Shown piece by piece: positions 1 to 39,312 of a stretch of DNA of 39,312 nucleotides. The notes beneath the pieces were generated by a model that saw only the letters and a program-made list of their open reading frames with translations, ran no database searches and was not told the DNA's origin. Position numbers and translations under genes: made by a program. Every line of letters starts with the position of its first letter. Positions within the stretch are counted from its first letter, which is position 1. The stretch is taken from NCBI RefSeq assembly GCF_003061025.1, contig NZ_QAIL01000083.1, positions 29,275 to 68,586 on the forward strand, given 5' to 3'. The stretch is from Pedobacter sp. HMWF019. GTDB taxonomy: Bacteria; Bacteroidota; Bacteroidia; Sphingobacteriales; Sphingobacteriaceae.

Positions 1-2
1 AA

Positions 3-2495
3 ATCACCGGTACAGAAATTAAGACCAGATTTACCTCGGCACTGCCAGTTCAAAAAGCTTTTTTAAATTATACAATGGACACCACTTCCATACTGATGAA
101 CAGAAAATGGGAAAGTATAACAGTTCCGATCAAGAGCAATGAAATTGTTGCGCCGGCATTGCCTGAAGGTGTTACCATCTGGTACCTTTCCTTAACCGAC
201 GCAAGAGGTATGCAGGTTTCCGGTGAATTGCAGTGGTCAGAAAAAAAGCCCGGTTCAGTGGAAGAGTATAAGATTTACGCCGGAAGATATAAAGCTGTTT
301 TTAATACAGTCCCCAAACATACACCCAGCTCTAAAATCCCGGACGGTCCCCTGGCAGGAAACGGAGATATTGGGCTCAGCCTTGGTGGAACGCCAGATAA
401 GCTTCGGTTTTACATCGGTAAAAATGATTTCTGGCGAGCCTATCCAGTTTATCCGGGCGGCGGTATAGCCCTACCAGGATATTTGGAAATGAACATTAAA
501 GATCTGGACGGCGGAAAATATTATGCCGAAGAGCTTCTGGACAGTGCATTCATCAAAGGGAGATTTAGTACATCCAACCTTGATCTTTCTTTGAATACCT
601 GGGTAAGTGCAACAACAAATACAATAATCGCTGAACTCAACGCCAACCGGGCAACAACAATTGCACTAAAGTTGAAGGCTACAGAAGGAAATACCTCTAT
701 TTCTCCTTATGGAAAAACGGGCGATGTGATCTGGGTAACACGTTCTTTTGAAAACAGCCCTTTGCTGGACTGGCCGGCCCATATTGCTATGGCCTTAAAA
801 GTGATTGGAGGAACATTAGACCAAAACGGTACGTTGAGATTGAAGGCCGGTCAAAAAATACAGGTAAGCATCACCATATATACCAATCAAGACTGTAAAG
901 ATTGGAAAGAAAGATCTATACAGGAAGCGGCAGCAATGGATGAAAGCACTGTACAACAATTGAAAAGCGCACATCTGCAATGGTGGAAAGATTTCTGGAA
1001 CCGCTCTCAGATTTCAATAGGAGACACGACACTTGAAAAATACTATTATGCCTCCCAGTATCTTTTTGCCTCTTCGTCCCGCAAAGGAAAGTTCGCACCG
1101 GGTATCTGGGGGCCTTTTGTAACCAGAGACTCCACTTCCTGGGGTGGAGATTATCACCTCAATTACAATTATCAGGCACCTTACTGGGCGGCTTATTCTT
1201 CCAATTATATAGACCTGACGGATAACTTTGATCAGCCCCTGCTCGATTATATGGAGAAAGGAAAGCAACATGCAAAAGAACTGTTGGGTATAAGGGGAAT
1301 TTATTACCCGGTAGGCATAGGACCCAAAGGATTAGTTACTACCCGCTGGCCATTAAGCCCTCAGGAGATGCTTAAAAGATACGGAACAACAGATAATACC
1401 ATCGATGGGGGCTATAAATTCCTTGGCCAGAAGATCAATGCGGTGTTTAGTGTAGGCAATATGCTGATGCGGTTCTATAGCACTTATGATGAAGATTATG
1501 CCCGTAAAGTTTACCCCTATCTGCTGGAATGTGCCAATTTTTGGGAAGATTATTTGAAATATGAAAATGGTAAATATGTGATCTATATGGACCACTACGG
1601 TGAAGTGATGCCTAATCTAAGGAACAAAGGTATTTGGAAAGACCAGTTGGGAGATTTCAATTCAACGCTTTCTCTCGGCCTGGTCAAAATGCTCTTCAAA
1701 GGAATAGTAGACATGAGTACCTTTCTTCACAAGGATCAGCAGCGACAAGCAACATGGGGACAGATCCGAGACCATATGAGCCCTTTTCCTTTGGGTAAAA
1801 TAGAAGGGAGAATGAGTTTGAAAAGCGTAGAGAAAAGTCCTTCTACCTGGCACCAGGGCGTGATGGGCTTATCAAGAGTATCCATTCATGGTTTAATTCT
1901 TCCGGGTGGTGTTTGTGGACCGGTTACTGATTCTGCATTTAACCAGATCTTGCTGCAGGATGTAGCGCATTGGAAAGATAAAGCAAAGGAACCGGGAGAC
2001 TGGGGAAATACACTAGGTAATGGTATAGAGACCTGTTTTCCGGCAGCGGTAAGAGTAGGCTATCCTACAGATGAAATTATGGATTATTTAAAGGCGAGGA
2101 TTGCCAGACAATCTCTTCCCAACCTGTGGATCACGGCTGATGGTGGCGGTATGGAAACCCTGGCTGCAGTGCCACTTACACTCAATGAAATGCTACTGCA
2201 AAGTTACGAGGGTGTGATCCGGATTTTCCCCAACTGGAATAAAAATAAACCTGCAAGTTTTCATAAACTCAGGGCCTATGGTGCATTTGTTATCAGCAGC
2301 AGCCTGGAAAAAGGAAACATAAAAGAAGTCCGGATCTACAGTGAAAAAGGAAGGACCTGCATATTGGAAAATCCATGGCCAGGCCAGCATTTTCAAGTCA
2401 TCAGAAATGGACTAAAGGGAGAACAAGTCTATGGTAAAAGAATTGTTCTCCCCACGGCTGCACAAGAAGAACTCCTGTTAAAACCTTTCCTTTAA
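3..2495 (+). CDS. Six-hairpin (GH95-like) glycoside hydrolase, 5' end outside window
   Basis: The reading frame is open from base 3 through the first ATG at 75, so the gene almost certainly starts upstream and is partial here. Counting from the ATG at 75, residues ~1-55 look like the C-terminal end of another domain (key stretch APALPEG..IWYLSLTDARG). From ~residue 70 it resembles large six-hairpin glycosidases: an N-terminal beta-sandwich with the AGNGDIG motif (residues 94-100), then an (alpha/alpha)6 region with WGPFVTRD, WGGDYHLNYN and a late TADGGGMETLAAVP stretch. GH95 alpha-L-fucosidases and related polysaccharide-utilisation enzymes have this arrangement; the substrate cannot be read from the sequence. 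No signal peptide is visible because the true N-terminus is missing. Its stop codon overlaps the stop of the convergent gene (TTAA at 2492-2495). Being a glycosidase of this clan is fairly sure; the exact family is not. Confidence 0.72.
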   Translation: MTGTEIKTRFTSALPVQKAFLNYTMDTTSILMNRKWESITVPIKSNEIVAPALPEGVTIWYLSLTDARGMQVSGELQWSEKKPGSVEEYKIYAGRYKAVFNTVPKHTPSSKIPDGPLAGNGDIGLSLGGTPDKLRFYIGKNDFWRAYPVYPGGGIALPGYLEMNIKDLDGGKYYAEELLDSAFIKGRFSTSNLDLSLNTWVSATTNTIIAELNANRATTIALKLKATEGNTSISPYGKTGDVIWVTRSFENSPLLDWPAHIAMALKVIGGTLDQNGTLRLKAGQKIQVSITIYTNQDCKDWKERSIQEAAAMDESTVQQLKSAHLQWWKDFWNRSQISIGDTTLEKYYYASQYLFASSSRKGKFAPGIWGPFVTRDSTSWGGDYHLNYNYQAPYWAAYSSNYIDLTDNFDQPLLDYMEKGKQHAKELLGIRGIYYPVGIGPKGLVTTRWPLSPQEMLKRYGTTDNTIDGGYKFLGQKINAVFSVGNMLMRFYSTYDEDYARKVYPYLLECANFWEDYLKYENGKYVIYMDHYGEVMPNLRNKGIWKDQLGDFNSTLSLGLVKMLFKGIVDMSTFLHKDQQRQATWGQIRDHMSPFPLGKIEGRMSLKSVEKSPSTWHQGVMGLSRVSIHGLILPGGVCGPVTDSAFNQILLQDVAHWKDKAKEPGDWGNTLGNGIETCFPAAVRVGYPTDEIMDYLKARIARQSLPNLWITADGGGMETLAAVPLTLNEMLLQSYEGVIRIFPNWNKNKPASFHKLRAYGAFVISSSLEKGNIKEVRIYSEKGRTCILENPWPGQHFQVIRNGLKGEQVYGKRIVLPTAAQEELLLKPFL

Positions 2496-4138
2496 TAGAG
2501 TTCTTGCTCGTATTGTTCTACCATTCTGCCGGCGTCAAATTGCGGTACAATTTCTTTTGCCGCAGTTTTTAAAATATTTGTCCATTTCGCCTGGTCTGTA
2601 TAATATAGGGGCACCACCACCTGTTCCAGTTTATCCATCAAAGCAGCAGCTTCCTGTTTGTCTTTATCTGCATCACTCAGTTCATCTGTCGCTGGCTGGA
2701 TGACGAAAGCATTTTCCAGATCTTTTGCAAATTCCGGTACCCATCCATCGGGCATTGAAAGGTTGATACTACCATTCATAGCAGCAGCCATTCCGCTGGT
2801 GCCAGAGGCTTCCCGATACATTTTTGGATTGTTGAGCCACACATCAGAACCTTTTTTTAGTAAGGCAGACAAGCCCAGTTCGTAGCCAGTCAATACCGCA
2901 CAATTCTTTAAGGGTTTAGCACTGCGGATGATCTGGTTGAACAAATCAATGGCCCCCTGGTCTTCAGGATAGGGCTTTCCAGCCCATATCACTTGTACGG
3001 GATATTCTGCATTGTTGATGAGTTTTACAAATCTTTCCCAGTTCCTCATTAAAAGGTCGGCTCGTTTATAAGCGGCAAAGCGCCTAGCCCAGACCAGGGT
3101 TAGCACATTGGGATCAAATAATTTTCCACACTGGTCCGCTACTGTTTTAAAGAGGCGGGCCTTCATTTCTTTCTTAACCAGCTGGATTTGTTCCTGCTCA
3201 CCAGTTTCCAATGCCAGTTCAAAAGATTCCTCTTTCCAGTAGGTTTTGTTTTGTGCATTGGTAATTGAAATGATCTCACAGATATTCGGGTAATGCCCCC
3301 ACATTTCCCTCGCGACTTCGCCATGTAATTTGGAAACCCCATTTGCTTTTCTGGCAAAACGGAGGGAAGCAAGTGTGTAATTCAAGTCATTACCTTCTAT
3401 ACCCAGAATATATTTTACCTCGTGGTCCTGTAAATGGTAAAAGAAAGACATTTCTTTCAGGAGGTCAAAACGGTGTGACTCATTTCCAGCAAGTTCAGGT
3501 GTATGGGTGGTAAATACCACTCTTTTCTTAACTTCATCCAGGCTTTGGTATTTAGAATAGAGGTAAAAATTTAAGGGCAGAGAATGCCCCTCATTCATAT
3601 GATAAACATCTACAGGGAACTGAAGTACATCCAGCAGCATAGCCCCACCTATACCCAATACCATAGATTGTGCAATTCGGGTCGACTCATTAGAATCATA
3701 AAGACGGTGTGTAATCGATCTGGAAACCTCGTCATTCTCTTCTACGTCTGTACTCAGTAGGAATACTGGAGCAGAGCCAAATGTTTCCGGCTTTAACAGG
3801 TAGGCTTTGATATGGACAGGCGCATCATGGACAGGAATGGTAAAAGTAATTCCTGTATCCTGCAAAAAGCAAGGATCCTTCTCTACATAAAAAGGTTTCA
3901 TATCGGCATCGGTATCCCGAAACTGGTCATAATACCCATATTTCCAAAGCATCCCGATGCCGATAGTGGGGTGTTTCAGTTCGAAAGCGCTCCGCATATG
4001 CGAGCCTGCCAGAAAACCAAGCCCTCCGCTGTATATTTTTAAAGATTGATCTATGGCAAATTCCATAGAAAAATAAGCAATGGTTTTATTGTACTTCTCA
4101 TTGGGTTGATACCCGAAAATCTGTTCTTTACTGATCAT
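2492..4138 (-). CDS. glgP: Alpha-glucan phosphorylase-like protein (GT35, short form)
   Basis: A 548-residue member of the GT35 glycogen/starch phosphorylase family, shorter than the ~800 residues of classical GlgP and like the short alpha-glucan phosphorylases. The N-terminus has AYFSMEFAI and YSGGLGFLAGSH, the conserved first block of the short family; residues ~330-360 carry LVWARRFAAYKRADLL; the PLP-site block EASGTSGM is at residues ~443-450. Family knowledge: GT35 enzymes release glucose-1-phosphate from alpha-1,4-glucans using a pyridoxal phosphate bound to a Lys just after GTSGM or GTGNM. Here that position (451) is Ala, followed by two more Ala, confirmed in the DNA near 2780-2791. 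So either this protein lacks PLP or is no longer a standard phosphorylase. Start: ATG at 4138, first in frame with the conserved block. It is cytoplasmic and monocistronic, divergent from queD. Confidence 0.8.
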   Translation of the reverse strand: MISKEQIFGYQPNEKYNKTIAYFSMEFAIDQSLKIYSGGLGFLAGSHMRSAFELKHPTIGIGMLWKYGYYDQFRDTDADMKPFYVEKDPCFLQDTGITFTIPVHDAPVHIKAYLLKPETFGSAPVFLLSTDVEENDEVSRSITHRLYDSNESTRIAQSMVLGIGGAMLLDVLQFPVDVYHMNEGHSLPLNFYLYSKYQSLDEVKKRVVFTTHTPELAGNESHRFDLLKEMSFFYHLQDHEVKYILGIEGNDLNYTLASLRFARKANGVSKLHGEVAREMWGHYPNICEIISITNAQNKTYWKEESFELALETGEQEQIQLVKKEMKARLFKTVADQCGKLFDPNVLTLVWARRFAAYKRADLLMRNWERFVKLINNAEYPVQVIWAGKPYPEDQGAIDLFNQIIRSAKPLKNCAVLTGYELGLSALLKKGSDVWLNNPKMYREASGTSGMAAAMNGSINLSMPDGWVPEFAKDLENAFVIQPATDELSDADKDKQEAAALMDKLEQVVVPLYYTDQAKWTNILKTAAKEIVPQFDAGRMVEQYEQELY

Positions 4139-4276
4139 ATTTAGATGGATATATGGTGTGGCCGATGTTAAAAAACTGCTATTAACATAAGGTTTTTTTA
4201 CTATTAAACCTATTAGTGACGCAGATCATTTTTTTATAAACCAAGATTCTACAATTTGCGGCACACGATTAACAAA

Positions 4277-4633
4277 ATGATTATCTATAAGAGTTTTACA
4301 TTTGATTCTGCCCATTACTTGCCTGAAGTCCAAAAAGGACATAAATGTGGTAATATGCATGGTCATACTTATTCGCTTAAGGTCTTTGTGTCTGGCGAAA
4401 TCGATCCGGTAACCTGTTGGTTTATGGACTTTGAGGATTTAAAAAATACCATCAATCCGGTCATAGCCCGTCTTGATCATCAGGTTTTAAACGAAATTGA
4501 AGGTCTGGAAAATCCTACTACAGAAAACGTGGTGATCTGGATATGGAACCAGATTTATAGCCGCCTCCCTGAACTGGTTAAACTGGAATTAAGTGAAACC
4601 CCGGGATCTGGAGTAATCTACGAAGGCAGATAA
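4277..4633 (+). CDS. queD: 6-carboxy-tetrahydropterin synthase / PTPS family (QueD-like)
   Basis: A 118-residue protein of the 6-pyruvoyl-tetrahydropterin synthase family, the length expected of QueD. The zinc ligands are visible as His13 (FDSAHYL), His28 and His30 (MHGHTY), and the catalytic Cys24 lies in GHKCGNMHGH. A LDHQVLN stretch and a late SETPGSG provide the usual Asp-His and Glu residues. Family knowledge: it converts dihydroneopterin triphosphate to 6-carboxytetrahydropterin in queuosine synthesis; paralogues act in biopterin synthesis, which sequence alone does not exclude. The frame extends upstream to a TTG at 4256, but the ATG at 4277 places MIIYKSFTF at the normal N-terminus. 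The gene ends directly against the next, convergent gene with no spacer. Confidence 0.88.
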   Translation: MIIYKSFTFDSAHYLPEVQKGHKCGNMHGHTYSLKVFVSGEIDPVTCWFMDFEDLKNTINPVIARLDHQVLNEIEGLENPTTENVVIWIWNQIYSRLPELVKLELSETPGSGVIYEGR

Positions 4634-4843
4634 TTATTTACTGAGTTCCTTTTCATAAGAATCTACTCTGGCATTGATGCTGGTCTTCAGCTGGTCGAGG
4701 TCCCTGCCTTCCAGCTTGGCCAATATTTGTGCCTGAATGTCCAGTAAGGTATTGATTCTAGCTGTGTTTTTTGCAGATTGCAAGAGTAAAGTATTTAAAA
4801 CTTCAGCATAATTCTTTAAATCACTCTCGTTAAAAGTTCCCAT
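4634..4843 (-). CDS. Small helical protein of unknown function
   Basis: A 69-residue ORF that I do not recognise. The composition (MGTFNESDLKNYAEVL, then heptad-like leucine/isoleucine spacing and a charged C-terminus) suggests a soluble, all-helical, possibly coiled-coil protein without signal peptide or membrane segment. Its stop codon begins at the base after the queD stop, with no spacing, which argues that both frames are maintained. The ATG at 4843 is preceded by an AT-rich stretch without a Shine-Dalgarno, as usual in Bacteroidota. It fills an interval where no other frame looks coding. Function cannot be inferred from context. Confidence 0.6.
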   Translation of the reverse strand: MGTFNESDLKNYAEVLNTLLLQSAKNTARINTLLDIQAQILAKLEGRDLDQLKTSINARVDSYEKELSK

Positions 4844-4923
4844 AGTATCTTATTTTATTTTGAAGATAACAACAGTTGCTTTACCTGATTGTTTTGATGC
4901 TTTTGTAAATGCCTGCTATAAAA

Positions 4924-4954
4924 TTTGAAATTCTGGCAATTAAATAGAACTTTG
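4924..4954 (+). promoter_or_regulatory. Bacteroidota-type promoter for dgt
   Basis: A TTTG box at 4924-4927 and GAACTTTG at 4947-4954 are separated by 19 bases, close to the Bacteroidota -33 TTTG / -7 TAnnTTTG consensus (one mismatch in the -7 box). Transcription would begin about 20 bases before the dgt ATG, giving a very short leader. Confidence 0.55.
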
Positions 4955-4977
4955 CCCTCAATTTAAGGAATGCAACT

Positions 4978-6324
4978 ATGATGAAATGGGAGAAGCTATT
5001 ATCCGCCAAACGCTGGGGAAATGAAGACAGGTTTAAAGGTAACCAAAAAGAAGCCAGGTCAGAATTTCAGCGTGATTATGACAGGATTATCTTCTCATCT
5101 CCTTTCAGAAGGCTGCAGAACAAGACCCAGGTTTTTCCTTTGCCGGGAAGTGTTTTTGTTCATAACCGTTTGACCCATAGTCTGGAAGTTGCCAGTGTGG
5201 GCCGTTCCCTGGGGAGCATCTTTTACAATAAGATGAAAGATATACACCCGGATATTGATGATACCTGTCCACTGCTGATTGAGGCTGGAAATATTATTGC
5301 TTCAGCCTGTCTCGCACATGATCTGGGTAATCCCGCTTTCGGGCATTCTGGAGAATCGGCTATTTCTCATTATTTTACGACCGGCGACGGAAAGGTCTAT
5401 CAGTCGCAGGTCACCGAAAGTCAATGGCAAGACCTGATCAATTTTGAGGGAAATGCAAATGCCTTAAGAATTCTGACCCATCCATTTGCTGGTAAAGGCA
5501 CGGGAGGCTTTGCTTTAACCTATGCCACGTTAGCTTCTATTGCCAAATACCCCTGCGCATCCATCGCAGGTCACAATAAGAAAAATATCTTCACCAAGAA
5601 ATATGGATTTTTTCAATCTGAACAAATTGGCTTTGAAAAGATCGCCGTTGAAATGGATCTGATCAAGGTACAGGACGAACCTTTGATTTATAAAAGACAT
5701 CCCCTTGTTTACCTGGTGGAGGCCGCAGATGACATCTGCTACAATATCATTGACCTGGAAGATGCCCATCGTTTAAAGATCCTGTCTTATAAGGAAGTGG
5801 AAACCCTATTGCTGCCTTTGTGTAACGATGCCCAGCTGCCGGCCCGTTTGGCCGAAATGGAAGATGACGATGCAAAGATCACTTTAATGCGCGCAAAATC
5901 CATTAGTACCCTGATCTGGCAATGCTCTAACGTATTCTATCAGGAACAGGAAAGCATTCTTGGTGGTCATTTTAACCAAAGTTTGATGGATGCGATTGAA
6001 GAGCCCTATTTATCAGTGATGAAAGAAATTGAGCGAATTTCGATTAAAAAAATCTATAACTACCATTCCGTGGTGCAAATTGAAGTGGCTGGATATCAGG
6101 TTATGGGCGGATTATTGGAAGAATTTATTCCTGCTTACCTCCAGAACGAATCCAAGTACCATAAAAAGCTGGTAGAACTGATCCCAAAACAATTCCTTAC
6201 CCAACAAACCGATGCTTATACTAAGATCCAATGTGTGCTTGATTTTGTTTCTGGTATGACCGATATCTATGCGGTAGAATTGTTCAGGAAAATTAAAGGT
6301 ATCTCTTTTCCTTCGATGAGTTAA
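4978..6324 (+). CDS. dgt: Deoxyguanosinetriphosphate triphosphohydrolase (dGTPase)
   Basis: A 448-residue HD-superfamily dNTPase. The conserved N-terminal block is clear: RDYDRIIFSSPFRRLQNKTQVFPL, then HNRLTHSLEV (His62 and His67) and the HD signature in CLAHDLGNPAFGHSGE (His114-Asp115), which bind the catalytic metal. A later VYLVEAADDICYNIIDLEDA block supplies the further Asp. Family knowledge: Dgt hydrolyses dGTP to deoxyguanosine and triphosphate, influencing dNTP pools. The length and C-terminal part match the long bacterial dGTPase type. Two adjacent ATGs (4978 and 4981) are possible starts; both sit just downstream of a good promoter. The following glycosylase gene begins 25 bases after the stop, so the two may be co-transcribed. 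Confidence 0.93.
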   Translation: MMKWEKLLSAKRWGNEDRFKGNQKEARSEFQRDYDRIIFSSPFRRLQNKTQVFPLPGSVFVHNRLTHSLEVASVGRSLGSIFYNKMKDIHPDIDDTCPLLIEAGNIIASACLAHDLGNPAFGHSGESAISHYFTTGDGKVYQSQVTESQWQDLINFEGNANALRILTHPFAGKGTGGFALTYATLASIAKYPCASIAGHNKKNIFTKKYGFFQSEQIGFEKIAVEMDLIKVQDEPLIYKRHPLVYLVEAADDICYNIIDLEDAHRLKILSYKEVETLLLPLCNDAQLPARLAEMEDDDAKITLMRAKSISTLIWQCSNVFYQEQESILGGHFNQSLMDAIEEPYLSVMKEIERISIKKIYNYHSVVQIEVAGYQVMGGLLEEFIPAYLQNESKYHKKLVELIPKQFLTQQTDAYTKIQCVLDFVSGMTDIYAVELFRKIKGISFPSMS

Positions 6325-6349
6325 ATATTCAAACTATAACCCATATCCC

Positions 6350-7036
6350 GTGAAAGCAACATTTGCAGAAAAAGTTCTTGCTTTTTATAAACAACTTGGT
6401 GTTTTCCAGTGGCTTCCGGAGGGGATAGAGGTTCTCAATCCGTATAAGGATGGATCAGCTACCTATGAACTCGCTGCGCGGTTTTATGAGAAATTCTATG
6501 CAGATACTGCATCCAGATACCTCATCATCGGGATTAATCCCGGAAGGTTTGGTGGCGCAGTTACAGGGGTGCCTTTTACGGATCCAAAGCGTTATATAGA
6601 GCAATGTGGGCTGGAATACAATGGGGTAATGACGCACGAGCCTTCTTCGGTATTTGTCTATGAAATGATTGATGCTTTTGCAGGTCCGGCCGTATTTTAT
6701 AAGCAGTTTTACATCAATTCGATGTTTCCGCTTGCCCTTACCTATAAAGGGAAGAATTATAATTATTATGACAGCGCTGAACTGAGTAAGCTCTTGAGAC
6801 CCGCTATCATAGAGAATCTTAAACAGCAGATCTCTTTAGGAACGGCACAGGATATTTGCTTTTGCCTTGGTAAGAAGAATTATGAATTTTTGCAGAAGTT
6901 GAATCAGGAGCATCAGTTCTTTAAGCAGATTATTCCTCTGGAACACCCAAGGTATATTGTGCAGTATCGAAGTAAAGATAAAGCTGCCTTCATTGAAAAG
7001 TACCTCAGGGCTTTTCAATCTGTTGGTGTTAAGTAA
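6350..7036 (+). CDS. SMUG-like uracil-DNA glycosylase family protein (DUF4918-type)
   Basis: A 228-residue protein with the active-site block GINPGRFGGAVTGVPFTDPKR at residues 61-81, which closely mirrors the GMNPG...TGVPFG motif of SMUG1 glycosylases. A second motif, LEHPRY near residue 196, matches the family His in the HPS/HPR loop, and YINSMFPLAL supplies the central region. Family knowledge: SMUG-like enzymes excise uracil or oxidised pyrimidines in base-excision repair; the Bacteroidota group is often annotated as DUF4918. The start is a GTG at 6350, giving MKATFAEKV; no ATG precedes the conserved region at a sensible position. It follows dgt closely, and together they suit nucleotide-pool and DNA maintenance, although that link is inference. 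Confidence 0.82.
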   Translation: MKATFAEKVLAFYKQLGVFQWLPEGIEVLNPYKDGSATYELAARFYEKFYADTASRYLIIGINPGRFGGAVTGVPFTDPKRYIEQCGLEYNGVMTHEPSSVFVYEMIDAFAGPAVFYKQFYINSMFPLALTYKGKNYNYYDSAELSKLLRPAIIENLKQQISLGTAQDICFCLGKKNYEFLQKLNQEHQFFKQIIPLEHPRYIVQYRSKDKAAFIEKYLRAFQSVGVK

Positions 7037-7125
7037 TCGTTGTTTTTTTAAAAATGAATAGGGGTAAAGCAGCAGCAGGTTGTCTCACCCAAAAGAACGA
7101 TCATTTATTTAAAAAATCACAAAAA

Positions 7126-7695
7126 ATGAAAACCACTAGATTATCTTTAATTGTTGCTTTATTAGGCCTGAGCTTTTTTTCTGCAAAAGCTCAGAATTCC
7201 GACTTTAACTTCGGTATTAAAGCAGGTGTGAACTATGGAACTCTACCTTCGGGTTTAAAAGAACTGAGTGATAAAGCCGGGAAAGCAGGTTTTAACATCG
7301 GCGTATTTGCCCGCGCTGGAAAAGACCTATACGTACAACCAGAGGTTAATTTTTCTACTTTTGGTAGTAAGTATACTCTGGGTTCAAAAGAATATGAGCC
7401 AAAATTCAGACAAGTGAATGTACCGTTGATGATCGGTTACAAACTGATCAACACGGCGAACCTGAATTTCAGACTTTCAGCCGGTCCTGATTTTAGTTAT
7501 AATCTGAATAAACCGGAAGCACCTCAGAATTTTAGCTATAAGAGAGTAAATATGGGTGGGGTGATCAATGCAGGTGTGGATATCGGCAACATTACCATAG
7601 ATGCCCGTTATACGCACGGATTTACCAAGATCAATAAAGGCCTGGATGAAAAAACTGGTTTATTTAATCTTTCTGTCGGGTTTAAAATTTTCTAG
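7126..7695 (+). CDS. Outer-membrane beta-barrel protein (porin-like)
   Basis: A 189-residue secreted protein. The ATG at 7126 gives a clear Sec signal peptide (MKTTRLSLIVALLGLSFFS ending AKAQ), so I prefer it to the upstream ATG at 7054 that would add 24 residues ahead of the signal. The mature part has alternating aromatic/hydrophobic strands typical of an eight-stranded barrel: FNFGIKAGVNYG, DLYVQPEVNFS, VNVPLMIGYKL, FRLSAGPDFSY and a final Phe (LSVGFKIF), the outer-membrane insertion signature. Family knowledge: such small barrels (OMP_b-brl_2/PorT-like) are common in Bacteroidota and mostly uncharacterised. It is followed by a strong terminator. Confidence 0.8.
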   Translation: MKTTRLSLIVALLGLSFFSAKAQNSDFNFGIKAGVNYGTLPSGLKELSDKAGKAGFNIGVFARAGKDLYVQPEVNFSTFGSKYTLGSKEYEPKFRQVNVPLMIGYKLINTANLNFRLSAGPDFSYNLNKPEAPQNFSYKRVNMGGVINAGVDIGNITIDARYTHGFTKINKGLDEKTGLFNLSVGFKIF

Positions 7696-7714
7696 AGCTT
7701 AAACAGCTGTAAAT

Positions 7715-7757
7715 AAAAGGAGGTATCAAAATTTGGGATACCTCCTTTTTATTTTTT
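7715..7757. terminator. Strong bidirectional intrinsic terminator
   Basis: A perfect 13-base stem (AAAAGGAGGTATC at 7715-7727 with its complement at 7737-7749) and a 9-base loop, followed by a T-rich run. The A-rich left flank makes it usable from both strands, serving the beta-barrel gene and the convergent DUF1269 gene. Confidence 0.88.
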
Positions 7758-7776
7758 TACCAGATTTCTCATACAA

Positions 7777-8541
7777 TTAACGGTTTTTCCTGACTTCTTC
7801 CAGTCTTGTTTTTTGCTCCGTTAAACGTTTCTGTAATTTTGCCTTTTTTTCTTCATTCTGTTCTTGTTCTGTATCACCGGCAGTATGAATCCATTCATGA
7901 TATTGTTTTTCCTGCTGTTCTGCATTACTGTTGAGCTTTTTTTGCAGGGCTTCACGCTGTTTTTTAAGATCAGTAAGGGTGTTTTTCCAATCGGCTTTTT
8001 CGGTGCCTTCTGTATCCAGGATCTTTGATTCTGCTTCCTGTATAGCTTTATTGATCTTATGGAGTTCTGTTTGCGCCGGAAGATAGACTTCATCATTGAC
8101 ATTGAAGCGTTTCAGATCTGAGGTTATGGGGAGAAGAACTGAATTAACAGGTGTTTCCCAATCTTCCCATACATGTGCAAGCAGGACAGATTTGCCTTTA
8201 GGTATTTGTGAGGACACGGTATCCAGATAGTCGGAAACATCTTCCGCTTTTAAGGTTTCTCCAGCGGATCCGGCAAGCATGCCACCGGCCACACCAACAA
8301 TAAAACCCAGTGGGCCGGCAAGTAAACCAATCAATCCACCAAGTAAGCCTCCACTGATCACGCCTGTACCTTCTGTTTTATCTTTCGCAGACCGGATAGC
8401 GGTCTTGCCAGACTCATCCTTGCTGAGGACATAGGTTTCGCCAAGTGAAATATCTTTTGTTAAATCCAGTTGTTGTAAAGCTTGTAAACCAGTAAATGCC
8501 TCAACTTCACTATTGAAAAGGGCTTGAATCATTTTTTCCAT
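7777..8541 (-). CDS. DUF1269 family protein with charged coiled-coil tail
   Basis: A 254-residue protein. The N-terminal half resembles DUF1269/stress-protein-like proteins: MIQALFNSEVEAFTGLQALQ, then a glycine-rich hydrophobic hairpin at residues ~61-95 (SGGLLGGLIGLLAGPLGFIVG) of the glycine-zipper type that probably inserts into or contacts the membrane. The second half (~residue 150 to the end) is strongly charged, rich in Lys, Glu and Gln, and predicted to form a long coiled coil. The function of the family is unknown; a role in envelope stress is only a guess. Start: ATG at 8541 (a second Met three codons on is also possible). It ends into the shared terminator. Confidence 0.75.
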   Translation of the reverse strand: MEKMIQALFNSEVEAFTGLQALQQLDLTKDISLGETYVLSKDESGKTAIRSAKDKTEGTGVISGGLLGGLIGLLAGPLGFIVGVAGGMLAGSAGETLKAEDVSDYLDTVSSQIPKGKSVLLAHVWEDWETPVNSVLLPITSDLKRFNVNDEVYLPAQTELHKINKAIQEAESKILDTEGTEKADWKNTLTDLKKQREALQKKLNSNAEQQEKQYHEWIHTAGDTEQEQNEEKKAKLQKRLTEQKTRLEEVRKNR

Positions 8542-8905
8542 ATATACTCCGACTGTTGATTTTTAATACTACAATTTAAAAGGCAAATTGGTTTGTGTAG
8601 AGGTGAATTGATCGAAAAATTCTGTACAGCTGCTTCAAGACTAACGATATCAGGCGGCTGAAGAAGCCGCAGATCTCTGAGGTCTTTCCGCAGCGTACGA
8701 GAATTTTTCGTAGCAAATTGCTGAGGAGGGAGGTGATCCGGGTAGGATGCCGATGATGTTATGTCTTGGTTTGTATTCCGGACCGAGTTAATAATCTATT
8801 GAAGTCATTCCAAACAAATAGGATTAGCGTATTGTTAGATTAAACTGTAATAACCAGAAACTCACACCATTTTTATATATTTAGAAAACGTTAATCAATT
8901 ATAGA
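8542..8905. other. Gene-free intergenic region with a structured element
   Basis: No plausible gene is visible. The middle holds the folded element described separately (about 8605-8770). The last part before the acetyltransferase contains TATATTTA near 8874-8882, a near match to the TAnnTTTG -7 box, but I see no convincing TTTG partner. Confidence 0.6.
8613..8712. repeat. Nested inverted repeats (structured RNA or intergenic palindromic element)
   Basis: An outer inverted repeat pairs CGAAAAATTCTGTAC (8613-8627) with GTACGAGAATTTTTCG (8695-8710), complementary apart from one extra base. Inside are GCGGCT/AGCCGC (8654-8659 with 8665-8670, 5-base loop) and AGATCT/AGGTCT (8671-8676 with 8680-8685, one G-U pair). 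A competing local hairpin pairs TACGA (8696-8700) with TCGTA (8708-8712), and GCTGCTTCA (8629-8637) could pair with TGAAGAAGC (8659-8667) at 8 of 9 positions. The density of pairings suggests a small RNA, a mobile palindromic repeat, or a remnant of one. There is no terminator-like T run. Confidence 0.55.
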
Positions 8906-9352
8906 ATGAGCTCCAAAGAATACAAAAGCTTGAATTTCAGACAGGCAGATCCTGAAGATTCAGAAGCCGTTTATGGTTTTATTTGCAAGCTGGAACAAAA
9001 GAAAATGGATTATGAAACCTTTAAGTCCCGTTTCAGAGAACAGGTAATGTCGCCCTCTATACTGTTGGTCCTTGCAGAAAATGAAGGCGTACCCCTTGGT
9101 TTCCTGAGTTGTCATAACCAAAATTTGCTGCACCACGATGGTGAAATCTATGAGATTGTGGAATTTGTAGTAGAAGAAGAAAGCCGGGGGAAGGGTGTTG
9201 GAAAGAAGATGATGGAATATCTGGAAGCGCAATTAAAAGACTATGAACTGATTGAAGTAGCTTCCAATAATTCCAGGGATGGGGCTCATCGGTTTTACGA
9301 GCAATGTGGCTTTAAACAAAGCCATTATAAATTTACAAAAAGTAAAAAATAA
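8906..9352 (+). CDS. GNAT N-acetyltransferase, PhnO-like
   Basis: A 148-residue GNAT-fold acetyltransferase. The acetyl-CoA binding motif A is RGKGVG at residues 94-99. The whole length follows the layout I know from E. coli PhnO: AVYGFICKLEQ near the start, LLHHDGEIYEIVEFVV in the middle, and DGAHRFYEQCGFKQSH followed by KFTKS at the end. Family knowledge: PhnO acetylates aminoalkylphosphonates and related amines; the substrate here is unproven, since no phosphonate genes lie nearby. Monocistronic: the stop codon lies within the left arm of a terminator. Start: ATG at 8906, conserved in position relative to the family. Confidence 0.82.
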   Translation: MSSKEYKSLNFRQADPEDSEAVYGFICKLEQKKMDYETFKSRFREQVMSPSILLVLAENEGVPLGFLSCHNQNLLHHDGEIYEIVEFVVEEESRGKGVGKKMMEYLEAQLKDYELIEVASNNSRDGAHRFYEQCGFKQSHYKFTKSKK

Positions 9353-9398
9353 AACGCCCCGATTATGATCTGACTTTTGATCATCGGGGCGTTTTATA
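9351..9398. terminator. Bidirectional intrinsic terminator
   Basis: A 13-base perfect stem, AAAACGCCCCGAT at 9351-9363 with its complement at 9383-9395, an inner GATC/GATC pairing, and terminal A and T runs on both sides. The acetyltransferase stop codon (9350-9352) overlaps the left arm. It serves both that gene and the convergent susD gene. Confidence 0.88.
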
Positions 9399-9419
9399 CT
9401 TTTATTTTCTTTTTACTGG

Positions 9420-10859
9420 TTATTTTACGTCAAACCAAAGTTTGGTGGTCAGTACATCTGTACCCTGGTGGGCTACAGCAGCTTTATAATTTGCACCATT
9501 CAGTGATTGTTCCGTACCTGGATAAATGAATCTGACTGGGAGCTGCCCGTTCAGGGTACCTGCAACTGCAGGATTTAGAACGGGATAATCCAGACGTCTC
9601 CATTCTGCGAATGCTTCCAATCCCTGACCAAATAAAGCAATCCACTTTTGATTCCCGATAGACTTTCTGAAATCAGAAGCATCATACTGAACTGCTGCTG
9701 ATTGAGTGTAAGTGGATATGTCTCCTTCAGCAATAGAATATTGTCTTAAAGATTCCGTAACGGCCTGTTTGTACAAAGCCGCAGCGTCTTCAGTGGTAAA
9801 CCCTCTTGCCGCAGCCTCTGCCCGGTCAAACAATACCTCTGCGTAGCTGATGATGACTGCGGGTGCCGTAGGGGCAAGGAAATAGGCGCCGGGTTTAGAG
9901 GTTTTGGTTAGGCCAAGGTTTGCTGCATCACCCGTGAGTAAACCATTTGCCACGCCGACATAGGTTAGCGCTGTTGCATCTTTTGTCGGGCTGGAGAAAA
10001 CAGGAAGACGTGGATCATTTAAGCTTCTCAGTCTGTCTACAATGGTTTTACTGATTCGGTAGTCATCCCGGGTATCAAACAAATTGCTGATGGGGTTTTG
10101 GTTAGGGGAAGAAGAGTACACCAGGCGTGCTGTTTCAGCTTGCGTACTGATGTAACCTGTGCCCTCTGCCGCAATCTCTGCCAGGACGGTTTTGGAGATT
10201 TCAGGTTCCCTGTCGGCAATGCGCAACGCGATACGAAGGCGGAGTGAATTTGCAAATTTTTTCCAGCCACTGATGGATCCACTATACAGGATGTCGCCTG
10301 CAATAGCTTTACCATTTACATTTAAATCCAGCTGGGCAGATTTCAGATCATTCAGAATCCCTAAGTAGACATTTCTTTGTGTGTCATATACAGGGTTGAT
10401 ATAGTCGTTGATCTGTATGGCCTGGCTGTAAGGAATATCACCATAGGCATCGGTTAAAAGGGAAAAGATCCAGGATCTTAATACTTTGGCCACCCCTCGG
10501 TAATTCGTGTTACCTTGTGCATCGGCAATACTGATCACTTTGTTTAAATTGGTAATGCCTTTTGTATAGCCATTGTTCCAAAGCTCTTGCAGATCATTAT
10601 TGGTAAAGATATAACGATCGGGATCTGTATATTGAATCTTTGCCCAATGCTGGATAAACAGTAAGCTGGAATTCATGTTATTGGTGGTTCCCCAATAGGT
10701 ATCGGCGGTGTTTTTGATGGCGCCTGTCAACAGGTAATCCGGCTGTGGGTTTTCTGCTTCGTTAGGGTTTTTATTAATATTGGCCAGTTGTTCTTTGCAG
10801 GAACCAAGAGAAAGTGCAAGGATTGCAGAAAATGCGATGGTTATGGATTTGAATTTCAT
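9420..10859 (-). CDS. SusD/RagB-type nutrient-binding outer-membrane lipoprotein
   Basis: A 479-residue lipoprotein: the N-terminal MKFKSITIAFSAILALSLGSC has a lipobox with acylated Cys about residue 21. The mature part shows the SusD fold signals, such as NKNPNEAENPQPDYLLTGAI, the TPR-like DAYGDIPYSQA stretch and a C-terminal EAFAEWRRLDYP block, matching the SusD-like_2 group. Family knowledge: SusD proteins cap a SusC transporter and capture ligand at the cell surface. It lies 5 bases downstream of the susC stop, so the two form an operon. That operon is controlled by an upstream SAM riboswitch, so the ligand is more likely sulfur- or methionine-related than a glycan; this is inference. Confidence 0.9.
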   Translation of the reverse strand: MKFKSITIAFSAILALSLGSCKEQLANINKNPNEAENPQPDYLLTGAIKNTADTYWGTTNNMNSSLLFIQHWAKIQYTDPDRYIFTNNDLQELWNNGYTKGITNLNKVISIADAQGNTNYRGVAKVLRSWIFSLLTDAYGDIPYSQAIQINDYINPVYDTQRNVYLGILNDLKSAQLDLNVNGKAIAGDILYSGSISGWKKFANSLRLRIALRIADREPEISKTVLAEIAAEGTGYISTQAETARLVYSSSPNQNPISNLFDTRDDYRISKTIVDRLRSLNDPRLPVFSSPTKDATALTYVGVANGLLTGDAANLGLTKTSKPGAYFLAPTAPAVIISYAEVLFDRAEAAARGFTTEDAAALYKQAVTESLRQYSIAEGDISTYTQSAAVQYDASDFRKSIGNQKWIALFGQGLEAFAEWRRLDYPVLNPAVAGTLNGQLPVRFIYPGTEQSLNGANYKAAVAHQGTDVLTTKLWFDVK

Positions 10860-10864
10860 GTTCG

Positions 10865-13800
10865 TTAGAATTTAAGGTTAAGGTTAAAACCAAAGCTCCT
10901 TGTGGTAGGAAGGGTTAAATCTTCCAGTCCTTGAGCGTTTCCGGTATTGAAAGCGGTTTCAGGATCTATGTTGGGTACATTTTTGTGAATGATCCACAAG
11001 TTCCGGCCTACCAGGGAAACAGTTGCATTTTGAAATCCGATCTTTTGGGCCCATGAAGATGGAATGTTGTAACTCAATTTCACCTCGCGGAGTTTGATGT
11101 AAGAAGCATCATATACAAACTGTTCATCTACGTTGGTGATGCCTTTGTAATATTGCTGGGCAGGAATGATCCGGCTGTTTTTAGTGCCGTCGGCCAATAC
11201 ACCGTCAAAGATCATTCCGTCTGTATATACGATTTCTCCTGCTGGAGCTTTGCCGCCAACAGGCAGGCCTACGGCTACCGCAGAAGTGGCATTGCCAGGA
11301 AAATAATAAGTTAATCCACCGTTTTCTGTATTTCTGCCAGGAAGAGTGCTGGCCAACACGCCGGTGTATGTTCCAGTACGGTTGGTGTTTGAGTAGATTT
11401 TTCCGCCTATTCTGGCATCAATCAGGAAATTCAGGTTGAAGTTTTTATAAGTGAAACTGTTGGTCATACCGCCTAACCAGTTTGGCGTAAATTTGCCCAG
11501 GTAATGTTTGTTGGGGTCAATTACAGGCGTACCTGATGCGCTAACCAGAATTTGGCCGGCAGCGTTGCGCTGGTAGGTGGTTCCGAAAAGTGTACCATAG
11601 GGCTGGCCTACGGCAGCCAATACATCTACGGTTCTGTTGGTACCAATGGTGTAACTGCTGATGAGCCCTTGGCTATCCAGGATAAGTACTTTGCTCCGGT
11701 TCAATCCGTAGTTTAAATTGATGTCCCAGCTGAAATCTTTCTGTTTTACCGGTGTAAGACCTAGCTGAACCTCCAGACCTTTGTTGTTAATGCTTCCGCC
11801 ATTAATCAGCTTCTGGGTATAGCCTGTAGAGGAGCTCACCTTTACCTTCAGGATCTGGTTCACGCTGTTGGTGTTATAGGCACTTACATCTAATCTTAAA
11901 CGGTTGTCAAATAAGCCCAGTTCTACCCCCGCTTCTGTAGATTTGGTGATCTCGGGAAGAAGGTTCGGGTTCAGCTGAATGGCATTGGCTGCCTGTTGCG
12001 GGTTTCCGTTAAAAGGAGCAGTGAAGCTATAAGTATTGACCAGTTGATAGGGGTCTGTGGCTTTACCTACTTTAGACCAGCCGCTTCTGATTTTTGCAAA
12101 ACTTAAGATATTGCTTTTGATGTCAAAGGCTTCTGTTAAGACCAAACTGCCGTTTACAGAAGGGTAGAAATAAGACAGATTCTGTTTAGGTAAACTGGAA
12201 TCCCAGTCGTTCCGGGCGGTTACGTTAATAAAAGCATAATCGCGAAAGCCCAGCTGACCGGAGCCAAATAAACTGTAGGTTCTTCCTTTAATAAAGACGT
12301 TAGACGACACCAATGGGTCCCTGGAATTGCTTAAGGTATAAAGCCCGTTTACGGCCAGTTTGGTAGCCATTTGATCGTTTTGCTCCGTGGTCGCTGTTCT
12401 CACATTCGCCCCGCCGAGAATATTGAGAGAGAAATCACTGTTCAGTTTTTTATTGAATTCCAGGCGGCCTTCGGTATTGTTTTCATTGATGGCAAAGGCT
12501 TCTTCTTCATAAGAGCCAAAAGGAGTACCGTTGGTTCCGTAAGCCACTTTAATTTTTCTGCGGTCGTTATAATAGTCGTTTCCCGTTCTGAAATTGGCAG
12601 ATAAGGCACTGGTGATCTTGTAATTCAGCTCTGCATATCCTACAATACGGTCACGCTTTTGAGAAACGGTATTTTCATAAGCGATGAAATAAGGATTGCT
12701 GTAATAACTGTTGTTCCAGTTGAAATCGTTGCCGTTAGCATCTTTGTAATTTTTAAGCTGGCTCACGTCAACCTGACGTCCAAACCAGGTGAATTGAAGC
12801 ATCGGGCCCGTTGCGCGTTTACCCCCCGTAGCGGGTAAATTAGCCGCGTAGCTTTTGATGTAATTTGCTGAAGCATTTAAGGTTAGTTTTGGTGTGATCC
12901 GATAAGTGGTGTTCAGCAAAAAGGAATTTTTACTCTGAGAGGAGTTGGGAATAACACCACCCTGAGTAAGGTTGTTGTAAGAAAAACGAACATCCTGTTT
13001 CTCTCCGGAACCGGAAAGGGCAATACCATTATTTAGCGCATATCCGGTTTCAAAGAAATCTCTGACGTTGTTGGGATGCGCAATAAAGGGTATAGGAACA
13101 CCATTGGAATTGAATTGAGGAATAAGCCTTCCGTCAAGTGGTGGTCCCCAGCTTTCGTCTACGCCGTCGTTCAAGCCTCCGCCTTTTCCATCAACATAAC
13201 TGAATTTACCGTTGGTACCTTGCCCGAAAGCATTCTGGTAATTGGGCAGGGTGAGCAAATTGGAAATGGTGGTGTTGGAATTGATACTGATGCCTAAACC
13301 TTGCTGGCCGCGTCCTGTCTTGGTTTTGATCAGTATAACACCACCTGCTGCCCTTGAACCATATAAGGCAGCTGCATTAGGGCCTTTTAGTACACTGATG
13401 GATTCAATATCTTCGGAATTGATATCGGAAATTGGATTGGCGAAATCCCTGGAACTATTGGTTCCTGATTGTTGGTCATTGTTTACGGGTATTCCATCGA
13501 TTACAAATAAAGGCTGATTGTTGTTGGCGATGGAAGTTTCCCCGCGGATCACAATCCTGGCAGAACCCATGTCGCCCTGGCTGTTGGTGATTTGCACCCC
13601 GGCGACCTTTCCGGCCAGGGCATTGATCAGATTGGTTTCTTTGGCTGTTGAAATGTCTTTTGATTTGAGTTCCTGCACGGAATACCCAAGTGACTTTTTG
13701 GCTTTGCTGATGCCCAGCGCTGTTACCACGACTTCATTGAGTTCATTGGTAGAGGCATTTAGGACGATGTGAAGCTGGGTAGTACCCGAGGTGACCACGA

Positions 13801-14053
13801 CATCTTTTGTGGTATAGCCAATGTACGCGATCCGAAGTACATCTTTAATGTCTGCATGGATGCTGAACTTGCCGCTGGCATCGGTTACGGTACTGGCACT
13901 TTTGCCTTTAATAGTGACAGATACCCCTGGAATGGCCTGTCCGTCATTGCTGTCTGTTACCGTACCAGTCAATTGTATAGACTGTGCCTGTGTCGTCTGG
14001 AGGAAAAAAAAGGACATAAGAATCCCTATAAAAATTTTGTATATTTTTAGCAT
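10865..14053 (-). CDS. SusC/RagA TonB-linked outer-membrane transporter
   Basis: A 1062-residue TonB-dependent receptor. After the signal peptide (ending TTQAQS) comes a CarboxypepD_reg-like domain (residues ~27-110, GTVTDSNDGQAIPGVSVTIKG), a TonB-box-like NEVVVTALGI, the plug domain (SLGYSVQELKSKDI, then VFVIDGIPV and SVLKGPNAAALYGSRAAGGVI at ~175-245) and a large beta barrel ending in Phe (NLNLKF). Family knowledge: SusC-like proteins use TonB/ExbBD energy to import oligomers or other large ligands. Start: ATG at 14053, with the signal peptide immediately following. The transcript leader contains a SAM-I riboswitch and a short Met/Cys/His-rich ORF, so expression should rise when S-adenosylmethionine is low. 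Confidence 0.95.
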   Translation of the reverse strand: MLKIYKIFIGILMSFFFLQTTQAQSIQLTGTVTDSNDGQAIPGVSVTIKGKSASTVTDASGKFSIHADIKDVLRIAYIGYTTKDVVVTSGTTQLHIVLNASTNELNEVVVTALGISKAKKSLGYSVQELKSKDISTAKETNLINALAGKVAGVQITNSQGDMGSARIVIRGETSIANNNQPLFVIDGIPVNNDQQSGTNSSRDFANPISDINSEDIESISVLKGPNAAALYGSRAAGGVILIKTKTGRGQQGLGISINSNTTISNLLTLPNYQNAFGQGTNGKFSYVDGKGGGLNDGVDESWGPPLDGRLIPQFNSNGVPIPFIAHPNNVRDFFETGYALNNGIALSGSGEKQDVRFSYNNLTQGGVIPNSSQSKNSFLLNTTYRITPKLTLNASANYIKSYAANLPATGGKRATGPMLQFTWFGRQVDVSQLKNYKDANGNDFNWNNSYYSNPYFIAYENTVSQKRDRIVGYAELNYKITSALSANFRTGNDYYNDRRKIKVAYGTNGTPFGSYEEEAFAINENNTEGRLEFNKKLNSDFSLNILGGANVRTATTEQNDQMATKLAVNGLYTLSNSRDPLVSSNVFIKGRTYSLFGSGQLGFRDYAFINVTARNDWDSSLPKQNLSYFYPSVNGSLVLTEAFDIKSNILSFAKIRSGWSKVGKATDPYQLVNTYSFTAPFNGNPQQAANAIQLNPNLLPEITKSTEAGVELGLFDNRLRLDVSAYNTNSVNQILKVKVSSSTGYTQKLINGGSINNKGLEVQLGLTPVKQKDFSWDINLNYGLNRSKVLILDSQGLISSYTIGTNRTVDVLAAVGQPYGTLFGTTYQRNAAGQILVSASGTPVIDPNKHYLGKFTPNWLGGMTNSFTYKNFNLNFLIDARIGGKIYSNTNRTGTYTGVLASTLPGRNTENGGLTYYFPGNATSAVAVGLPVGGKAPAGEIVYTDGMIFDGVLADGTKNSRIIPAQQYYKGITNVDEQFVYDASYIKLREVKLSYNIPSSWAQKIGFQNATVSLVGRNLWIIHKNVPNIDPETAFNTGNAQGLEDLTLPTTRSFGFNLNLKF

Positions 14054-14097
14054 ATGGGTTAGATTAAAAGGTAATTAATAGCCTGCTGGTATTCTTT

Positions 14098-14208
14098 TTA
14101 GTGCATGCAACATGGATGGTGGAAAGCAGCACACATGGGATGCATGGTAGCAGAAGGACAGGAGTGAGGGTGTAGCGTCATTTTTTTCAGGCGTACTTGT
14201 TGTTTCAT
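14098..14208 (-). CDS. 36-codon Met/Cys/His-rich putative leader peptide
   Basis: The ORF starts at ATG 14208 and stops at TAA 14098, between the SAM riboswitch and susC. It encodes 36 residues: a basic start (MKQQVRLKKM) and then a region carrying HPHSC, MHPMC and a final HPCCMH. In total I count 5 Met, 4 Cys, 6 His and 4 Pro. This composition is far from chance and unlike a normal protein. Its place between a SAM sensor and the regulated transporter suggests a translated leader whose decoding senses Met or Cys supply, or a metal-binding micropeptide. I see no terminator between it and susC, so any control would be translational or through RNA refolding. Existence as a peptide is inferred from sequence only. 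Confidence 0.55.
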   Translation of the reverse strand: MKQQVRLKKMTLHPHSCPSATMHPMCAAFHHPCCMH

Positions 14209-14309
14209 TTTCTGTTGTTTAGGTGTTATATTCCCTAAGCTCCCGGCTCTGCAGAAATTGAAAGTTGTTGGCTTTTGCGGATAAGAAAATTTGCGGTGAA
14301 TTGCAGTAT

Positions 14310-14414
14310 CTTATCTTATTCGCTTGTTGCGAATTGGAATTAGCACCTTTTACCTGTATTGGGTAGAGGTTGCTAAGACATCACAGGGCCAGTCCCTCAG
14401 TCTTTCTGGATAAG
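14310..14414 (-). ncRNA. SAM-I (S-box) riboswitch upstream of susC
   Basis: On the minus strand, from 14414, P1 begins CTTATC and closes with GATAAG at 14315-14310. Between them are the hallmark S-box parts: CAGAAAGACTGAGGGACTGG with GCCC, TGATGTCTTAGCAACC closing P2 with its kink-turn, AAGGTGCTAATTCC closing P3, and a P4 hairpin TTCGC/GCGAA. This matches the SAM-I consensus closely in order and spacing. Family knowledge: SAM binding stabilises P1 and turns expression off. The 3' P1 arm can alternatively pair with a second CTTATC at 14285-14280, a possible switching element. It is ~260 bases upstream of the susC ATG. Confidence 0.93.
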
Positions 14415-14444
14415 TTAGGAAGCGTAAAGAACGATCTTCTGCTG

Positions 14445-14452
14445 CAAAGATA
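14445..14452 (-). promoter_or_regulatory. Probable -7 box of the susC-susD promoter
   Basis: TATCTTTG on the minus strand is an exact match to the Bacteroidota -7 consensus TAnnTTTG. Transcription would begin about 25 bases before the riboswitch. A clear TTTG -33 box at the usual distance is not visible, so confidence is moderate. Confidence 0.5.
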
Positions 14453-14497
14453 GAAATAATCTAGTAAACCTATAGGAATTACTTAAAAATATTTTTT

Positions 14498-15283
14498 TTA
14501 TACGGTTGGTGTCCTGCCTCCGTCTACCGGAATGCTGGTTCCATTGACATAAGACGCCGCGGGTGAGGCGAGGAAAGCCACTACATTGGCAATCTCTTCT
14601 GCTTCACCAAATCTCTTCATCGGGACGCTGCTGCGCATATTTTCCTCTACGATCTCTGTACTGGTGTGCTGGCTGGCGGCTGTTTGCTGTACCAGGCTTT
14701 GCAGGCGTGCGGTATTGGTGAGACCGGGTAAAACATTATTGACCGTAATGTTGTACTGGCCTACCTCATTGGATAATGATTTTGCCCAGGAAGCTACAGC
14801 TGCACGGATGGTATTGGAAACCCCCAGGTTGGCCAGAGGAGTCCTGACAGAGGTAGATACGATATTGATGATTCGCCCATATCCAGTTGTTTTCATTCCG
14901 GGCAATACGGCCTGGGCCAGAATCTGGTTGCAGATCAGGTGTTGCTGAAAGGCATTATTGAATGCCTCCGCAGTAGCTTCGGTAATAGGGCCTGCTTTGG
15001 GGCCACCGGTGTTGTTCACCAGTACCGTTACGGGATGGCGCGCGGTAATATCTTCAATTGCTTTTTTTACGTCCTCCTGTTTGGAAAAATCGGCAATTCT
15101 ATAGCTATGCTTTTGTTCATGTTTGGTTGAAAGTTTTTCTACTGCAGCTTTTAATGCTTCATCATTTCTTGCGACAAGGATGCAGGTGGCGCCAAGTGAG
15201 GCTAATGCCCTGGCACTGGCCAGTCCGATACCTTGTGTACTTCCGCAGACAACAGCGTATTGATGTGCTAAAGAAATATTCAT
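14498..15283 (-). CDS. SDR-family oxidoreductase lacking the canonical Tyr/Lys
   Basis: A 261-residue Rossmann-fold short-chain dehydrogenase. The cofactor motif is GSTQGIG (residues 14-20), followed by NNTGG at ~90-94 and a VNNVLPG block near 181-187; the end, VNGTSIPVDGG, is typical of FabG-like proteins. The catalytic stretch is INIVSTS...GVSNTIRAAV: Ser143 is present but the usual YxxxK is replaced by SxxxR (Ser156, Arg160). Family knowledge: an SDR subgroup with this substitution exists and its chemistry is unclear. The gene begins 2 bases after the DUF2255 stop, so the two are an operon. Substrate unknown. Confidence 0.82.
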   Translation of the reverse strand: MNISLAHQYAVVCGSTQGIGLASARALASLGATCILVARNDEALKAAVEKLSTKHEQKHSYRIADFSKQEDVKKAIEDITARHPVTVLVNNTGGPKAGPITEATAEAFNNAFQQHLICNQILAQAVLPGMKTTGYGRIINIVSTSVRTPLANLGVSNTIRAAVASWAKSLSNEVGQYNITVNNVLPGLTNTARLQSLVQQTAASQHTSTEIVEENMRSSVPMKRFGEAEEIANVVAFLASPAASYVNGTSIPVDGGRTPTV

Positions 15284-15285
15284 GT

Positions 15286-15672
15286 TTACAATTGGTTTAG
15301 TGGGATGAATTCCATCGTAAATTTAATATGTTCAGGTTCAATAATCCCTTTTGCGTAAAAAGAATTGTCACCTCCGGTGTCATATTTATCGAGATACGCC
15401 TGGTTAATGCTGTTGGTTAGTTCTTTCAGGTCTTCCGGCAGGACACCTCTTACAGCTACAATGGAAGCACCGGCCAGAATTGCACCTTCTGCTCCTTGCG
15501 AAAAGCTATGGAACCAGCTTCTTTCTGCAAAACCCCAGGATCTGGCAAATACCCTGTCCTGTACCACTACCATCCAGATGTTTAGAAAATTTTCCCGGGT
15601 ATTTCCTGCCTTTATGCCGGTTAGGTTATGTGTTTTAATATAATCCAGGAAGGAGGTCTTGAATTTTGCCAT
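15286..15672 (-). CDS. DUF2255 family protein
   Basis: A 128-residue soluble protein. The central block WMVVVQDRVFARSWGFAERSW and the late GGDNSFYAKGIIEPEHIKFTMEF resemble DUF2255 proteins, which are predicted small beta-rich proteins sometimes compared with FMN-binding split barrels and of unknown activity. There is no signal peptide or membrane segment. It is the first gene of a two-gene minus-strand operon with the SDR protein 2 bases downstream, implying a shared role, perhaps as a small accessory partner. Start: ATG at 15672. Confidence 0.72.
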   Translation of the reverse strand: MAKFKTSFLDYIKTHNLTGIKAGNTRENFLNIWMVVVQDRVFARSWGFAERSWFHSFSQGAEGAILAGASIVAVRGVLPEDLKELTNSINQAYLDKYDTGGDNSFYAKGIIEPEHIKFTMEFIPLNQL

Positions 15673-15722
15673 ATGAAGAGGTTTTTAAACTATAAAACTA
15701 AGCAATTCCCCTTGCAGATGGG

Positions 15723-15754
15723 TTTGCGAAAAGTAATTTTTAACCCTATCTTTC
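15723..15754 (+). promoter_or_regulatory. Promoter for pirin-lspA
   Basis: TTTG at 15723-15726 and TATCTTTC at 15747-15754 with a 20-base spacer match the Bacteroidota promoter pattern (one mismatch). Downstream, AAGGAG at 15767-15772 lies 6 bases before the pirin ATG, an unusually good Shine-Dalgarno for this phylum. Confidence 0.6.
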
Positions 15755-15778
15755 GTTATTCATAAGAAGGAGTAAAAC

Positions 15779-16690
15779 ATGTCTAATATCAGTATTATTA
15801 TAGAAGAAAGACCCGCAGATATCGGAAATTTTTTGGTGGGAAGATTGCTCCCATTCCGGGACAAAAGAATGGTTGGACCTTATATCTTTATTGATCATAT
15901 GGGGCCTGCAGCATTGAGTGACCATGAAAATATGGATGTTCCGCCGCATCCGCACATCGGACTGTCTACTTTAACTTATCTTTTTGAAGGAAGTATACGT
16001 CACCGGGACAGCCTGGGTACGGATATTGAAATTCATCCTGGTGCAGTAAACTGGATGACCGCGGGGAAAGGGATTGTACATTCAGAAAGGACACCTGAAT
16101 ATTTGCGTAATACCGATAAACATTTACATGGATTACAGATCTGGGTGGCTCTGCCTCTGGAGTTTGAAGAAATGGAGCCTTCTTTTCAGCATGTGGAAGC
16201 AAAGGATATTCCGCACTGGGAAAAGGATGGTGTTTCTTTCCGGCTAATTGCGGGAGAGATTTTCGGGCAACGTTCACCAGTAGCTACTTATAGTCCTCAG
16301 TTTTTTATCGAGATCAAAAGTACAGACCGGCAGGTACTGAATATTGGGGAAGAGCTTTTCGGAGAATCAGGCTTGTATATCCTGGAAGGCAGTGTGATCA
16401 GTGACGGACATGAGTTTATGCCTAAACAGTTATTAGTGGCTAAAGAAGCCAGACTCTGCGAATTTACGATGACAGAAAACACCACTATTTATATTTTTGG
16501 TGGTGAGCCATTTAAAGAAGAACGTTTTATTTACTGGAATTTTGTGGCCAGCAGCAGGGAAAAGATTGAAGAGGCTAAACAGAAATGGCTGGACCAGAGT
16601 TTTGAAAGGGTGCCCGGTGAAACAGATTTCGTACCTTTGCCTAAACAAAATTATAATCCGGCAAGTACGGCTAAAAAAGACGTTAAATGA
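15779..16690 (+). CDS. Pirin family protein
   Basis: A 303-residue bicupin of the pirin family. The N-terminal cupin has the metal-binding signature PPHPHIGLSTLTYLFEG, RHRDSLG, and AGKGIVHSE.TPE, supplying the His/His/His/Glu iron ligands. The second cupin (from ~residue 170, with LYILEGSVISDGHEF) is metal-free as in other pirins. Family knowledge: pirins are Fe-dependent; some act as quercetin dioxygenases, others as regulators, so the role here is open. The C-terminal part, FGGEPFKEERFIYWNFV, is conserved in long pirins. Start: ATG at 15779, backed by an AAGGAG Shine-Dalgarno. Its stop overlaps the lspA start (ATGA), so the genes are translationally coupled. Confidence 0.92.
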   Translation: MSNISIIIEERPADIGNFLVGRLLPFRDKRMVGPYIFIDHMGPAALSDHENMDVPPHPHIGLSTLTYLFEGSIRHRDSLGTDIEIHPGAVNWMTAGKGIVHSERTPEYLRNTDKHLHGLQIWVALPLEFEEMEPSFQHVEAKDIPHWEKDGVSFRLIAGEIFGQRSPVATYSPQFFIEIKSTDRQVLNIGEELFGESGLYILEGSVISDGHEFMPKQLLVAKEARLCEFTMTENTTIYIFGGEPFKEERFIYWNFVASSREKIEEAKQKWLDQSFERVPGETDFVPLPKQNYNPASTAKKDVK

Positions 16691-17244
16691 TCATGAAGAA
16701 AAAGATCTGGATCAGAAACCTAATCCTGCTGGCTGTTTTAAGTTGTACGGTTGGCTGTGATCAGATCACCAAAACGATTGTCCGGAATGAACTCAGCTAT
16801 AACGAGAATATTAAGTTTGTCTACAATCATCTGACGCTGACAAAAGTGGAGAATTCCGGGGCCTTTTTAAGCCTTGGTGATTCCTTTTCTTCGGAAATCA
16901 GGTTTGTTTTTCTTTCGTTAATGCCTCTATTGGTTCTGGCGTTCGGTTTGTATTTCCTGTTCAGCAGGGTTCATATTGCAAAAGTTTATGCTATAGGTTT
17001 GTGCCTGGTCATTGGAGGGGGGATCGGAAATTTATACGATAGGCTGCTCCATGGTTCTGTTACCGACTTTTTACATATTGATTTTGGCTTGTTTCAAACC
17101 GGTGTTTTTAATGTGGCCGACATGGCCATTATGGCCGGAATGTTCATTATATTTTTGGACATCTATACCCGTCGAAAGACTTCTGATCCACTTCCTGTTC
17201 CCCCGGATGAGCCGGGAGGAATTGCGAAAGGAAGTGGTATATAG
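16687..17244 (+). CDS. lspA: Lipoprotein signal peptidase (signal peptidase II)
   Basis: A 185-residue inner-membrane aspartic protease with four predicted membrane helices. The two catalytic Asp residues are in the family motifs GNLYDR (Asp118) and FNVADMAI (Asp145); the N-terminal CDQITK and VENSGAFLSLGD stretches are the other conserved boxes. Family knowledge: LspA cleaves the signal peptide of diacylated prolipoproteins, such as the SusD lipoprotein in this window. The C-terminal ~20 residues are hydrophilic and Pro-rich (PLPVPPDEPGG), probably cytoplasmic. Start: ATG 16687 overlaps the pirin stop; a second ATG at 16693 is also possible. Confidence 0.93.
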   Translation: MIMKKKIWIRNLILLAVLSCTVGCDQITKTIVRNELSYNENIKFVYNHLTLTKVENSGAFLSLGDSFSSEIRFVFLSLMPLLVLAFGLYFLFSRVHIAKVYAIGLCLVIGGGIGNLYDRLLHGSVTDFLHIDFGLFQTGVFNVADMAIMAGMFIIFLDIYTRRKTSDPLPVPPDEPGGIAKGSGI

Positions 17245-17259
17245 CAAGTTTTTGGATCT

Positions 17260-18174
17260 TTATTTTTTGGAAAAATTCCATTTTAGGGCTGCCGCACCGT
17301 AAGCGGTTGTGGTAAAACGTGGGTCAGCGAGCGCTTTCTCTTTGAAAATCGCGCTTATTTTGCGGTCATTTATACTGAAAGAACGGAGGAGTGTGGACCC
17401 TGCAGTAAGTTCCAGGCTGAGTGATTTGCCAAGTTTGATTTCCGGCCTCAGACCTGCAATGATTTGCTGATATCCCAGAATTTTGGATTGGTTGTCCTTG
17501 TTAACCTCCGCAGTCATACCGCTCAGCTCAATAACGGCCTTAAGGGCAAATACCTTGGTGATTTTTACACCAAAATCCATTCCCTGAGGAAAATTAATAT
17601 GCAATTGGTATTTGCCGCGGGTTGCCCAGTCAAAGTAAATACCGGGTAAGATCATCGGTGCTCCAAAAGTATTGGACAGTACCGGTCCAAAGCCAAGCGC
17701 AATATGAGGGTTAAAATGTTTGATGAATAAAATACCTCCTTGCGCCAGGACATCATCGGAGGTTATTTTTTCCATATCGGTGTAAACACCAACGGAAGCC
17801 ATGGCCATAATCGACCAGGTTTGGCTAATAGGCCTGGAGTGCAGCAATCCAAGCTGTGCATTCAGGATTCTTGTAGGAAAAAGCTTTTCCTCATAATCTC
17901 GGTTAGTGATTTGGGCATAGGCACCTTCTGCACCGATCGCCCATAGTATCGGTCTGCCTTGTTTGTCCATTTTAGTAGAGAGCGGAATGCTGATGGCGCC
18001 CTGAATCCTTTTGAAATTACTGGTTGATCCGGTCTTAAGGCTATCAATTGGTCTTACATAATTGGAAAAAGGGACGTAATCTACCTGGAGTTTACCTGAA
18101 AAAATGCTTTGGGCGTTGGTTTTTAGATGGAGGCCTAATCCGAACAGGACCAGACCATACTTTAATCTTTTCAT
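17260..18174 (-). CDS. Secreted outer-membrane barrel-like protein (DUF6268-like)
   Basis: A 304-residue protein with a Sec signal (MKRLKYGLVLFGLGLHLKT, cleavage after NAQ). I chose the ATG at 18174 because it places the signal at the N-terminus; an in-frame ATG at 18198 would add eight residues. The mature part consists of alternating hydrophobic/aromatic strands (GKLQVDYVPFSNY, ALKWNFSKK at the end), consistent with a beta barrel of the DUF6268 type, but I recognise no catalytic motif. Convergent with lspA across 15 bases; no terminator is visible between them. Function unknown. Confidence 0.68.
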   Translation of the reverse strand: MKRLKYGLVLFGLGLHLKTNAQSIFSGKLQVDYVPFSNYVRPIDSLKTGSTSNFKRIQGAISIPLSTKMDKQGRPILWAIGAEGAYAQITNRDYEEKLFPTRILNAQLGLLHSRPISQTWSIMAMASVGVYTDMEKITSDDVLAQGGILFIKHFNPHIALGFGPVLSNTFGAPMILPGIYFDWATRGKYQLHINFPQGMDFGVKITKVFALKAVIELSGMTAEVNKDNQSKILGYQQIIAGLRPEIKLGKSLSLELTAGSTLLRSFSINDRKISAIFKEKALADPRFTTTAYGAAALKWNFSKK

Positions 18175-18350
18175 TTTAAATATATAGGATACTGACATTT
18201 TGCAATAGAGACAACATGAAACGCTTTTGCCCCTATCTCGAAATGTTTTTTATAATAAAAAAGACCTTTGCTACGGTCGTTTTGGCAAAAGGTGTGCAGG
18301 AGCAGAAATGGATTTGCATTATGGAACTAAAATTGTTGTAATTTTATTGC

Positions 18351-19700
18351 ATGAGTAAAGTATTTACAATTACCGAAGGCCTGGAGAATATGGGTGCATT
18401 GCGCACTGGTGGACAGGGTTCGGTTTATAAGGGGAAACGTGTAGGGACGATTATAACGGCGGTGAAATTGCTGCCAACACCCGTACACACTGAAAGCGAA
18501 GAAGATAAGAACTTTCGGAATTTCCAAAATGAGGTTGAAAAGTTGAAAAAGGTGAATGAGGAGCCTAATCCGAATGTGGTAAAGATTCTGAATTCTGGAA
18601 TCACGGAAAGCGGTTCCTTTCCTTTTATAGAGATGGAATTTATTGACGGACCGGACCTGGAAGATTTGCTAAAACCTCCACATGATCCTGTCTTTTCAAT
18701 AAAAGAAGTCATCAAGGTGGCCGATCAGCTCGCTAATGCCCTGGCGCATTGTCACAAATTTTCGGTGAAGCACGGTGATATCAAGAGTAACAATGTAAAA
18801 TTTAATGTCCATTCGGGCAACTATGTGTTGTTGGATTTCGGTTTGTCTGCGATGTCAGATGATCAGCGCAGAACCAGTATCCGACATGCTGGCGCCATTG
18901 AATTTATGGCTCCGGAACAGAATGAAGGACAATTGCTGTTTCAAACGGATATCTATAGTTACGGAATTATATTATATGAGTTGCTAGCCGGACAGGTACC
19001 TTTTCCTTTAACCGATCAGGGCCAAAAATCTAGAAATGAAGTAATGCTGGCGCATATGGAACAGAATGTTCCGGACTTGACAGAGTTGCGCCGTCAGTAT
19101 ATTCCGGAAAACTGGTCGCCGGAGAAAAGACAGCATGAACTCCAGGTGCCTCAGTGGTTGTTGCAGGTGATTGCAAAATGTTTACAAAAAGATCCCCTAC
19201 AGCGGTTTGGGAATGGTGTGGAACTGCAGGATTTCATTATTCATCATAGCATAGCTTCGGCTGCTGAGGGTGGACAGGTTCTGAACGCTACGCTTTTGCA
19301 AGAAGAGAACGAGCGTTTGCAGGATTTATTGCTGCGTTATCAGGAAACAGAAAGGATGTCTTCTGCGCCTGCTGTGGAAGAAGCGGATGTGATCAGGGTG
19401 GCCAGACCCGTGTTTTATTCGATGATTGTACTGATGGTCGTACTTGCCGGTGCCATGGGACTTTTGCTGTATGGGAATTCGAGCAAGGATGCACAGGAAA
19501 ATACTGGAAAAGGTGGTAATGTATTGAGGGACACAACAAATAAACAAGAGAAGCCGTATACAGAACCTGTAAATGAGGTTGCGCCGGATACCATGACCCT
19601 GGATACCGCTACTAAAATTAAGCCGGTGGAAGTTAAGCCCATTACCAAACCTCCGCACGACAGTACGAAATTAGACTTGGATACCACTGTTCATTTTTAA
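18351..19700 (+). CDS. Membrane Ser/Thr protein kinase
   Basis: A 449-residue Hanks-type kinase. The Gly loop GGQGSVYKG (residues 20-28), catalytic Lys39 (AVKLL), the HxD loop KHGDIKSNN (Asp143), DFG (162-164) and the APE block MAPEQNE are all present, so it should be active. The loop is HGD not HRD, placing it among non-RD kinases. A single membrane helix follows at ~353-375 (SMIVLMVVLAGAMG), leaving a ~75-residue hydrophilic, Thr/Lys/Pro-rich tail outside the membrane; there are no PASTA repeats. It heads the operon with the FHA, phosphatase and SEDS-PBP genes, the arrangement of PknB-type control of cell-wall synthesis. Start: ATG 18351. Confidence 0.9.
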   Translation: MSKVFTITEGLENMGALRTGGQGSVYKGKRVGTIITAVKLLPTPVHTESEEDKNFRNFQNEVEKLKKVNEEPNPNVVKILNSGITESGSFPFIEMEFIDGPDLEDLLKPPHDPVFSIKEVIKVADQLANALAHCHKFSVKHGDIKSNNVKFNVHSGNYVLLDFGLSAMSDDQRRTSIRHAGAIEFMAPEQNEGQLLFQTDIYSYGIILYELLAGQVPFPLTDQGQKSRNEVMLAHMEQNVPDLTELRRQYIPENWSPEKRQHELQVPQWLLQVIAKCLQKDPLQRFGNGVELQDFIIHHSIASAAEGGQVLNATLLQEENERLQDLLLRYQETERMSSAPAVEEADVIRVARPVFYSMIVLMVVLAGAMGLLLYGNSSKDAQENTGKGGNVLRDTTNKQEKPYTEPVNEVAPDTMTLDTATKIKPVEVKPITKPPHDSTKLDLDTTVHF

Positions 19701-19710
19701 CGTTTTATTT

Positions 19711-20664
19711 ATGGAACCAAAAACAACTTTCTGGAAGAAGATTGGCCTTCAGGACCTTTTTCTTCCGGGCAGCAAAACAAAAAAAGCAAAGGCCGCTGCA
19801 CCTGGCCTGACCCCAGATAGCATATATCAGTATATTTTGCAACAGTTTAAAACTTCTATTGCAGAATTGTCTTTTGCAGGACGTGTTGTGTTCTATCATG
19901 AGTACATGATTTGTTTCAATGCGGAAGATTATAAGGAGTTCCTGAGTCAGAAGCAAGGTTTGTTCGGGATCATTGTAGATGAAGTGGTGAAACAGTTCTA
20001 CCAGGTCCTTAAGACTTATGAAAAGGAGGGTAAGAAAGTGCAGCCTTCAAGTTCCAAATGGGTATTTCGCCTGGTTTCGCACCCAGACTATGAAAGAGGA
20101 GATATCGGTTTTATCGGTAAACTGCTTCCTGGAAGTCAGCAGAAGGAAGATAACCTCCGGGTAACGTTTATTCCAAGGCAAACGGGGGTGGTGCAGACTT
20201 TTGATGTAAATGAAGATATCCTGAAAGGATTTACTTATTATAGTGAGGGCTATTATGAATTGCCTTACGCACCAGAGGAAGAATCTGCAGAACACAGCCC
20301 GGTTAAGGCGGTTAAAAAGACCTATGCCAAACTGGATACCATTATGCCAGACCAGAAATATTCGGGCAAAAAGTTCGAATATCTGATGAAAGACGAGGAT
20401 ATTATTGTATCTGGTGCAGAAGAGGAGCGGACAGAGAGTAACATCTTTAGAATTCCTTCAGAATGGGTGGATACGCCACATCTTCGGATTCGCTTCAATT
20501 CGGCCGATGGTAAATTATATCTGGCATCTTTTGGAGAAAAAACAATCATTAACGAGCAACAAGTGCTGCGGAGCAATATCAATGCACCGGTATGGACAGA
20601 GTTGCCGATCAACTCAAAGGTGTTGCTGAACGGAATTATTGGAATTAATATCTTTAAAGGTTGA
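19711..20664 (+). CDS. FhaA-like protein with degenerate FHA domain
   Basis: A 317-residue soluble protein, 10 bases after the kinase. Residues ~33-140 resemble the N-terminal DUF3662 domain of actinobacterial FhaA, with the shared HEYMICFNAEDY pattern (compare NEYIITL in FhaA) and a similar helix after it (IVDEVVKQFYQ). Residues ~245-317 look like an FHA fold (LRIRFNSADGKLYLAS, LLNGIIGI) but lack the usual GR...SxxH phosphothreonine-binding residues. I infer a scaffold or decayed reader of the kinase. The resemblance to FhaA is by pattern, not by alignment, so it is moderate. Confidence 0.6.
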   Translation: MEPKTTFWKKIGLQDLFLPGSKTKKAKAAAPGLTPDSIYQYILQQFKTSIAELSFAGRVVFYHEYMICFNAEDYKEFLSQKQGLFGIIVDEVVKQFYQVLKTYEKEGKKVQPSSSKWVFRLVSHPDYERGDIGFIGKLLPGSQQKEDNLRVTFIPRQTGVVQTFDVNEDILKGFTYYSEGYYELPYAPEEESAEHSPVKAVKKTYAKLDTIMPDQKYSGKKFEYLMKDEDIIVSGAEEERTESNIFRIPSEWVDTPHLRIRFNSADGKLYLASFGEKTIINEQQVLRSNINAPVWTELPINSKVLLNGIIGINIFKG

Positions 20665-20665
20665 T

Positions 20666-20764
20666 ATGTTGTCGCAGATATTAACCTGGGCGCTTCTGCT
20701 CATTTGTATAGTACTTTTGGCGGGGCATTTTACAAACATTAAAGATCAGGGGAATGGAGAATAG
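20666..20764 (+). CDS. Putative 32-residue single-pass membrane peptide
   Basis: ATG at 20666 begins one base after the previous stop; TAG ends at 20764, overlapping the start of the phosphatase gene by 11 bases. The peptide is one hydrophobic helix (WALLLICIVLLAG) with a short hydrophilic tail. It fits exactly in the only gap of the operon, so I think it is translated, perhaps coupling the flanking genes or anchoring the phospho-signalling complex. No homology is recognised; it could also be a chance ORF. Confidence 0.4.
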   Translation: MLSQILTWALLLICIVLLAGHFTNIKDQGNGE

Positions 20765-21857
20765 ATTATTTGGTCAAACGGATATCGGAAAGACCAGAGA
20801 TAATAATGAAGATGCTTTCCTGGCCGAACGTATTGGCGGAAGCGATTTACTGCTTGCCGTTGTAATTGACGGGGTTGGTGGCTACGAAGGGGGAGAAATC
20901 GCTGCGGAGATTGCCCAGACCTGCATCCGAAGAAGCTTGGTTGGATTAGGCAGAGCGGATATTCTTCCAGCACTGATTTCAGCTGTCCGGGAAGCCAATC
21001 AGGAGATTTTTACGCATAAAAGCCAGGATCCTGCGTTGGATAAAATGGCTTGTGTACTAACGCTTGTGGTAGCAGATCCGGAACAAAATCAGTTTTACTA
21101 TGCTCATGTTGGGGATACCCGTCTGTATTTATTGCGGGACAAAGCATTGGTGAAGATTACTCAAGACCAGAGTTTTGTGGGCTTCCTGGAAGATTCGGGC
21201 AGGTTGACAGAGGCTGCTGCTATGCAGCACCCTAAAAGAAATGAGATTAACCAGGCGCTTGGCCTGGAAGAAACAGCTCGTCTTCGAAGCGATTTTATCG
21301 AAACCGGGCAATCTCCTTTTCTTCCGGGAGATACATTGCTGCTTTGCAGCGATGGCTTGACAGACCGTATTGATAAAGAAAAGATTACCGCTTTGCTGAA
21401 CCAGGACCATTTGCCTGCAGTGGCGCAAGCTCTGATTGATGCGGCTAATGCCGCCGGGGGGCACGACAATATTACGGTGGTTCTGGTTAAAAATGATAAA
21501 ACACCTGCACAGCACCAGCCTGCTAAACCTGCTCCAAAGCAGGAAACTGTGGTATCTGTTCAGTCACCTGCTCCGGTAACATCTACAAGGAATCCGGTTA
21601 AAGTAGTGAGGAACAGGGGTTGGGTGGCTTTATTGCTGGGGCTTTCAGTAGCGTTGCTGGGGCTTTCCGGATGGTTATATATGCAGCTTGACCTGATACA
21701 ACATCAGATCCGGCCACTGGCTCCTGTATATGAAAATCCATGGCAGCCCTTACAGCTTGGCCTGGATACGATGAAAAAACCTTTACGAGATAGTGTGTAT
21801 TATACTGATTCTGTAGCTAAGTCCTTAAAACCGCATGGAAAAAAATCAGTTAGATAG
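20754..21857 (+). CDS. Membrane-anchored PP2C-type Ser/Thr phosphatase
   Basis: A 367-residue protein. Residues ~1-250 form a PP2C domain with all metal-binding motifs: RDNNEDAF (~15-22), VVIDGVGGYEGGE (36-48), HVGDTRLYLLR, LLLCSDGLTD (~200) and GGHDNITVVLV near 237. A Pro/Ala-rich linker is followed by a membrane helix (~292-312, ALLLGLSVALLGLSG) and a short external tail. The topology is like actinobacterial PstP, which opposes PknA/PknB. It begins inside the small ORF and its last 23 bases overlap one possible start of the next gene, so the products are probably made in stoichiometry. Confidence 0.93.
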   Translation: MENRLFGQTDIGKTRDNNEDAFLAERIGGSDLLLAVVIDGVGGYEGGEIAAEIAQTCIRRSLVGLGRADILPALISAVREANQEIFTHKSQDPALDKMACVLTLVVADPEQNQFYYAHVGDTRLYLLRDKALVKITQDQSFVGFLEDSGRLTEAAAMQHPKRNEINQALGLEETARLRSDFIETGQSPFLPGDTLLLCSDGLTDRIDKEKITALLNQDHLPAVAQALIDAANAAGGHDNITVVLVKNDKTPAQHQPAKPAPKQETVVSVQSPAPVTSTRNPVKVVRNRGWVALLLGLSVALLGLSGWLYMQLDLIQHQIRPLAPVYENPWQPLQLGLDTMKKPLRDSVYYTDSVAKSLKPHGKKSVR

Positions 21858-24800
21858 TCATATGCAGAAAAAGGTCGGCAGGGGCAAGGAACGTTTGTTT
21901 CTTGGATTGACTGCCATTGTTCTGGTGCTGTTATTTTTTCGCTTGTTTGGCGTATTGCAGCATCGTTTCCAGGGTACGGACCTGAAATTGAAGCAGGGAA
22001 CCATAGTGAACTTGAATGGAACAGACCCAGTTGGTGGGATTAGCTCGGTTTTGACCCATGGGAATTATGACCTGGACAGCCGAGATATTGCTTTTATTTC
22101 AAAAGTGCTGCAAAGCCGCTTTAATGAAGGTGGACATTTTCAGAACATCGGAGAGCTGAATAAACAAAAGTATTATGTCCTTGCTGAGGAGGCCGAGGCA
22201 GAAGGAGGAGAATCGTTTAGGAAAAGAGTGCTTTTATCCAGATCTCTTCTGGGTTATGACAAAGATGAAGGGCTTTCTTATGAGGCTGAAAAGACCAGAC
22301 CTAAGGCTTTGCCTGAAAGTATTGATCTTAAAGCCGGTGCATACGCAATTAATGGAAGGGTTTCAGGAAAGAGTGGAGGCATTGCCGGGGTATTGGTGAA
22401 GCTGGAAATGATCCTGCCAAAAGACAGCCTCGACATCCAGCCGCTAACGGCTTTTGTGCGGACAGATGCCGAAGGCAAATTTGAGTTTGGGCATCTTCCT
22501 GCAGACAGGGCTTATGAAATTTTGCCTTTGCAACCAGGAAATGAATTTGGTAAGGTACAAGGAGTTGCTGGCCTTCAGGGTAACAAGTCTTTTAACTTTT
22601 ATCAGAAACCACATACGATCCGCCTGCTCTCTTCCAGAGATTTTAATACGCTAAAGGCTGATGGTGCTTTTATCGTCCGTTCACCTGCACAATTCATTTC
22701 TGCTTACTGGACGGTGGCCGGTGTTTTTTTTCTGACCTTCTTGTTGGTTCATGTACTGCTCAGCATCTGGGCTCCAATAGCAGACCAGTTTCTGCTTCCG
22801 CTGCTGATGATTTTGACTGGATTGTCTTTGCTGACCCTGATGAGTTTACAGGATCCTCTGAGAGATCGTTTTCTGGCTATAGATACTTTGTATTTCCTTA
22901 CCGCAGGCCTGTTGGTGATGATGGTGCTTGCCTTAATGAACCTGCGCCTTTTTCATCCGGATTCCAGGTTGTACCGCATGTTTGTATTCCGTACACAGCG
23001 GGAAGCGGCGAATGGCTGGCCATGGATTGTGCTTGGAATGCTGCTATTGCTCTGTACCATTGTACTAGGCTCTGGGCCTGAAGGAAGTGGTGTTAAGGTG
23101 AACCTGCTTGGGGTACAACCCAGTGAGTTGGTGAAATACCTGGTCATCTTATTTCTTGCTGGTTTTTTTGCACTTAATGAAAGGTTCATTTCCGAATATT
23201 CGAGCTGGAGAAAACGCTGGTCTTTCTTTTCTTTTGCACTGGCTGCGATAGTATTGACCTTATTGCTGTTCCTGGCTTTGGGGGATTTGGGCCCGGCTAT
23301 TGTCATCTGTTTTACTTTTATCATCCTTTTCTCTTTTTCAAGGGGTGATTTTATGATCATGGCGGCTTTTGTAGGTCTGTATATTCTTGCGTCTTTTATT
23401 TTTAGTAATGTTTGGATCGTTGCAGCAATTGCTTTTGGAATATGGGTGCTGGTGCAGTTGTTTAAACGGAAATGGGCTAGTGAATCGGCTTTGATGGCCT
23501 TGGTGGTTATCACGGCCTTTATGACCATTGATAAAATGCCCTTTCTACACCAGCTTGTACCCGGACCTGTGGAACGTCTGGCAGATCGAAAAGCGATTTG
23601 GCAGGATGCCTGGAACAATGAGGTGTATGGAGGCGATCAGGTTGCTAACGGACTTTGGGCTATGGCCAGTGGTGGTTTTTCGGGTCAGGGTACGGGTGAA
23701 GGTTATGCTAAAACTATTCCTGAAGCACATACCGATATGATTTTACCGGCTGTAGGAGAAGAGTTTGGTTGGGCAGGTATGGTTTGTATCTTTATTTTGT
23801 TCCTGGTATATCTGCATCGGGCCATTCTGATTGGACGGCAAACGGGCAACCCTTTTTTGTTTTACATCTGTGCCGGAATAGGCATCAGTACATTTATACA
23901 GTTTCTGCTGATAGCGGGGGGATCTACAGGTGCATTACCCTTGTCAGGTGTTTCTTTGCCATTTGAAAGTTATGGAGGTTCTTCGCTGATAATTAACCTG
24001 GTGGCAGCCGGATTTTTGCTCGGTGCTTCCTCTGTTTCGGGAACCAAGGTACAGATGGCGTATCTGACCCGGCAGCAGGATGCGAACCTGGTTCCTGCAC
24101 TTGTGGCAGCCAGTACAGGAATGATCCTGCTGGTCGTGAATATTGGTGGTTATGCGTTGAATAATCATAAATGGATTGCTAAACCTGCACTGGTGGCTGA
24201 TAAGAGTGGTATCAGGATGTTTAGTTATAATCCGAGGATTGCGATTTTAATGCGAAAGCTGGAAGCTGGTTCTTTATTTGACCGGGAAGGTCGTTTACTC
24301 GCGACAAGTGATCCGCAGTTGGTGCTGAAGCAGAAAGATTTGTTGAATGCTGCGGGTGCCGGGAATTACAACCTGGATTCTGCCATGCATAAACGGCCTG
24401 CGCGCTATTATCCTTTTGAGGAACAATTGTTTTTTTGGACAGGAGATGCCAATACAGGTGTTTTTACCGGAGGAATAAACGGATATTTTGGAGAATATGA
24501 GCATGCAGCAGAACTTCGTGGTTTTAAGATGCCGGTAACCAGTTATGATGTTACAGCCTCGAAATACCGCGAAGACCGGTTTTTGCCAAGAGGAATAAAG
24601 GAGATGACGGTGCAGAAAAGGGATTACAGCGCACTTGTTCCTTTATTGCTTTCGGGCCTGGATAGCGCAGAAATAGCGGCATTGAAACATAAGAACCGAG
24701 ATGTGAAGCTGGCGGTAGATGCTGCGCTTCAAACGAGTATCCAGCAATCGGTAGCTAAAGACCCTGCATTTAAGGACAGCCGCGTATCGGTGGTGGTAAT

Positions 24801-25806
24801 GGAAGCGGGAACAGGCGATGTTCTCGCTTCTGCAGCTTTTCCCTTACCTGCGGTACACAACTGGGAACAACTCAGTTTAAACCAGGCAGATCAGAATAAA
24901 CTGGCTGGATGGATCACGAATGCAGATCCAGGTTTTACTATTGCGACTCAACCAGGCTCTACGGCAAAGATCTTAACGGCTATGGCTGCGTTTAATAAAC
25001 TTGGACCGGGGGCAGCCGATAAGACTTTTTTGGTTAAAGCCAATGAAAGGATCAGGACAAGGGGAGCGGAACCGGATGAAACAGGATTGATCAATATGGA
25101 GAATGCTGTGGTAAAATCCAATAATGTATATTTTATCAAACTGGCCAACCAGGAGCATTTACAGGAGCAAATGGGAACTTTGTACCTGAAAACAGGTATG
25201 TTCCTTCATGGGGTTGGTGGTTATTATTACAACCGGAAAACCGATAATGAAGCGCAGGAAGCTAAATGGTTTGAGCTGTGGCGGAAGACTGAATTTAAGA
25301 GTGCCTATAATCCGAATAATATATACCGGAACCGGGCAACTGGGATCTCCGGGATGGCCTGGGGACAGGGAGAACTGATTGCTACACCTGCCTCGGTAGC
25401 GCGGATGGCGGCAGGAATTGCCAACCAGGGCAATTTAAGGCCCAACCGTTATGCTTTGCAAATCAGTGATTCTGCAGTAGTGGTAAAACCATCTGTTCCA
25501 CTGGCAGATAAGGCCGTTTATGCAAGTTTGCTTACTCAATTTATGGAGGAACAAAGTGCGGGCAAGGCAGGGATATTGGGTATTACAGTAGCAGGAAAAA
25601 CGGGTACGCCTGAAAGGATCTGGAAACGGAGAAAAATCAATGACGGCTGGTATGTTTTCTTTGCGCCAAGTGCCAAAGGAACTGGAAATACGGTGGTGTG
25701 TGTGCGTATTGAGTCAACCAGAGGATCGTCTATGGCAGTGCGGCTTGCTGGAGAACATGTTGTTCCGTTCCTGGTTGAGAAAGGATATATGAAGAGTATT
25801 CACTAA
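21835..25806 (+). CDS. RodA/FtsW SEDS glycosyltransferase fused to class B PBP transpeptidase
   Basis: A 1323-residue fusion. After one TM helix (~22-40), residues ~165-255 form an external Ig/CarboxypepD_reg-like domain (INGRVSGKSGGIAG, DAEGKFEFGHLPA). Residues ~280-760 are a multi-pass SEDS domain with VQPSELVK, the WAMASGGFSGQGTGEG stretch and PEAHTDMI with the presumed catalytic Asp634. After a further TM (~757-777) the periplasmic PBP begins (GSLFDREGRLLATSD). The transpeptidase motifs are complete: SxxK Ser1042-Lys1045 (GSTAK), SxN Ser1095-Asn1097 (KSNNV), KTG 1255-1257. Family knowledge: SEDS proteins polymerise glycan and class B PBPs cross-link; they normally work as separate partners. 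Start: ATG 21835, or ATG 21862 just after the phosphatase stop. Confidence 0.92.
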   Translation: MEKNQLDSHMQKKVGRGKERLFLGLTAIVLVLLFFRLFGVLQHRFQGTDLKLKQGTIVNLNGTDPVGGISSVLTHGNYDLDSRDIAFISKVLQSRFNEGGHFQNIGELNKQKYYVLAEEAEAEGGESFRKRVLLSRSLLGYDKDEGLSYEAEKTRPKALPESIDLKAGAYAINGRVSGKSGGIAGVLVKLEMILPKDSLDIQPLTAFVRTDAEGKFEFGHLPADRAYEILPLQPGNEFGKVQGVAGLQGNKSFNFYQKPHTIRLLSSRDFNTLKADGAFIVRSPAQFISAYWTVAGVFFLTFLLVHVLLSIWAPIADQFLLPLLMILTGLSLLTLMSLQDPLRDRFLAIDTLYFLTAGLLVMMVLALMNLRLFHPDSRLYRMFVFRTQREAANGWPWIVLGMLLLLCTIVLGSGPEGSGVKVNLLGVQPSELVKYLVILFLAGFFALNERFISEYSSWRKRWSFFSFALAAIVLTLLLFLALGDLGPAIVICFTFIILFSFSRGDFMIMAAFVGLYILASFIFSNVWIVAAIAFGIWVLVQLFKRKWASESALMALVVITAFMTIDKMPFLHQLVPGPVERLADRKAIWQDAWNNEVYGGDQVANGLWAMASGGFSGQGTGEGYAKTIPEAHTDMILPAVGEEFGWAGMVCIFILFLVYLHRAILIGRQTGNPFLFYICAGIGISTFIQFLLIAGGSTGALPLSGVSLPFESYGGSSLIINLVAAGFLLGASSVSGTKVQMAYLTRQQDANLVPALVAASTGMILLVVNIGGYALNNHKWIAKPALVADKSGIRMFSYNPRIAILMRKLEAGSLFDREGRLLATSDPQLVLKQKDLLNAAGAGNYNLDSAMHKRPARYYPFEEQLFFWTGDANTGVFTGGINGYFGEYEHAAELRGFKMPVTSYDVTASKYREDRFLPRGIKEMTVQKRDYSALVPLLLSGLDSAEIAALKHKNRDVKLAVDAALQTSIQQSVAKDPAFKDSRVSVVVMEAGTGDVLASAAFPLPAVHNWEQLSLNQADQNKLAGWITNADPGFTIATQPGSTAKILTAMAAFNKLGPGAADKTFLVKANERIRTRGAEPDETGLINMENAVVKSNNVYFIKLANQEHLQEQMGTLYLKTGMFLHGVGGYYYNRKTDNEAQEAKWFELWRKTEFKSAYNPNNIYRNRATGISGMAWGQGELIATPASVARMAAGIANQGNLRPNRYALQISDSAVVVKPSVPLADKAVYASLLTQFMEEQSAGKAGILGITVAGKTGTPERIWKRRKINDGWYVFFAPSAKGTGNTVVCVRIESTRGSSMAVRLAGEHVVPFLVEKGYMKSIH

Positions 25807-25816
25807 ATTTAGAAGT

Positions 25817-26644
25817 ATGTTTAACCTGTTTAAAAAAAATAAAGATCAGCGGCCAATGGATGTGAAGGTTCTTCGGGAGGAGATCCTCTATTTTGTTAAA
25901 GAGGAGTTGCAGAAACTGGAAGGGGGTGAGGGCAGGAATGTAGAATCGATACAACTTTATGCGGTGGTGCCGGCAGAAGAACAGTATTTGTATGAAGCAG
26001 CACTCCACATGCCGGAGCCCCAATTGTTGAAGCAGGAAGTTCAACGGATCTCTGATAATTTTGCTGTTGAGCTTCCCTTGCACTGGATATTGGAGACTGG
26101 GCTAAAGGAAAGTTTTCCGGTTGGTGCTGCGTTGTGCCAGGTTCTTCCTTTGTCCTTTTCTTTGAAAATGAAAACTGCAGTTGCAGAGACTAAAGCTCTT
26201 ACTGCAATTACTGAAAAAAGGGGCAGAACGGCCAGGCTTCAAATATTGAACGGACAGGCAGAAAAGCAAGACTATGTGCTGCGGGCAGACGATGGACGTA
26301 TCAATCTGGGACGTGAAAAAAATGTACCTATGATCAATGGATCCGTTCGAATCAATGGAATTGCTTTTCCTGGTGATGCGGACCATGCAGGCAATAGATT
26401 TGTGAGCCGACAGCATGCGCATCTGGAATGGGATGAAGGCAAAAATGGTTTTATGTTGTTTGCAGATGAAGGTGGCATTCCCCCTGGTAACAAAACAAAG
26501 ATTAAAACCTTAAAAAGTGAAGATCAGCTGAAGTTGAATTCTGCGGAAGTAGGCTATTTAATGGAAGACGGCGATCAGATCATTCTTGGAGAATCTGTTG
26601 TGCTCAGGTTCAACTATACCGCAAAAAAGGAAGATGAATTATAG
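25817..26644 (+). CDS. FHA-domain phosphopeptide-binding protein
   Basis: A 275-residue soluble protein, 10 bases after the fusion gene. Residues ~15-115 form an N-terminal alpha/beta region (LREEILYFVKEELQKL, SIQLYAVV) that I cannot assign firmly. The C-terminal ~138-268 is a canonical FHA domain with GRE (165-167), SRQH (197-200) and GNKT (224-227), so phosphothreonine binding is likely intact. In the operon it is the obvious reader of the kinase product, unlike the degenerate FHA of the second gene. Cytoplasmic; no signal or TM segments. Confidence 0.87.
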   Translation: MFNLFKKNKDQRPMDVKVLREEILYFVKEELQKLEGGEGRNVESIQLYAVVPAEEQYLYEAALHMPEPQLLKQEVQRISDNFAVELPLHWILETGLKESFPVGAALCQVLPLSFSLKMKTAVAETKALTAITEKRGRTARLQILNGQAEKQDYVLRADDGRINLGREKNVPMINGSVRINGIAFPGDADHAGNRFVSRQHAHLEWDEGKNGFMLFADEGGIPPGNKTKIKTLKSEDQLKLNSAEVGYLMEDGDQIILGESVVLRFNYTAKKEDEL

Positions 26645-26654
26645 ACACTAAGCT

Positions 26655-28385
26655 ATGGAGAACATTGCACTTGCATTATCCGGAGGTGGATTCAGAGCGG
26701 CTTTATTTTCTATGGGTAGCCTGAGTTATCTGAACCGGCTTAAAGTAGGAGACCACAGTTTGCTGCATCAGGTCAAATATATTTCTTCTTCCTCCGGGGG
26801 CAGTATTGCCAATTTGGTGTACAGCAGTTATATTTTTCAGGGCAAAACATTTGAGGAGGCCTACGTTAGACTTTGGACAGATCTGGATGGGGAAGATCTG
26901 ATCAAACGGGCTTTTAAGCTATTGAAAGACGACCGCAAATGGAAACACCGTCACGAGAAAAGCAGGAATCTGGTAAATGCTTTTGCTTTGGCTTATGATG
27001 AATTGTTTGAAGGATTGAATTTTGAAATTTTCTCAGATCGTAGTGCAGATCCACATCTGGATGAGATCTGTATCAATGCTACAGAGTTTGCCAATGGGGT
27101 TTCTTTCCGTTTCCAGTCCCAGCATCCGGGAAACTATCCTAAAGGAAGGATTGGAAATGCTTATATCAAGTTTAAAGCCCGGGGAATGGCTGCAGCAAAA
27201 AAAATGAAACTGGCAGATATCCTGGCCAGTTCTTCCTGTTTCCCCGGTGGTTTCGAACCCGTGGTTTTTCCGGATGATTTTGTATACAAGGGACTTAGTA
27301 AACATGAGCTGCTGGAACATCTGGTATATAAATATAGTCCAAGTACCTTACCTAAAGGGAAAGACTGGCTGCATAATCCTGATTTTGATAAGAATACACA
27401 ATTTTGTCTGATGGATGGAGGGGTTGCGGACAACCAGGGAATTGAGAGTATGGTACTGGCCAATGAAAGGCGAAGGGAGAAACTTGGGGATTTCAGCATG
27501 ATGATCCTATGTGATGTAACGAGTTATTTCATGGATGCTTATACTTTTCCTACAGAAAATAGAAAACACTGGTATGAAAGGGTCAACATCCAGCAGTTGA
27601 TCAACCTGCTTAAAATATTTGCAGTATTAAATGCGGGGATGCTGGTGAGTGCTTTTTTGTTTGGCTGGCACAATTGGGTGAGGGTATTGACGATTCCAGG
27701 GTTACTGGTTACTTTTCTTTATTTACTAGGTACTTACCGGCTTTTAGATGCAAGGAGAGTGGCTGCAGAAAAACAGAACACCTGGGTGATCGTTTTTTTT
27801 AAGTATGTAGATTATTTTCTAAAGGTGAGGATCAGCGCTGTCGAGCAGATGATCATGGCCAGGTTTAAATCGGTGATGATGATGAACACAGACATCTATC
27901 TGAAACAGATCCGAAGGCTATATTATGATAAGATCTTTAAGCATTCCAAACTTAAAAAAGTGGCTGTGATGAATTCGATTTATGAATTAAGCAAGGCCAA
28001 CCAAAAACTGAAAAGGGAAAAACCGAAATTGAAAACCGAGGTGGGCTTTTCAGCAGAACAGCCAGTAATTACGAACATTAAGCCTTCTGAAGCAATGATG
28101 GAAGTGGCCGAAAAGGCCAGAACTATGGATACCACCCTCTGGTTTGATGATAACCATACCAAAGACAATCGAAAAGCAGCTATTATTGCAACAGCCCAGT
28201 TTACTTTGTGTTACAACCTGATTAATCATTTCAGCCAGCCAGAAAAAGCTATGGCTTTGACCCAGGAGGAAAAGGAACTGAAACGGCTTCTGCTGCAGGA
28301 CTGGCATTTATTTCATAAAGATCCCTATTTTATGTATAATGATCTGGGGAAACAATTGATTCCCGATTTTACTGCTGCTGTGTAA
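26655..28385 (+). CDS. Patatin-like phospholipase with membrane segments
   Basis: A 576-residue serine lipase. The oxyanion motif SGGGFRA is at residues 9-15, the nucleophile Ser47 sits in SSSSGGS (first Gly of GxSxG replaced by Ser, as in other members of this subgroup), and the catalytic Asp is in MDGGVADNQG (Asp254). Around 315-365 there are two hydrophobic helices (LLKIFAVLNAGMLVSAFLFG and PGLLVTFLYLLGTYRLL), which would anchor it to the inner membrane. The last ~200 residues are charged and unassigned. It starts 10 bases after the FHA gene and closes the operon. Its link to envelope signalling (lipid turnover during growth) is inference. Confidence 0.85.
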   Translation: MENIALALSGGGFRAALFSMGSLSYLNRLKVGDHSLLHQVKYISSSSGGSIANLVYSSYIFQGKTFEEAYVRLWTDLDGEDLIKRAFKLLKDDRKWKHRHEKSRNLVNAFALAYDELFEGLNFEIFSDRSADPHLDEICINATEFANGVSFRFQSQHPGNYPKGRIGNAYIKFKARGMAAAKKMKLADILASSSCFPGGFEPVVFPDDFVYKGLSKHELLEHLVYKYSPSTLPKGKDWLHNPDFDKNTQFCLMDGGVADNQGIESMVLANERRREKLGDFSMMILCDVTSYFMDAYTFPTENRKHWYERVNIQQLINLLKIFAVLNAGMLVSAFLFGWHNWVRVLTIPGLLVTFLYLLGTYRLLDARRVAAEKQNTWVIVFFKYVDYFLKVRISAVEQMIMARFKSVMMMNTDIYLKQIRRLYYDKIFKHSKLKKVAVMNSIYELSKANQKLKREKPKLKTEVGFSAEQPVITNIKPSEAMMEVAEKARTMDTTLWFDDNHTKDNRKAAIIATAQFTLCYNLINHFSQPEKAMALTQEEKELKRLLLQDWHLFHKDPYFMYNDLGKQLIPDFTAAV

Positions 28386-28502
28386 TCATGACTTGGTGTT
28401 GCTAAATTGGTTTAATAATTGGCCAATCAGAAGCATTCCGGTCGGGTTCATTTGACTAGATTTAAGGCCAGTATTCATTTATAGATTCCCGAATTTTCGA
28501 TC

Positions 28503-30530
28503 ATGAAAAGATCAACTCTTTTTATTGCAGTATTGCTGCTGGCAGGTGGATTTGCAGCCCTTGCTCAACGGCATGATTCCCAACCCTCCAGATGGAAGAT
28601 TCAGCCAGATGGAAGCATTCGCTGGATGATTGATAATGAATTGCCCCACGATGATCATATAGAGATGGCAGGGGAAAAAGTAGCTTTCTGGGTTGCTTAT
28701 GGTGTAGATAAAGAGAGAAAGACAAAGCTAAGCAGGGTGGTGGTGTTTCCAACCTTCCGGATGCTGCCGGATGCAACCAGAAGCCATATCTCTTATCGTT
28801 TTGAAGATAACGAATTACCCAGGTTTTACGTGAAAGGAAAGCAGCTGGATTTTACTGGCGGTACTGGATATGAGGTGAGATCGGTGAGCCAGAAGGGGAT
28901 TATGCGGATAGTGGGAACCTATGGTTCCCCGGGTATACTGGATGTGGAGAGGAGCTTTTTTCCTTCGGTAGACCAGCCTCTGGCTATTGAAAAGTTTGTT
29001 TTTACAAACCGGTCTGCACAAGAATTTCCGGTTTCTATGGAGTATCTAAAAAAGGAGGTTCGAACAGACGCAGCCACGAGTAAGGTTCGCCAGCATTCTA
29101 TAATTATGGGGACGGTTGGGGACGGAAGTTATAGGATTAAGCCAGGGCAATCTGTAAGCTTTGCTGTGTATTACCTGGCTACAGATTATCCGGAAAATCT
29201 GGAAGGAATACAAGTAGAAATTGAAGAACAGAAAAGAATAAACAGAATTAAAGAAATTCAGGATCCGATGAAACTGGAAACGCCTGATAACTTGTTGAAT
29301 ACAGCTTTTGATTTTGCAAAACTAAGAGCAACTGAAAGCATTTATAAAACCAAAGGTGGTTACATGCACGGACCCGGAGGTCTGCAGTACTATGCAGCGA
29401 TTTGGGCAAATGACCAGGCGGAGTATGTAAATCCTTATTTTGCCTTCTCTGGAGACAGGCTGGGAAAGCTGTCGGCCATGAATTCTTATCGCTGGTTTGC
29501 CAGGTATATGAACCCGGATTATAAGCCCATTCCAAGCTCTATTGTGGCTGAAGGCGATGCTGTCTGGAAAGGAGCTGGAGACCGGGGTGATCAGGCGATG
29601 ATTGCTTACGGAGCTTCAAGATATGCCCTGGCTAATGGAAATATAGACTCTGCCCGTGTGTTATGGCCATTAATTGAATGGTGTCTGGAATACAGCCGCA
29701 GGAAAATGAATTCAGAAGGTGTGGTGACTTCAGATAAGGATGAGCTGGAGGGGCGCTTCCCTGCTGGAAAAGCCAATCTGGCAACTAACACGCTATATTA
29801 TGATGCTTTACGTTCTGCTGTTTACCTGGGGCCGTTGCTCGGTTTGCCCGCATCGAAAACGGGGGCCTACCGTAAGCAGGCAGATGAACTTCGTGAGCAT
29901 ATTGAAAAATATTTTGGCGGAACAGTAGAAGGTTTTGAGACCTATAAATATTACGAAGGTAACGATGTGCTCAGAGCATGGATTTGTTTGCCTTTGACGG
30001 TTGGGTTGTACAATAGGAAAGCAGGCACGATTAAAGCCTTGTTTTCCCCAAGGCTGTGGACAGCAGATGGCCTGGCTACACAAGCGGGTCAAGAAACTTT
30101 CTGGGACCGGTCTACTTTGTATGCCCTAAGAGGGGTGCTTGAGGCTGGTGAAACAGAAAAAGCGATGGATTTTATTCGATACTATTCTTCCCGTCGTTTG
30201 CTTGGAGCACACGTGCCTTATCCAGTTGAAGCTTACCCTGAAGGGAACCAGCGTCACTTATCTGCCGAAAGTGGATTGTATTGCCGGATTTTTACAGAAG
30301 GTTTATTTGGAATCCGGCCAACTGGATTTAACAGTTTTAGCTGTACGCCAAGAATGCCAAAAGGCTGGGATACTTATGCATTGCGTAACGTTCATTCCTT
30401 TGGCCATATTTTTGATCTGGAGATTTCACGAGCAGGAAGAGACAAACTTAAGATTTGTCTGAGATGCAGGGGAAAACAGAAGGTCTATATGATTAGGGAG
30501 GGAAAGACAGGACTGGTTACACTTTATTGA
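28503..30530 (+). CDS. Secreted six-hairpin glycosidase-like protein
   Basis: A 675-residue exported protein with a Sec signal (MKRSTLFIAVLLLAGGFAALA, then Q). A beta-sandwich domain fills ~30-250; the rest is an (alpha/alpha)6-type catalytic region with YMHGPGGLQYYAAIWANDQAE, AEGDAVWKGAGDRGDQA and LSAESGLYCRIFTEGLFGI, in line with six-hairpin glycosidases (GH78/GH63-like clan). Acidic residues in the WANDQAE and AEGDAVW stretches are candidate catalytic groups; I cannot name a family. No SusCD pair adjoins it. Its stop overlaps the convergent aldehyde dehydrogenase (30524-30530). Confidence 0.7.
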   Translation: MKRSTLFIAVLLLAGGFAALAQRHDSQPSRWKIQPDGSIRWMIDNELPHDDHIEMAGEKVAFWVAYGVDKERKTKLSRVVVFPTFRMLPDATRSHISYRFEDNELPRFYVKGKQLDFTGGTGYEVRSVSQKGIMRIVGTYGSPGILDVERSFFPSVDQPLAIEKFVFTNRSAQEFPVSMEYLKKEVRTDAATSKVRQHSIIMGTVGDGSYRIKPGQSVSFAVYYLATDYPENLEGIQVEIEEQKRINRIKEIQDPMKLETPDNLLNTAFDFAKLRATESIYKTKGGYMHGPGGLQYYAAIWANDQAEYVNPYFAFSGDRLGKLSAMNSYRWFARYMNPDYKPIPSSIVAEGDAVWKGAGDRGDQAMIAYGASRYALANGNIDSARVLWPLIEWCLEYSRRKMNSEGVVTSDKDELEGRFPAGKANLATNTLYYDALRSAVYLGPLLGLPASKTGAYRKQADELREHIEKYFGGTVEGFETYKYYEGNDVLRAWICLPLTVGLYNRKAGTIKALFSPRLWTADGLATQAGQETFWDRSTLYALRGVLEAGETEKAMDFIRYYSSRRLLGAHVPYPVEAYPEGNQRHLSAESGLYCRIFTEGLFGIRPTGFNSFSCTPRMPKGWDTYALRNVHSFGHIFDLEISRAGRDKLKICLRCRGKQKVYMIREGKTGLVTLY

Positions 30531-31897
30531 ATATAAACAGTTTTGATGTTTACAAATTCGTGGATACCATACAAGCCAAGCTCCCTGCCGTAACCGCTTT
30601 GATTAATGCCGCCAAAAGGCAAACGGGGATCTGATTTGACCAGCGAATTGACAAAACAAGACCCTGCATTCAATTGCTCACGTGCAATTTTCTCGCCCAG
30701 GCTGTTGTTTCCGGTGAATACAGCAGCGCCCAGTCCAAAAGGGGAATCATTGGCAATACGGATGGCATCTTCAGTGTTTTTGGCAGAAATGACCAAAGCC
30801 ACCGGACCAAATAATTCCTCTTTATAGGCAGGCATTCCTTTTTTTATACCTGTTAAAATGGTCGGGGTATAGAAGGCGTGGTTGCCTTTGTAATTGGGAA
30901 TAGCACCACCCAGGATGCATTTGGCACCCGCCTGTATATTGTCTTTAACCTGCTGATGAAGTTCGTCCCGAAGATCTGTTCTTGCCATAGGGCCCAGGTC
31001 TGTAGCCGGATCCAAAGGATCTCCTGTGGTTTTGGTAGCCATTTGTAACTTGAATTTTTTAATGAATTCTTTTTCTACGGCTTTAACTACAATAAATCTC
31101 TTTGCGGCAATACAGCTTTGTCCGTTGTTGATCAGCCTGCTTTCTGCACAAATGCGGGCGGCCATATCCAGATCTGCGTCTTCGAGGACGATATAAGGGT
31201 CACTGCCTCCAAGTTCCAGTACAGATTTTTTAAGTACAGCTGCCGCCTGACTCGCAACTTGCATACCTGCGCCAGTACTACCTGTTAAGGTGACGGCTTT
31301 AACCAGCGGATTCTCTATAATTCCTTTTACAGCTTTGCTGCTCACAATAAGGGTTTGAAAGACGTATTTAGGAAATCCCGCTTCGAGAAGGATTTTTTCA
31401 ATAGCCAGGGCGCATCCAGTTACATTGGAGGCATGTTTAAGTATACCGCAGTTACCTGCCATCAGGCCAGGTGCGAGAAAGCGGAAGGCTTGCCAGAAAG
31501 GGAAGTTCCAGGGCATAATGGCTAAAACGATACCCAGAGGTTGGAAACTGACATAGCTTTTATTGGCTTCAGTTGTTGCTGGTTCGTCTTGCAGGAATTT
31601 AGCTCCGTTCTGTGCATAGTATTCACATACTTTTGCACATTTCTCAATTTCATCCCTTCCAGGTTGCAGGGGTTTTCCCATTTCTGAAGCCATAAGCTGG
31701 GCAAGTTCTTCTTTATACTTTCTAAGTGTTCGAGCGGTTTTATTCAGACAGGATGTCCTTTCTTCAAAAGAGGTGGCTTTCCATTTTTGCCATGTAGCAT
31801 GTGCCAGATCTATTTTTTTTGTGATACCTTGTGCCGTTTCTTCTTTATACGTTTTAACGGTTTTACCGTTTACCGGATTGATCGATTGTATGCCCAT
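30524..31897 (-). CDS. sad: Succinate-semialdehyde dehydrogenase (Sad/YneI-like)
   Basis: A 457-residue aldehyde dehydrogenase. MPWNFPFWQ carries Asn131 of the oxyanion hole, KSVLELGGSDP the general base Glu228, and NNGQSCIAAKRF the catalytic Cys262. The length and the LKHASNVTGCA stretch match the short NAD(P)-dependent Sad/YneI branch rather than long GabD. Family knowledge: it oxidises succinic semialdehyde to succinate, in GABA or related catabolism; other aldehydes are possible. Cytoplasmic and monocistronic. Start: ATG at 31897. Confidence 0.88.
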   Translation of the reverse strand: MGIQSINPVNGKTVKTYKEETAQGITKKIDLAHATWQKWKATSFEERTSCLNKTARTLRKYKEELAQLMASEMGKPLQPGRDEIEKCAKVCEYYAQNGAKFLQDEPATTEANKSYVSFQPLGIVLAIMPWNFPFWQAFRFLAPGLMAGNCGILKHASNVTGCALAIEKILLEAGFPKYVFQTLIVSSKAVKGIIENPLVKAVTLTGSTGAGMQVASQAAAVLKKSVLELGGSDPYIVLEDADLDMAARICAESRLINNGQSCIAAKRFIVVKAVEKEFIKKFKLQMATKTTGDPLDPATDLGPMARTDLRDELHQQVKDNIQAGAKCILGGAIPNYKGNHAFYTPTILTGIKKGMPAYKEELFGPVALVISAKNTEDAIRIANDSPFGLGAAVFTGNNSLGEKIAREQLNAGSCFVNSLVKSDPRLPFGGINQSGYGRELGLYGIHEFVNIKTVYIQ

Positions 31898-31987
31898 GAG
31901 ATAAAATTATACATTTAACTTAAAAACAACCCTGGTACGAATCAGGTTTTAAATATATTGTTAAAGTATTTTTCTATTTTTAAGGAT

Positions 31988-32854
31988 ATGATTTTATTGG
32001 AAAACGAATATGTTAAAGCATCTTTTGATCCCAGGGGTGCGGAACTGAAAAGCTTGTTTCATAAGAAAACAAATCTTGAACACTTATGGAGCGGGGACCC
32101 CGCGTTCTGGGGGAAATCCAGTCCGGTGCTCTTTCCTATAGTGGGGGCTTTAAAGGATAACGCCTATTTTTATAAAAACCAACGTTACGAGATGTCCCGG
32201 CATGGCTTTGCCAGAGATAAAGTATTCAAATCAGCGCAAATAAATAGACAGGAAGTCCTTTTTACCCTGGAAAGCGATGAGGAAACTTTGGTGAATTATC
32301 CTTTTCAGTTTAAACTATGCCTGAGGTATCTTTTGGAGGGGACATCGTTGAGTTGCACTTACGAGGTTTATAATCCGGGTACCGAAGTTATGTTGTTTTC
32401 TGTTGGAGGCCATCCGGCTTTTGCTGTTCCTCTACAGAAAGGTGAAGCTTATGATGATTACTTTCTGTGGTTTAACAAAGACCAGTACCTGGTGTACCAT
32501 AAAATTGAACAAAACCTGATCGACGAGGAAACAAAAAAACTTCTTCTGAACGATGGAAAACTGGAATTGCAGCACGCACTTTTTTATGATGATGCCTTGG
32601 TTTTTAAATCTCTGAAGAGTGATCAAATTTCTATAGGTAATAAGAACAATGGGCATGGGTTGCAGTTCTCTTTTGAAGGTTTTCCTTTTTTTGGAATCTG
32701 GTCTGCCAAAGATGCTGATTTTGTATGTCTTGAACCCTGGTGCGGTATTGCAGACAGTATTGATCACCATCAACAATTGGAGGAGAAAGAAGGAATCGTG
32801 TCATTACCGAGGGGAGAGGAGTGGAAAAGGTCCTGGAGGGTAGACGTATTTTAG
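31988..32854 (+). CDS. Aldose 1-epimerase family protein (LacX-like)
   Basis: A 288-residue galactose-mutarotase fold protein. MILLENEYVKASFDPRGAELKSL and LWSGDPAFWGKSSPVLFPIVGAL match the LacX-type branch; RHGFARDKVF and SVGGHPAF carry the conserved Arg/His pair of the active site, and a late EPWCGIAD is also typical. Family knowledge: these enzymes interconvert alpha and beta anomers of hexoses or act on hexose-phosphates. I chose ATG 31988; the frame extends to a TTG at 31958 which would add ten non-conserved residues. Cytoplasmic, no operon partner evident. Confidence 0.85.
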   Translation: MILLENEYVKASFDPRGAELKSLFHKKTNLEHLWSGDPAFWGKSSPVLFPIVGALKDNAYFYKNQRYEMSRHGFARDKVFKSAQINRQEVLFTLESDEETLVNYPFQFKLCLRYLLEGTSLSCTYEVYNPGTEVMLFSVGGHPAFAVPLQKGEAYDDYFLWFNKDQYLVYHKIEQNLIDEETKKLLLNDGKLELQHALFYDDALVFKSLKSDQISIGNKNNGHGLQFSFEGFPFFGIWSAKDADFVCLEPWCGIADSIDHHQQLEEKEGIVSLPRGEEWKRSWRVDVF

Positions 32855-32886
32855 TGACGACTTATTACTTTGATCAAAGGTTTCAC

Positions 32887-32894
32887 TATATTTG
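32887..32894 (+). promoter_or_regulatory. -7 box before the histidine kinase
   Basis: TATATTTG matches TAnnTTTG exactly and precedes the ATG at 32915 by 20 bases; a TTTG at 32869-32872 lies 14 bases upstream of it, closer than usual. The box supports ATG 32915 over a TTG start at 32870. Confidence 0.45.
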
Positions 32895-32914
32895 GCTTTA
32901 GATTAATCGCCCTT

Positions 32915-34102
32915 ATGTTTACATCGGATCAAATAAATTCCCAGGAAAGTGAAAGGATCGCAGCTTTAAAAAGGTACGAAATCCTGGATACGCCTCCGGA
33001 TGCAAATTTTGACAGGCTAACCAGATTTGCCTCAAAATTATTTAATGTCCCCATTGTATTGATTTCCCTTGTGGATGCCGAACGCATATGGTTCAAATCT
33101 AAATATGGTGCTGATGTAAACCAGATAAAGAGGCATCCTGGATTTTGTGCCACAACTATATTGAAAGATGAAGTGCATATCATACAAGATGCCCTGGTGG
33201 ATGAAATGACTGCATCCGATCCCTTGGTAACTGGTGATTTTGGCCTGAGGTTCTATGCTGGTGCACCACTGAAAAATAAGGAAGGGCATAATTTAGGGAG
33301 CTTTTGTCTGATGGATAAACAGCCTGGAACATTCACTGAAGAACAGAAAGAGTTGCTTACCGAACTCGCTGGTGTAGCAATCGATCATATTGAAATGCGT
33401 TTGATGGCAAGAACAGCAAATGCTCAGCAGAATCAGTTGCTGCAAATTGCAGCCCATGATCTTAAAAATCCGCTCACAACCATTCCAGTCCGGGCTGATT
33501 TGATCAAGCTTAAAAAACATGATCCGGATATGGTAGATAAAATGTGTGATCAGATTAAACAGGCCGGATTAAAAATGACCCGAACCATCGATGAATTGCT
33601 CACCACCTCGAGTATGGAGTCCGGTAAGATTAATCTCTATACTTTTAAACTCGATTTCGGAGATATTGTAACCCAGATCGTAGAGTCAAACCAGGCACTT
33701 GCAGACCATAAGAAGCAAAAAATAGAGTTAAAGATAGAACAGGATTCGCAACTCTATGCTGATGAACAACGGCTAACGGAAATTATTGACAACCTGATCA
33801 GTAACGCGATTAAATACTCCCCTTTTGGAGCAGATATTGAAATACAGGTTTTTAACAGGGATAAAAAAGCTGTATTAGCCGTAAAGGATAATGGTCCGGG
33901 TTTAACAGATGAAGATAAATCGGGGTTGTTCCAGCGTTTTGCAAGGCTTAGTGCAAAGCCTACCGGCGGAGAGAACTCCTCCGGACTTGGCCTCTCCATC
34001 GTAAAACAACTGGTGGAAGCTCATCAAGGAAGAGTATGGGCAGAAAGTAAAGGAAAAAACGAGGGCTCTACTTTTTTTGTAGAGCTCCCGGCTATTAATT
34101 AG
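32915..34102 (+). CDS. GAF-domain sensor histidine kinase
   Basis: A 395-residue cytoplasmic histidine kinase. Residues ~20-165 are a GAF domain (FDRLTRFASKLFNVPIVLISLVD, then YAGAPL and NLGSFCLMD). The HisKA phosphoacceptor is His181 in AAHDLKNPL. The ATPase domain has the N box NLISNAIKYSP, the G1 DNGPGLTDED and the G2 SSGLGLSIVKQLVE. No transmembrane segments; no response regulator lies nearby, so its partner is unknown. The ligand of the GAF domain cannot be read. I prefer ATG 32915 over a TTG at 32870. Its stop overlaps the convergent mqo end by 8 bases. Confidence 0.9.
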   Translation: MFTSDQINSQESERIAALKRYEILDTPPDANFDRLTRFASKLFNVPIVLISLVDAERIWFKSKYGADVNQIKRHPGFCATTILKDEVHIIQDALVDEMTASDPLVTGDFGLRFYAGAPLKNKEGHNLGSFCLMDKQPGTFTEEQKELLTELAGVAIDHIEMRLMARTANAQQNQLLQIAAHDLKNPLTTIPVRADLIKLKKHDPDMVDKMCDQIKQAGLKMTRTIDELLTTSSMESGKINLYTFKLDFGDIVTQIVESNQALADHKKQKIELKIEQDSQLYADEQRLTEIIDNLISNAIKYSPFGADIEIQVFNRDKKAVLAVKDNGPGLTDEDKSGLFQRFARLSAKPTGGENSSGLGLSIVKQLVEAHQGRVWAESKGKNEGSTFFVELPAIN

Positions 34103-35618
34103 TTTCTAAACTTAAGCCTTCAGGATGAAGGTTTAAGGCATGGGTAGTCTGTATCCTTAACTTCTCGCATAATTCGCTGTCCTGAGCAAGCGATTGCCCG
34201 AAGGATGGAACCATTTTCCTTAATTTCTGTTGCCATTCCTGTGTTTCTAGTTGTTCAGGGAAACAACGTTCCAATAAGTTAATCATAATGGATACGGCTG
34301 TAGAGGCACCTGGTGATGCACCAAGAAGCGCGGCAATTGAACCGTCGGCAGCGCTAACAACTTCAGTTCCAAATTCCAGTATCCCACCATGTTCTGCATC
34401 TTTTTTAATCACCTGAACACGCTGACCTGCTGTTTCCAGTTTCCAGTCTTCCATTCTTGCATTTGGAAGATACTCTTTAAGTGCATCCAGGCGTGCGTCT
34501 GAAGATTGTCTCACCTGATTGATCAGATATTTGGTGAGCGGAATGTTATCCAGGCCTGCAGATATCATTGGCAATATGTTGTTCGCTTTAATAGAAAGCG
34601 GAAGATCCAGTAAAGAACCGTTTTTTAAGAAGCGGGTCGAGAAGCCGGCATATGGGCCAAATAAAAGGGCTTTTTTGCCGTCAATCATTCTTGTATCCAG
34701 GTGCGGTACAGACATTGGGGGAGAGCCTACAGCAGCTTTTCCATATACTTTAGCATCATGACGTTCAATAACTTCCGGATTGGTGCATTTTAACCACTGT
34801 CCGCTTACAGGGAATCCTCCAAAACCTTTTCCTTCAGGAATATCAGATTTTTCCAGTAATGGTAAAGAACCACCACCTGCGCCAATAAACACAAATTTAG
34901 CTTTTACTACACGGCGTTTTCCGGTTTGTTCATCCCGTACTTTTATTTCCCAAAGTCCATTGATCTTTCTTAGCTTTTTAACGTCATGGTTAAAGAAAAG
35001 GCTTACATTTTCCTTGGTTTTCAGATTGTTGAACATCATTCGGGTTAATGCACCGAAATTGACATCTGTTCCCAAAGTCATGCGGGTGGCCGCCACTTTT
35101 TCGTTTTTGTCACGTCCTTCCATCACCAAAGGAATCCATTCATCAAGTTGAGCCCGGTCTTCAGAATAAGTCATTCCTTTAAACAAATGTGACTTTTGTA
35201 ATTCTTCGTATCTTTTACGAAGGTAGTCTACATTTTCCGCTCCCCATACGAAACTCATATGAGGGATGCTTTTAATAAAAGATTCCGGTGAGTCGATCAA
35301 ACGGTTTTGAATCAGAAAAGACCAGAATTGTTTGGATACTTCAAAAGACTCGGCAATAGAGATGGCTTTGCTGGTATCTACAGAACCGTCCTTTTTTTGT
35401 GGGGTATAATTTAATTCGCAAAAGGCAGAGTGACCTGTTCCTGCGTTGTTCCACGCATCAGAACTTTCTGCTGCGGCTACATCTAAACGTTCAAATATTT
35501 CTATGCTTAAATCTGGCTGGAGTTCCTTTAAAAGTACGCCAAGTGTTGCGCTCATAATACCGGCGCCAATTAACACTACATCAGTTGCTTGATCAGATTT
35601 ATTCGTTATGCTAGTCAT
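34095..35618 (-). CDS. mqo: Malate:quinone oxidoreductase
   Basis: A 507-residue FAD-dependent enzyme of the Mqo family. The dinucleotide motif VVLIGAGIMSATLG and IEIFERLD begin the protein; AESSDAWNNAGTGHSAFCELNYTP is the family hallmark, and FGPYAGFSTRFLK plus LLGASPGASTAVSIM support it. Family knowledge: it oxidises malate to oxaloacetate and passes electrons to the quinone pool, at the membrane surface, in the TCA cycle. The ATG at 35618 is preferred to a TTG at 35639, since a TACTTTTG -7 box covers 35637-35644. Length agrees with the family. Confidence 0.95.
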   Translation of the reverse strand: MTSITNKSDQATDVVLIGAGIMSATLGVLLKELQPDLSIEIFERLDVAAAESSDAWNNAGTGHSAFCELNYTPQKKDGSVDTSKAISIAESFEVSKQFWSFLIQNRLIDSPESFIKSIPHMSFVWGAENVDYLRKRYEELQKSHLFKGMTYSEDRAQLDEWIPLVMEGRDKNEKVAATRMTLGTDVNFGALTRMMFNNLKTKENVSLFFNHDVKKLRKINGLWEIKVRDEQTGKRRVVKAKFVFIGAGGGSLPLLEKSDIPEGKGFGGFPVSGQWLKCTNPEVIERHDAKVYGKAAVGSPPMSVPHLDTRMIDGKKALLFGPYAGFSTRFLKNGSLLDLPLSIKANNILPMISAGLDNIPLTKYLINQVRQSSDARLDALKEYLPNARMEDWKLETAGQRVQVIKKDAEHGGILEFGTEVVSAADGSIAALLGASPGASTAVSIMINLLERCFPEQLETQEWQQKLRKMVPSFGQSLAQDSELCEKLRIQTTHALNLHPEGLSLETN

Positions 35619-35636
35619 GTGATTAATTAAATTGTA

Positions 35637-35644
35637 CAAAAGTA
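35637..35644 (-). promoter_or_regulatory. Probable -7 box of the mqo promoter
   Basis: TACTTTTG on the minus strand matches TAnnTTTG exactly, ~19 bases before the mqo ATG at 35618. No clear TTTG partner is seen upstream. The box argues for a very short leader and against a TTG start. Confidence 0.42.
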
Positions 35645-35825
35645 CATAAAAACTTGTTTTGACTTTGGTCTGTTTTGTTATTTTAAAGTAGTTTTTGAGG
35701 TTTTTTTCTCAAATCTCAAATTTGAAAAGGATCTTCTTAATTCAATAAGCTCAGGAAATTAACAGTGGGTTAATATTAGAAACTCTTTATTTGCAGCTCA
35801 GACCGTTTTTAAATAAATCTCTTTA

Positions 35826-37382
35826 ATGAAGCTCAATATTTTTCTTTCCTTTCTACTACTGATCCCCATGGCTGTTTTTTCTCAGGAAAAAGAAATTAAA
35901 ACAAATGCCCACCCTGAACTGATCCGTGGCCCTTATCTTCAGGCAGCAAGCAGTACGGGAATTGTAGTGCGCTGGCGTACTGATGTTTCCTCTCGCAGCC
36001 GTGTCCGTTTTGGAGTTTCGCCGGATCGTCTGGACCAGCAAGTTGATGATACACGCTTGCTAACAGAACATCAGGTTAAACTAAATGATCTGAAGCCTTA
36101 TACAAAGTACTATTATGCCATCGGCGGTTTTCAGGATACCCTCCAGGTTGGAAAGGACAATTCCTTTATGACCTTGCCTGAACCTGGAAAACGAGGAAAA
36201 TACAGGATTGCTGCACTGGGCGATTGCGGTGACAATTCGATCAATCAGCGAAATGTGAAGAACCAGGTGATCAAGTATATTGGAGATCAGGAACTCAACG
36301 CCTGGATTTTGTTAGGCGACAATGCTTATTCTGATGGTACAGATGCCGAGTTCCAGAGCAAATTTTTCAATATTTACAAAGATGATCTTCTAAAAAAATA
36401 CCCTTTGTTTCCAACACCAGGCAATCACGATTACCACGATACGGATGTGACCTCAGCTAAAGCACAGGTAACTCATGAAACGGCTTATTATCAAAATTTT
36501 TCTATGCCTACCGAGGGAGAGTCTGGTGGAGTCGCTTCTCATACACAAGCTTTTTATTCTTTTGATTTGGGTAATATCCATTTCCTGTCCCTGGATTCTT
36601 ACGGAAAAGAAGATCAGGCCTACAGGCTTTACGATACACTTGGCCCTCAGGTCAACTGGATAAAAAAAGACCTTGCTGAAAACAAGAACAAAGGATGGGT
36701 GATTGCTTACTGGCACCATCCACCTTATACCATGGGATCGCACAATTCAGATAAAGAGGAAGAATTGGTAAAAATTCGTGAAAACTTTATCCGTATCCTG
36801 GAACGTTATGGTGTAGACCTGGTCTTGTGTGGCCATAGTCATGACTATGAAAGATCCAGGCTGATGGCCGGACATTATGGACCAGAAGTCACTTTCAATG
36901 CGGCGAAGCATAATCTGAGTAGTTCTTCAGGCCGTTACGATGGCGGAACAAATGCTGCGCCTTATGTAAAAGGTCAGGATGCTAAAGGGACTGTTTATGT
37001 AGTGAGCGGATCCGCAGGTAAATTAGGTGGCAAACAGAAGTCTTTTCCTCATGATGCCATGTACTTTTCAGATGCAGACCATGGCGGAGCCAGTATGCTG
37101 GAAATTGAAGACAACCGTTTGGATCTGAAATGGATTTGTGCCGACGGGCAGATCAGGGACCAGTTCACGATGATGAAAAATGTCAATCAGCACCAGGTGA
37201 TCCAATTGAAAAAAGGAGAGAAAAAAACTTTAACAGCTTCCTTCGTTGGTAAATATATCTGGAGTTCTTCTCCTTCTTCAGAGAGAAGCCTTGTTGTTTC
37301 GCCTGATAAGGACCAAATCTACAGTGTAACAGACGAGTTCAATGTTGTAAAGGATACTTTCGAGGTCCATGTATCAAAATAA
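35826..37382 (+). CDS. Secreted purple acid phosphatase-like metallophosphoesterase
   Basis: A 518-residue exported enzyme with a Sec signal (MKLNIFLSFLLLIPMAVFSQ). Residues ~35-115 form a FN3-like purple-acid-phosphatase N domain (LIRGPYLQAASSTGIVVRWRT). The catalytic domain has the full dimetal set: ALGDCGDN, LLGDNAYSDGTD, PGNHDYHD, YWHHPPY and CGHSHDYERS. Family knowledge: such enzymes hydrolyse phosphomonoesters in the periplasm or outside. The final ~60 residues form a small beta domain. It overlaps the next gene by 14 bases, so the two are co-translated; that an acid phosphatase is coupled with a di-heme cytochrome is unusual. Confidence 0.9.
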   Translation: MKLNIFLSFLLLIPMAVFSQEKEIKTNAHPELIRGPYLQAASSTGIVVRWRTDVSSRSRVRFGVSPDRLDQQVDDTRLLTEHQVKLNDLKPYTKYYYAIGGFQDTLQVGKDNSFMTLPEPGKRGKYRIAALGDCGDNSINQRNVKNQVIKYIGDQELNAWILLGDNAYSDGTDAEFQSKFFNIYKDDLLKKYPLFPTPGNHDYHDTDVTSAKAQVTHETAYYQNFSMPTEGESGGVASHTQAFYSFDLGNIHFLSLDSYGKEDQAYRLYDTLGPQVNWIKKDLAENKNKGWVIAYWHHPPYTMGSHNSDKEEELVKIRENFIRILERYGVDLVLCGHSHDYERSRLMAGHYGPEVTFNAAKHNLSSSSGRYDGGTNAAPYVKGQDAKGTVYVVSGSAGKLGGKQKSFPHDAMYFSDADHGGASMLEIEDNRLDLKWICADGQIRDQFTMMKNVNQHQVIQLKKGEKKTLTASFVGKYIWSSSPSSERSLVVSPDKDQIYSVTDEFNVVKDTFEVHVSK

Positions 37383-39186
37383 TCCGAAAAGAGTTATACT
37401 GGGATTATTACTGATGATCAGTCTGGCCATTGTTCTTGGATTAAAAAGAGCGCCGGACCAGACTGCACTAATCCATACGATAGCTTATTTTAAAGAAAAT
37501 TCAAGGGTATTTGCTGCTTCAGCTGGTCGGCTGAAAGCAGCAATTGTTTTGTTAGATGGAAGTACAGAGCATACAGAAAAGGCAAAGCTGGCACTAAAAG
37601 AGTGCAGATTGCAATACAAAAGAATCGCATTCTTCCTGGATTACTTCTTTGAAAGTTCGGCAATGATTTACAACCGTCCACCTAAGGTAGAAGTGGAAGA
37701 ACCTTATATGGAATACCAGGAGCCATCAGGTCTTCAGGTGGTTGAAGCACTCCTGTATGAGGTGGAGCCAGTTCAACATAAGGAAGCTCTGCTGGCCCAG
37801 ACAGAACTGATTAGCAGTTCGGCCGATGATCTGGGAACGCTGACCTACCAGTTTGAAGCGACTGATCAGGAGATTCTGGAGAGCATAGACCTGGAATTGG
37901 TCAGGGTAATGGCCTTGAGCATCTCTGGCTATGACGCACCGGAGCTAAAAAGCGGTATAGAAGAGGCCTATCAATCTTTAGCGGCTATTCACGATGTTTT
38001 GCAGCCTTTCTTAAACGATGACGAGGCTTCTCTAAGCCTCATCCGGAATCTAGATAAAACCATACACTTTATCTCTGCTAAGACAGATTTTGATGCTTTT
38101 GACCGCATGGTTTTTCTTAAGGATTACGCCATACCACTTCAGGAAGCTTTAATAAAACTAAGGTCAGTGCATAAGTTGTTGCTGTATAGTAAAAGTGCCC
38201 TGAATCCAGGAGCAAAACATCTTTTCGATAAGAACGCTATTGACCTTGAAAAGTTTCCTGCCGCAAAATGGAAAAACACTCCGGAAATGGCTACTCTGGG
38301 CAAAAGTCTTTTCTTTGAAAAGGCCTTATCGGGAAACCTGAAGAGAAGCTGTGCCAGTTGTCATGAGCCAGGAAAATACTTTACAGACGGTCTTAAAACC
38401 AGTCTGGCTTTTGATGGAATACAGCATGTACTTCGAAATGCACCGGGTTTATATTATGTTGGATATCAATATGCCCAGTTCTGGGATGGGCGGGCAAAAA
38501 GTCTTCAGGAACAAGTCATAGAGGTGATCCGAAATCCTCTGGAAATGAATGCTGATACAGATCGTGTTGTTCGGAATCTGCAGGATAAGCCTGAATATGT
38601 AAAATCCTTTGAGCAGGTTTTCCGAAGCGGTACTCCGATCCGTATAGATCAGGTTGCAGCCGCTTTGTCGGCGTACATGCAAACACTTAGACCATTTAAT
38701 TCTGCATTTGACCGGTACCTAAAAGGAAATTCCAAGGCGATGACAAAAGATCAGGTAAAGGGTTTTAATATTTTTATGGGTAAAGCACAATGTGGTACCT
38801 GTCATTTTATTCCGCTTTTCAATGGGTTAATCCCACCTTTTTATAAACGTACCGAATTTGAAATTCTGGGAACACCCGGAAATGACGACCTAAACCATCC
38901 TTTGATAGATAAAGACCGGGGCCGCGCAGATTTCTTTTCCATTGAATATTACAACGGCGCTTTTAAAACTCCAGGCCTCAGAAATGCAGTTATGACAGCC
39001 CCTTATATGCATAACGGTGTTTTCAAAGATCTTGAACAATTGATGGATTTTTATAACAAGGGCGGTGGGGCCGGAGTCGGACTAGATTTATCCTATCAAA
39101 CACTTCCATCTAAACCTCTCGGTTTGACACCTTTGGAGATTAAAGAAATTATCGCCTTTATAGGGGCACTTACAGATCATAAATAG
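37369..39186 (+). CDS. Imelysin-like / di-heme cytochrome c peroxidase (MauG-like) fusion
   Basis: A 605-residue exported protein with an N-terminal hydrophobic anchor (ILGLLLMISLAIVLGL). Residues ~35-280 are helical; GLQVVEALLYE (121-131) resembles the imelysin GxHxxE motif with Gln in place of His. From ~290 to the end is a di-heme peroxidase domain with CASCH (328-332) and CGTCH (475-479), and distal-side Met/His candidates such as TAPYMHNG. Family knowledge: MauG/CCP proteins reduce peroxide or oxidise organic substrates; imelysin domains bind iron. The start overlaps the phosphatase stop by 14 bases. Role inferred only. Confidence 0.85.
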   Translation: MYQNNPKRVILGLLLMISLAIVLGLKRAPDQTALIHTIAYFKENSRVFAASAGRLKAAIVLLDGSTEHTEKAKLALKECRLQYKRIAFFLDYFFESSAMIYNRPPKVEVEEPYMEYQEPSGLQVVEALLYEVEPVQHKEALLAQTELISSSADDLGTLTYQFEATDQEILESIDLELVRVMALSISGYDAPELKSGIEEAYQSLAAIHDVLQPFLNDDEASLSLIRNLDKTIHFISAKTDFDAFDRMVFLKDYAIPLQEALIKLRSVHKLLLYSKSALNPGAKHLFDKNAIDLEKFPAAKWKNTPEMATLGKSLFFEKALSGNLKRSCASCHEPGKYFTDGLKTSLAFDGIQHVLRNAPGLYYVGYQYAQFWDGRAKSLQEQVIEVIRNPLEMNADTDRVVRNLQDKPEYVKSFEQVFRSGTPIRIDQVAAALSAYMQTLRPFNSAFDRYLKGNSKAMTKDQVKGFNIFMGKAQCGTCHFIPLFNGLIPPFYKRTEFEILGTPGNDDLNHPLIDKDRGRADFFSIEYYNGAFKTPGLRNAVMTAPYMHNGVFKDLEQLMDFYNKGGGAGVGLDLSYQTLPSKPLGLTPLEIKEIIAFIGALTDHK

Positions 39187-39312
39187 CTATTTGTATAAAT
39201 TCTTAAAAAAAAGTTGATTGTAATTAATGTAAATTATAGAAAAGAAATATATTTTTACATTATAAAATCAAATATTAACCTTTATGTTATGAGTTATGTA
39301 TAAATATAAGAT
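39187..39312. other. AT-rich intergenic tail, no gene visible
   Basis: The final ~125 bases are very AT-rich with no open frame of note and no clear terminator hairpin. They probably hold a promoter for a gene beyond the window. Confidence 0.5.

What the first reader, a model, noticed from the sequence alone, without database searches (positions are those of the whole stretch)
18351..28385. Bacteroidota counterpart of the actinobacterial pknB cell-wall operon
Seven genes, spaced by 10 bases or fewer or overlapping, encode a membrane Ser/Thr kinase, FhaA-like protein, tiny membrane peptide, membrane PP2C, a RodA-PbpA fusion, a canonical FHA protein and a membrane patatin. In Mycobacterium the same functions (fhaA, fhaB, pstP, rodA, pbpA, pknA, pknB) are clustered. 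Finding it in a Bacteroidota genome, with the SEDS and PBP fused and a lipase added, suggests a phospho-controlled peptidoglycan synthesis module not described for this phylum as far as I know.
Basis: partly seen in the sequence, partly recalled or inferred. Interest (0 to 1): 0.88.

Follow-up and report, generated by a model that had tools for sequence, protein, structure and literature searches.

The report
Kinase-linked fused cell-wall synthase operon
A Pedobacter genome carries a conserved set of neighbouring genes in which one protein that should both build and cross-link the cell wall is encoded together with a kinase, a phosphatase, phosphate-reading proteins and a tiny membrane peptide; it resembles a wall-control gene set known from the tuberculosis-bacterium group and may be a movable, switchable wall-building unit.

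Summary
In detail: 18351-28385 holds a tight same-strand run of kinase, FhaA-like protein, 32-aa membrane peptide, membrane PP2C, a 1323-aa SEDS(RodA/FtsW)-class B PBP fusion, an FHA protein and a patatin, in a Pedobacter. The set recurs: of 80 named loci with the fusion, 63 hold FhaA-like, PP2C, kinase, fusion and FHA genes (58 of 66 away from sequence ends), in several Bacteroidota families and Acidobacteriota; one copy is on a Spirosoma plasmid. The patatin is local. The tiny peptide is real (small hydrophobic ORF after 62 of 70 fhaA-like genes against 68 of 633 other genes). In the SEDS tree 22 fusions form one clade, apart from host RodA/FtsW and from Rhodococcus fusions; they lie on the same side of the tree as the RodA of the actinobacterial fhaA-fhaB-pstP-rodA-pbpA-pknA-pknB cluster, though a sister relation is weakly supported. 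All 12 fusion-bearing genomes examined keep two other SEDS genes, so this is a third, accessory synthase. Best reading: a horizontally spread, Ser/Thr-phosphorylation-controlled peptidoglycan synthase module; a new variant of a known kind. Phospho-control is inferred, not shown.

The parts
18351..19700 (+). membrane Ser/Thr kinase: cytoplasmic kinase domain (HGD, DFG, APE motifs by eye), one TM near residues 353-375 by eye, short tail, no PASTA
   Evidence: no PASTA here or in 10 kinases of relatives
19711..20664 (+). FhaA-like protein: N-terminal domain (FhaA_N-like in some relatives) plus C-terminal FHA fold whose usual phospho-threonine-site residues are replaced in this lineage
20666..20764 (+). 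32-aa single-pass membrane micropeptide, conserved in position and sequence
20754..21857 (+). PP2C phosphatase of the Stp/PstP type with one TM segment (by eye)
21835..25806 (+). natural SEDS-class B PBP fusion: N-terminal TM, extracytoplasmic domain, SEDS polymerase, transpeptidase; catalytic residues kept
25817..26644 (+). FHA protein with GR...SRQH signature
26655..28385 (+). patatin-like phospholipase with hydrophobic segments; co-directional but not a conserved part of the module

Best explanation
The region encodes a third, accessory peptidoglycan synthase under Ser/Thr phospho-control. SHOWN by sequence: one polypeptide joins a SEDS glycan polymerase to a class B transpeptidase with catalytic residues kept; it is encoded with a membrane kinase, a membrane PP2C, an FhaA-like protein, an FHA protein and a membrane micropeptide; this set is conserved in Bacteroidota and Acidobacteriota, the fusions form one clade, and they coexist with two other SEDS genes in every genome examined. 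INFERRED: the kinase and PP2C set the phosphorylation of the FHA partners and/or the cytoplasmic face of the fusion; the FHA proteins recruit or switch the synthase; the micropeptide is a membrane subunit of this complex; the fusion fixes polymerase and cross-linker at 1:1. The module probably derives from the same stock as the actinobacterial fhaA-fhaB-pstP-rodA-pbpA-pknA/B cluster and has moved horizontally.
For: Gene set conserved: 63 of 80 named loci, 58 of 66 not near a sequence end. Counts include the window's own genome: 77 of 301 genomes sampled in the family, 41 of 89 in the genus (counted), 15 of 395 in the phylum sample (17 matches less two short canonical SEDS ORFs); 8 of 297 in the Acidobacteriota sample. 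SEDS tree: 22 fusions (chosen of 81) one clade, 100/100; canonical RodA/FtsW split off at 100/100; AU test rejects fusions with Bacteroidota RodA (p 8e-5) and with Bacteroidota FtsW (p 0.003). Catalytic residues kept in 13 of 13 aligned fusions. In Roseithermus a PP2C domain is fused in frame in front of the SEDS-PBP, a direct link of phosphatase to synthase. Micropeptide control: 62 of 70 versus 68 of 633. Two other SEDS genes in 12 of 12 genomes. Module on a Spirosoma plasmid, peptide included.
Against: No experiment. In the window's lineage the FhaA-like FHA domain lacks the Arg in 13 of 13 rows and the Ser in 11 of 13 that canonical FHA domains use (canonical residues recalled), so it may not bind phospho-threonine. 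No PASTA in the 11 kinases scanned. The sister relation of fusions to actinobacterial RodA is weak (78/55), and the PBP tree does not join them. Lone or nearly lone fusions occur (Flavobacterium L146; L140 with the FHA gene only). FhaA_N exceeds its Pfam cut-off in 1 of 9 proteins scanned. The 11 Acidobacteriota loci of the 80 are all metagenome bins.
Confidence: 0.72

Rival explanations
1. The fusion is simply the lineage's ordinary elongation or division synthase that happened to fuse, and the kinase, phosphatase and FHA genes are casual neighbours.
For: SEDS and PBP domains hit the generic FtsW, RodA and PBP2 models.
Against: Each of 12 genomes keeps two other SEDS genes; the window's genome has one SEDS gene next to a PBP2-like gene and another 4 kb from a second class B PBP. 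AU test rejects grouping with Bacteroidota RodA or FtsW. NCBIfam FtsW, RodA and PBP2 scores are far below cut-off. The neighbours are conserved in two phyla.
Confidence: 0.05
2. A stress- or antibiotic-responsive back-up synthase: the module's main role is to keep wall synthesis going when beta-lactams or envelope damage disable the canonical synthases, with the kinase as damage sensor.
For: Accessory third synthase, patchy distribution, one plasmid copy; kinase lengths vary between loci (431-664 aa in 11 kinases). Low-affinity back-up PBPs are a known strategy (established knowledge, recalled).
Against: No direct evidence for induction or low drug affinity; this refines the best explanation rather than replacing phospho-control.
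Confidence: 0.35
3. An anti-phage or abortive-infection module: kinase, phosphatase and patatin effector.
For: The kinase matches PADLOC PD-T4-6 models, and patatins occur as defence effectors (recalled).
Against: The PADLOC kinase hits look like general kinase similarity; of the seven proteins scanned only the PP2C gave another hit, a weak one. The patatin is not conserved next to the module. A catalytically intact SEDS-PBP is not a defence effector that I know of (recalled).
Confidence: 0.04

Closest known systems
Actinobacterial fhaA-fhaB-pstP-rodA-pbpA-pknA-pknB cluster
   Same: Same functional kinds in one run: FhaA-type and second FHA protein, membrane PP2C, SEDS, class B PBP, membrane kinase(s); SEDS domain on the same side of a 100/100 split (PMC6554272 and PMC11898655, passages)
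   Different: SEDS and PBP fused into one protein with an added extracytoplasmic domain; kinases examined without PASTA; order differs (FHA gene after the synthase, micropeptide in the place of fhaB); accessory, patchy, and on a plasmid in one case
Rhodococcus natural SEDS-PBP fusions (a Rhodococcus RHA1 genome is cited for such fusions in PMC10449877)
   Same: SEDS and class B PBP in one chain, here on plasmids
   Different: About 940-950 aa; no kinase, PP2C or FHA gene listed beside them in L204 and L260; not one clade with these fusions (AU p 0.007); PBP part lies with PBP2: an independent fusion
FHA-SEDS-PBP gene run of Monoglobus (Clostridia)
   Same: FHA gene directly before adjacent SEDS and PBP genes; its SEDS gave the highest score of the unfused SEDS genes tested with the fusion SEDS profile (163 bits; actinobacterial cluster RodA 140-158; hosts' own RodA/FtsW 80-113)
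   Different: Separate genes; no kinase or PP2C listed in the 10-kb stretch shown
RodA-PBP2 and FtsW-FtsI of the elongasome and divisome
   Same: Fold and, by conserved residues, chemistry; Foldseek hits to solved FtsW and RodA
   Different: Separate genes, still present beside the fusion in the same genome

Membership tests
Actinobacterial pstP/pknB cell-wall cluster | FhaA protein (FhaA_N plus FHA) encoded in the run | tested here: inconclusive
   FHA fold C-terminal; the family profile hits the FHA domain of TB39.8, titled FhaA in entry 3oun, at 2.6e-4 (best hit overall is SLMAP, 4.2e-7); PF12401 listed in 5 of 9 proteins scanned, above cut-off in 1, not in the window protein; profile comparison with two actinobacterial FhaA aligned only the FHA part
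Actinobacterial pstP/pknB cell-wall cluster | membrane PP2C of PstP/Stp type in the run | tested here: met
   NF033484 matched over its full length, though at 199.9 bits against a cut-off of 230; TM segment by eye; PP2C in the conserved run
Actinobacterial pstP/pknB cell-wall cluster | SEDS of the same clade as cluster RodA | tested here: inconclusive
   Same side of a 100/100 split from canonical RodA/FtsW, but grouping with Actinobacteria alone only 78/55
Actinobacterial pstP/pknB cell-wall cluster | separate rodA and pbpA genes | tested here: not met
   One 1323-aa frame
Actinobacterial pstP/pknB cell-wall cluster | PASTA-bearing PknB kinase | tested here: not met
   No PASTA hit in the window kinase (E <= 0.01) or in 10 kinases of relatives (E <= 1e-4); NF033483 134.3 bits against 450
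Actinobacterial pstP/pknB cell-wall cluster | kinase phosphorylates cell-wall proteins, FHA reads pThr | not testable with these tools
   needs biochemistry
Canonical RodA-PBP2 / FtsW-FtsI | orthology to the host's own RodA or FtsW | tested here: not met
   AU test p 8e-5 and 0.003; equivalog cut-offs not reached
Rhodococcus-type SEDS-PBP fusion | same fusion event (one clade) | tested here: not met
   AU p 0.007; PBP tree places them with PBP2; long-branch warning
Functional SEDS-class B PBP synthase | catalytic residues of both enzymes | tested here: met
   SEDS Asp in HTDM/HTDL, PBP S-x-x-K, S-x-N and K-(T/S)-G kept in 13 of 13 aligned fusions; which residues are catalytic is recalled

The most novel reading that the evidence does not exclude
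A self-contained, horizontally mobile, phosphorylation-gated peptidoglycan synthase spread over at least two phyla. A single-chain polymerase and cross-linker is switched by its own kinase, phosphatase and FHA readers (in one lineage the phosphatase is fused to the synthase), together with a membrane micropeptide that sits where the membrane-anchored fhaB sits in Actinobacteria and may be a reduced form of it or a new regulatory subunit of the synthase.
Probability: 0.45. Interest if true: 0.85.

Novelty: new variant of a known kind. Interest (0 to 1): 0.74.

Why it matters
How SEDS-PBP synthases are switched on is a central open question in cell-wall biology. Here the synthase, its presumed writer, eraser and readers, and a small membrane subunit are packed into one apparently transferable unit, in mostly environmental bacteria (recalled) that also keep ordinary synthases, so the whole unit can be deleted or moved and tested. 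It extends a wall-control logic known from Actinobacteria (and partly Firmicutes) to Gram-negative phyla, and it supplies a natural single-chain SEDS-PBP for structural work.

Tried and rejected
Patatin as a module part: rejected. Orthology of the fusion to host RodA or FtsW: rejected. A common origin with Rhodococcus fusions: rejected, with a long-branch warning. The unions tested by AU were chosen after the tree was seen. Two further clade tests did not finish. Defence module: PADLOC gave kinase hits and one weak PP2C hit only. FhaA_N by profile comparison with two actinobacterial FhaA proteins aligned only the FHA part; pairwise BLASTP gave nothing useful. The VIA-align rows for the FhaA-like model begin at residue 193 or later, so its N-terminal domain is untested by fold. 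The PBP tree does not join the fusions to actinobacterial PbpA. Promoter and terminator scan found no more sites than shuffles. An apparent extra N-terminal part of the fusion in L189 read like out-of-frame high-GC sequence and was set aside. Micropeptide: 7 of 67 loci lack it (no such frame seen by eye, where L144 holds an unread base); 3 of the 60 found lack the H/N-F/W motif (L142, L156, L168). Rows dropped: two canonical SEDS ORFs (G665, G700) from the 17 phylum matches. The genome scan kept 80 of 330 relatives, so presence in further phyla is open. The 80-locus count rests on a simple ORF caller of mine; at least L174 has its fhaA-like gene in two pieces that the five-gene limit missed. 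Broken copies: G002 has the fusion over two frames, G012 has one internal stop.
Full report
WHAT IS THERE. The run 18351-28385 is real: seven ORFs on the + strand with gaps of 10, 1, -11, -23, 10 and 10 nt. Pfam names a protein kinase, a PP2C, a SEDS domain followed by a transpeptidase domain in one 1323-aa frame, and a patatin; the FHA protein scores just below cut-off, and the FhaA-like protein and the small peptide have no hit. The window lies in a 6.9-Mb genome. Its genus is Pedobacter: the contig of genus-mate G017 that bears the fusion (181,256 bases) has the length and match position of a Pedobacter westerhofensis contig in the named scan (L154).

THE FUSION. An alignment of 13 fusions keeps the SEDS Asp of HTD(M/L) and the PBP motifs S-x-x-K, S-x-N and K-(T/S)-G in all rows (which residues are catalytic is recalled). 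A model of residues 1-770 (mean pLDDT 87, pTM 0.85) matches solved FtsW and RodA structures (seven hits, Foldseek E 3.5e-11 to 2.2e-5). It has an extra N-terminal TM and an extracytoplasmic domain, helical then beta-rich; the next hits (E from 0.002) are to unrelated enzymes and pilins and do not settle its identity. In 10 of the 11 Acidobacteriota loci the fusion is shorter (1038-1091 aa) and this N-terminal part is reduced.

CONSERVATION. Counts include the window's genome. In the genus 41 of 89 genomes hold the fusion (rows with E 0); in a family sample 77 of 301 at E <= 1e-30; in a phylum sample 15 of 395 after setting aside two canonical SEDS ORFs. In 20 of 20 other Pedobacter loci read, fhaA-like, PP2C, fusion and FHA genes are in this order, with one or two kinases before or after. 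In a second set of 20 loci, 14 show the full set by BLAST with the window's proteins and six distant ones do not. A scan of named genomes gave 330 relatives, best 80 kept: 67 Bacteroidota, 11 Acidobacteriota, 2 Rhodothermota. All five gene kinds lie on one strand within five genes of the fusion in 63 of 80 (56 of 67, 7 of 11, 0 of 2), and in 58 of the 66 whose fusion is not close to an end of the DNA held. The eight exceptions among those 66 are L122, L124 (its PP2C is fused to the synthase), L135, L138, L140, L146, L151 and L174. In an Acidobacteriota sample 8 of 297 genomes match at E <= 1e-40; in the class of G529, 5 of 146. A Spirosoma oryzicola plasmid carries FHA-PP2C-kinase-kinase-fusion-FHA.

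ORIGIN. In the plasmid collection the best matches of an acidobacterial fusion over both domains are SEDS-PBP pairs of Nonomuraea and Nocardia, then Monoglobus, the Spirosoma fusion, Actinomyces and Tsukamurella. The last two are annotated inside a DUF3662/FHA - FHA - (PP2C, listed in Actinomyces only) - RodA - PBP - kinase - PknB run. With a profile of the fusion SEDS, Monoglobus scores 163 bits, RodA of the four Actinobacteria 140-158, and the hosts' own RodA and FtsW 80-113. In a 57-row SEDS tree the 22 fusions (chosen of 81) are one clade (100/100). A 100/100 branch parts 28 rows (Bacteroidota RodA and FtsW, Acidobacteriota RodA and FtsW, two proteobacterial RodA, two Firmicutes SEDS, two Rhodococcus fusions; RodA and FtsW labels partly mine) from 29 (fusions, six Actinobacteria, Monoglobus); fusions plus Actinobacteria alone have only 78/55. 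AU tests reject fusions with Bacteroidota RodA (p 8e-5), Bacteroidota FtsW (p 0.003) and Rhodococcus fusions (p 0.007). The PBP tree again gives one fusion clade (15 rows, 100/100) and puts Rhodococcus with PBP2, but does not join fusions to actinobacterial PbpA. Within the fusions, Segetibacter and Ginsengibacter (Chitinophagaceae) sit inside Sphingobacteriaceae, while Niastella (Chitinophagaceae) lies with Spirosomataceae and one Flavobacterium inside these; with the plasmid copy this points to horizontal transfer (inference).

THE TINY PEPTIDE. A small membrane peptide follows the fhaA-like gene in 60 of 67 loci; 58 of the 60 are 27-33 aa long (range 23-39) and 57 have an H/N-F/W pair. Seven loci lack it. 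As a control with one rule for all, a small hydrophobic ORF follows 62 of 70 fhaA-like genes but 68 of 633 other genes, 12 of 105 kinases, 5 of 76 FHA, 3 of 80 fusion and 2 of 73 PP2C genes. With the H/N-F/W motif after a hydrophobic run the figures are 55 of 70 against 3 of 633, 3 of 105, 0 of 76, 0 of 80 and 0 of 73. Pooled pN/pS is 0.34 in 26 and 0.39 in 13 same-length peptides, with synonymous sites near saturation and no correction for relatedness. It is also in the Spirosoma plasmid, where the gene table, which is incomplete, lists nothing between the two genes. It sits where the second FHA gene (fhaB) sits in Actinomyces. In Nonomuraea the ORF just before the PP2C-like one begins with a hydrophobic stretch (by eye, not tested for FHA). 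A common origin is speculation.

READERS AND WRITERS. FhaA-like relatives in Acidobacteriota and in L122 and L124 keep G-R ... V-S-R-E-H; those of Spirosomataceae and Niastella type have A-R ... V-S-(N/D)-P-H; the 13 rows of the window's lineage have lost the Arg (13 of 13) and mostly the Ser (11 of 13). The second FHA protein keeps G-R ... S-R-Q-H in the window and in the four others of its lineage looked at. The likely phospho-threonine reader here is therefore the 25817-26644 protein, with the FhaA-like protein perhaps a scaffold (inference). Eleven kinases scanned have a kinase domain and no PASTA. In Roseithermus, a complete chromosome, a PP2C domain is fused in frame in front of the SEDS-PBP.

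ROLE. All 12 fusion-bearing genomes examined have two further SEDS genes (in G788 one is in two pieces at contig ends). In the window's genome one of them overlaps a PBP2-like gene and the other lies 4 kb from a second class B PBP gene. The fusion is thus an additional synthase. That kinase and phosphatase act on it is inferred from gene order, the PP2C fusion and the actinobacterial precedent, in which pstP is co-transcribed with rodA and pbpA and knock-down alters the wall (PMC6554272, abstract and passages).

LITERATURE. Natural SEDS-PBP single ORFs are mentioned in PMC10449877 (passages), citing the Rhodococcus RHA1 genome (reference list); that RHA1 protein was not examined. PMC6207328 (passage) reports a working engineered RodA-PBP2 fusion. 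PMC6554272 gives the cluster as conserved in Actinobacteria and pknB-fhaA in a subset of Firmicutes; [quoted passage not shown] Searches listed no paper whose title or abstract start describes the module in Bacteroidota or Acidobacteriota; searches listed only 20 of 33 and 15 of 50 papers. The library lacks most subscription journals and bioRxiv.

Noticed in passing
window 20666-20764; Membrane micropeptide, mostly 27-33 aa, conserved in Bacteroidota and Acidobacteriota and easily missed because of its size; not found in 7 of 67 loci, including three Pedobacter (L154, L169, L197).
   Followed up: yes
L109/L124 (Roseithermus sacchariphilus CP030158.1): PP2C domain fused in frame to the SEDS-PBP fusion: a three-enzyme single chain.
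   Followed up: partly
L108:11435-12802 and L109:10479-11750: In two loci of the G529 class the downstream FHA protein carries an N-terminal Swt1-like HEPN domain; its role is unclear.
   Followed up: no
L204 6089-8929, L260 3507-6332: Independent SEDS-PBP fusions on Rhodococcus plasmids, without listed kinase or FHA neighbours.
   Followed up: partly
L105 (G529, second copy): A second, divergent SEDS-PBP fusion (1307 aa, 33% identical to the first) in the same genome, with a kinase-domain gene about 4 kb upstream and a different context.
   Followed up: no
L146 (Flavobacterium sp. SUN052): Fusion without FhaA-like, PP2C or kinase neighbours in the only Flavobacteriaceae locus of the 80; an FHA gene lies several genes away.
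   Followed up: no
window 28503-30530: 675-aa protein with a signal-like start and no Pfam or NCBIfam match; also found downstream of the FHA gene in L061 (74% identical), where a pectate-lyase-like gene lies between them.
   Followed up: no
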